Shown here: positions 1 to 36,765 of the stretch, in pieces
Layout of the letters: the number at the start of each line of letters is the position of its first letter
Position numbering within the stretch: position 1 is the first letter of the stretch
Virus record (IMG/VR): IMGVR_UViG_3300025536_000027
Span: 1-36,765 of that record
From: a virus
Strand: one strand, 5' to 3'
Length of the DNA stretch: 36,765 nt
Translations under genes and position numbers: made by a program
The notes under the pieces: generated by a model
What the model saw: the letters and a program-made list of their open reading frames with translations, nothing else
What the model was told of the DNA's origin: nothing
The model's database searches: none

Positions 1-55
1 CTGGTAATTCAAACCGCGGGTTGGGGGTAGTTTCAGGGTAAAATCGAAGCCTAAA

Positions 56-667
56 ATGCTAAACCTGGATACTAAAAGCGGGTTCGCCAAGCGGATCGGC
101 GTGTCGCCCGGGCGGGTGTCGCAGATGATTGCCGAGGGCAAAATCGGCGACTGTCTGGTGGGCGCGGGCCGCGACCAGAAGATCGATGTCAACCTCGCCA
201 TCGAAAAGCTCAAGCTCCGCACCGACCCCGGCCAGCGGGTGGGAAACGGCGCTGCCACCAACCTGACGGAGCCCATTTTTTCGGACGCAATTGCCCCGCA
301 GCGCGGCAGCGAAGCCGACGAAATCGACCTCAAGCTCAAGCGCGAGCGCCTGTCGGCGGCCGAGGCCCAGAACCGCAAGGCGCGCGAAGAGGAACTGGCG
401 CGGCGCGGCATCTATGTCAGGGCCGAACACGCCACGGCGGAGGGCGGCAAGCTCGCCTCGGTCATCATGCAGATGTTCGAGGGCGGGCTCACGGAGATCG
501 CCGCCGAGATCGCCGACACGTTCAAGCTGCCGGCCCGCGACGTGAAGCACCTCATGCGCAACCGCTTCCGCCAGGTGCGCACCAGCATTTCGGCGAAACT
601 CGCCATGGACGCGGCAGCGCAGCCCATGGCCATCGACGACGATTCAACCGACACACCGGACGCCTGA
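56..667 (+). CDS. terS: Terminase small subunit (Nu1-like)
   Basis: The 203-residue protein begins with a helix-turn-helix-like segment (residues about 8-30, FAKRIGVSPGRVSQM) of the kind that opens lambda Nu1-type small terminases, which recognise the packaging site and recruit the large subunit. A charged helical stretch rich in E, R and K (about 85-125) is followed by a second helical domain ending near residue 185. It lies 5 bases upstream of the large terminase, the normal order. No clear Shine-Dalgarno precedes the ATG at 56; this is the first ATG of the frame and gives the expected HTH at the N-terminus. The assignment to Nu1 rather than another small-terminase family is inferred from that HTH and from context. 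Confidence 0.8.
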   Translation: MLNLDTKSGFAKRIGVSPGRVSQMIAEGKIGDCLVGAGRDQKIDVNLAIEKLKLRTDPGQRVGNGAATNLTEPIFSDAIAPQRGSEADEIDLKLKRERLSAAEAQNRKAREEELARRGIYVRAEHATAEGGKLASVIMQMFEGGLTEIAAEIADTFKLPARDVKHLMRNRFRQVRTSISAKLAMDAAAQPMAIDDDSTDTPDA

Positions 668-672
668 AGCCT

Positions 673-2610
673 ATGCCAACATTTCTCGCCAACGCCGCGG
701 CCCTGATGCTGCAGGCGGCGGCCCTTGCCATCCAGCCGCCGGAGCGCGTGGATTTCGAGCATTTTGCCGTCGACAACATCGTGTTCTCGAAACGCGAGAG
801 CAGCCTGACGGGTCCCTACAATCCACAGGCCTTCCCGTTTTTCAGCGAAATTCTGGAGGGCCTGGGCCCCGACGATCCATGCCGTATCGTGACGCTCCAG
901 GGCAGCGCGCAGATTGGCAAGACCGTGCTCGCCAACATTTTCACGCTGGGCGTCCAGGCCATGGACCCCGGCGACTTCATGTTCATCCATCCGACCGAGG
1001 ACAACGCGGTGAGGTGGAGCAAGATCAAGCTCAAGCCGATGCTCAAGGCCACGGCGGCGGTGGCGCGGATGTTCCCGGAGCGTAGCCGCGACGGTGGCGA
1101 CTCCATCCTGTTCAAGGAACGCATCGACGGACGGGGCTCGATCCTGATTTCTGGCGCCAATTCGCCGTCGTCGCTATCCCAGGTGTCGGTTCCATATCAG
1201 GTGCAGGACGACCTGTCGAAGTGGACACTGAACGAAGCCGGCGATCCCGAGCAGCAGGCCGATTCGCGGAGCCGGGGCTTCGAGTTCGCGAAGATATTCA
1301 AGATATCGACGCCACTTGTTAATCCCGGCTGCAAGATTACCCGCAACTATCAGGCTGGCAGCCAGGAGAAATACCTGGTGCCGTGCCCGCACTGCGGGTT
1401 CGAGCACGCGCTGGAATGGGCCAACATGCTGGCCAACCTCGACGAGGGAGCGCCCGAGAAGGCGCACTTCACCTGCCCCGAATGCGGCGGGGAGATCGAG
1501 GAGCACCACCGCCGCGACATGGTCCTGCGCGGGCACTGGCATGCGCAGAATCCGGCGGCGTCGCGGCATCACCGCAGCTTCCATTTGTGGAGCGCCTATG
1601 CGCCGCTGCAGAGCTGGGAGCTGATCGCCCGGGAATGGCTGAAGGCCAAGGGGGACCCCAAGGCCGAGCAGGTGTTTCTCAACGACACGGCGGGACTGGC
1701 CTTCGACGCCAAGGGCGAGGCGCCGCCCTGGGAGGGCCTGCGCGACCGGGCGGCGAAGAGCCCACATGAGCGCGGCCATGTGCCGCTCTGGGGCCTGGTG
1801 CTGACCATGGGCGTCGACTGCCAGAAGGACCGCGTCGAGTGGCAGGTGGTGGCGTGGAGCCGCGACGGCCGCCGCCACACGGTCGACAAGGGCGTGGTGC
1901 TCGATCACATTTCCGAGGAGACCTGCCGCAAGGGCCTCGACAACGTGATGGCGCTGCAATGGCGGCACGCCTCGGGACGGCGCATCGGCATCGACCTGAC
2001 GGCGATCGACGGCAACGCCTGGACCGAGGATGTGTGGCAATGGGCCAGGCGCCACCCTATTTCCAAGGTCATCATGGTGCGCGGCGTGGGTCACGACAAT
2101 GCTCCGCTGGTCGCCAAGGTGAAGCGCGAGCGCAACCGCCGCGGCGAAATCCTGAAATACGCCGGGCGTTTTTTCCATATGGGAACCTCGCCGATGAAGA
2201 TGGCGCTCTATCGCAACCTGGGCAAGGACGATCCGGCGGAGCGCGGCTACGTGAGTTTCCCCAACGGGCTGGAGGATGAATATTTCCGCCAGCTCACGGC
2301 CGAGAGCCGCCGGGCGGTGCGCCGCAAGGATGGGTTCGTCGACTACAAATGGGACAAGGACCCGAACCAGGCCAATGAAATGCTCGACACCATGGTGCAG
2401 GCCGAGGGGGCCGCGCACCGCATCGGCATCCGCACCCTGTCGGAAGATACGTGGAACCGCCTCGAGGCCGAGCGGGCCTCGCCGCTGCCGGAGCTGCAGA
2501 TGGACCTCGAAGACCTGATGGGCCCGGGCAAGGCTGCCGCGGTGCCGCCGAAACAGCCGGCACAGGCGCCCGCGGTGCGCCGCGGCGTGCGCTCGCGGGG
2601 GATTGCTTGA
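673..2610 (+). CDS. terL: Terminase large subunit (lambda GpA family)
   Basis: This is the packaging motor: an ATPase that pumps DNA into the prohead plus a nuclease that cuts concatemers. The 645-residue length fits GpA-type enzymes. A Walker A motif GSAQIGKT lies at residues 77-84, a Walker B-like pair D179-D180 follows, and the coupling motif ISTP is at 211-214. Two CxxC pairs (C238/C241 and C268/C271) form the zinc-finger-like insert common in the GpA family. A conserved Asp in MGVDC near residue 382 probably starts the nuclease domain. The stop overlaps the next start by one base (TGATG), which suggests translational coupling. Confidence 0.95.
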   Translation: MPTFLANAAALMLQAAALAIQPPERVDFEHFAVDNIVFSKRESSLTGPYNPQAFPFFSEILEGLGPDDPCRIVTLQGSAQIGKTVLANIFTLGVQAMDPGDFMFIHPTEDNAVRWSKIKLKPMLKATAAVARMFPERSRDGGDSILFKERIDGRGSILISGANSPSSLSQVSVPYQVQDDLSKWTLNEAGDPEQQADSRSRGFEFAKIFKISTPLVNPGCKITRNYQAGSQEKYLVPCPHCGFEHALEWANMLANLDEGAPEKAHFTCPECGGEIEEHHRRDMVLRGHWHAQNPAASRHHRSFHLWSAYAPLQSWELIAREWLKAKGDPKAEQVFLNDTAGLAFDAKGEAPPWEGLRDRAAKSPHERGHVPLWGLVLTMGVDCQKDRVEWQVVAWSRDGRRHTVDKGVVLDHISEETCRKGLDNVMALQWRHASGRRIGIDLTAIDGNAWTEDVWQWARRHPISKVIMVRGVGHDNAPLVAKVKRERNRRGEILKYAGRFFHMGTSPMKMALYRNLGKDDPAERGYVSFPNGLEDEYFRQLTAESRRAVRRKDGFVDYKWDKDPNQANEMLDTMVQAEGAAHRIGIRTLSEDTWNRLEAERASPLPELQMDLEDLMGPGKAAAVPPKQPAQAPAVRRGVRSRGIA

Positions 2611-2786
2611 TGGTGGACAAGAAGATCTACGAGGCGACGCTCGTCTTGCGGAAGTCCGCGAGCATGGAGGAAACGGATCGGCGGCTCCGCACCTTGGGAG
2701 CGATGCTGGAGCGCCATTGCCTCCGGCGTTTCATCAGCGAGGGGCCCCGCGAATTGCTTATCTCAGTCACGGGCGAGGATCAGTAA
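2610..2786 (+). CDS. Small hypothetical protein between terminase and portal
   Basis: A 58-residue charged protein, not recognised. The ATG at 2610 shares one base with the large terminase stop, and its own stop shares one base with the next ATG at 2786, so it sits in a translationally coupled chain. It has no transmembrane segment or cysteine motif and looks like a small alpha/beta domain (KIYEATLVLRKS at the start, RELLISVTGE at the end). Its position suggests a role in packaging or head assembly, but that is only inference. Confidence 0.65.
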   Translation: MVDKKIYEATLVLRKSASMEETDRRLRTLGAMLERHCLRRFISEGPRELLISVTGEDQ

Positions 2787-3010
2787 TGGCCGGCACCACA
2801 CTTGCGCAGGCGGAGGCGCAACTTTCGCTTTGGCTGGCGGCGGATGCGGCGGTTTCGGCGAGCCAGAGCTATTCGATCGCCGGGCGCTCGCTGAGCCGCG
2901 CGGATGCCGGCGAGATCACCCGCAAGATCAACTACTGGGAATCCAAGGTGCAGTTGCTGTCGCGATCGGCCCAGGGCTATCGCCGGACCCGCTACGTGGT
3001 GCCGGAATGA
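2786..3010 (+). CDS. DUF6148-type / gpW-like head protein
   Basis: A 74-residue protein with the pattern TLAQAEAQLSLWLAADAAV, then a beta stretch (SYSIAGRSLSRADA) and a C-terminal helix ITRKINYWESKVQLL. This matches the small DUF6148 family and resembles the lambda gpW fold. Such proteins are encoded between terminase and portal, as here. It probably acts at the portal or head-tail joint. The ATG overlaps the upstream TAA by one base, and its TGA overlaps the portal ATG by four. Confidence 0.8.
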   Translation: MAGTTLAQAEAQLSLWLAADAAVSASQSYSIAGRSLSRADAGEITRKINYWESKVQLLSRSAQGYRRTRYVVPE

Positions 3011-4638
3011 GGACGGTGCGGGTCGGCAGCAGCCAGGTCGATGTGCCGTGGACCTTGACCGACCGGCTGGCCTCATGGTGGAACCCGGCGACCGGCATGG
3101 AGCGGCTGCGCTCGCGGCTGATGATGTCGGCGGCGGTGGGGGACTACAAGGGCGGCAGGCGCGACAGCCGCTCGCTCCGCAACTGGCGGCCGTTCCAGAC
3201 CTCGGCCAACGAGGGCCTGGCCCAGGACCTGCCGGACCTGCGCGCGAGATCGCGCGATGCCGAGCGTAACCAGCCGATCGCCACGGGCGTCATCAACACC
3301 GTGGTCACCTCGGTGGTGGGAGACGGCCTGGTGCTGCAGCCGCAGATCGACCGGGAGGTGCTGGGCCTGACCCAGGACCAGGCCGAAGCCAAGCAGCGCG
3401 AATTCTATCGCGAGTTCATGACCTTTTGGCGGAACCCGGATTTCTGCGGGAGGCAGAACTTCGATGGGCTGCTGCCGCTGGTCTTCCGCTCGGTGCTGGT
3501 GTCTGGCGACCTGCTGGTGGTGCGGCGGAGGCGTTTCGACCGGGGCGACACCTATGGGCTGAAGCTGCATCTGGTCGAGGCCGACCGGCTGTCGAACCCC
3601 AGTCGCCGCGCCAATTCGCCCAACCTGATCGACGGGGTGGAACTCGATTCCGACGGCGTGCCGGTGGCCTATCACATCGCCACGCGCCACCCCGACGACT
3701 ACGCCTCGGGCCAGAAGCTGGAGTGGAAGCGCTACGAAAAGGGCTCGTCGGCCACGGGCACGCCGCAGATCCTGCACCTCTATCACCAGCTGCGCCCCGA
3801 CCAGGCCCGCGGCATTCCGTTCCTGGCGCCGGTGATCGAGGCCATGAAGGTGCTGGGCGATTATACCGATGCCGAGCTCCGGGCCACCCTAGTCTCGTCC
3901 ATGTTCACGGTGTTTGTGGAGCACGAGAACATCGGCGACCCGTCCGATCCGATCATTGGCGCTGCAAGCGGCACCACGTCGGCCGACGCCAAGACCGAGC
4001 TCGAACTCGGCAGCGGCGCCGTGGTCGACCTCGCCCAGGGCGAAAAAGCGAACTTTGCCAACCCGACCAGGCCCAATACCGCCTTCGACGGCTTTGTCAC
4101 CGCCGTGGCCCGGCAGATCGGTGTCGGCCTCGAGATACCCTATGAGCTGCTGCTGAAGAGCTTCACGGCCAGCTACTCGGCGTCGCGGGCCGCTCTCGAG
4201 ATGGCCTGGCAGATGTTCCGTACGCGGCGGAGTTGGCTTGCCTGGAATTTCTGCCAGCCGGTCTATGAGTGGGTGATCACCGAAGCGGTGGCGTCGGGGC
4301 GGCTGAGTGCCCCTGGCTTCTTTACCGACGCGGTGATCCGCGATGCCTGGCTCGGTTCCGACTGGATCGGCCCGGCGCGCATCCAGCTCGACCCCTACAA
4401 GGAAGCGAGCGCCGACCTGATCGACGTCAACATGGGTTCGAAAACCATTCAGCAGGTGTGCCTCGAGCGCACCGGCGGCGACTTCGAACAGAAGCACGCC
4501 CAACGGGTGCGCGAGCACCGGATGCGCGAGGCCGACGGGCTGGCCACGCCGGCGAGCGCGTCCGAGGCGCTGCAGCCCAAGGATTCGCGCGCCACGAAGA
4601 AGCAAAACGCCGGCGGCGAGGAGGACGAGGACACATGA
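3007..4638 (+). CDS. Phage portal protein (lambda family)
   Basis: The portal forms the dodecameric channel at one capsid vertex through which DNA enters and leaves. The 543-residue protein has the lambda-type portal signatures: an N-terminal SRDAERNQPIATGVINTVV segment, a central VSGDLLVVRRRRF strand followed by LVEADRLSNP, and a GIGLEIPYE-like motif (here GVGLEIPYELLLKSF) before the clip and wing helices. The start at 3007 overlaps the previous stop as ATGA and gives the standard N-terminus; the frame stays open upstream only by chance. The C-terminal about 40 residues are polar and likely disordered. Confidence 0.93.
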   Translation: MRTVRVGSSQVDVPWTLTDRLASWWNPATGMERLRSRLMMSAAVGDYKGGRRDSRSLRNWRPFQTSANEGLAQDLPDLRARSRDAERNQPIATGVINTVVTSVVGDGLVLQPQIDREVLGLTQDQAEAKQREFYREFMTFWRNPDFCGRQNFDGLLPLVFRSVLVSGDLLVVRRRRFDRGDTYGLKLHLVEADRLSNPSRRANSPNLIDGVELDSDGVPVAYHIATRHPDDYASGQKLEWKRYEKGSSATGTPQILHLYHQLRPDQARGIPFLAPVIEAMKVLGDYTDAELRATLVSSMFTVFVEHENIGDPSDPIIGAASGTTSADAKTELELGSGAVVDLAQGEKANFANPTRPNTAFDGFVTAVARQIGVGLEIPYELLLKSFTASYSASRAALEMAWQMFRTRRSWLAWNFCQPVYEWVITEAVASGRLSAPGFFTDAVIRDAWLGSDWIGPARIQLDPYKEASADLIDVNMGSKTIQQVCLERTGGDFEQKHAQRVREHRMREADGLATPASASEALQPKDSRATKKQNAGGEEDEDT

Positions 4639-5546
4639 TCACGCCACGCATCGCCGCCCGGGCCCTCGATACGCCGCTGATGATCCATGCCGGCAAGGCC
4701 ATGGCCATCCTGCAGGGCTTGGGCGGAAGGCTGGCCGCCGGCGGCATCGTGCTCCCCGAGGGGCAGGCGGTGCGGCATGTGGCGTTCGAAGGCGGACGGC
4801 CCTCCATGGGGGTGATCGGCGACCGGCTGGGCCGCTCCGTGGCCCGCCACGGCCGCAAGCCCTATGACATGGTGGGCAATGTGGCGGTGATCCCCATCGA
4901 GGGCACGCTGGTGCACAAAGGGGCATGGCTCGAAAGCGACTCGGGCGAGACGTCGTACCAGGGCATCCAGACCCAGGTGGCCGCCGCGGGGCGCGATGCC
5001 TCGGTGGCGGGCGTGGTGTTCGAGGTCGACAGTTTCGGCGGCGAAGTCTCGGGGGCGTTTCAGACCGCCGACATGATTTCCGCCTTGTCCAAGGCCAAGC
5101 CGACGATTGCCATTTTCACGGACAATGGTCTTTCGTCCGGCTATCTGCTGGGCGCGGCGGCGCGGCAGGTGATCGTGCCGGAGACTGGTGCCGCGGGTTC
5201 GATCGGCGTCATCACCATTCACACCGACATGAGCGCCGCCCTGGACCGGGCGGGCCTCAAGGTGACGATCCTGGCGGCCGGCGCCCACAAGGCCGACTTC
5301 AATCCGGCCGCGCCGCTCCCCGAGGACGTGGCGGCGCGCATCCGGGCCGAGTTGGAAGGGGTGCGCGAGGCCTTCGCCGGCCGGGTGGCTTCCTATCGCG
5401 GCAAGCGGCTCACCTACGAGAGAGCAATGGCTACCGAGGCGCTGATCTATCGCGGCGCCGCGGCGGTAACGGCGGGCCTGGCAGACGCCACGGGCCATCC
5501 GCAAGAGGCGTTTCAGGCGTTCGTTTCCACACTCAACCGGGCCTGA
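4635..5546 (+). CDS. S49-family prohead protease (lambda gpC-like)
   Basis: A 303-residue serine protease of the SppA/lambda C family that would process scaffold and portal during prohead maturation. The core reads VAVIPIEGTL (residues 83-92), then VVFEVDSFGGEV (127-138), then GLSSGYLLGAAA (165-176) containing the probable nucleophile S167, then the family hallmark AAGSIGVI (186-193). It starts with an ATGA overlap to the portal. Unlike lambda C it lacks a fused scaffold domain; that part appears to be the separate next gene. The residue before Gly-Tyr is Ser rather than the usual Gly. Confidence 0.92.
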   Translation: MITPRIAARALDTPLMIHAGKAMAILQGLGGRLAAGGIVLPEGQAVRHVAFEGGRPSMGVIGDRLGRSVARHGRKPYDMVGNVAVIPIEGTLVHKGAWLESDSGETSYQGIQTQVAAAGRDASVAGVVFEVDSFGGEVSGAFQTADMISALSKAKPTIAIFTDNGLSSGYLLGAAARQVIVPETGAAGSIGVITIHTDMSAALDRAGLKVTILAAGAHKADFNPAAPLPEDVAARIRAELEGVREAFAGRVASYRGKRLTYERAMATEALIYRGAAAVTAGLADATGHPQEAFQAFVSTLNRA

Positions 5547-5576
5547 ACGGCCCGCCATCAACTGAAAGGACCAACC

Positions 5577-6083
5577 ATGACTGACAAGTCAGGGATGCTG
5601 GCGGCCGTCGCTCAGGCCGCGGGACTGGATGCTTCGGCGCCGGTCAATTTGACGGCTGCGCTTGTAGCGCAGCATTTTCCCGCCGTTGCCGCGGAATTCA
5701 AGGCCGAGGGCGCCAAGGCCGAGCGCCTGCGGATCGAGGGCATCGAGGCCCAGGCGATGAAGGGCCATGAGACCATCATCGCCGCCATGAAGGCCGACGG
5801 CACCAAGACGGGGGCGGACGCCGCCATGGCGATCGTCGCCGCCGAGAAAGCCCAGCGCGCCAACATGCTGGCGGGCCTCGCTGCCGACGAGCAGCGGGTG
5901 AAGGGGCTGCGGGCGGAGCCGGCCAATGGCTTCACGCCGGCGGCGGAGGCCGCCGCCGAGCCTGCCTCCGATGACTGGAAGGCCGCGGGCTTCACTTCGA
6001 AGGAAAGCTTCGAGGCGATGAAGCGCGCCGACGAACGCGGCGCCGTCAAGCTGGCCGGACCTACGGCGCGGACCAAGGGCTGA
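5577..6083 (+). CDS. Scaffold-like protein (detached protease C-terminal domain)
   Basis: A 168-residue helical protein. The segment FKAEGAKAERLRIEGIEAQAMKGHE (about residues 41-65) is typical of the C-terminal region of phage S49 proteases, where the tail acts as an internal scaffold. Here that part is its own gene directly after the protease, preceded by a good Shine-Dalgarno (GAAAGGA). Residues 115-140 are an Ala/Pro linker, followed by a short domain with DDWKAAGFTSKESFEAMKRADERG. Most likely it guides capsid assembly and is then degraded. The family relationship is judged by eye. Confidence 0.7.
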   Translation: MTDKSGMLAAVAQAAGLDASAPVNLTAALVAQHFPAVAAEFKAEGAKAERLRIEGIEAQAMKGHETIIAAMKADGTKTGADAAMAIVAAEKAQRANMLAGLAADEQRVKGLRAEPANGFTPAAEAAAEPASDDWKAAGFTSKESFEAMKRADERGAVKLAGPTARTKG

Positions 6084-6123
6084 ACCTCCTCTTTTCACTC
6101 ACACCCAGCAAAGGGACTGAACA

Positions 6124-6900
6124 ATGACGACTCTCGCAGCGAACAAGCCCCGGGCCTACGAAGGGGGCACCCGCAACGCCTTTCCGGTGATTGCGTCCGA
6201 TATCATCTATGAGGGGGCCGCCGTCGGCCTCGTCGACGCCACGGGCCACGCCCGGCCGCTCAATGCGGCGGACCGTTTCGGCGGCTTCGCCGAGGCCCAG
6301 GCGGATAATTCCGCCGGGGCCGCCGCCGCCATCAACGTGACGGTGATCGAAAGCGGCAAAATCCAGCTCGCGGTGACGGACGCGGCGATCACCGACGTGG
6401 GCCAGCCGGTCTATGCCAGCGACGACGACACCTTCACGCTCAACCCGGCCGATGGCGCCTTCGTCGGCATGGTGCACCGCTTCGTTTCTTCGGGTGTCGC
6501 CGTGGTGGTGTTCGACACCATGGCGCTCCGCGACCCGTGGGGCGCCTATTCCACCCGCGAGACGCTGACCGGCACCAAGACCTTCGACGCCCAGGACTGC
6601 GGCAAGCTCTTCTGTGTCACGGCGGCCGGCGATGCCGACGCGCTGACGCTTCCTGCCATTGCCGACGGTCTCTCCGGTCTCACCATCCTTGCCGTCGGTG
6701 CCTTCGGCACCACGGCAGTGACCGTCGATCCCGCCGCCGCCGACATGATCCTTGGCCCCGACATCTCGGGCGCCGACAACAAGGATCTGATCTGCACCAA
6801 GGCCACGCAACGCCGCGGCGACTTCGTGGAGCTGATCGCCGGCGACGCCGACGGCTACATGGTGGTCAAGAAGCGCGGCGTCTGGGCCCGCGAAGCCTGA
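6124..6900 (+). CDS. Head decoration protein (DUF2190-like) with C-terminal extension
   Basis: The first ~135 residues resemble the small capsid-stabilising DUF2190-type proteins: a beta-rich domain with IIYEGAAVGLVDATGHARPL, FGGFAEAQADNS and VTDVGQPVYASDDDTF-like stretches. It sits between scaffold and major capsid, the usual place for decoration proteins. Residues about 140-258 form a second beta-rich domain (STRETLTGTKTFDAQDCGKLF and GDFVELIAGDADGYMVVKK) that simple decoration proteins lack and that may be surface-exposed. Shine-Dalgarno AAAGGGA precedes the ATG. Confidence 0.75.
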   Translation: MTTLAANKPRAYEGGTRNAFPVIASDIIYEGAAVGLVDATGHARPLNAADRFGGFAEAQADNSAGAAAAINVTVIESGKIQLAVTDAAITDVGQPVYASDDDTFTLNPADGAFVGMVHRFVSSGVAVVVFDTMALRDPWGAYSTRETLTGTKTFDAQDCGKLFCVTAAGDADALTLPAIADGLSGLTILAVGAFGTTAVTVDPAAADMILGPDISGADNKDLICTKATQRRGDFVELIAGDADGYMVVKKRGVWAREA

Positions 6901-6941
6901 TCCCGGCAACACCCTCAACTGTTCACTGAAAGGACAATCAT

Positions 6942-7892
6942 ATGGACCAGACTCTGCTGTCGAGCCGGGCGATCATGGGAATGTATTTCGCCCGCCTCGA
7001 AGCCAACCCCGGAGCGATGTGGATCGGCGACGTCTCCAACCTGTTCAACTCCGACCAGGAAAGCGAAACCTACAGGTGGATCGGCCAAACGCCGGTCATG
7101 CGCGAGTGGATCGGCGGCCGCCAGGCCAAGGGCTTCTCGGGCCAGGGCATCACCGTCGTCAACAAGCACTACGAGGCGACCGTCGAAATCCGCAAGAAGG
7201 ACGCGCGCCGCGACAAGACGGGCCAGCTGCAGGTCCGCATGGCCGAGCTGGCCGACCGCGGCACCACCCACTGGGCGTCGCTGCTGTCGACTTTACTGCT
7301 CAACGCGCCGTCGACCGCGGCCTACGACGGCCAGTTCTTCTTCGACACCGATCATTCGGAGGGCGACTCGGGCAGCCAGAGCAACGACATCACCGTCGAT
7401 ATTTCGGCGATGCCGGCCTCGACGCACGGCACGACCACCGCCCCGTCGAAGGAGGAAATGCAGTGGGCCATCCTCAGTGCCGTCATGGCCATGGCGGGCT
7501 TCAAGGATGACCGCGGCGAACCGATGAACGAGGGGGCGCGCTCGTTCACCGTGCTGGTGCCCCTGGCGCTCTATCCGGCGGCGGCGGCGGCGGTGAACAG
7601 CATCATGAACGCGGCTCTGCCGCAGGACATGAACCCCAACATGGTGGCGGATTTCACCATCAAGGTTGTGCCGATCGTGCGCCTCACCTGGACCGACAGT
7701 TTCGCGGTGGTGCGCACCGACGGCCCGGTGAAGCCGTTCATCCGCCAGACCGAACAGGAGCAGGAACTGAAGGCCAAGGCCGAAGGTTCCGAATTCGAGT
7801 TCGACAACGATGCCTGGCAGTTCGGCATCGATGCCTGGCGGGGCGCCGGTTACGGCCACTGGCAATATGCCTGTTACGTGACCTTGATCTGA
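6942..7892 (+). CDS. Major capsid protein (Mu gpT-like)
   Basis: A 316-residue shell protein of the Mu-like major head subunit gpT family. Features in order are an N-terminal region ending in IGQTPVMREWIGGRQAKGFSG, an E-loop-like NKHYEATVEIRKKD segment, DGQFFFDTDHSEGDSGSQSND (a gpT hallmark) around residues 129-149, and a C-terminal DNDAWQFGIDAWRGAGYGHWQYA motif. A strong AAAGGAC leader precedes the ATG, and a GC-rich hairpin follows the stop, as expected for a highly expressed structural gene. Finding a Mu-type capsid behind a lambda-type terminase and portal indicates modular exchange. Confidence 0.92.
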   Translation: MDQTLLSSRAIMGMYFARLEANPGAMWIGDVSNLFNSDQESETYRWIGQTPVMREWIGGRQAKGFSGQGITVVNKHYEATVEIRKKDARRDKTGQLQVRMAELADRGTTHWASLLSTLLLNAPSTAAYDGQFFFDTDHSEGDSGSQSNDITVDISAMPASTHGTTTAPSKEEMQWAILSAVMAMAGFKDDRGEPMNEGARSFTVLVPLALYPAAAAAVNSIMNAALPQDMNPNMVADFTIKVVPIVRLTWTDSFAVVRTDGPVKPFIRQTEQEQELKAKAEGSEFEFDNDAWQFGIDAWRGAGYGHWQYACYVTLI

Positions 7893-7914
7893 TCGAAACC
7901 AGAAACGGAGTGAA

Positions 7915-7947
7915 GGCCGGAGGGCGCCCTTTGCGGCGCCCTCGGCC
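7915..7947 (+). terminator. GC-rich hairpin after the capsid gene
   Basis: GGCCG-g-AGGGCGCC pairs with GGCGCCCTCGGCC around a CTTTGC loop, giving a 13-bp stem with one bulged G. It lies 23 bases after the capsid stop. No T-run follows, so it may be a processing or mRNA-stabilising hairpin or an attenuator that allows read-through into the next gene, rather than a full terminator. Confidence 0.5.
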
Positions 7948-7960
7948 GTTACAGGAGACG

Positions 7961-8404
7961 ATGATGCACAAAGTAACCGTCGACAATGGCTTGTTCCGGG
8001 TGGGGGCGGGGCAACTGCTCGGGCTGTCGCCCGCCCAGGTGAAGGACCGGCGCCATAAGCTGGACCGGGCGCCCGATGCGGTTGTGCCGCGCGGACGCGG
8101 CAAGGAAACCGATGGCTGGAGCTTCTGGACCGCCCGCGAGGCGCAGGAGTTCCGGAGAGGCGAGGTTCTGTTGATCGCCATCACCGATCTGACCCGGACG
8201 CAGCAGGCCGCACTCGCGGTCAGCGACGAGCGGATCGCCGCGGCCCGGGCCGAAAAGCTGGAGGCCGAAGCCGCGGCGGCGCGCAAGGCCGCCGCCGAGA
8301 AGGCCGCCGCCGAGAAGGCCGCCGCCGAGAAGGCCGCCGCCGAGAAGGCCGCCGCCGAGAAGGCCGCCGCCGAGAAGGCCGCCGCCGAGAAGGCCGCCGC
8401 CTGA
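7961..8404 (+). CDS. Hypothetical protein with (AAAEK)7 tail
   Basis: A 147-residue protein encoded between capsid and connector genes. The N-terminal ~95 residues are a compact domain (KVTVDNGLFRVGAGQLLGLSPAQVKDRRHKL, later WSFWTAREAQEFRRGEVL) that I do not recognise; its position suggests head completion. The C-terminus is an alanine/lysine/glutamate helix ending in seven identical AAAEK units and a final AAA, which should form a long rigid alpha-helix like the central part of TolA. Two ATGs are adjacent (7961 and 7964); the AGGAG at 7953-7957 is better spaced for the second. The repeat number is likely to vary between relatives. Confidence 0.7.
   Translation: MMHKVTVDNGLFRVGAGQLLGLSPAQVKDRRHKLDRAPDAVVPRGRGKETDGWSFWTAREAQEFRRGEVLLIAITDLTRTQQAALAVSDERIAAARAEKLEAEAAAARKAAAEKAAAEKAAAEKAAAEKAAAEKAAAEKAAAEKAAA
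8288..8401. repeat. 15-bp tandem repeat, seven full units
   Basis: The unit GCCGCCGCCGAGAAG is repeated seven times without any mismatch, then nine bases of an eighth unit, ending directly at the stop codon. The lack of silent changes shows recent slippage or expansion inside the coding region. Confidence 0.95.
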
Positions 8405-8405
8405 C

Positions 8406-8723
8406 ATGGCCATCGAATCCGCCGCCGACCGGCTGGTGTTTCTGTCCGTGGACGATTTTGGCGTCACGGCGAGTTACACGCCGGTGGCGGGCGGGGCTTC
8501 CACCGATGTGCCCGGAATCTTCGACAAGGAATATTTCGAGATCGAGGCGGGGGCCGAGGTGGGGGTGGCGGGGACGCAGCCGCGCTTTGTGTGCCGCACC
8601 GAGGATCTGAGCGGCGGCGGAAGTTTTGGCGACGCGCTGGTGATCGGCACGGTGACCTACAAGGCCCGCGTGGTGCGGCCCGACGGCACCGGGATGACCG
8701 CGCTCTATCTCGAGGAGCAGTGA
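8406..8723 (+). CDS. Head-tail joining protein (gpFII-like)
   Basis: A 105-residue beta-rich protein ending in DGTGMTALYLEEQ. The pattern GTQPRFVCRTEDLSG, then VTYKARVVRPDGTGMTALYLE, fits the lambda FII-type head-tail attachment proteins that close the portal and receive the tail. It starts 1 base after the previous stop and its TGA shares one base with the next ATG. Length and position between capsid and tail genes support the call. Confidence 0.82.
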   Translation: MAIESAADRLVFLSVDDFGVTASYTPVAGGASTDVPGIFDKEYFEIEAGAEVGVAGTQPRFVCRTEDLSGGGSFGDALVIGTVTYKARVVRPDGTGMTALYLEEQ

Positions 8724-9169
8724 TGGCGCACTTGCGGAAACGGATTCGCGATGCCGTCGTGACGGCGCTGACCGGGCTCGCCTCGACGGGGCCGCGGGTC
8801 TATCCGACGCGGGTCTATCCGATTCAGCCCGGCGCGCTGCCGGCGTTGTGCGTCTACACGCTGAGCGAGGCCTCGGAAGTGCATTCCATGGGGCCGGACC
8901 GGGCGCTGCTGCGGCAACTCGACCTGGTGGTGCAGGCGGTGGCCAAGGTCAACGACACGCTCGACGACACGCTCGATCAAATCTGCCTCGAAGTGGAGGG
9001 CGCCATCGGCACGGCGCCGACGCTCGGCGGGCTTTGCTACGACTGCACGCTCGCCTCGACCCGCATCACGGTCGAGGGCGAGGGCGAGAAGGAAACCGGC
9101 TCGGCTGTCATGGTGTTCAGCCTGCGTTACCGCAGCCGCGCCGCCGATCCATCGATCAACGCAATCTGA
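8723..9169 (+). CDS. Minor tail / tail terminator protein (gpU-like)
   Basis: The 148-residue protein begins with a basic helix (LRKRIRDAVVTALTGL), contains the strand pair ALPALCVYTLSEAS and RQLDLVVQAVAKVND, and ends with MVFSLRYRS before a short tail. This fits the tail-terminator (lambda gpU) group that caps the tail tube. The ATG at 8723 overlaps the previous stop by one base. The gene lies just before the tail tube gene, as expected. Confidence 0.78.
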   Translation: MAHLRKRIRDAVVTALTGLASTGPRVYPTRVYPIQPGALPALCVYTLSEASEVHSMGPDRALLRQLDLVVQAVAKVNDTLDDTLDQICLEVEGAIGTAPTLGGLCYDCTLASTRITVEGEGEKETGSAVMVFSLRYRSRAADPSINAI

Positions 9170-9184
9170 GAAAGGACAAAAATC

Positions 9185-9583
9185 ATGGGCACCCACTGGG
9201 GCAATGAAGGAACCGTCAAGTTCGGCGCCAATGCGGTGGCCGAGATCGTCGAGTGGGATCTGGATGAATCGGTCGATCCGGTCGACGACACGGCGATGGG
9301 CGACGCCTATCGCACCCACATCGCCGCGTCCGGCACCAAGAAATGGAACGGAACCTTCACCTGCCATTGGGACGAGGCCGACACCAACGGCCAGCAGGCG
9401 GCGACGGTGGGGGCCTCGGTGACGCTCAACCTCTACCCCGAGGGCGCGACTACCGGCGACAGCTACATGACTGGCACCGCCACGATCACCCAACGCGGGA
9501 TGACGGTGAAGATGGACGGCGACACCATCCGCCAGACCTTCAGTTTCCTCGGCAATGGTGCCCTGACGCGGACCACGGTCTAG
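9185..9583 (+). CDS. Tail tube protein
   Basis: The 132-residue protein starts HWGNEGTVKFGANAVAEIVEWDLDES, then TAMGDAYRTHIAASGTKKWNGTFTCHWD, and ends in a QRGMTVKMDGDTIRQTFSFLGNGAL strand region. This is the layout of small siphophage tail tube subunits, which stack as hexamers to form the tail. A strong GAGAAAGGAC leader lies upstream, and the chaperone pair and tape measure follow. Confidence comes from motif and gene order together. Confidence 0.88.
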   Translation: MGTHWGNEGTVKFGANAVAEIVEWDLDESVDPVDDTAMGDAYRTHIAASGTKKWNGTFTCHWDEADTNGQQAATVGASVTLNLYPEGATTGDSYMTGTATITQRGMTVKMDGDTIRQTFSFLGNGALTRTTV

Positions 9584-9586
9584 GCC

Positions 9587-9964
9587 ATGGCGAAGGATGA
9601 CGTTTCGCCGGTGATGCGCCAGGTTTCGGCGCATTTCAAATCGCTGACGCCGCGGGTGATCGAGGTGGCCGAATGGGGCGCGGAGGAGGGCGGGCCGTTG
9701 GTCATCTATGGGATGCCGATGAATGTGGCGGCGGCGGAGAAGATTTTTGCAGCCGGAAAGAGTTCAAGTTTCGACATGTTCGTCGAAGCGATGATCCGCC
9801 TGGCCTGCGACGCCAAGGGCGATCCGCTGTTCACCATCGCCGACCGGCCGATGCTGCGGCGGACCGGGGCCAAGGAAGTGGTGGAGCGCGTCGGGCTTGA
9901 GTTGATCAAGAGCCGCGAGGGCGACGATTTGTTTCCGTCGCGCGAGACCCGCGTAAAAAACTGA
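9587..9964 (+). CDS. Tail assembly chaperone (gpG-like)
   Basis: The 125-residue short form of the tail assembly chaperone, which coats the tape measure while the tail tube polymerises. It is mainly helical with a central EKIFAAGKSSSFDMFVEAMIRLACDAKGD segment. Its last two sense codons, AAA AAC, form part of a slippery heptamer directly before the TGA stop. A fraction of ribosomes should therefore shift to the -1 frame and make the longer form described separately. Gene order (tube, chaperones, tape measure) is exactly that of lambda V-G-GT-H. Confidence 0.88.
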   Translation: MAKDDVSPVMRQVSAHFKSLTPRVIEVAEWGAEEGGPLVIYGMPMNVAAAEKIFAAGKSSSFDMFVEAMIRLACDAKGDPLFTIADRPMLRRTGAKEVVERVGLELIKSREGDDLFPSRETRVKN

Positions 9965-10098
9965 GGGGCGAGCCCGAGCGCCTGGCGCGTTTCCGGCTCG
10001 CCGATTACCTGAAGAAGACCGTGGCCGAGATCGAGGCCATGGACTGGAACGAGTTCGAGGACTGGTTCGCGTTTCTGCAGATCAAGAACGAGAAGTAG
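9587..10098 (+). CDS. Frameshifted chaperone fusion (gpGT-like), -1 at 9961
   Basis: The predicted product of a -1 ribosomal frameshift: residues 1-125 of the short chaperone, then 45 residues read from 9961 in the -1 frame and ending at the TAG at 10096-10098, about 170 residues in all. The added part (LADYLKKTVAEIEAMDWNEF, then EDWFAFLQ) looks like real protein, with a Trp/Glu-rich helix typical of gpT extensions that bind the tail tube or tape measure. The -1 frame has no good start of its own before an internal ATG at 10039, which supports production by fusion. Not proven without expression data. Confidence 0.8.
9955..10002 (+). promoter_or_regulatory. Programmed -1 frameshift signal
   Basis: The heptamer A AAA AAC (9955-9961) is in the correct phase: the zero-frame codons are AAA and AAC, followed at once by TGA. 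After a 5-base spacer the arms GGCGAGCC (9967-9974) and GGCTCGCC (9995-10002) can form a perfect 8-bp GC-rich stem. These are the three parts expected of a -1 frameshift cassette. Confidence 0.88.
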
Positions 10099-10099
10099 A

Positions 10100-10118
10100 A
10101 GTAGCGATTTTCAAGGGA
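10100..10118. repeat. 19-bp leader repeat, copy 1
   Basis: AGTAGCGATTTTCAAGGGA lies just upstream of the tape measure gene. The same element, with one mismatch, precedes the next gene (11909-11927). The AAGGGA end could serve as a Shine-Dalgarno. Confidence 0.85.
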
Positions 10119-10128
10119 AAAAGCTGAC

Positions 10129-11910
10129 ATGGCCACCACCGCGCGGCTTGGCGTTGACATCGTCGCGGCCGACAAGTCGCGCGCCGCGTTCGATGCATTC
10201 TCGCGTTCGCTGCGCCAGGCCCAGGCCGAGCAGCGGCGCTTCGGGGCGGTGGCCAACGAGGCGTTCCTGGGCTTCGGGCGGGGCTTGCGCTCGGCGGCGG
10301 CGGCGATGGGGGTGACGTTCGGGGTGGGGGCGCTGGCCGCCTTCGCCAAGTCGGCGGTGACCGATCTCGCCGCGATCAAGGACCAGGCGGAGCGCGCCGG
10401 GCTGGCGATCTCCGACATGCAGTCGCTGACCTTCGTGGCCCGCCAGGGCGGCGGCGAACAGGGCGATATCGTCGACATTTTTCAGAAGATGAACAAGGCC
10501 CTAGGCGAGGCCAAGCAGGGCCATGGCGATCTCGGGGCTATCCTCGCCGCCAACAACATCAAGCTCACCGATGCCGCCGGTCACGCCCGCGACAATAAGG
10601 AAATATTCCTCGACATCGTCGACCTGGTGCGGGGGGCTGGCGATGAAATCGACCGCGCGCGCATCCTGCATGCGGCGTTTTCGCGGTCGGCCCAGGATGC
10701 CCTGCCGTTCCTGAAGGACGGCGCCGACGCGATCCGCGCGGGCGAGGACGCGGCGCGGGACGTCGGGGCCGTGATCGATGAGGATATCGTCAAGAAGGCG
10801 GCGGTATTCGACGACGTATGGACGGCGGCCTGGGACGGCTGGATGGCTCTGGCCAAGGCCAATATCGTCTCCGTCGGTAGCGTCATGGCTGATATGATCC
10901 GGGGACATAAACTACAGGACTTTACACCCGCCGAATCCGCGGCGAATCAACTGGAAGAATTGCAATTCGCCAGGGACGAAGTTAACAGGGCGAGAGCCGA
11001 GCTTGAGAGGGAAAAATTAATCGGATCGTCGGATGCCAGGATTGCCCTCTCCGCCGGCAACCTCGACGAGGCGCTGGCGTTTCTAAAGGCCGTCCAGCAG
11101 AATATGACCGGCGGACTCTTTGGCGACAAGGGACAGGGGCGGATCGGCGGGTTTGGTTTCACGACCAAGATGCCGGAGAAGCCGGAGAAGCCGGAGAAGC
11201 CGGTTACCTCGCGCACCGCCTCGACCGCCGCCATCGTGGCGGAGCGCGATGCCGCCGACGAACTGATCGAGAGGCTGGAGTATGAGCGCGCGCTGATCGG
11301 CATGACCGATGCCGAGCGGGCCGTGGCCACCAACCTGCGCGCCGCCGGGGCCGATGCCACGGCGGAACAGACTGCCGAAATCGAGCGGCTGACCAATGCG
11401 ATGACCGCCGAGGTGGAGGCCCAAAAGAGTCTGGAGGCCGCCACGGCCGCCGCCAATAAGTTCGGCCGGTCGATCGCCTCGGCGCTGGAGGATGGCGTCA
11501 CCAATCTGATCACCGGCGCCGATAATCTCAAGGGCGCCATCGGCTCCGTGCTGCAACAGCTGGAACGCCTGGCTCTATCGAAGGGCTTCGAGGCGCTGCT
11601 GGGGGCGGGCGGCCCGCTCGGCGCCGGCGGGTTGGGCGGAATCTTCTCTTCGATCTTCGGCGGAGGCTTCGGCGGGTTGCGGGCCGAAGGCGGGCCGGTG
11701 TCGGCGGGGCGGAGCTATCTGGTGGGAGAGCGCGGACCCGAACTGTTCACGCCCTCGGGCTCGGGCCAGATCACGCCGAACGGCATGGGCGGATCGACCG
11801 TCATCAACGTGCACATCTCGACGCCCTCGCCGGAAGCCTTTCGCAAGAGCCAGGGCCAGATACGGCAGCAGCTCGCCTCCGCCGTGGCGGCGGGGCAGAG
11901 GTACGCCTAG
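10129..11910 (+). CDS. Tail tape measure protein
   Basis: A 593-residue protein that sets tail length and helps DNA pass through the membrane. It is short for a tape measure, predicting a short tail. The N-terminal half is helical with repeated Ala-rich heptads, and a hydrophobic stretch (AAAAMGVTFGVGALAAFAKSAV) lies near residues 56-77. Residues about 355-370 carry a MPEKPEKPEKP linker. The end is typical: EGGPVSAGRSYLVGERGPEL followed by FTPSGSG. In mid-gene (10900-11000) the DNA is less GC-rich than the rest. The adjacent chaperones confirm the role. Confidence 0.92.
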   Translation: MATTARLGVDIVAADKSRAAFDAFSRSLRQAQAEQRRFGAVANEAFLGFGRGLRSAAAAMGVTFGVGALAAFAKSAVTDLAAIKDQAERAGLAISDMQSLTFVARQGGGEQGDIVDIFQKMNKALGEAKQGHGDLGAILAANNIKLTDAAGHARDNKEIFLDIVDLVRGAGDEIDRARILHAAFSRSAQDALPFLKDGADAIRAGEDAARDVGAVIDEDIVKKAAVFDDVWTAAWDGWMALAKANIVSVGSVMADMIRGHKLQDFTPAESAANQLEELQFARDEVNRARAELEREKLIGSSDARIALSAGNLDEALAFLKAVQQNMTGGLFGDKGQGRIGGFGFTTKMPEKPEKPEKPVTSRTASTAAIVAERDAADELIERLEYERALIGMTDAERAVATNLRAAGADATAEQTAEIERLTNAMTAEVEAQKSLEAATAAANKFGRSIASALEDGVTNLITGADNLKGAIGSVLQQLERLALSKGFEALLGAGGPLGAGGLGGIFSSIFGGGFGGLRAEGGPVSAGRSYLVGERGPELFTPSGSGQITPNGMGGSTVINVHISTPSPEAFRKSQGQIRQQLASAVAAGQRYA

Positions 11911-11927
11911 TGGCGATTTTCAAGGGA
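11909..11927. repeat. 19-bp leader repeat, copy 2
   Basis: AGTGGCGATTTTCAAGGGA starts at the tape measure stop codon and precedes the DUF2460 gene. It matches 10100-10118 at 18 of 19 positions. Confidence 0.85.
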
Positions 11928-11946
11928 TCGAGGGACGAGGGCTGAA

Positions 11947-12585
11947 ATGTCGTTCGACGAGGTGCGCTTCCCGGTCAACATCAGCATCGGCGCCACGGGC
12001 GGGCCGACGCGGCGCACCGAGGTGGTGACCCTGGGCTCGGGCTTCGAGGAGCGCAACGCGCTGTGGGCCAATTCGCGGCGGCGCTACAACGCGGGCTACG
12101 GCGCCAAGACCATCGACCTCATTCACGCCGTCATCGAATTCTGGGAGGCGCGCAACGGCAGGCTGATCGGCTTCCGGTGGAAGGACTGGAGCGATTACAA
12201 ATCGGTGGCGCCGCTGGTGGCGGTGCAGCCCGGAGACCAGGCCATCGGCGCCGGCACCGGGGCTCTCGCCACGTTTCAACTGGTCAAGACCTACACCAGC
12301 GGCGGGCGCTCTTTCGTGAGGACCATCGCCAAGCCGGTGGCGGGGAGCGTGCGGGTGGCGGTGGCGGGGGTCGAAAAGACCATCACGACGCAATGGACCA
12401 TCGATACCGCGACCGGCATCGTGACCTTCACCGGCGGCAATATTCCAACCCTTGGCCAGGCGGTGACGGCGGGGTTCGAATTCGACGTGCCGGTGCGTTT
12501 CGACATGGACGAGCTGTCGATCTCGATTCCCGACATTCGCGCCGGGCAGATCGCCGACATTCCGATTGTCGAGATCAGGATATAG
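11947..12585 (+). CDS. DUF2460 distal tail protein (GTA gp12-like)
   Basis: The 212-residue protein opens with MSFDEVRFPVNISIGATGGP and continues RTEVVTLGSGFEERNALWAN and WRKDWSDYKS-type motifs (here FRWKDWSDYKS), all hallmarks of the DUF2460 family. Members include the distal tail protein of the Rhodobacter gene transfer agent. It would form the hexameric ring joining tail tube and baseplate. It is followed by the DUF2163, NlpC/P60 and TIM-barrel genes in the canonical GTA order. Confidence 0.93.
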   Translation: MSFDEVRFPVNISIGATGGPTRRTEVVTLGSGFEERNALWANSRRRYNAGYGAKTIDLIHAVIEFWEARNGRLIGFRWKDWSDYKSVAPLVAVQPGDQAIGAGTGALATFQLVKTYTSGGRSFVRTIAKPVAGSVRVAVAGVEKTITTQWTIDTATGIVTFTGGNIPTLGQAVTAGFEFDVPVRFDMDELSISIPDIRAGQIADIPIVEIRI

Positions 12586-12589
12586 CGAA

Positions 12590-13483
12590 GTGAAAAACAT
12601 CTCCGCCGCCCTGCAGGCCCACCTCGACACCGGCGCCACCACCCTGTGCTGGTGCTGGAAGGTGACGCGCGGCGACGGGCTGGTGCAGGGCTTCACCAAC
12701 CACGACCGGGCCTTGACCGTCGCGGCGGTCACCTACGAGGCGGCTTCGGGCTTCACCGCGTCCGAGGTGGCGAAATCCCTCGGGCTGTCGGTTGACAATC
12801 TGAGCGTTCAGGGCGCGCTGAGCTCGGCCTCGCTCAACGAGGCGGATCTGGCGGCGGGCTATTACGACGGCGCGACGATCGCCATCACTCTGGTCAACTG
12901 GGCCGACACGTCCCAGGCGCAGTTGCTGCACGAGGGGCCGCTCGGCGATGTCAAGCGCGGCAAAACGGCGTTCGAGGCCGAGCTGCTGGGCAAGGCCGAG
13001 CTGCTCAACGTCGAGCGCGGGCGGCGCTTCGCCTATCAATGCGACGCCACGCTGGGCGACGCGCGCTGCACCATCGATCTGACCTCCGCCACCTACAAGG
13101 GCACCGGTGCCGTCACTTCGGTGATCGATCCGCGCCGCCTGGTGGTGTCGGGGCTTTCGGCCTACGCCGATGCGTGGTTTTCCGGGGGCAGGATTTTGTT
13201 CAGCTCGGGGGCGAATTCGGGGTTGGCCATGGAAGTCAAGCGCCACGTGGCGACCTCCACCCAGGTCCGGCTCGAGCTGTGGCGCGCCATGCCGGAGACT
13301 GTCGCCGCCGCCGATGCCTTCGCGGTGACGGCGGGCTGCGACAAGCAGTTCGAGACGTGCAAGGCGAGGTTCGGCAACGCGGTGAATTTCCGGGGCTTCC
13401 CCTACATGATCGGCAACGACGCGCTCCAGGCCAATGCCAGGCCCGGCGAGAATTTCGGCGGCGGCTCGCGCTATGGAAACTGA
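12590..13483 (+). CDS. DUF2163 tail protein (GTA gp13-like)
   Basis: The 297-residue baseplate hub-type protein begins KNISAALQAHLDTGATTLCW and contains GFTNHDRAL, ASGFTASEVAKSLGL, and the C-terminal CDKQFETCKARFGN and NFRGFPYMIGND motifs characteristic of DUF2163 proteins of gene transfer agents. I use the GTG at 12590, which gives the family's usual N-terminus; an upstream TTG would extend it into the previous gene. The conserved cysteines in the C-terminal motif resemble the metal-binding hub region of the GTA protein; that part is inference. Confidence 0.92.
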   Translation: MKNISAALQAHLDTGATTLCWCWKVTRGDGLVQGFTNHDRALTVAAVTYEAASGFTASEVAKSLGLSVDNLSVQGALSSASLNEADLAAGYYDGATIAITLVNWADTSQAQLLHEGPLGDVKRGKTAFEAELLGKAELLNVERGRRFAYQCDATLGDARCTIDLTSATYKGTGAVTSVIDPRRLVVSGLSAYADAWFSGGRILFSSGANSGLAMEVKRHVATSTQVRLELWRAMPETVAAADAFAVTAGCDKQFETCKARFGNAVNFRGFPYMIGNDALQANARPGENFGGGSRYGN

Positions 13484-13487
13484 TCGC

Positions 13488-13970
13488 ATGAGCGCGGCGC
13501 TGATCGTCGAAACGGCGCGCGGCTGGATCGGCACGCCCTACCTGCATCAGGCCAGCCTCAAGGGCAAGGGCTGCGATTGCCTGGGCCTGCTGACCGGCGT
13601 GTGGCGCGAACTGGGCGGCCCCCAGCTCGACATCCCCGCCTATTCCATGGGTTGGGGCGAGGCCACCGGGGCTGAGGTGATGGTCGAGCGCATGAGGCCC
13701 CACCTCACGGAGATCGCCGTCGCCGCGATGGAGCCCGGCGACGTGGCGGTGTTCCGCATGCGGATGAATTGTCCGGCCAAGCATTGCGGCATCGTGGCGG
13801 AGCGCGGCGGCGCCGTGACGGTCATCCATGCCCGCGCCCGGCGCGCCGTGGCGGAGGAGGAGATGGGCCGGGAACTGACGCGGCGGATCGCCCATGTGTT
13901 CCGCGTGCCCGGCGATTTGCAAGCGCAAACGCCGGGCGATTTGCAAGCGCAAACGCCGGAGTTGTTCTGA
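13488..13970 (+). CDS. NlpC/P60 tail peptidase (GTA gp14-like)
   Basis: A 160-residue cell-wall peptidase carried in the tail tip. The motif GTPYLHQASLKGKGCDCLGL places the catalytic cysteine at residue 31, and AKHCGIV provides the histidine at 99. It would cleave peptidoglycan during DNA entry. The start at 13488 has GGAAA 8 bases upstream; an in-frame ATG at 13473 is possible. Two copies of an eight-residue unit (GDLQAQTP) close the protein, coded by a 24-bp tandem duplication not expected in this family. The stop shares one base with the next ATG. Confidence 0.92.
   Translation: MSAALIVETARGWIGTPYLHQASLKGKGCDCLGLLTGVWRELGGPQLDIPAYSMGWGEATGAEVMVERMRPHLTEIAVAAMEPGDVAVFRMRMNCPAKHCGIVAERGGAVTVIHARARRAVAEEEMGRELTRRIAHVFRVPGDLQAQTPGDLQAQTPELF
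13911..13958. repeat. 24-bp tandem duplication with internal hairpins
   Basis: Two identical 24-bp units run end to end (13911-13934, 13935-13958). Each contains TTTGC-AAGC-GCAAA, a small perfect stem-loop. They encode GDLQAQTP twice at the end of the NlpC/P60 gene. Confidence 0.93.
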
Positions 13971-16900
13971 TGGCCACCGTTGTCCTGGGCGCCGTCGGCT
14001 CGGCGATCGGCGGGCCGGTAGGCGGCGCCATCGGTTCGGTGATCGGCTCGGTGATCGACAATTTCGTCATCGGCCTGCTCACCCCGGCGCAGAAGGTCGA
14101 GGGGCCGCGGCTCAACGACATCAACGTCCAGACCTCGACCGAGGGGGCGGGCATCCCGCGCGGCTTCGGCTATCACCGGCTGGCCGGCCAGGTGTTCTGG
14201 GCCAGCCGTTTCACCGAGACCAAACAGACCACGAGCTCGGGCGGCGGCGGCAAGGGCGGCGGCGGCGGGGCCAAGACCAAAACAACGGAATATCTTTATT
14301 CGGTGTCCTTCGCGGTGGGGCTGTGCCAGGGCGAGGTGGCGCGGCACGGCCGCATCTGGGCCAACGGCGAGCTGCTCGACACCTCGGGCCTCACCCTGCG
14401 GTTCTATCCCGGCTCCGAGACGCAGAGCGCCGACGTGCTGATGGAGCAGATCGAGGGCACGGGCAACAACCCGGCCTATCGCGGCCTGTGCTATCTGGTG
14501 TTCGAGGATTTTCCGCTGGCCGATTACGGCAACGGCCTGCCGCAATTGCAGGTCGAATTGGTGCGGGCTCTCGGCGCCGGCTCGGCGGGGGCGCTCGAGG
14601 ACGCGGTCGAAGCGGTGACGCTCATTCCGGGGGCTGGAGAATTCGCCTATTCGACCGCGCTGATCTCCGCCAACGACGGCGACGGCGGATCGGCGCCGGA
14701 GAATTCGGCCACGCCCTCGGTGGGCGCCGACATCGTCAACTCGCTTGACGACCTCGAGGCGGTGCTGCCAAACTGCGCCAACGTCTCGCTGGTCACCGGC
14801 TGGTTCGGCTCGGATCTGCGGGTGGGCAGCTGCGCTATCAGGCCCAAGGTCGACAACGCCGACAAGGACACCAGCCCGGACAGCTGGCAAGTGTCGGGTG
14901 TCGCGCGTGGCGCCGCCCAGGTGGTGTCGAGCCACGACGGCGGCCCGGCCTATGGCGGCACGCCGTCCGACAAATCGGTGTTCGAGGCGATCACCGAGCT
15001 CAAGGCCCGGGGGCTCGGCGTCACGTTCTATCCGTTCATCCTGATGGACGTGGCCGAGGGAAATTCGCTGCCCGATCCGCGCACCGGGTTCCCCTATCAG
15101 CCGCAGTATCCGTGGCGGGGCCGCATCACTTGCGATCCCGCGCCGATGGCCCAGAACCTCGCCGTCCGCACCGCGGACTTTTCCGGCTATGTCGTGACAT
15201 CGACGCCGGTGCTCACCTATGCCCAGGCCGATCCCTGGGGCGGCACGGAGGCCATTGCGGTCGAGGATGACGACGGGGCGGCGGCGGAAGCGCTGAACAC
15301 CTCGCCGTTGGTGACGTCGCCCGCCGTGGGCGCCAGGATTTTCGGCGCGGTATTCGTCAGGAAAAACCCCGCCGCCACCTGGTTCGCGACCCTGCGGATC
15401 GCGATCAACGCCGGGGGCGGCGTCGTCGCCGATCTGAAACTCGATCTCACCTCCGGCGCCCTGGCCACGGTCCCCGGCGCCGGGGTGACGGTGCACGCAT
15501 CCGGCGTCGACAGCGTCTACGACGATGCGGGGGTGGAATGGTACCGGGTGTGGGGCATCGTCAGCCATGACACCACCGTGCCCTCGGCGCGGCTCTTGAT
15601 GTTCCCCGCCGCCGGCACGGTTTTTCCGACCAGCTCGGTGGCGGCGCTGGGCACCGCGCGCTTCGCCGGGCCGCAGATCGCGGTGTCCGCCGTCAAGCTC
15701 GACTACTACCGCAATCCATCGGGCTCCGAGGTGGTGACGGTGGACAAGACGGCCACGGCGGCAACCCAGTTGGAGAACTTCGTGGGCACCGCCGCGGCCG
15801 GCGATTTCGGGGCGTGGAACGGCGACACCATCCCCTATTCCGGCCCGGCCGAGTGGACGTTCCGCCGCATGATCCTGCACTACGCCAAGCTGTGCGCGGC
15901 GGCGGGGGGCGTGGATAATTTCCTGATCGGGTCCGAGCTGGTGGGGCTGACGCAGATGCGCTCCGCCGCCGCGACCTATCCCTTCGTGGCCGACCTGCAG
16001 ACGCTGGCCGCCGATGTGTCCGCCATCCTCGGAGGCGCAACCCTGGTGGGCTATGCCGCCGACTGGTCGGAGTATCACTCGCACCGGCCCACGGACGGAT
16101 CGGGCGATATCTATTTCAACCTCGACCCCTTGTGGGCCGACGCCAACATCGACTTCATCGGCATCGACAATTACCTGCCGGCCAGCGACTGGCGCGACGG
16201 CGTCTCTCACCTCGACTATGACGCCGTCAACGGCCCGTGGCGGATCCACGACACGGACTATCTCCAGGCCAACATCGCCGGCGGCGAGTATCACGCGTGG
16301 TACTACGCCAGTTCAGCGGATCGCGACGCCCAGACGCGCACCACCATCGCCGACAACCTCTATGGCTACCCGTGGATTTTCGGCCAGAAGCGGCTGCGCG
16401 ACTGGTGGTCGAGCTTCCATCATTCGCGGGCCGCTGGACAGCAGAGCAACCTGCTGCCGGATTCCGGAAATCCGCAAAGCGCCGCCTGGACATTGCTCGG
16501 CGGCGCGGTCAAGACGGCGGTGGTTGGCACTCATCTGGAATACTTCGCCCTGGCCGCCGAGGTGGCCTCGGGCGGCAACAGCGCCGACCGGATTACCCGG
16601 TTCACGGCGGCGGTCGCGGCGACGGGCACCTACCGGGTCACGGCGCTGTTCAAAGCGGGCACCAGTGGCAAGCGGTTTCTGCGCATGGCCTGCTCCGCCA
16701 ATTCGCTGGGGCTGTCGGGCACCATCGGCGCGGCTCCCACCTACGCAAACGTGGGATTCAGCTATTCCAATTTCAGCGAGACCGATCTGGGTGGCGGCTA
16801 CTGGCGCGCCCAGATCGATGTGGTCAGCAATGCCGCGGCGGCGCTGGCGGTGCAGTTCGGTCCTAACAGTGCCGTGGCTGGGGAAAACGTCGTGCTGGTG

Positions 16901-18952
16901 GGCGCCGATGTCGTCCGCCTCGACGCCACCAGCTCGGCAAGCACTGGACTCGCCGCGCAGGCGAAACCCATCTGGTTTACCGAACTGGGCTGCCCGGCCA
17001 TCGACAAGGGGGCCAACCAGCCCAACGTGTTCACCGATCCGAAATCCTCCGAGAGCTTCGCTCCCTATTATTCGAGCGGGGAGCGCGACGACCTGATCCA
17101 GCGCATGTTCATCGAGGCGCACTATGCGTGGTGGGGCGATGTGGCGAACAACCCGGTATCGTCCGTGTACGGACAGCCGATGGTAGACACCGCGCACATC
17201 TTCGCCTGGACATGGGACGCCAGGCCGTTTCCGTTCTTCCCGGCCTTCGAGACGATATGGACGGACGCCGCCAACTATCATCTCGGCCACTGGCTCAACG
17301 GGCGGGCCGGGGCGGTGCCGCTCGATCTGCTGGTCTCCCGCATCTGCGACGATCACGGCTTCGCCGATTACGACGTGTCCGATCTCCGGGGCATGGTCAC
17401 CGGCTACATCGTCACCGGGCCGATGACGGCGCGAGCAGCACTGCAGCCGCTGATGACGGCGCTGCATTTCGACGCGGTCGAATCCGGGGGGCTGGTGAAA
17501 TTCGTCATGCGGGGGAGGCCCGCCGCCACCGCGGCCGACGAGGATGGCGTGGTGATGCCGGAAGACGGTGGCGCCAGCCTGGCCTGCGAGCTGAGCCGCA
17601 CCGCCGAAACCGCGTTGCCGGTGGCCTTCCGCATTTCCTACATCGAGGCCTCGGTGGACTACCGGGTGGCCCAGGTCGAGCAGCAGCGCCTGGGCGGCGA
17701 CGCGATCCGCGTCGTCGAGGCCTCGCTGCCGCTGATGATGGACCAGGGCCAGGCCATCGGCGTCGGCGAGCGGCTGATCCAGCAGGCCTGGCTGGAGCGC
17801 GAGCAGGCGTCATTCACACTGCCGCCGTCGCTCATGGCGCTCGATCCCGGCGACGAGGTTGAGTTGACCTTCGGCGGGCGTCAGCGCCGCCTGCGGCTCA
17901 CATCGGCGGCGATCGGGCGGGCGCTCGAAGTCAAGGCATCCGGCACCGATCCCTCGCTGTACGAGCCGTTCCGGGGGCCGCGGCGGGCCATGGGTGCGGT
18001 GTCGCGCATCGCGGTGCCGGGCCGGGCGCTGCTGGTGTTCGCCGATCTGCCTGTGCTGTCGAGCGAGGCCAACGCCTGGGCGCCCTATCTCGGCGTCTAC
18101 GCCACGCCGTGGGCGGGTGCTGTCAACATCCACCGGAGCTCGGCGGACGAGGGCTACACGCTCGACACCCAGGTCACGAAACGGGTGGCGATGGGGGTGA
18201 CCGGCGGCACGCTCGGCATCGGGCCGGAATCGATCTGGGACATGGGCAACACCATCAGCGTGCGGATTTACGAGGGAACGCTGGCCAGCGCCTCGGAACT
18301 CGAGGTGCTGAACGGGGCCAACGCCATCGCGGTCGAGAACGCCGATGGCGATTGGGAGATTCTGCAATTCGTCACCGCCACCCTGACCGGCACCCAGACA
18401 TGGACCCTGTCGCAACTGCTGCGCGGCCAGCTCGGCACCGAGGCCGCGATGGTGGGCGTGGCGGCGGGAGCCCGGGTGCTGGTGCTCGACGACAATCTCT
18501 ATCAGCCGGGTATGCCGCGCAGCCAGTTCGCACTGCCCTTCTACTATCGCTGGGGACCGGCGACGCAAGCGATCGGCTCGGATTCGTACCAGACCGAGGT
18601 TTTTACCGGCGAAGGGGTGGGGTTGCGCTGTTATTCCCCGGTGCAGGTGTCGAGCGTCACGGCGGCGGGCGACGTGACGATCTCGTGGGTGCGCCGCGAC
18701 CGGATCGGCGGCGACGCATGGGAGGCCACCGAAATTCCGATGAGCGAATCGGCGGAGAGTTACGAGTTGGACGTGTTCGACGGCGCGGCGGTGGTCCGCA
18801 CCCTGACCGCCGCGACGCCTGAAGCAACCTACACGGCGGCGCAGATGACAACCGATTTCGGGGCGCCGCCTTCGAGCTTTGACATCGAGGTCTATCAGAT
18901 ATCGTCGATCACCGGGCGGGGCACGGGCCGCGCCGCCACCATCACTGTGTGA
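13970..18952 (+). CDS. GTA-type TIM-barrel tail tip / host specificity protein
   Basis: A giant 1660-residue homologue of GTA gp15. It begins with a glycine-rich hydrophobic helix, then a baseplate-hub region (to about 300), then the GTA TIM-barrel domain with glycosidase-like glutamates in GSEL (E656) and FTELGCPA (E1005). A phage-tail domain spans about 1105-1340 and beta-sandwich modules follow to the end. Two segments, residues about 396-577 and 827-995, interrupt the barrel and resemble carbohydrate-binding jelly rolls. The protein probably binds and degrades surface glycans and anchors the fibres. ATG 13970 overlaps the previous TGA by one base; upstream frame is open by chance. Confidence 0.92.
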   Translation: MATVVLGAVGSAIGGPVGGAIGSVIGSVIDNFVIGLLTPAQKVEGPRLNDINVQTSTEGAGIPRGFGYHRLAGQVFWASRFTETKQTTSSGGGGKGGGGGAKTKTTEYLYSVSFAVGLCQGEVARHGRIWANGELLDTSGLTLRFYPGSETQSADVLMEQIEGTGNNPAYRGLCYLVFEDFPLADYGNGLPQLQVELVRALGAGSAGALEDAVEAVTLIPGAGEFAYSTALISANDGDGGSAPENSATPSVGADIVNSLDDLEAVLPNCANVSLVTGWFGSDLRVGSCAIRPKVDNADKDTSPDSWQVSGVARGAAQVVSSHDGGPAYGGTPSDKSVFEAITELKARGLGVTFYPFILMDVAEGNSLPDPRTGFPYQPQYPWRGRITCDPAPMAQNLAVRTADFSGYVVTSTPVLTYAQADPWGGTEAIAVEDDDGAAAEALNTSPLVTSPAVGARIFGAVFVRKNPAATWFATLRIAINAGGGVVADLKLDLTSGALATVPGAGVTVHASGVDSVYDDAGVEWYRVWGIVSHDTTVPSARLLMFPAAGTVFPTSSVAALGTARFAGPQIAVSAVKLDYYRNPSGSEVVTVDKTATAATQLENFVGTAAAGDFGAWNGDTIPYSGPAEWTFRRMILHYAKLCAAAGGVDNFLIGSELVGLTQMRSAAATYPFVADLQTLAADVSAILGGATLVGYAADWSEYHSHRPTDGSGDIYFNLDPLWADANIDFIGIDNYLPASDWRDGVSHLDYDAVNGPWRIHDTDYLQANIAGGEYHAWYYASSADRDAQTRTTIADNLYGYPWIFGQKRLRDWWSSFHHSRAAGQQSNLLPDSGNPQSAAWTLLGGAVKTAVVGTHLEYFALAAEVASGGNSADRITRFTAAVAATGTYRVTALFKAGTSGKRFLRMACSANSLGLSGTIGAAPTYANVGFSYSNFSETDLGGGYWRAQIDVVSNAAAALAVQFGPNSAVAGENVVLVGADVVRLDATSSASTGLAAQAKPIWFTELGCPAIDKGANQPNVFTDPKSSESFAPYYSSGERDDLIQRMFIEAHYAWWGDVANNPVSSVYGQPMVDTAHIFAWTWDARPFPFFPAFETIWTDAANYHLGHWLNGRAGAVPLDLLVSRICDDHGFADYDVSDLRGMVTGYIVTGPMTARAALQPLMTALHFDAVESGGLVKFVMRGRPAATAADEDGVVMPEDGGASLACELSRTAETALPVAFRISYIEASVDYRVAQVEQQRLGGDAIRVVEASLPLMMDQGQAIGVGERLIQQAWLEREQASFTLPPSLMALDPGDEVELTFGGRQRRLRLTSAAIGRALEVKASGTDPSLYEPFRGPRRAMGAVSRIAVPGRALLVFADLPVLSSEANAWAPYLGVYATPWAGAVNIHRSSADEGYTLDTQVTKRVAMGVTGGTLGIGPESIWDMGNTISVRIYEGTLASASELEVLNGANAIAVENADGDWEILQFVTATLTGTQTWTLSQLLRGQLGTEAAMVGVAAGARVLVLDDNLYQPGMPRSQFALPFYYRWGPATQAIGSDSYQTEVFTGEGVGLRCYSPVQVSSVTAAGDVTISWVRRDRIGGDAWEATEIPMSESAESYELDVFDGAAVVRTLTAATPEATYTAAQMTTDFGAPPSSFDIEVYQISSITGRGTGRAATITV

Positions 18953-18962
18953 GGAATAACCC

Positions 18963-19646
18963 ATGACCGACACGCCGCGCCACGCCATGCCGGAGATCGC
19001 CGCCGCCCAGGCGCAGAAGCACGTGACCCACAACGCGGCGCTGCTGATCCTCGACGCCCTCGACAATGCCAGCGTCATCGACCGCGATCTCGCCACCCCG
19101 CCGGGCAGCCCGGCCGAGGGCGATACCTATCTGATCGCGGCCGCGCCGACGGGCGCGTGGACCGGCCAGGTGGGCAAGATCGGCTTTTATGCCGGGGCGG
19201 CGTGGAACTTCTATCCGGCCTTCAAGGGTCTGATGCTGTACGTGGCCGACGAGGCGGTGTTCATCGTTTACAACGGCGCGGCCTGGGTGCTGCTGTCGAC
19301 GCTGATCGGGGCGCTGCAGAACCTCGCCCTGCTCGGCATCAACACCACGGCGGACGCCACCAACAAGCTGGCGGTCAAGTCCCTGGCCATCCTGTTCGAC
19401 AACATCGGCAACGGCACCCAGGTCAAGCTCAACAAGGCGGCGGCCGGCGATAGCGCGAGCTTCCTGTTTCAGACCGGCTATTCGGGCCGGGCGGAGATCG
19501 GCACCACCGGCGACGACAATTTTCACTTCAAGGTGAGCGCCAACGGCTCCACCTTCAAGGACGCCATCACCATCGACAAGACCACCGGCGCGGTGCGGCA
19601 GCTGAGCTGGGGCCACCGGCTGTCCATCGCCGCCGCCATGCCGTGA
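18963..19646 (+). CDS. DUF2793 tail protein
   Basis: The 227-residue protein shows the DUF2793 pattern: MPEIAAAQAQKHVTHNAAL, then VIDRDLATPPGSPAEGDTYL and VGKIGFYAGAAWNFYPAFKG followed by GLMLYVADEAVFIVYNGAAW. The remaining ~120 residues are a repetitive beta region ending TTGAVRQLSWGHR. In alphaproteobacterial phages this domain follows the GTA-like tail tip and is thought to sit on tail fibres. AGGAATAACC lies 5 bases before the ATG. Confidence 0.9.
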   Translation: MTDTPRHAMPEIAAAQAQKHVTHNAALLILDALDNASVIDRDLATPPGSPAEGDTYLIAAAPTGAWTGQVGKIGFYAGAAWNFYPAFKGLMLYVADEAVFIVYNGAAWVLLSTLIGALQNLALLGINTTADATNKLAVKSLAILFDNIGNGTQVKLNKAAAGDSASFLFQTGYSGRAEIGTTGDDNFHFKVSANGSTFKDAITIDKTTGAVRQLSWGHRLSIAAAMP

Positions 19647-19686
19647 CAACATAACCCGGACAACAGATTTCAGGAGATAGCTGCCC

Positions 19687-20103
19687 ATGGCCGCCAACAA
19701 CAATCCGATCTTCACCCGCCTCGCCGACATCCAGTGGAGCGCCACGGCACTCAGCGCCGCCAACACGGCCAAGGACGGCACCGGAACGGTGGCCACCGTG
19801 TTCACCGCCGACGCCACCGAGGGCGGCTACGTGTCCAAGCTCACGGCCAGGCCGTCGGGCACCGCCGTTGCCACGGTCCTGCGGGTGTTCATCAACAACG
19901 GCTCGACGAACGCGACACCCGGCAACAACATCCTGTTCGCCGAAATGACGCTGCCCGCCATCACGCTTTCCGAAGTGGCGGCGCAACCGGCCTACGAGAT
20001 GGAGCTGAACCTGGCGCTGCCCGCCGGCTACAAGATCAACTGCACGCTGGGGACGGCGGTGGCGGCTGGCTACTATCTGAGCGTCGTAGGGGGGAAATAC
20101 TGA
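19687..20103 (+). CDS. Hypothetical tail fibre-associated protein
   Basis: A 138-residue beta-rich protein with many Ala, Thr and Asn residues and no cysteine cluster apart from one in KINCTLGTAV. Not recognised. It looks like a small virion protein (a jelly-roll-like alternation such as ATVLRVFINNGST). It lies in the fibre region, shares one base with the following ATG, and has AGGAG upstream. A fibre or adhesin accessory role is likely from position only. Confidence 0.65.
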   Translation: MAANNNPIFTRLADIQWSATALSAANTAKDGTGTVATVFTADATEGGYVSKLTARPSGTAVATVLRVFINNGSTNATPGNNILFAEMTLPAITLSEVAAQPAYEMELNLALPAGYKINCTLGTAVAAGYYLSVVGGKY

Positions 20104-20510
20104 TGGCCCGCCTGATCACCCAGAAGATGGTCGACGCCGGCCTCGGCATCTACCTCGCCCGCGACGATGGGCCGGATGGGGTGCAAACCTCCGGCGACGT
20201 GGTGCGCGACATTTTCGGCGCCATGGACAGGGCCGATCTGGTCTTCGAAACGGAGGCCACGGGCGGCGGCGGCGGCAAGTATCCCGCGGTCGCGGCCGGA
20301 GGCGAGCCGGTCGCGGCGGCGTTGGCGGCGGGTTACATCAAGGTGCGCTGCATGGCCGATGGAACTTACGCCGATCTCTGGCAGGCCGTCGAACATGGCG
20401 CCGTTGGGGCCTATTTCGACGGCACCGGAAAGCCCGCCGAACCGCCGGAGGTGCACGAGATGATGGTCCTCGACGCGACCATCCGCCCGGCCATCGGGGA
20501 GGACGCCTGA
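20103..20510 (+). CDS. Hypothetical protein in the fibre region
   Basis: A 135-residue protein starting ARLITQKMVDAGLGIYLARDDG, with a short glycine run (GGGGGK) near residue 54. Not recognised. The TGATG overlaps at both ends show it belongs to the fibre gene chain. The N-terminal part could be a coat-binding domain and the rest a mixed alpha/beta domain, but nothing in the sequence fixes a function. Confidence 0.6.
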   Translation: MARLITQKMVDAGLGIYLARDDGPDGVQTSGDVVRDIFGAMDRADLVFETEATGGGGGKYPAVAAGGEPVAAALAAGYIKVRCMADGTYADLWQAVEHGAVGAYFDGTGKPAEPPEVHEMMVLDATIRPAIGEDA

Positions 20511-21418
20511 TGTCGCTTCCCAATCACATCCCGGGCCGGTCCGGCGCCGCCACAGTGTCGGTATTCAAAGCGCGCGGCACCACCGACTGGCAGACATGGA
20601 AAAAACCGGCCGGCGTGTCGATGGTCATGATGATGCTGATCGGCGGCGGTGGCGGCGGCGGCGGCGGCAAGACCGGGGCCGCGGGAACCGATCGCGGCGG
20701 CGGCGGTGGCGGCGGTTCGGGTGCCATGTGCCGGGCGCTGTTTCCGGCCGATGCCCTGCCCGACGAACTGTTCGTCAACGTGGGCGTGGGCGGGGCTGGC
20801 GCGGCGGCCGACGGCACCGGGTCGAGCGGATCCATTTCATACGTCAGTGTCGCTGCGAACCAGACCGGGGCCAACGTCGTGCAGAAGTCCGGTGGCACCC
20901 CCGCGGCGGGCGGTTCCCCCGGTACTGCGGCCACGGGCGGAGCCGGAGGGGCCGGCGAAACCACCAGCTCTTTCGCCTTCGCCAGCGCCCTGCTGGCGCT
21001 CGGCCTGGGCAGTGCTCAAGCCGGCCAGGCGGGCGGTGCGGGTGGTGCCCAAACGGGGGCCGACGGCACCGCCATCACCTGGGGCGCCGCCGGGTTGCCC
21101 ATCACTTCGGGCGCGGGCGGCGGCGGAACTCCGGCGGCCAACACCAATTTTGCAGGCGGTGCCATCACTGGCGCCGGCCTGCTGCCGACACTGGCGGGTG
21201 GTGCCGCCGCCGCGGGCGCGGGCCAGGCGGGATACGGTCTCAAGCAGCCATTGCAATCCTCGGGCGGCTCGGGCGGCGGCACGGCTGGAGGGGCTGGAGT
21301 GGCCGGGGCCGGCGGGCCGGCGGGGCCCGGTTCGGGCGGCGGCGGCGGCGGCGGCGGCGTCACCGGCGGGGCCGGTGGCCGTGGCGGCGGCGGCCTGGTC
21401 ATCATCGTGGCGTGGTGA
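20510..21418 (+). CDS. Glycine-rich tail fibre adhesin
   Basis: A 302-residue protein with an N-terminal phage motif (TTDWQTWKKPAGVSMVMMMLIG) followed by long glycine tracts (GGGGGGGGG, GGGGGGG) and Gly-Ala-rich loops to the C-terminus. The motif and glycine tracts match phage tail-fibre tip proteins. In the Salmonella phage S16 adhesin such tracts pack as polyglycine-II helices and the loops between them determine receptor choice. The same fold is likely but unproven here. Almost one residue in three is glycine. It starts by a one-base overlap. Confidence 0.82.
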   Translation: MSLPNHIPGRSGAATVSVFKARGTTDWQTWKKPAGVSMVMMMLIGGGGGGGGGKTGAAGTDRGGGGGGGSGAMCRALFPADALPDELFVNVGVGGAGAAADGTGSSGSISYVSVAANQTGANVVQKSGGTPAAGGSPGTAATGGAGGAGETTSSFAFASALLALGLGSAQAGQAGGAGGAQTGADGTAITWGAAGLPITSGAGGGGTPAANTNFAGGAITGAGLLPTLAGGAAAAGAGQAGYGLKQPLQSSGGSGGGTAGGAGVAGAGGPAGPGSGGGGGGGGVTGGAGGRGGGGLVIIVAW

Positions 21419-21481
21419 TGGCCGTCGGCGTCATCCGGTTCCGGCCGCCCACGAATCTCGCAACTCAAGCGATGAGGATGA

Positions 21482-21805
21482 ATGATGGACCCGCTGCAGC
21501 AGTTGATCGGGATCAAGGCCACGCATCTCTTGGCGGGCCTGGCTGGCGGCACGGTGCGCGCCCTTCTCATGGGCGGCGGATGGTGGGCAGCGACAACCTC
21601 GGTGATGATCGGCAGTCTCACGGCGGGATACATGACCGCGCCGGCCTTCGCGGCGGCGACGGCGTATTTCGGAATACCGCCCGAGACATCGACCGAGCAC
21701 GCCGTTGGATTCCTGGTGGGCCTCATGGCCATGCTGCTCTGCGAGGGCATTCTGCGCATGGCCAGGACATGGGCGAAGAATCCCACACTGCCGCCGCGCC
21801 CATGA
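21482..21805 (+). CDS. Holin-like membrane protein
   Basis: A 107-residue protein with three hydrophobic segments (about residues 14-36, 38-62 and 73-92), a short N-terminus and a basic tail ending PPRP. It lies between the adhesin and the endolysin, so a holin that makes holes in the inner membrane is plausible. Two ATGs are in frame (21482 and 21485); GAGG at 21474-21477 is better spaced for the second. The family is not recognised, so the lysis role rests on topology and position. Confidence 0.6.
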   Translation: MMDPLQQLIGIKATHLLAGLAGGTVRALLMGGGWWAATTSVMIGSLTAGYMTAPAFAAATAYFGIPPETSTEHAVGFLVGLMAMLLCEGILRMARTWAKNPTLPPRP

Positions 21806-21915
21806 AACTCCGTTTCCACTGGCTGCCGACGATGCTGGCGATCCTGGCATGGGCAGCGAAACGATCTCGTTTCTTGCCGCAGTCGACGCACTGCCGCGCT
21901 TCTAAGGAGGTTCCC

Positions 21916-22248
21916 ATGCGGACCATAGTTCTCGCCGTGCTTGCCCTCGGTCTTGCGGGAGCGCCCGCCGCGGCGGAGTGCGTGCCCCCGCAGCAGCTCA
22001 CTGAAAACGTGCTGGCCCAGGTTCCGGGCGCCGACGTGCGCCCCGCGCCCGCGGGCTTCATGGCCCGCTTCAACGCCCTGCCGCCGGCCACAAACATCGC
22101 GGCGGATTACGTGCTGGTGTTCAGCCACGCGAGCAAAACCGCCGTGCTGGTGGCGATGTTCAACAAGGGCTGCTGGGTCGCCAGCCAACAACTGGCCGTG
22201 CCGCAGCTCATGGAACTGCTGAAGAAGATCGAGGGGGACGGCGCATGA
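21916..22248 (+). CDS. Secreted hypothetical protein of the lysis region
   Basis: A 110-residue protein with a signal peptide (MRTIVLAVLALGLAGAPAAAE, likely cut after AAA) and a mature part of about 90 residues containing two cysteines (in ECVPP and KGCWVA), which may form a disulfide in the periplasm. A near-perfect Shine-Dalgarno (TAAGGAGG) lies 5 bases upstream, so this start is preferred over an in-frame ATG at 21802. Its stop overlaps the endolysin start as ATGA. It could be a spanin-like or endolysin-modulating protein; not recognised. Confidence 0.72.
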   Translation: MRTIVLAVLALGLAGAPAAAECVPPQQLTENVLAQVPGADVRPAPAGFMARFNALPPATNIAADYVLVFSHASKTAVLVAMFNKGCWVASQQLAVPQLMELLKKIEGDGA

Positions 22249-22793
22249 CGCCGCTTCCCAAAGCCTATGCCTGGCTTGCCGACGAGCCGGGCCCCCGCAT
22301 TCTGAAGGTGGCGCTGGCCACCTACGGCACGGCGGAACAGCCGGGGCCGGGGAACAACCCGTCGATCATGGCGTGGGCGAAGGCCACGGGGCAGGACCGC
22401 GTCTACAGGAACGACGATACGGCGTGGTGTGGCCTCACGATGGCCTATTGGGCGCTGGAGGCGGGGTTTCCGTTCGAGGGGCCGAACCCCTTGGGTGCCC
22501 GCAACTGGCTGTCCTGGGGCAATTCTGTTGATCGGCCGGCCCTTGCCGACGCGCTGGTGTTCTGGCGCGGTTCCAAGACCGGCTGGCTGGGGCATGTGGG
22601 CATGTACGTGGGTGAGGACATGAACGCATTTCATGTGCTGGGGGGCAACCAGGGCGACCGGGTGTCGATCAAGCGCATCGACCGCACCCGGCTTCTCGGG
22701 GCGCGGCGCTGCAAGTGGCGGATTGCCCAACCGTCCAATGTGCGGGCGGTGTTGCTTTCGCCCGCCGGAGCCATGGGCGGCAGCGAGGCGTGA
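22245..22793 (+). CDS. Endolysin-like peptidase (TIGR02594 type)
   Basis: A 182-residue cell-wall hydrolase. The pattern AEQPGPGNNPSIMAWAKATG, then DDTAWCGLTMAYW (catalytic Cys62) and LGHVGMYVGED (His117) fits the TIGR02594 group of CHAP/NlpC-like phage lysins. No signal peptide is visible, so export would depend on a holin. It overlaps the preceding secreted protein and precedes two more membrane proteins, giving a lysis cassette. Confidence 0.88.
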   Translation: MTPLPKAYAWLADEPGPRILKVALATYGTAEQPGPGNNPSIMAWAKATGQDRVYRNDDTAWCGLTMAYWALEAGFPFEGPNPLGARNWLSWGNSVDRPALADALVFWRGSKTGWLGHVGMYVGEDMNAFHVLGGNQGDRVSIKRIDRTRLLGARRCKWRIAQPSNVRAVLLSPAGAMGGSEA

Positions 22794-22819
22794 CCATTTT
22801 GCCGGCGGCGGCAAGATGG

Positions 22820-22841
22820 TTCGGCTCCGATTCGGCTCCGA
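22820..22841. repeat. Tandem 11-bp repeat in the intergenic leader
   Basis: TTCGGCTCCGA occurs twice in a row in the 104-base gap between the endolysin and the next membrane protein. It may be part of a small regulatory structure: AAGAT at 22813 and ATCTT at 22840 flank the pair. Confidence 0.8.
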
Positions 22842-22897
22842 TCTTGTGACACCGCGCCCGGCGGTTCCGGGCCCCCTCCACATAAGGACATCCTGAT

Positions 22898-23341
22898 ATG
22901 ATCGCACTCCGCATCCTCGGGGCGATGGCGCTGTTTGCCGTTGCCCTCAGCCTCCCGGCCCTCGCTCAGTCCTCGACCGAGGTCCAGATCCCGCTCGGCT
23001 CGTGGATCAACAGCGCGTCCGAGTTCATCGCCCCGGTGCTGGCGGCCGCCGTGCTGTGGATGATTCGCAAGCTGCCCGGCCAGGTGTCCGGCATGCTCAT
23101 GGCCATGCGCGTCGACCAGCTGCTCGTGAAGGCCATCGACTACGCCATCAACGCCACGGCGGGTGCGGCGCGCGACAAGCCGCTCAAGGTTAACGTCGGC
23201 AACGAGGTTGTGGCCCAGGCTATCAACTACGCGGTCAACCACGGCCCCGGCTGGCTTCTCGGGTGGATCGGAGGCGAAGTGGTTCTGCGCGAGAAGATCA
23301 TCGCCAGGCTCAACGTCGACGCGAGCGCCGCGCTGAAATGA
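22898..23341 (+). CDS. Holin-like protein with signal peptide
   Basis: The 147-residue protein has an N-terminal signal-like helix (ILGAMALFAVALSLPALAQ), a second hydrophobic segment (SEFIAPVLAAAVLWMIRKL, about residues 44-62) and a cytoplasmic helical tail with AIDYAINATAG and NEVVAQAINYAVNHGP. One membrane helix followed by an amphipathic AIDYA-type tail resembles phage holins of the LLH group. The ATG follows a modest AAGGA. Its stop overlaps the next start as ATGA. Holin, pinholin or antiholin cannot be distinguished here. Confidence 0.65.
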   Translation: MIALRILGAMALFAVALSLPALAQSSTEVQIPLGSWINSASEFIAPVLAAAVLWMIRKLPGQVSGMLMAMRVDQLLVKAIDYAINATAGAARDKPLKVNVGNEVVAQAINYAVNHGPGWLLGWIGGEVVLREKIIARLNVDASAALK

Positions 23342-23574
23342 TCTGGCTGGTGTTCGCCATCGCGGCGGCCGTGCTGGTGGGCTCGGCCTTCCTGGCCGGC
23401 CGCGATCCCCGCTTCTGGTGGGGCATGGGCCTCCTGGCGTGGGAACACATCAAGCCGGGCCTGACGGCTGCGATCGCCAGGGACTTCTCGCCCGCGAATA
23501 CCGCCCGGGTGGCGGAAGCAACGCGCCAGGGCCTCAATCCGGCGCTTCGGGGCAGGAAGGGGCCGCGCAAGTAG
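23338..23574 (+). CDS. Small membrane protein of the lysis region
   Basis: A 78-residue protein with one N-terminal transmembrane segment (WLVFAIAAAVLVGSAFLAG, residues 3-21), then WWGMGLLAWEHIKPGLTAAI, possibly a membrane-edge helix, and a basic C-terminus ending GRKGPRK. It is the last gene of the late operon, coupled by ATGA to the preceding gene. A holin partner or inner-membrane spanin component is possible, but no motif is decisive. Confidence 0.65.
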   Translation: MIWLVFAIAAAVLVGSAFLAGRDPRFWWGMGLLAWEHIKPGLTAAIARDFSPANTARVAEATRQGLNPALRGRKGPRK

Positions 23575-23673
23575 AGATCGCCGCCGGCGGCCAATTCCGG
23601 CCCGCCTGACGGCCTTGGGCGCGGCGGCTCAACCGCCGCATGGATCGTTGGAGGTTTTACCCGCGAACTTCAC

Positions 23674-23706
23674 TCACCATGTGGTGACTATCACCCCTAG
23701 TCACCA
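23674..23706. promoter_or_regulatory. Nested inverted repeats upstream of the recombinase region
   Basis: TCACCA-TG-TGGTGA (23674-23687) overlaps a second dyad with 9-bp arms TGGTGACTA (23682-23690) and TAGTCACCA (23698-23706) around TCACCCC. It lies in the non-coding gap between the lysis genes and the recombinase. It could be the phage attachment site or a repressor site. GTGACTATCA here also occurs in the repressor/Cro intergenic region. Confidence 0.55.
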
Positions 23707-23716
23707 TCAACGCCTT

Positions 23717-23751
23717 GCCCCGCCCCGGTCATCCCGGCGGCGGGGCTTTTT
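23717..23751 (+). terminator. Rho-independent terminator of the late operon
   Basis: GCCCCGCC (23717-23724) pairs perfectly with GGCGGGGC (23739-23746), followed by five T residues. It is the clearest terminator in the window and sits 140 bases after the last late gene. Confidence 0.8.
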
Positions 23752-23781
23752 GCGGTTGTGGGCCGTGGTATCCTACCCGCC

Positions 23782-24084
23782 ATGCCCGGCGCCGTTGACC
23801 CTGCCGTCCTGCTCGATCGCCCCCTGATGCTGGGGCGCATCGGCGTGGATGACTATGCCATCCGGGTGGCCGGGTTGAGTTTGGGCCGTATCATGGCCCG
23901 CCCGATGGCCGGTGGCCGGGTGTCGTGGTTCTGGTCTCTCACCGGCCCCTATGTGCCGCAGACCATGGGCGCCACATCTGGCGACGCCGAGAGCCTCGAT
24001 GCAGCCAAGGCCGCGATCAAGTCGGCTTTCGACACATGGCTGCGCTGGGCACAAGGGAAAGGCGAGGCGGTGTGGCACGGGTGA
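23782..24084 (+). CDS. Small hypothetical protein next to the recombinase
   Basis: A 100-residue protein with the pattern LGRIMARPMAGGRVSWFWSL, then a TGPYVPQTMGATSGDAESLD stretch and AAIKSAFDTWLRWAQ. I recall similar short proteins (a Trp-rich strand pair, then an EAKAAL..FDxWL helix) in alphaproteobacterial phages and genomic islands, but no function is known to me. It lies after the late terminator and converges on the recombinase gene. An internal ATG at 23827 is an alternative start. No promoter is evident. Confidence 0.65.
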   Translation: MPGAVDPAVLLDRPLMLGRIGVDDYAIRVAGLSLGRIMARPMAGGRVSWFWSLTGPYVPQTMGATSGDAESLDAAKAAIKSAFDTWLRWAQGKGEAVWHG

Positions 24085-24114
24085 GGCGTTGATCTCCTTG
24101 ATCCGGCACCAGGA

Positions 24115-25695
24115 TCATGCCACCCTCCTGAAGACAAACTCCATTGGGGGGGCGGTCAACAACGCTCTCCCGCTACCAGGCGCTCCCCCCAACAGTGGGG
24201 TGAGGCTGCCGGACACTTCAATCGTATAATCGCGGTGGACCGTGACGCGGGCCACGAGGCGGCGGAAGGCATCGAGATGCTCGGGCGCGCGGGCGGCAAG
24301 CGTTGCCACCGCGGCGCGCAGGTCCGCCAGCATGGCGCGGAACCTCGCCAGGGCCGATGTGTTGAGATGGACCACCGGCGGTTCGCCATAGTCGGCTTGT
24401 TCCGCGGCGAGGCGGCGCTTCTCGGATTCAAGGGCGGCTATCTTCGGCCCCATGGTTTCGGCACTGACGGTTCCCGCGATCAACAGCCCCACGGCCCGGT
24501 CCAGATCGGCCGCCACGGTGGCGAGCCGCCGCTCGGTCTCTGACCGGTTCCCGGCCCGGTCCCGCGCCAGGCGGCGGAGCTCGGTGTTGTAGGCCCGAAC
24601 ATATTCCCGCGCCGCTTCGTCATGCCCCAGGTGCTCGACCATCCCCTCGATCACCGCCGCCTCGATCCGGTCGAGATAGTAGCTGCCCCGGTTTTCGCAG
24701 TCGCCGGACTCGGCCAGCCTGGTGCAACGGATGCGGATGCGGCCCGCCGACCGGTCATGGACAGACATGCCCCCGCCGCAACAGGGGCAGGCCAGCAGGC
24801 CGGACAGCAGGTGCCTGGGTGCGCGGGTGTAGCCCCCGGCCCCCGGCCCCCTGCGGCGCTCCTGAGCCGCATCGAACTGGGCACGGGACACCACGGCAAG
24901 GGCGGGGGCTTCGCTCCTCACCCACAGATGCCGGGGGTTGGCCCGCGACACCCGGCGGCGGCTTTCGGGATCCCGAGCCATGTGGACCTTGTTCCACACG
25001 ATCACTCCGGCATAGAGTTCGTTGCCGAGGATGCCGTTGCCGCGTTGGCCCCAGCCGTTGATGGTGGAGGCGTTCCACCTCGAGCCGCGCGGCGGGGCGA
25101 TGCCGTCCCGGTTCAACTCCCCGGCGATGAGCCGCGGCGACTTGCCGCCCAGGAAATCGGCGAAGATGCGGCGCACCACCTGGGCCTCGGGCTCGACAAT
25201 CTCCATCCGCCCCGGCTCGCCCTTCACCGGGCGATAGCCATAGGCCCGCCCCCCGGCGTGCAGCCCGTCCCGGACCCTCCCCTGCATGCCGCGCCTGATC
25301 TTGTCGACCATGCCGCTGAGCATGATCGATGATACGAGGCCGGAGACGCTGGCCTTGAGCGAGTCGAGCTCGCCGCCCGACACCTGCTGGATGGTGACGC
25401 CGGCGAAGTTCAGCGCGTCCCGGATGTCGTGGATGTCGCCGGGGTGGCGCGACAGCCGGTCGCCATGCTCGACGATTACGGCGGCGAACCCCCGCGCCTT
25501 GGCGTCCCGGAGCAGCCGCATGAGGCCCATGCGGTCATGAAATCTCGATCCCGACATGGCGCGGTCATCGTAGAGGCGCACCACGTCGTAGCCGTTGCTT
25601 AGCGCCCAGTCCCGGCAAAGCGTGACCTGGTCCTCGATCGATCTGTCGGACTGGAGGTCCGAACTGTAGCGGGCGTAGATCGCGGCGGGGGTCAT
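24115..25695 (-). CDS. Large serine recombinase (integrase)
   Basis: A 526-residue site-specific recombinase that would integrate and excise the phage. The resolvase-like catalytic domain (1-145) holds the nucleophile Ser11 in YARYSSDLQ, with SIEDQ after it and DRLSR at 79-83. The recombinase DNA-binding domain spans about 150-265. A zinc ribbon follows with C303, C306, C324 and C333, and then a coiled-coil region (about 365-435). The domain order and length are typical of phage large serine integrases. Its ATG overlaps the upstream small gene as ATGA. It ends the leftward operon and points at the candidate attachment region. Confidence 0.95.
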   Translation of the reverse strand: MTPAAIYARYSSDLQSDRSIEDQVTLCRDWALSNGYDVVRLYDDRAMSGSRFHDRMGLMRLLRDAKARGFAAVIVEHGDRLSRHPGDIHDIRDALNFAGVTIQQVSGGELDSLKASVSGLVSSIMLSGMVDKIRRGMQGRVRDGLHAGGRAYGYRPVKGEPGRMEIVEPEAQVVRRIFADFLGGKSPRLIAGELNRDGIAPPRGSRWNASTINGWGQRGNGILGNELYAGVIVWNKVHMARDPESRRRVSRANPRHLWVRSEAPALAVVSRAQFDAAQERRRGPGAGGYTRAPRHLLSGLLACPCCGGGMSVHDRSAGRIRIRCTRLAESGDCENRGSYYLDRIEAAVIEGMVEHLGHDEAAREYVRAYNTELRRLARDRAGNRSETERRLATVAADLDRAVGLLIAGTVSAETMGPKIAALESEKRRLAAEQADYGEPPVVHLNTSALARFRAMLADLRAAVATLAARAPEHLDAFRRLVARVTVHRDYTIEVSGSLTPLLGGAPGSGRALLTAPPMEFVFRRVA

Positions 25696-25823
25696 CCGGC
25701 CTTGTCCTTCTGCTTGTCGCGGGCCTGAGCATCATCCTCGCGCGCCGCCGCGATGGCAAGGGCACGGATCAGGGCGAGAAAATGGGGGGCCGGTGCCGGG
25801 GCTTTGGCGGGGGTGCGGGGCAT
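25692..25823 (-). CDS. Tiny protein coupled to the recombinase
   Basis: A 43-residue peptide with a Pro/Ala-rich N-terminus (PRTPAKAPAPAPHF), a hydrophobic helix (LALIRALAIAAA) and a strongly charged tail (REDDAQARDKQKDKAG). Its stop overlaps the recombinase ATG, so translation is coupled. It could be a recombination directionality factor or simply a leader; such factors for serine integrases share no common sequence, so context is the only hint. Confidence 0.55.
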   Translation of the reverse strand: MPRTPAKAPAPAPHFLALIRALAIAAAREDDAQARDKQKDKAG

Positions 25824-25854
25824 GGTCAGCGGCCCGAGGTGGGAGGATAGGCGG

Positions 25855-26031
25855 TCATATGTCAGCCTCGATCCTCCGCCACGTTTCGCGCAGCATGGCC
25901 TCGAACGCAACGGCGAGCGCCGCCGCGTGATCGGGTTTGTCCAGCCACAGACCGGGCCGATCTGTGTCATCAATCGACGCGCGGTAGGCTTCGATGCCGA
26001 TGGCGAGGATTTCCGGGTCGAGTGTGCTCAT
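25855..26031 (-). CDS. Small hypothetical protein
   Basis: A 58-residue acidic, helical protein (DPEILAIGIEAYRASIDDTD, then PDHAAALAVAFEAMLRETWR). Not recognised. I chose the ATG at 26031 because the longer frame upstream is Arg/His-rich shadow sequence. It is in the leftward operon, 31 bases before the next small gene. Confidence 0.6.
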   Translation of the reverse strand: MSTLDPEILAIGIEAYRASIDDTDRPGLWLDKPDHAAALAVAFEAMLRETWRRIEADI

Positions 26032-26033
26032 GG

Positions 26034-26207
26034 CTAGCACTCGATCTCCGCGAGGACGGCGGTGGCGCCGATTTCTAGAAGCGGGGTGCGCTTGGTGGCG
26101 CCGCCGTGCGGGAAGCACAGCTTGACGGCTATGTCCAGCGGCATGGGTTCCGTGGCGGTGAGAGTGACAGCAACGGAAATCAGTTGGCCACTGGTTGGTC
26201 CGTACAT
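26034..26207 (-). CDS. Small hypothetical protein
   Basis: A 57-residue protein beginning MYGPTSGQLISVAVTLTATE and ending in IGATAVLAEIEC. It has a very good AGGAGG Shine-Dalgarno 8 bases upstream, located inside the preceding gene, with which it overlaps by 28 bases. It looks like a small beta-rich domain. Function unknown. Confidence 0.65.
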   Translation of the reverse strand: MYGPTSGQLISVAVTLTATEPMPLDIAVKLCFPHGGATKRTPLLEIGATAVLAEIEC

Positions 26208-26416
26208 ATTCCTATCCTCCTCACTGTAAATCGGCTGGTGACGGTCTCGAAGCCGTCGGCGAACCGGACGCGGATGCTGCCCATGTTCTTGGGCCGCGGC
26301 GGGTTGACGATCATCGGGCATGGCTCCGGGGTCCCACGCCGCGACACGGCGGTGATACGGCACGGCTGGCCGTGCCGGTGGCCAAGGAAGAGCCTTAAAC
26401 GCCAGGCGTGGGTCAC
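26180..26416 (-). CDS. Small conserved-type phage protein
   Basis: A 78-residue protein starting at a GTG that overlaps the preceding TGA (GTGA), implying coupling. Pattern: GHRHGQPCRITAVSRRGTPE, then PKNMGSIRVRFADGFETVTSRFTVRR. Basic proteins with a PC(R/K)V strand and a DG..V..R..VRR ending are common in phage early regions; the resemblance is from memory and no function is known. An internal ATG at 26314 would remove the PCR strand and is less likely. Confidence 0.65.
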   Translation of the reverse strand: MTHAWRLRLFLGHRHGQPCRITAVSRRGTPEPCPMIVNPPRPKNMGSIRVRFADGFETVTSRFTVRRIGICTDQPVAN

Positions 26417-26628
26417 AGCTTGGTCTCCGTTGCGCTCGTCCAGGTGAACTGCCTCCGCCACAGAATCCGTGCCATGTCGACAATCCATAAAATGGTGGTG
26501 ATCGGCCAGAGAACGGCGAACGCAAGAATAAGAGGAAGCGGGAAACGGCCTTTCTCATCGGCCACAGTAATGGCGAGAGCGGTGGGCACGCTTCCGAGGA
26601 CGTACAGGGCAAGAGTTAGCCATATCAT
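26413..26628 (-). CDS. Two-helix membrane protein
   Basis: A 71-residue protein with two transmembrane segments (residues about 2-21 and 31-53, the latter LPLILAFAVLWPITTILWIV), separated by a short charged loop and ending in a basic tail. Both ends overlap neighbours by four bases. A role in superinfection exclusion or membrane regulation is possible for such early-operon proteins, but nothing specific is visible. Confidence 0.65.
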   Translation of the reverse strand: MIWLTLALYVLGSVPTALAITVADEKGRFPLPLILAFAVLWPITTILWIVDMARILWRRQFTWTSATETKL

Positions 26629-26822
26629 GATTGGTCGCTTTCTCCTGAGTTGAGGGATGCGACAAAGTCACTGCCCTTTTGCGTGATGCCGCCAAAGCGA
26701 GGGAAGACTAAACCATGGCGAGCAAGTTCGGGCCAGCAAGCGCCGACGGCAGAGCCCCAGCGGAGTTTACCGGCATGAAGCTCGCGAAGAATTTCGATTG
26801 CGGTTGGAGATAGAATTGTCAT
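26625..26822 (-). CDS. Small hypothetical protein
   Basis: A 65-residue protein (LSPTAIEILRELHAGKLRWG, then PELARHGLVFPRFGGITQKG) with a winged-helix-like helix-turn-helix-strand layout, so DNA binding is possible. AGGAGGAG lies upstream of the chosen ATG, within the 47-base gap that follows the previous gene. Not recognised. Confidence 0.6.
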   Translation of the reverse strand: MTILSPTAIEILRELHAGKLRWGSAVGACWPELARHGLVFPRFGGITQKGSDFVASLNSGESDQS

Positions 26823-26869
26823 GGAGTCATCTCCTCCTGCCGCGCCGCATTCAGTTCCACCATGGCCCC

Positions 26870-27307
26870 TCATAGCTGTGCCCTCATGGACACGTTGATT
26901 GTTTCGGGGGTAGCCCGCACGATGCGATAGCCAGCCTCTTCGATGGCGGCGAGAGCCACGCCGGCCTGACCTAGATAACAGGCTCGGTTGTCCTCTGGAT
27001 CGCTGCCATCCAGAGTCTCGCAGAACGAGGCTGCGTCAAAATTATCCCCCATAGCCCTGGCGATAGCTCGGGCAATGGCTTCTTCAATGGTCATGGCCAA
27101 CTCTCTTGGCATCGTCCGATCCTCCATTCTTTCGAGGCGACGGTGAATTTCTGCAATGTCGGCTTCGAGTCGAAGAATAATCGAGTGCTCTTGCGCATCG
27201 TGAAGGCGGCCCAGTTTCCATCGTAAGTCAGCTAGAAGTTCTCTCGCGCGGTTGGTTCGCTCATGGTCATTACGGCCCCTTCCTTTGCATTTGTGCGCCA
27301 CGGTCAC
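26870..27307 (-). CDS. Hypothetical protein of the leftward operon
   Basis: A 145-residue protein read from a GTG that overlaps the upstream TGA. The N-terminal half is a coiled-coil-like stretch (LRWKLGRLHDAQEHSIILRL, EIHRRLERME) and the C-terminal half a small domain (IEEAIARAIARAMGDNFDAAS, LAAIEEAGYRIV). An internal ATG before PRELAM could produce the C-terminal half alone. The first ten residues resemble the end of a neighbouring 35-residue gene (see repeat entries). Function unknown. Confidence 0.6.
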   Translation of the reverse strand: MTVAHKCKGRGRNDHERTNRARELLADLRWKLGRLHDAQEHSIILRLEADIAEIHRRLERMEDRTMPRELAMTIEEAIARAIARAMGDNFDAASFCETLDGSDPEDNRACYLGQAGVALAAIEEAGYRIVRATPETINVSMRAQL

Positions 27308-27313
27308 GCGCGG
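27297..27313. repeat. 17-bp direct repeat, copy 1
   Basis: GCCACGGTCACGCGCGG spans the junction of two leftward genes. An identical copy lies at 27649-27665. In both places the minus strand encodes VTVA, then a basic residue, Cys and GR. Confidence 0.88.
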
Positions 27314-27621
27314 TCCAATCGTTCAATCTCGGCAACGATCAAAGCGGCGGCCCTTATCAGGTCGCTACGTCTGGTCTTGGGCTTCCACCACTCTTTCGCC
27401 CAAGAGTGAGGCCACAGCTTGAACAAAGTGGAGCCAGAGTTTCTCATGGCATCCACCAGCGCGTCTTCCCTGGCGGCGTCCGTGTACGTTGACAGCACTG
27501 TGTACGTGGCTGCCGCCCTCGCCAGACTCCTGTCCACGTGCTGGTCATCATGCGCGTGCGTCCATCCTTCAACTTCGATCTGCCGTTTCCGTTCGGCAGC
27601 GATTTCTTCAATGACAGTCAC
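27304..27621 (-). CDS. Conserved phage protein with HDDQH motif
   Basis: A 105-residue protein with the well-known but functionally unassigned phage pattern IAAERKRQIEVEGWTHAHDD, QHVDRSLARAAATY, WPHSWAKEWWKP and RSDLIRAAALIVAEIERLDR. The GTG start overlaps the upstream TGA (GTGA). Many phages and bacteria carry such a protein in early operons. The His/Asp-rich motif and Trp cluster suggest a compact helical fold. Confidence 0.82.
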   Translation of the reverse strand: MTVIEEIAAERKRQIEVEGWTHAHDDQHVDRSLARAAATYTVLSTYTDAAREDALVDAMRNSGSTLFKLWPHSWAKEWWKPKTRRSDLIRAAALIVAEIERLDRA

Positions 27622-27725
27622 TGTTTTTTCCTTCCTTCACAACGATAGGCCACGGTCACGCGCGGCGCGGGCGTTTCGATTGCCGAGATGCAGGCGTACC
27701 AGTAAAGGATCAGCGCGAGTTCCAT
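27618..27725 (-). CDS. 35-residue peptide
   Basis: A very short gene: MELALILYWYACISAIETPA, then a basic tail PRVTVAYRCEGRKKQ. The first part is hydrophobic and could insert in a membrane. A GGAGAG Shine-Dalgarno 8 bases upstream and GTGA coupling to the next gene support it. Its tail resembles the start of the 145-residue protein downstream, reflecting the 17-bp repeat. Confidence 0.55.
   Translation of the reverse strand: MELALILYWYACISAIETPAPRVTVAYRCEGRKKQ
27649..27665. repeat. 17-bp direct repeat, copy 2
   Basis: Identical to 27297-27313 and located inside the 35-residue peptide gene. The copies are 352 bases apart. Confidence 0.88.
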
Positions 27726-27728
27726 TGC

Positions 27729-27959
27729 TTACTCTCCGCCAGTCATGTTTGATGGAAAGCTAAATCGTGGCTTGATCCCAAGCCGTCGCTGCATTTCAAC
27801 GAACGTGTCGGCGACGATCTGCAGCGGGGTCAAGATGTCCGATTCCTCTCTGTCGGTTAAGCCTACGATGCCGTCCAGGATCGCCCGCGACCTCATGACG
27901 GGAAGGAAGATCGTGCTCAATTCGACCATGTGCTCGAATAGTTCATCATCCATCGCCAT
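27729..27959 (-). CDS. Small hypothetical acidic protein
   Basis: A 76-residue protein, mainly helical (DDELFEHMVELSTIFLPVMR, then DILTPLQIVADTFVEMQRRL), ending in a polar tail. Not recognised. The ATG shares one base with the upstream stop (TGATG). The longer frame upstream is shadow sequence. Confidence 0.65.
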   Translation of the reverse strand: MAMDDELFEHMVELSTIFLPVMRSRAILDGIVGLTDREESDILTPLQIVADTFVEMQRRLGIKPRFSFPSNMTGGE

Positions 27960-28177
27960 CACTCCGCTGCCGCTTTGACGTCGGCGAGCATCCCCGCGCG
28001 CATGTCGCACCAGTCCGGGGTGTTGGCGGGATCGGGAATCGTCTGGGGTGGCTTCTTGTGGGTGCATGACGTGTGGATACGGAAATGGCACCATGTGCAC
28101 GAGGCACGGAAGGTTCCGTCTGGCTCGTGAACAACGGCGGGGCCGAAGGATCGGGGCGGGCGCGCGGCTTTCCCCAT
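27959..28177 (-). CDS. Cys/His-rich small protein (zinc-binding-like)
   Basis: A 72-residue basic protein with C27, C30, H31, H35, C38, H40 and C57, in the pattern CTWCHFRIHTSCTHKKP. The CxxC pair plus the CxH pair could bind one zinc ion. Such proteins in phage early operons are often DNA- or protein-binding regulators. Not recognised by family. The stop overlaps the next ATG by one base. Confidence 0.65.
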   Translation of the reverse strand: MGKAARPPRSFGPAVVHEPDGTFRASCTWCHFRIHTSCTHKKPPQTIPDPANTPDWCDMRAGMLADVKAAAE

Positions 28178-28179
28178 GG

Positions 28180-28416
28180 CTACTCCGCCGCGCGCTTGAA
28201 GGGGAGAACCACCTCCGCGGCGCCGCCGCCGATCAGGGCGGTGTGGGCGTCGATCTGGTTCTGAAAACTGTCCAAAATGGTCTTGCGGATTTCGGCGAAG
28301 CCCGCGTTGGCGGCGGCGAGCACCTCGTCGAAGGCGGCGAGGGTGCGGTCGCGTTCGGCCAGGGTCTGCTCGCGATCGTGCCGGGCGCGGGCTTCGAGAT
28401 CGGCGATGGTGGTCAT
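28180..28416 (-). CDS. Small helical hypothetical protein
   Basis: A 78-residue protein composed largely of one long helix (TTIADLEARARHDREQTLAE, FDEVLAAANAGFAEIRKTIL) followed by a short hydrophobic end (GGGAAEVVLPFKRAAE). The second of two close ATGs is chosen because GGAG is then 7 bases upstream; the first (28422) would leave only one base. Function unknown. Confidence 0.65.
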   Translation of the reverse strand: MTTIADLEARARHDREQTLAERDRTLAAFDEVLAAANAGFAEIRKTILDSFQNQIDAHTALIGGGAAEVVLPFKRAAE

Positions 28417-28432
28417 GGTCATTCTCCTTTTT

Positions 28433-28666
28433 TCAGCCGGATGGGGTAGGCGTGGGGCGGGGCGACATGGGCGCGGTGAAGGCCAGCGTGCCGGGCGGCA
28501 GCGATTGGGCGTGATCGGCCAGCGCGGCGGCGGCGTTCTCGTAGGCCGCATGGCGGATCGCCAGGTGACTGGTGCTGGCGGCGTGGGCCTGGACTTGCTC
28601 CGCCAGGGCCTGCTCGGCGGCGACCAGGTTTTTTGCCAGGCGGGTGAGTTCGGTGTGCTCGATCAA
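28433..28666 (-). CDS. Small helical hypothetical protein
   Basis: A 77-residue Ala-rich helical protein (ELTRLAKNLVAAEQALAEQV, then HAAYENAAAALADHAQSL) with a Pro-rich tail PMSPRPTPTPSG. It begins with an ATGA overlap. A coiled-coil partner of the neighbouring helical protein is conceivable, but there is no direct sign of this. Confidence 0.62.
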   Translation of the reverse strand: MIEHTELTRLAKNLVAAEQALAEQVQAHAASTSHLAIRHAAYENAAAALADHAQSLPPGTLAFTAPMSPRPTPTPSG

Positions 28667-28890
28667 GGGTTATTTTCCTTCCGTTGACTGATGGCTGCGG
28701 TCATGCCCCGGTGGTCGACGTGGGCGAGGCCGCGGCGCACCAGGGCGTTGATGGTGGCGCAGCGGATGATATCGGGCTCGCCGCCGTGGCTTCGGGTCCA
28801 GCCGCCGACGACCCGCACCAGGCCGGCACTCAGCTGGTCGAGGGCAAAGGCGGCGCTGGCGCGGCAGCGATAATTGTGGCGGGCGGGCAT
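28663..28890 (-). CDS. Small hypothetical protein
   Basis: A 75-residue basic protein (MPARHNYRCRASAAFALDQL, then IIRCATINALVRRGLAHVDH) with a helix-turn-helix-like second half that could bind nucleic acid. GGAGG precedes the start by 7 bases. It overlaps the upstream stop by one base. Not recognised. Confidence 0.62.
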   Translation of the reverse strand: MPARHNYRCRASAAFALDQLSAGLVRVVGGWTRSHGGEPDIIRCATINALVRRGLAHVDHRGMTAAISQRKENNP

Positions 28891-29495
28891 CACGTTCCTC
28901 CGTGCACGTCGAAATTCATGATTCCGTGGCGGGGGCGCGGCCCGCGCAGAATGTCGAGGCGGGCGAACAGCGCCAGGAAGTGTTTCTCGGCCACGTCCGA
29001 ACGCAGCGCCTCGACCGGAATGCGGGCGGGCGGCGTTGCCTCGGGGCAGGGGCCGGGCATCCACTTGATCCACTCCGCCGCCAGCACGGCGGCGTCCGCC
29101 GCCTTCACCTGGCGCGCGTCTCCAGCCGAAACCTCGATCCCGAAGCGCGCCATCACCGCCCGGTCGATCCCATCCTGCAGCCTTCCGATCGCGTCGGCAC
29201 CCGCCAGCCGCGCCACCGCGCGCTTGACCGGCGTCGGGATATCGCCGGTGAAGGCCTCGTGGGCGTCGTGCAGGAGGCCCCACAGCTGGGCCGTGGGCGA
29301 GGCCTTGAGGCGGGCCAGTTCGCGGGCCACGTGGATCGAGTGCGAGGCGACGTTCACCGTCATGTGGGCGGCGCCGCAGAAGCGCGGCAGCTGGGCGAGG
29401 TGGCGGGCGATATCGCCGATATCGATCGAGGCCGGGTGCGGATCGTCGAGCGCCACGGCGGCGCCGGACCAGGTGCGGACGAAGGGGGAGGTCAT
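28890..29495 (-). CDS. HD-domain phosphohydrolase (YfbR-like nucleotidase)
   Basis: A 201-residue metal-dependent phosphohydrolase. The HD set is visible: H52 in ASHSIHVA, H76-D77 in LLHDAHEAFTGDIPTPVK with E80, and D134 in VKAADAAVLAAE. The layout matches YfbR-type 5'-deoxynucleotidases that dephosphorylate deoxynucleotide monophosphates. Phages use them to adjust nucleotide pools. It sits just downstream of a ligase-like gene, consistent with DNA metabolism. The start at 29495 overlaps the upstream stop as ATGA; an in-frame upstream ATG (PRSMTSPF) is possible. Confidence 0.87.
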   Translation of the reverse strand: MTSPFVRTWSGAAVALDDPHPASIDIGDIARHLAQLPRFCGAAHMTVNVASHSIHVARELARLKASPTAQLWGLLHDAHEAFTGDIPTPVKRAVARLAGADAIGRLQDGIDRAVMARFGIEVSAGDARQVKAADAAVLAAEWIKWMPGPCPEATPPARIPVEALRSDVAEKHFLALFARLDILRGPRPRHGIMNFDVHGGT

Positions 29496-29683
29496 GGAGC
29501 GCGGCATCCGGAGGAAAGGCCCGGAGCCGGGGAGGATGCCGGCTCCGGGCAGGTGGCCGGCGCTACCCATGATGCGCCGGCAGGGAAAGCGGGATTGAGG
29601 GCGCGCGCCTCGATGGCCAGGGCGCGGCGGGCGGAGGCGGCCAGTTCGGCCACGATCGCGGCAACGGCGGGATCGCGGGTCAT
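29492..29683 (-). CDS. Small hypothetical protein
   Basis: A 63-residue peptide with an Ala-rich helix (AVAAIVAELAASARRALAIE) and a Pro/Ser/Cys-rich tail. Overlaps with both neighbours by four bases keep it in the coupled chain. The tail may be non-conserved. No function is visible. Its start region is nearly identical to that of the upstream ligase-like gene. Confidence 0.5.
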   Translation of the reverse strand: MTRDPAVAAIVAELAASARRALAIEARALNPAFPAGASWVAPATCPEPASSPAPGLSSGCRAP

Positions 29684-30276
29684 GCCGCCCGCCTCATGTC
29701 GCCGGCGTCATAGGAAGGCTTTCTCTTCAACAGCCCCGGCGAGCGTCCCCCCGCGTAGAGGGAGTCTGCATCGCGGATCATCGCGCCTTCGAACCCCTCG
29801 CCGATCCATCCATCATAGAGGCAGTCCGCCTCGTGCCTTGATTTCACCTCGACCGTGGGCACGGCGTAGACGGCTCCGGCCGTGCCGGGGACGATTGCGG
29901 CAAGCCGCTCGTGACGTTCGGCGAAGCGGCGGCCATGGAGGCTGGCGATATCGAATACGTGAAGCGCGAGCGGCGTGGCGGCGGATGGCTTCTGGTACAG
30001 GGAAAGGGTGCGCGGCAAATCGTGGCGGAGGCCGTGGTTGTAAAGTTCACCATCGAGAACCAGGCCGGGGTGCTCGGCAAACACCGGCGCGAGCGCTGCG
30101 GCGATGTGATCGTGGCCGGCGATGCGAAGCAGGTTCCGCGTCCACAGGCCGCCGCTGTTGGCCAGACAGCGGACGCCGTTCAACTTCGGCTGCAGGATGG
30201 CGCGCAACGGCATCCGCCCCCCGAAAGTCAACGCCAGCATGGGAAGTGATTGTGGGGCGCCATGGTCGCGGGTCAT
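29680..30276 (-). CDS. Minimal ATP-dependent DNA ligase-like protein
   Basis: A 198-residue nucleotidyltransferase domain. Motif I KLNGVR (31-36) places the AMP-accepting lysine at K31. Motif III is LDGELYN (74-80), motif IV EGFEGAMIR (160-168) and motif V LLKRKP (182-187). The protein stops 11 residues after motif V, so the OB-fold domain (normally about 90 more residues) is absent. It could still be adenylated but would need a partner, or be a degenerate nick-binding protein. The 268-residue open frame begins upstream of 30276 with Arg/His-rich shadow, so the internal ATG is chosen. Confidence 0.82.
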   Translation of the reverse strand: MTRDHGAPQSLPMLALTFGGRMPLRAILQPKLNGVRCLANSGGLWTRNLLRIAGHDHIAAALAPVFAEHPGLVLDGELYNHGLRHDLPRTLSLYQKPSAATPLALHVFDIASLHGRRFAERHERLAAIVPGTAGAVYAVPTVEVKSRHEADCLYDGWIGEGFEGAMIRDADSLYAGGRSPGLLKRKPSYDAGDMRRAA

Positions 30277-30281
30277 GCCGG

Positions 30282-30452
30282 TCACAGCCCCGGACCGTTG
30301 GGCCAGTCGCCGTAGTCCCAGCCCTCGACGTCGCGGCGGGCGCGGTTGCGCCAGGCGCGGCGCGCGGTGTGGACGATGAACACGGCCCCGGCCAGCGCCA
30401 GGCCGAGAACGGCCCCGGTGAGCAGCGTGTGGAGGATGGGGGGTATGGTCAT
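30282..30452 (-). CDS. Small single-pass membrane protein
   Basis: A 56-residue protein at the head of the leftward operon: MTIPPILHTLLTGAVLGLAL, then AGAVFIVHTARRAWRNRARR, and an acidic Trp-containing tail (VEGWDYGDWPNGPGL). One transmembrane helix is followed by a very basic stretch, so the tail should face the cytoplasm. It is 5 bases upstream of the ligase-like gene and downstream of the candidate promoter region. Not recognised. Confidence 0.65.
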   Translation of the reverse strand: MTIPPILHTLLTGAVLGLALAGAVFIVHTARRAWRNRARRDVEGWDYGDWPNGPGL

Positions 30453-30500
30453 GGAAACACCCGGCGGCGGTTGATTCGGGGTGCATGGTAGTATGACTTA

Positions 30501-30531
30501 AATCAATGTGTCAATGACTGTCACATGATTT
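30501..30531 (-). promoter_or_regulatory. Candidate operator/promoter of the leftward operon
   Basis: AATCA (30501-30505) and TGATT (30526-30530) enclose a pseudo-palindrome. The minus strand carries AAATCATGTGAC at 30531-30520, identical to a site between the repressor and Cro-like genes. A perfect -35 hexamer TTGACA (30514-30509, minus strand) lies inside it; the -10 is weak (near TACTAC after 15 bases). A repressor bound here would cover the promoter. Confidence 0.68.
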
Positions 30532-30623
30532 CCATCATACGTAAAACATCGAGATGTCTCTTGCCGTAGCGAAAGCGATTCTCTAACTTCGATGCCGTCG
30601 TGGAGGCGGGCGGGGAGAGACGG

Positions 30624-30947
30624 GTGGATTCCAACAACGTGCTCATGGCCGTCATGGCGATTTTCGCCTTCCTGGCAATCTTCGCCCCGGTCGTACTGGG
30701 CGCATCGACCAGCCGCCGCGGGCCGATGGTTCTGGCCTTCGTGCTCACCCTCTCCGCTCTCGGGTTGACCACGGTGGCCAAGGGCTTCGGCGATACGGTC
30801 ATGACCGCCGCCCTGTGGCTGGGAGCGCTGATCTGCGGACTTGCCGCCTATCTGGATCACGCCATCCGCGCCGCCGCCCGCACCCTCGCCTGGCGGCTGC
30901 TCAAACTCGACGATGCGGGACTGAAACCACCGCGCCACGACCAATGA
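30624..30947 (+). CDS. Small multi-pass membrane protein
   Basis: A 107-residue protein with three hydrophobic segments (about residues 5-28, 33-54 and 60-82), a basic cytoplasmic tail, and no recognised domain. It lies alone on the plus strand inside the control region, divergent from the leftward operon. The GTG at 30624 is chosen because GGAG is 6 bases upstream; an in-frame GTG at 30600 lacks one. A superinfection-exclusion or immunity role is plausible for a single membrane gene here but is only a guess. Confidence 0.6.
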   Translation: MDSNNVLMAVMAIFAFLAIFAPVVLGASTSRRGPMVLAFVLTLSALGLTTVAKGFGDTVMTAALWLGALICGLAAYLDHAIRAAARTLAWRLLKLDDAGLKPPRHDQ

Positions 30948-30977
30948 AACAGGGTGGTGGAGATGGAGCCATAGCTG

Positions 30978-31427
30978 CTATTTCGACTGAGTGGCCCGCC
31001 ATTCCCACGGTGGCGTAAAGCGGCCCGCCCACAGGCCGCGGCCGGCAGCGCGGGCTTCGGCTTCGTCGGCCGCGAACTCGTTCGAATAGCGGGTAAAGGC
31101 CATGGCCCAGCCCAGCCGCACCATTTCGCGGTTGAGATCGACGCGTCCCGCCCGGCAGTGGGCGATCTCGCGGCCATAGCGGTCGAGGCCGTCGAAGTCG
31201 CAAACCACCGGCCCGCGGCGCAGGAGCGAGCGGAGCACGGCGGCGGCGCGGTGGCCGCATTCGAATTCCGCCCCCGACGATCGCTGGCATTCCTGGCCGA
31301 TCTCCGGCGCGTCAATGCCTTCAAGCCGGATGCGGTGTTCGCCGCTGGCGATGGTGTCGCCATCGATGACCCGAAACGGTTCAACGGTGAGCAGGGCAGC
31401 GGCGAGGATGGCAGCAAGCGGGGACAT
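30978..31427 (-). CDS. Exported thermonuclease-family nuclease
   Basis: A 149-residue SNase-fold nuclease. Residues matching staphylococcal nuclease are visible: D22 and D24 (VIDGDTI, calcium ligands), R34 and E42 (RLEGIDAPE), and R86 (DRYGRE). A short hydrophobic N-terminus (MSPLAAILAAALL) suggests a signal peptide and four cysteines suit an exported, disulfide-bonded enzyme. It lies 35 bases downstream of the repressor on the same strand, so it may be transcribed in lysogens. The longer upstream frame would run through the repressor gene and is unlikely. Confidence 0.85.
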   Translation of the reverse strand: MSPLAAILAAALLTVEPFRVIDGDTIASGEHRIRLEGIDAPEIGQECQRSSGAEFECGHRAAAVLRSLLRRGPVVCDFDGLDRYGREIAHCRAGRVDLNREMVRLGWAMAFTRYSNEFAADEAEARAAGRGLWAGRFTPPWEWRATQSK

Positions 31428-31462
31428 GGAAGTAAGGACGGATGAACCCGTGAATTCCGGCG

Positions 31463-32116
31463 TCAGGAAGCCTTCCGCCGTGGTTTGACGCTGGCGATGA
31501 CGGTGCCCCGGATCATCAGGTTCTGGTCGATCATGTAGGGTTTCAGCAGGCCCGGCGAGGTGGGCGCGGCCAGCAGCACCGGCGGCTGGAAAATCCGGAA
31601 CAGCGCCTCGGCGCCGCGCGAGCGCCAGTCGATCACCGTGGCGCACACCACGTCGCCGGGCTCGGGCGCCATGTTGAGGTCGACGATCATCACGTCGCCC
31701 GGCTGATGACCGATAGCTTCCAGAGCCCGGGTTTTCAGCACCCATGGATCGGTGGCGTTGCGGCCCTCGCAGATGGCCTTGACGGCGGCGGCGACGGCAT
31801 CGCCGTCCGGCTGGCGCGCCGCGATGTAGGGCAGGGCTTCGGCTTCGGCGAATCCATGATCGGGCGTTTCGGCCACCGCCGGGAAGCGCGGCATGGGGCC
31901 CATGATGATGCCCGACGCGACCTCGATCTTGCGGATCACCCGGCTCGACAGCGTCTGGCCCTCGCGGCGCTGCGACATGAAGCTCGACAGGGTAGAGGGA
32001 TCGAAGCCCGCGCGGTTGGCCAATTGCGTCTGATTGAGGCCGGTGCGGTCGATGACGCGCTGCACGAAGGCGCGCTGCTCATCGATCTGGACCCGCAGTT
32101 CGTCGCTCAAAGTCAT
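31463..32116 (-). CDS. CI-like repressor with degenerate S24 domain
   Basis: A 217-residue regulator: N-terminal XRE-type HTH (residues about 24-53, TGLNQTQLANRAGFDPSTLS) and a LexA/S24-like C-terminal domain (HQPGDVMIVDLNMAPEPGDV, residues 137-156). The catalytic serine position reads Ala131-Leu132 instead of Ser-Met, and the expected lysine near 170-176 is absent (AEALFRIFQ). It can probably dimerise and repress but not self-cleave. It would maintain lysogeny through the divergent intergenic region and the leftward promoter. ATG 32116 gives the usual N-terminus; in-frame upstream ATGs exist. Confidence 0.88.
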   Translation of the reverse strand: MTLSDELRVQIDEQRAFVQRVIDRTGLNQTQLANRAGFDPSTLSSFMSQRREGQTLSSRVIRKIEVASGIIMGPMPRFPAVAETPDHGFAEAEALPYIAARQPDGDAVAAAVKAICEGRNATDPWVLKTRALEAIGHQPGDVMIVDLNMAPEPGDVVCATVIDWRSRGAEALFRIFQPPVLLAAPTSPGLLKPYMIDQNLMIRGTVIASVKPRRKAS

Positions 32117-32170
32117 GGTGCGGGGAAGTGTGGCCACAAGGCCCATCGGAGTCACGCGGATAGAAAACAG

Positions 32171-32204
32171 TTGACGAATCACTGTAATCATAAAATCATG
32201 TGAC
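32171..32204 (+). promoter_or_regulatory. Divergent control region with candidate operators
   Basis: The AT-rich gap between repressor and Cro-like genes has a -35-like TTGACG (32171-32176), an AATCACTGT half-site (32177-32185) and AAATCATGTGAC (32193-32204), the element shared with the leftward promoter. A confident -10 cannot be placed. Confidence 0.65.
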
Positions 32205-32216
32205 TATCAATAAGGA

Positions 32217-32468
32217 ATGATTCGGACCATGAACCAGCCTGCCGCCAGCCCGCTCCGGGCCGCCTTCGAGGCGGTGGAAATCCGGCGTTCGCAGGCCGGC
32301 ATCAGCCGCGCCGAACTGTGCCGCCGCGCCGATCTCAACGAGTCGACCTACACCCTGTTGCTCCAGCGCCGGGACCGAGTCCCCCACGTGCGGACGGTGA
32401 GGAGCCTCGAACGCGCCCTCATGGCGCTCCACCCGGTGGCCCCGGCCCGGCTGGAGGCGGCGGAATGA
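32217..32468 (+). CDS. Cro-like DNA-binding protein
   Basis: An 83-residue HTH protein divergent from the repressor. The motif SQAGISRAELCRRADLNEST (approximate HTH, residues about 24-45), followed by VPHVRTVRSLERAL, resembles Cro/C.AhdI-type regulators. By position it should counteract the repressor. Either ATG 32217, with AAGGA immediately adjacent, or ATG 32229, with AAGGA 12 bases away, could be used. The last ten residues repeat the C-terminus of another gene (see 30-bp repeat). Confidence 0.82.
   Translation: MIRTMNQPAASPLRAAFEAVEIRRSQAGISRAELCRRADLNESTYTLLLQRRDRVPHVRTVRSLERALMALHPVAPARLEAAE
32439..32468. repeat. 30-bp direct repeat, copy 1
   Basis: An exact 30-bp copy of 32964-32993, covering the last codons and stop of the Cro-like gene. 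It contains GGAGG and ends GGAATGA, so stop, start and ribosome-binding elements are included. Confidence 0.95.
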
Positions 32469-32473
32469 CGATA

Positions 32474-32764
32474 TCAGCGCGGTGGATCGACCTGGCGGTT
32501 CTCGGCATGGCCGCAGGCGGGGCATTCGAGGGTGTGGCGCTGCACGCCCATCTGGCCGAACAGCGGGTCCGGTGTCACCGCCGATACTTTCATCGCCTGG
32601 CCGCAACGCGGGCATTCCTTTCCGCCCGCCGCGCGCCGGGCTTCGAGCGCGGCCACGCGCGCCTCGATATCGGCAAGCCGCCGCGGCAGGCCGATGAGGG
32701 CTTTCCATGCCGGAATCGCATCGAGGAGCTTCAACATGTCCGAGACTGACAACGGCAAGGCCAT
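32474..32764 (-). CDS. Zinc-ribbon protein
   Basis: A 96-residue protein: helical N-terminus, a coiled-coil stretch (ADIEARVAALEARRA, about residues 31-45) and a zinc ribbon with C51/C54 (CPRC) and C81/C84 (CPAC). It resembles small regulators or nucleic-acid-binding proteins of phage early regions. GGAGG lies 7 bases upstream of its ATG. It converges on the Cro-like gene and its start touches that of the gene on the plus strand through a shared CCATGG. Confidence 0.78.
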   Translation of the reverse strand: MALPLSVSDMLKLLDAIPAWKALIGLPRRLADIEARVAALEARRAAGGKECPRCGQAMKVSAVTPDPLFGQMGVQRHTLECPACGHAENRQVDPPR

Positions 32765-32993
32765 GGGTGTTCCTCCGCCTAATGTGTTCGTGCCGACCGA
32801 GTCGGGTGTGGCAGCCTATCACAGGGTCTTCAGCTCAATCGATATCGTGCCGTTGGACCAGGGGGTCGCGCTGGTGCGGATGCGGCGGGGCGAGGTCGGT
32901 CTGGAAGCCCGCCTCGACTGCGCCAGCGTCCGTCATCTTGCCGCGCTGCTGACGGCCTCCGTCGCCCCGGCCCGGCTGGAGGCGGCGGAATGA
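32736..32993 (+). CDS. Small hypothetical protein
   Basis: An 85-residue protein (PNVFVPTESGVAAYHRVFSS, then VPLDQGVALVRMRRGEVGLE) not recognised. GAGGAG lies 7 bases before ATG 32736, which overlaps the antisense zinc-ribbon gene by 29 bases; an ATG at 32763 would avoid most of this. The C-terminal APARLEAAE is identical to that of the Cro-like protein because of the 30-bp repeat. Confidence 0.6.
   Translation: MSETDNGKAMGVPPPNVFVPTESGVAAYHRVFSSIDIVPLDQGVALVRMRRGEVGLEARLDCASVRHLAALLTASVAPARLEAAE
32964..32993. repeat. 30-bp direct repeat, copy 2
   Basis: Exact copy of 32439-32468, at the end of the next plus-strand gene. A degenerate third copy, lacking three bases and with other changes, lies at 33324-33346. 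Confidence 0.95.
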
Positions 32994-32998
32994 GGTGG

Positions 32999-33265
32999 TC
33001 AGGGAGACGAAAGATGGCTGATGCCGTTCCAGAACTTCTCGGCCATTGCCGCGAGATAGTAGCGCGCGGACGCCAGTTGCTGGCGCTCGGATTCGGGCAC
33101 CGTGCCGGTAGCGTTCAACAGCGACCGGCCCGTGGTCTCGAATAGCCGTTTCACCTGTTCGAGCCCGTCTTCCGGTTGCCGCGCCATCTCGGTGATGAGG
33201 TGCAGGATCAGCATCTCGTGCACGGCGGCGCGGGCCTCAAGGGCAACGATCTCGGATTTGCTCAT
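32999..33265 (-). CDS. Small helical hypothetical protein
   Basis: An 88-residue helical protein (SKSEIVALEARAAVHEMLIL, then LEQVKRLFETTGRSLLNATG and LASARYYLAAMAEKFWNGIS). Not recognised. The ATG at 33265 has GAGG 6 bases upstream; the open frame beyond is Pro/Arg-rich shadow sequence. It converges on the preceding plus-strand gene with only 5 bases between stops. Confidence 0.65.
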   Translation of the reverse strand: MSKSEIVALEARAAVHEMLILHLITEMARQPEDGLEQVKRLFETTGRSLLNATGTVPESERQQLASARYYLAAMAEKFWNGISHLSSP

Positions 33266-33377
33266 TTCGAACCTCGCTTCAAGTTGCGGCCCGAGCCTGC
33301 GCCGATTCCACCGGCGGTGGCAACGGCCCGGCGGGAGGCGGAATGACCGCCCGGAACACCAATTACCCCAGCCGTCC

Positions 33378-33400
33378 ACGCCGCCCGGGATGGGCGGCGT
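33378..33400 (+). terminator. Strong hairpin in the control region
   Basis: ACGCCGCCC and GGGCGGCGT form a perfect 9-bp stem with a GGGAT loop, followed by CTTG rather than a long T-run. It could be a terminator for rightward transcription or part of a structured leader. It is followed by another dyad (33412-33442). Confidence 0.5.
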
Positions 33401-33411
33401 CTTGCGGGGAT

Positions 33412-33442
33412 CCAAGTCCAACGGCGGCAGCGAGGGACTTGG
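33412..33442. promoter_or_regulatory. Second inverted repeat of the rightward leader
   Basis: CCAAGTCC (33412-33419) and GGACTTGG (33435-33442) are perfect 8-bp arms 15 bases apart. With the preceding hairpin they give the non-coding region 33266-33521 a structured appearance. An operator, an RNA element or an antitermination site are possible. Confidence 0.5.
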
Positions 33443-33521
33443 GAGAAGCGGGGACCGCTCAGAAATGCGCCATGCTTTGGCAAGAGCCCCGTCACAGCAT
33501 CTTTTCAGCCGGAGGGCGGCG

Positions 33522-33716
33522 ATGACCACCATCCATTCCCGGCCCTGGCTGGTTTATTTCCGCGGCGATGGCGATGACGGGCTCGAATTGCTGGTCAAGG
33601 TGTCCGACGATCTCGTGGTGTGCGAGCCGGTGTCGCCGGCCACCGCGGCGCGCTGGCTGCGCCAGCTGGCCGACTTCGCCGCCACCGAACTGAAAGCCAT
33701 GGAGCCCCAGGGATGA
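33522..33716 (+). CDS. Small hypothetical protein, first of rightward operon
   Basis: A 64-residue protein (SRPWLVYFRGDGDDGLELLV, then SPATAARWLRQLADFAATEL) with a strong GGAGG 6 bases before the ATG. Likely a beta strand pair followed by a helix. Not recognised. Its stop overlaps the next start (ATGA). Confidence 0.66.
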   Translation: MTTIHSRPWLVYFRGDGDDGLELLVKVSDDLVVCEPVSPATAARWLRQLADFAATELKAMEPQG

Positions 33717-34564
33717 CCCGGCGGGCGCTCCATATGGGCGGCATGAGCCCGCCCGCCGCCAGGCCCGATCCGGGCAAGCCGCCGCGCCTCGACTGGCTGG
33801 CGCTCGCCGATCTCGGCGTCGACGATTCCTACCAGCGCGCCATCGAGCCCAGGGGCTGGCGGACCATCGCCCGCATCGTTGCAAGTTTCGAATGGGCCAA
33901 GTTTTCGCCGCTGATCGTGGCCCCGGTGCCGGGAACTCCGGCCTTCGACATCGTCGATGGCCAGCACCGGGCCACGGCGGCGCTGATCCTGGGTTATGCT
34001 CGGGTGCCGTGCTCGATTGTCGCCGTGCCCCGGGCCGAACAGGCGAAGATCTTCGCCGCCGTCAATGGCGTGACGACGGCGGTGACGCCGGTGCAACTCT
34101 ACAAGGCGGCACTGCTGGGCGGCGAGGACTGGGCCGTGGCCCTCGACCGGGCCTGCACGGCGGCGGGGATCGTGGCCATGATTCACCCGGCGCGGCTCAA
34201 CGACATGAAGCCGTGGCACACCCAGAGCCTCGGCACCCTGCGCCAGCTATTGCAGCGCCACGGCGAGGATTATCTGCGCAAAGGCCTGAAGCGGCTGAAG
34301 GCCATGCCCGGCATGGAGCGGGGCGGCGCCATTAATTCCGCGGCGATCCGCGACTCCTGCCGTGGGCGGGACGGGGGCGATCACAGCCAGCCGCGGCCTC
34401 CGGCGGCGGTGCCGCGGCTGGCCGCCGTGCCGCGCCTCGATGAAATGCCCGAGGGCATGGCCGAGAAGATTCGCTGGCTGAAGCGCAAGGGCTTCGGGGT
34501 GTCCTACATCGCCGCCACCCTGAAGGTTCCCTATTCGGCGATAGAGGGGGCGTTGCGGAAATGA
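33713..34564 (+). CDS. ParB-like nuclease-domain protein
   Basis: A 283-residue protein with a ParB/Srx-type N-terminal domain: VDDSYQRAIE (about residues 36-45), FSPLIVAPV, and DIVDGQHRATAAL (79-91) holding the DGQHR motif that binds nucleotide in this fold. A middle helical domain and a C-terminal HTH-like end (RWLKRKGFGVSYIAATLKVP) suggest DNA binding. Phage ParB-like proteins may aid partition, silence host genes or act as nucleases; no choice can be made here. It belongs to the rightward operon. Confidence 0.85.
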   Translation: MTRRALHMGGMSPPAARPDPGKPPRLDWLALADLGVDDSYQRAIEPRGWRTIARIVASFEWAKFSPLIVAPVPGTPAFDIVDGQHRATAALILGYARVPCSIVAVPRAEQAKIFAAVNGVTTAVTPVQLYKAALLGGEDWAVALDRACTAAGIVAMIHPARLNDMKPWHTQSLGTLRQLLQRHGEDYLRKGLKRLKAMPGMERGGAINSAAIRDSCRGRDGGDHSQPRPPAAVPRLAAVPRLDEMPEGMAEKIRWLKRKGFGVSYIAATLKVPYSAIEGALRK

Positions 34565-34860
34565 CCAGCGAAGACTTCATGGCCGCCGCGCTCGAAGGGC
34601 ATTTCTACGTGCTGCGGGTGGATAACGGCGGCACCGCGCGGGTGTCCGAGACCGGACGGCGGCCGCCGCCGGACACGCGGTTGAGCGAAGAACACCGGCG
34701 CCGTTGCGCGGAGAACGGGCGCGAGCCCCTGGCCCTCGATACCGCCCGCATCGCGGAGCTGCGGCGGCAGGGTCTGTCGTGGCTGGATGTGGGCAAGGCC
34801 CTGGGTTGCTCCACCACCGCCGTCCGGAACGCCCTGGCGCGGATCGAGGCGGGGGCATGA
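34561..34860 (+). CDS. HTH protein
   Basis: A 99-residue protein with an N-terminal strand-rich part (GHFYVLRVDNGGTARVSETG) and a C-terminal resolvase-type HTH (TARIAELRRQGLSWLDVGKA followed by LGCSTTAVRNAL). Probably binds DNA. Overlaps both neighbours by four bases. Confidence 0.72.
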   Translation: MTSEDFMAAALEGHFYVLRVDNGGTARVSETGRRPPPDTRLSEEHRRRCAENGREPLALDTARIAELRRQGLSWLDVGKALGCSTTAVRNALARIEAGA

Positions 34861-35420
34861 GCGCCTGGCCGTTCGGACACCTGCGGCCCATGGGTTATGG
34901 GGCGATCTGCGCCGATCCGCCGTGGTCCTATGAAATGTATTCGGCCAAAGGCCACGCCAAGAGCCCCGAGGCCCATTACGCGACGATGGCCGACAACGAT
35001 ATTCTCGCTTTGCCGGTGGGCGATCTGGCGCAACGCGATTGCCTGCTGTGGCTGTGGGCGGTGTGGCCCAAGCTGCCCCTCGCGGTCGAGTGCGTCAGGC
35101 GCTGGGGTTTCACCCACGTCACCGGCGGGGCCTGGGTCAAGCGCACCAAAAACGGCAAGCTGCGCTGGGGCACCGGCTACACGCTGCGCTCGGTGACCGA
35201 ACCGTTTCTCATCGCCCGCAACGGCCGGCCCCAGGCGCGCACCACCGATATCGTCAACCTGATCGAGGCGGAGGCGCGCGGCCACTCCGCCAAGCCGCGG
35301 GAAGCCCGCGACATCGTCGAACTCATGACGCCCGCCGCCTTCCGCTGCGAGCTGTTCGCCCGCGAGGCGTGGCCCGGCAACGACGTCTGGGGCCATGAAG
35401 CGCCGGAGTCCCGCCCATGA
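34857..35420 (+). CDS. MT-A70 family adenine methyltransferase
   Basis: A 187-residue methyltransferase of the MT-A70 type. The catalytic DPPW motif is at residues 20-23 (ICADPPWSYEMYSAKG), with the expected later motifs: LLWLWAVWPKLPLAVECVRR, GWGFTHVTGGAWVK-like sequence, and VTEPFLIARNG. It should make N6-methyladenine in DNA. Phages use such enzymes to protect DNA from host restriction or to regulate genes. The start overlaps the previous stop (ATGA), and no restriction enzyme is nearby, so it is an orphan methylase. Confidence 0.92.
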   Translation: MSAWPFGHLRPMGYGAICADPPWSYEMYSAKGHAKSPEAHYATMADNDILALPVGDLAQRDCLLWLWAVWPKLPLAVECVRRWGFTHVTGGAWVKRTKNGKLRWGTGYTLRSVTEPFLIARNGRPQARTTDIVNLIEAEARGHSAKPREARDIVELMTPAAFRCELFAREAWPGNDVWGHEAPESRP

Positions 35421-35803
35421 CGGCGCGTATTTTCGTGCCGGATTACCAGCGCCGCCTGGTGATCGAGATGGCCAAGGCCGGCCATCCGCCGCGCATCATC
35501 GCGCGCGATCCCGCCGTCGCGGTGGGGATCGACGCCATCTATGCCATTCTTGCCCGCGCCCGGGCCGAAGGCCAGCCGGTGCCGAAGTTTCCGGCATTCA
35601 ACGGGCCGCGTCCCGACGACCGCCCCGGCCTGGTGGTGCGGGTGGCCCTGTGGCGCGGCGAACAGGTGCGCGCCGTCGAGGCCGCCGCCCGGGCGCGCAA
35701 CCTCACCCGCAGCCAGCTGGTCAACCGGCTGGTCGAACAGGCACTGGAGCACAATCTGATCGGCGCGGTGCTCGACGATGGGGTGGGCGATGGCGCTGGC
35801 TAA
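35417..35803 (+). CDS. Putative DNA-binding protein
   Basis: A 128-residue protein with an N-terminal HTH-like part (QRRLVIEMAKAGHPPRIIAR) and a C-terminal helix pair (AARARNLTRSQLVNRLVEQA) resembling a ribbon-helix-helix. Not assigned to a family. It starts with an ATGA overlap in the rightward operon. Confidence 0.65.
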   Translation: MTARIFVPDYQRRLVIEMAKAGHPPRIIARDPAVAVGIDAIYAILARARAEGQPVPKFPAFNGPRPDDRPGLVVRVALWRGEQVRAVEAAARARNLTRSQLVNRLVEQALEHNLIGAVLDDGVGDGAG

Positions 35804-36041
35804 GCGCTGTGTCGCGCGCGGCTGCATGGCCGATCCCCATTGGGGCTTCGGCAGCGCGCTCGCCGGCACCATGCGCTGGGCCTGCCTGGCCCACCGGGGC
35901 CTGATCTGGATTACCGAAACGCTGGGGAGCCCCACAGTCTCCACCCCGGCGGCGGCGGAGGGCCGCGCGCAACACCGGCCCTCCGCCGCACTCCCTGCGA
36001 AGGCGCCCTTTCCGAAGGCCCAGGGGAGTTTGTTCGGATGA
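35790..36041 (+). CDS. Small Cys-containing hypothetical protein
   Basis: An 83-residue protein with C7, C12, C32 and H35 (KRCVARGCMADPHWGF, MRWACLAHRG), a possible zinc site. The C-terminal half is low-complexity Ala/Pro. ATG 35790 overlaps the previous gene by 14 bases; an in-frame ATG at 35778 would overlap by 26. Not recognised. Confidence 0.6.
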   Translation: MALAKRCVARGCMADPHWGFGSALAGTMRWACLAHRGLIWITETLGSPTVSTPAAAEGRAQHRPSAALPAKAPFPKAQGSLFG

Positions 36042-36328
36042 CCATGGAAGCCCGGACGCAGGCCGATGTGCGCGCCGCCTCGTATGAGGAAATCATCGCC
36101 GATCCGCTGTTCAAGCGCGGCTACGACGATATCTTCCACGCCCGCGAACCGGCCCGCCAACTGGGCTGGGACGATAAAGAGCAACTGGCTTACGAGCGGG
36201 GCCGCCAGTTCGGCGTGGTGGTGGCGGGCCTGGGCGAGGGCCGGGTGCCGCTGGTGCGGGGCTTTCAGGCCCATCCGCGCGCCAGGCTGCTGCTGACCCT
36301 CGCCATGCAATCGCGCGAGGTGCTGTGA
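36038..36328 (+). CDS. Conserved-type hypothetical phage protein
   Basis: A 96-residue protein (YEEIIADPLFKRGYDDIFHA, then LAYERGRQFGVVVAGLG). The pattern F.RG..D...G, then YERGRQF is one I recall from phage replication-region proteins of unknown function. It starts with an ATGA overlap just before the primase. Confidence 0.65.
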   Translation: MTMEARTQADVRAASYEEIIADPLFKRGYDDIFHAREPARQLGWDDKEQLAYERGRQFGVVVAGLGEGRVPLVRGFQAHPRARLLLTLAMQSREVL

Positions 36329-36765
36329 ACCGCGACCCGGCATTCGAGGACTGGGTGGGCGAGGCCCGGCGCGCCGATGTGCTGAGGGTGGCCATGGCGC
36401 TGCCGGGGGGCTCGCATCTGGGGCCCGGCCACTGCACCAATGTGCCGTGCCCCGGCTGCGGCGGGATCAAGCGCTTTTCGGTCAACACCCGCAAGAACAT
36501 CTTCTATTGCCGCGAAACGGCGGTGGGGGGTGATGCCATCGCCCTGGTGCGCCACGCCACGGGCGGGGATTTTCTCGACGCGGTGGAATTGATCACGGGC
36601 CGCCCCATGCCCGGAAAGAAAGCCTTGACCGAACAGGAAAAGAAGGAACGGGCCGAACGGCTGGCGGCCCTCGACGCCAGCCGGCAGGCCCACCAGGCGC
36701 GGGCCGAGGCGGAGCACAACGAGTTCCGCGACCGGGAAATACGCCGCGCCCGCAAGATATGGGAC
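36325..36765 (+). CDS. Primase, N-terminal part (cut by window edge)
   Basis: The first 147 residues of a phage primase/helicase-type protein. A zinc-finger region reads CTNVPCPGCGGIKRFSVNTR (C37, C42, C45) and NIFYCRETAVGGDAIALV (C62). In the usual CHC2-type finger the last pair is CxxC; here the second cysteine is replaced (CRET), so C37 or H36 may complete the site. The remainder (ITGRPMPGKKALTEQEKKER) enters a helical linker. The start is a GTG overlapping the previous TGA. The reading frame is open to the right edge. Confidence 0.86.
   Translation, partial: MNRDPAFEDWVGEARRADVLRVAMALPGGSHLGPGHCTNVPCPGCGGIKRFSVNTRKNIFYCRETAVGGDAIALVRHATGGDFLDAVELITGRPMPGKKALTEQEKKERAERLAALDASRQAHQARAEAEHNEFRDREIRRARKIWD

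Follow-up and report, generated by a model that had tools for sequence, protein, structure and literature searches.

The tail chaperone locus

The window analysed here is a linear IMG/VR virus record (IMGVR_UViG_3300025536_000027; 36,765 nt) in which the genes for head closure, tail terminator, major tail protein, G, T and tape measure protein follow one another in a lambda-like order. The G ORF (9587-9964, plus strand; 125 aa) is preceded by the major tail protein gene (9185-9583, plus strand; phrog_10528). The T segment (9961-10098, plus strand), a candidate gpT-like C-terminal extension in the -1 frame, is followed by the tape measure protein gene (10129-11910, plus strand; phrog_10574, E 3.6e-40), and thus G and T occupy the position typical of tail chaperones, between the major tail protein and tape measure genes.

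The 3' end of G reads GTA AAA AAC TGA, and contains the heptamer A AAA AAC (9955-9961, plus strand), which the G frame splits as A|AAA|AAC and which is therefore an X XXY YYZ slippery sequence in phase with the upstream ORF. The TGA stop of G (9962-9964, plus strand) lies directly 3' of the heptamer, and the -1 frame continues beyond it for 45 codons, from CTG at 9961 to AAG at 10095, ending with TAG at 10096-10098. A spacer of 5 nt, which includes the stop codon (9962-9966, plus strand), separates the heptamer from a stem of 8 bp, whose 5' arm GGCGAGCC (9967-9974, plus strand) and 3' arm GGCTCGCC (9995-10002, plus strand) are perfectly complementary, and whose 20-nt loop could itself pair internally. 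A first-pass annotation of this DNA had described the in-phase heptamer with its adjacent TGA, the 5-base spacer and perfect stem, and the 45 downstream codons, and all of these hold to the base. The motif AAAAAACTRA occurs once in the window against an expectation of 0.01, while for AAAAAAC alone the count is 5 and the expectation 1.03. The lysine codons of the window's structural genes are AAG in 75 cases and AAA in 11, so that the AAA at Lys124 is a minority choice.

By themselves, neither window G nor window T matched Pfam or PHROG at E 0.001. However, the G part of 16 of the 24 aligned family members, window G not being among these, matches phrog_344 (“tail assembly chaperone”), and an AlphaFold model of window G (pLDDT 83.8) finds as its best PDB match in Foldseek the HK97 tail assembly chaperone 2OB9 (probability 1.00, E 4e-3; TM 0.47-0.59; sequence identity 18-19%), followed by YqbN (3KLU). 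On the basis of its relatives' phrog_344 matches and its own predicted structure, we identify G as a gpG-like tail assembly chaperone. Homologous T segments match phrog_337 (“tail protein”), down to E 1.8e-30, and window T aligns to relatives that do so, which identifies it, by way of these sequence matches, as homologous to known T proteins. Additionally, phrog_16513 covers both the G and the T halves within one protein. The closest comparisons among named phages are with Roseobacter CRP phages, Pelagibacter HTVC026P/202P and Sinorhizobium phi3LM21, where G is about 25% identical to window G and the segment from the heptamer into T is 30-43% identical to its window counterpart. When this segment (KKL onward) is aligned with the corresponding frame of Sinorhizobium, Pelagibacter and Roseobacter phages, identities range from 21 to 43%.

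Several other features of the window deserve mention. Just 5' of the head closure gene, an ORF at 7910-8404 contains a perfect 15-bp tandem repeat (8285-8401; 7.8 copies) encoding AAAEK repeats. Positions 11947-18952 carry tail-tip genes of gene-transfer-agent type (DUF2460, Gp84/BR0599 hub, NlpC/P60-like, GTA_TIM, Rcc01698), here joined to a lambda-like head module (GpA terminase, Phage_portal_2, S49 peptidase). A large serine recombinase gene with Resolvase, Recombinase and Zn ribbon domains (24115-25695, minus strand) suggests a temperate phage, and a protein with an ATP-dependent DNA ligase domain is encoded at 29680-30486 (minus strand).

Conservation among relatives

Relatives were collected by tblastn with the predicted G-T fusion as query, for which both halves match in Sinorhizobium, Pelagibacter and Roseobacter phages (in several of them as two separate pieces), by tblastn with one T segment, which provided the Moraxella phages, and by a search of viral contigs with a T-domain profile, which found 343 relatives, 80 of them retrieved. 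Neither the heptamer nor the stop served as a criterion in these searches, although a mild bias arises from the two lysines read across the heptamer that the tblastn queries include. Sites were located by a script that searches for AAAAAA with C, G or T as the next base; such a site was present in all 80 viral loci, and consequently no relative was dropped for want of one. One further relative (L028), missed by the script's T-motif filter, also carries A AAA AAC TAA. Removal of redundancy at 90% identity or more left 42 non-redundant cassettes, Sinorhizobium, Pelagibacter, Roseobacter and Moraxella phages among them. When window G or the tape measure protein was used alone to search the viral contigs, no relatives were returned; searches with the terminase and DUF2460 returned mostly unrelated tail modules, and Rfam gave no match. 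A scan of genome contigs produced only two distant relatives, one of which (L192) has a longer A-run in the cassette region and the other (L193) no A AAA AAC cassette.

The heptamer is A AAA AAC in 41 of the 42 non-redundant homologues and A AAA AAG in the remaining one, counts that, like all those pooled here, overstate independence given the shared ancestry of the relatives and do not amount to exact probabilities. In the remainder of these genes lysine is encoded by AAG more often than AAA (292 to 204) and asparagine by AAT more often than AAC (170 to 113), yet the two codons of the heptamer are almost always kept as AAA AAC, so that both heptamer and phase are conserved beyond what protein coding requires. 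This agreement across the family, more than the statistics of the window, makes the cassette convincing. In one IMG/VR contig (L039, about 2000-2120) an apparent single-nucleotide indel, probably an assembly error, interrupts the G ORF, with A AAA AAC TGA intact downstream.

The stop appears similarly constrained. In 39 of the 42 nothing separates it from the heptamer (for instance A AAA AAC TAA in Roseobacter CRP phages and Pelagibacter HTVC026P/202P, and A AAA AAG TAA in HTVC111P). In two others it comes one codon later, as in Sinorhizobium phi3LM21 with A AAA AAC GAC TGA, and in the last it is displaced by seven codons. The first-pass annotation had called the placement of the stop unusually tidy, but among relatives this is the norm, and it recurs in a second chaperone family described below. 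Where the second residue of T is arginine, AGR codons account for 20 of 21 cases, compared with 54 of 217 arginine codons (25%) elsewhere. Since AGR after CTA or CTG creates a stop in the 0 frame, this bias suggests that the adjacent stop is itself under selection, and is no mere by-product of the T peptide. In the papers on tail-chaperone frameshifting that we consulted, we did not find DNA-level evidence stated for the upkeep of this stop.

Downstream RNA structure

Structures that stimulate -1 frameshifting from 5-9 nt downstream of the heptamer are common, though not obligatory. In the window, the fold of the stem is unexceptional against dinucleotide shuffles (z = -0.26) and not significantly more stable than synonymous recodings that keep the T peptide (z = -1.5, p = 0.07), so that, in DNA this rich in GC, the stem is unremarkable by itself. 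Across the 42 relatives, however, when 50-nt segments were folded and their energies set against those of synonymous recodings, the position directly 3' of the heptamer had a mean z of -1.73, with 13 of 42 below -3, whereas eight control positions along G and T had means between -0.81 and +0.38 with at most two below -3. Among the relatives, stems begin some 4-7 nt 3' of the heptamer, and in several no hairpin is evident. The perfect stem noted at first pass stands, and hairpins at its position are enriched across the family, but its own stability falls short of significance (p~0.07). We think it rather likely that the window stem, a putative stimulator, promotes frameshifting.

In a looser non-redundant set, 20 of 72 sequences have a common 15-bp hairpin that begins roughly 6 nt beyond the heptamer; its changes are mostly G-U and one-sided, with few two-sided ones. 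We considered, and rejected, homology between this hairpin and the 8-bp stem of the window, given that the 3' arms differ and only 6 of the 15 pairs are formed. With the same start and a different 3' arm, the window stem appears to be analogous rather than the same hairpin. A Shine-Dalgarno-like GAGGA 5' of the heptamer is common in relatives and absent in the window; as it overlaps the coding of Val/Ile-Glu-Glu/Asp, we make no claim for it.

Probable ribosomal slippage and its alternatives

The sequence anatomy, its conservation, the selection visible at codon level and the predicted fold of G are direct observations, and we conclude that the locus very probably undergoes programmed -1 ribosomal frameshifting, yielding gpG- and gpGT-like proteins; a -1 frameshift joining the G and T tail chaperones, as originally proposed, is thus strongly supported by heptamer, phase and T peptide. 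One alternative is that T is a separate small gene with its own translation, or with reinitiation after the G stop, and never part of a fusion. Some records do annotate it as a separate ORF (e.g. phi3LM21_p41), and the first-pass annotation had named relatives with an independently started downstream gene as a finding that would overturn its proposal. We looked for these, and found that in the close family a start is often missing from the T frame: eight of the 42 lack any ATG, GTG or TTG there, and their conserved T could hardly be produced except by fusion. In the window itself the first start is a GTG at 10021, inside the T domain and 3' of the conserved LADYL segment, whereas T is conserved from the heptamer (KKL) onward. 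An independent T gene is, on this evidence, extremely unlikely.

A polymerase that adds one A within the A-run, such that some mRNAs encode G-T in frame, would yield nearly the same fusion, and the run is indeed A7 in 32 of the 42 relatives and A9 in two. Yet it is only A6 in the window and seven other relatives, which is short for polymerase slippage, and no long homopolymer is maintained, since the run varies from 6 to 9. What is conserved is not run length but the exact ribosomal heptamer, including its final C, and its phase; moreover, members of the second chaperone family use G GGA AAC, which has no A-run. We regard transcriptional slippage as very unlikely here. The window being an IMG/VR virus record, and homopolymers being prone to error, the two frames might also reflect a base gained or lost in the A-run during sequencing or assembly, or else gene decay. 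This reading has next to no likelihood, and is refuted by conservation: the identical frame relation is found at the same base in isolate genomes and in the 42 non-redundant sequences.

Comparison with known systems

Tail-chaperone -1 frameshifting has long been known, and the window is a clear further case. It was described for gpG/gpGT of lambda and homologues (Xu, Hendrix and Duda 2004, as cited in PMC3556154 and PMC5313236) and is reviewed in PMC5009743, according to which G is the part that binds the tape measure protein and T the one that brings in the major tail protein, G is in large excess over GT (about 30:1), and both are absent from the virion. The window resembles lambda in having a two-frame chaperone gene between the major tail protein and tape measure genes, a heptamer of the X XXY YYZ type for a -1 slip, and, as predicted, G alone together with a low-level G-T fusion. 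The slippery sequence of lambda is G GGA AAG; the window differs in its A AAA AAC, in the 0-frame stop directly after the heptamer, and in a T extension of only 45 aa.

The same heptamer-plus-stop layout is already in print for Acinetobacter phage Loki, in which gp12/gp13 have A AAA AAC then TAA at the end of the chaperone gene and a T segment in the -1 frame (PMC5313236); however, Loki G belongs to phrog_313/8233 rather than phrog_344, and its T is longer. Caulobacter phage phiCbK, which shares an alphaproteobacterial host as a point of likeness, has an annotated programmed frameshift in gp93/gp94 (PMC3556154) with A AAA AAC directly before a TAA stop; unlike the window, it is a large phage, its G matches phrog_8233, and its T is much longer. 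We confirmed both layouts in the sequences of these phages. In the second, Loki-like chaperone family (phrog_313), A AAA AAC or G GGA AAC directly precedes the stop in 8 of 10 phages sampled (L317, L318, L319, L320, L322, L324, L325 and L326, near position 820), while in MP1412 and MW2 (L321, L323) G GGA AAC lies 13 codons before it. The layout is thus common, being the norm among relatives of the window and recurring in a second family.

Closer to the window, the Roseobacter CRP-8xx phages, Pelagibacter HTVC026P/202P and Sinorhizobium phi3LM21 carry homologues of G and T, placed in the two corresponding frames and with A AAA AAC as heptamer, and the stop directly follows the heptamer in all but phi3LM21, where it comes one codon later. 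No frameshift is annotated in the records of the Roseobacter CRP, Pelagibacter and Sinorhizobium phi3LM21 phages that we examined. In Streptomyces phage Rooney (L006:1500-1560), G GGA AAC stands at the homologous point of the chaperone gene, the 0-frame stop follows many codons later, and GKLRSRPERL aligns with KKLRGEPERL of the window.

A proposed mechanism

Under the proposed -1 frameshift, the majority of ribosomes would translate G (9587-9961, 125 aa) and terminate at the TGA at 9962. In a minority, AAA and AAC would be decoded and both tRNAs would slip back one base onto AAA AAA, after which translation would proceed through CTG AGG GGC to give a fusion of 170 residues (...ETRVKN-LRGEPERL...KNEK), of which the predicted tryptic junction peptide is N-L-R only. 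That ribosomes slip, the rate at which they do so, and the roles of hairpin and stop we infer from the sequence. The hairpin 5 nt downstream would probably assist slippage; the stop at the next codon would end G exactly at the shift point, and would probably set a release factor in competition with slippage. By homology to lambda, G would act as a gpG-like chaperone that coats the tape measure protein, and the T extension of GT would recruit the major tail protein. In E. coli, A_AAA_AAC is reported to be much less shift-prone than A_AAA_AAG (PMC5009743), which fits a fusion made at a low level, and two phage tail chaperone frameshifts that have been tested had reported efficiencies of 6-7% (PMC3711429).

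The displaced stops of some relatives indicate that adjacency is not obligatory. Even so, the release factor may tune the ratio of G to GT in the phage of the window. A broader suggestion, which we offer tentatively and consider somewhat improbable, is that X XXA AAC with an immediate stop forms a release-factor-coupled cassette that sets the gpG:gpGT ratio and has been adopted repeatedly by different tail-chaperone families; slippage would then follow translocation, at a point when the stop occupies the A site, and the level of release factor would determine the ratio.

These results add to viromes a well-conserved and largely unannotated frameshift family, in whose examined records T is either overlooked or given as a hypothetical gene of its own. 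A simple DNA signature, consisting of A AAA AAC, a stop and the start of the T motif, identifies its members with high specificity, given that all 80 matches retrieved by this pattern in a search of viral contigs are true G-T cassettes. If the adjacent stop is functional, the ratio of the two tail chaperones would depend on release factors, and translation termination would be linked to tail assembly.
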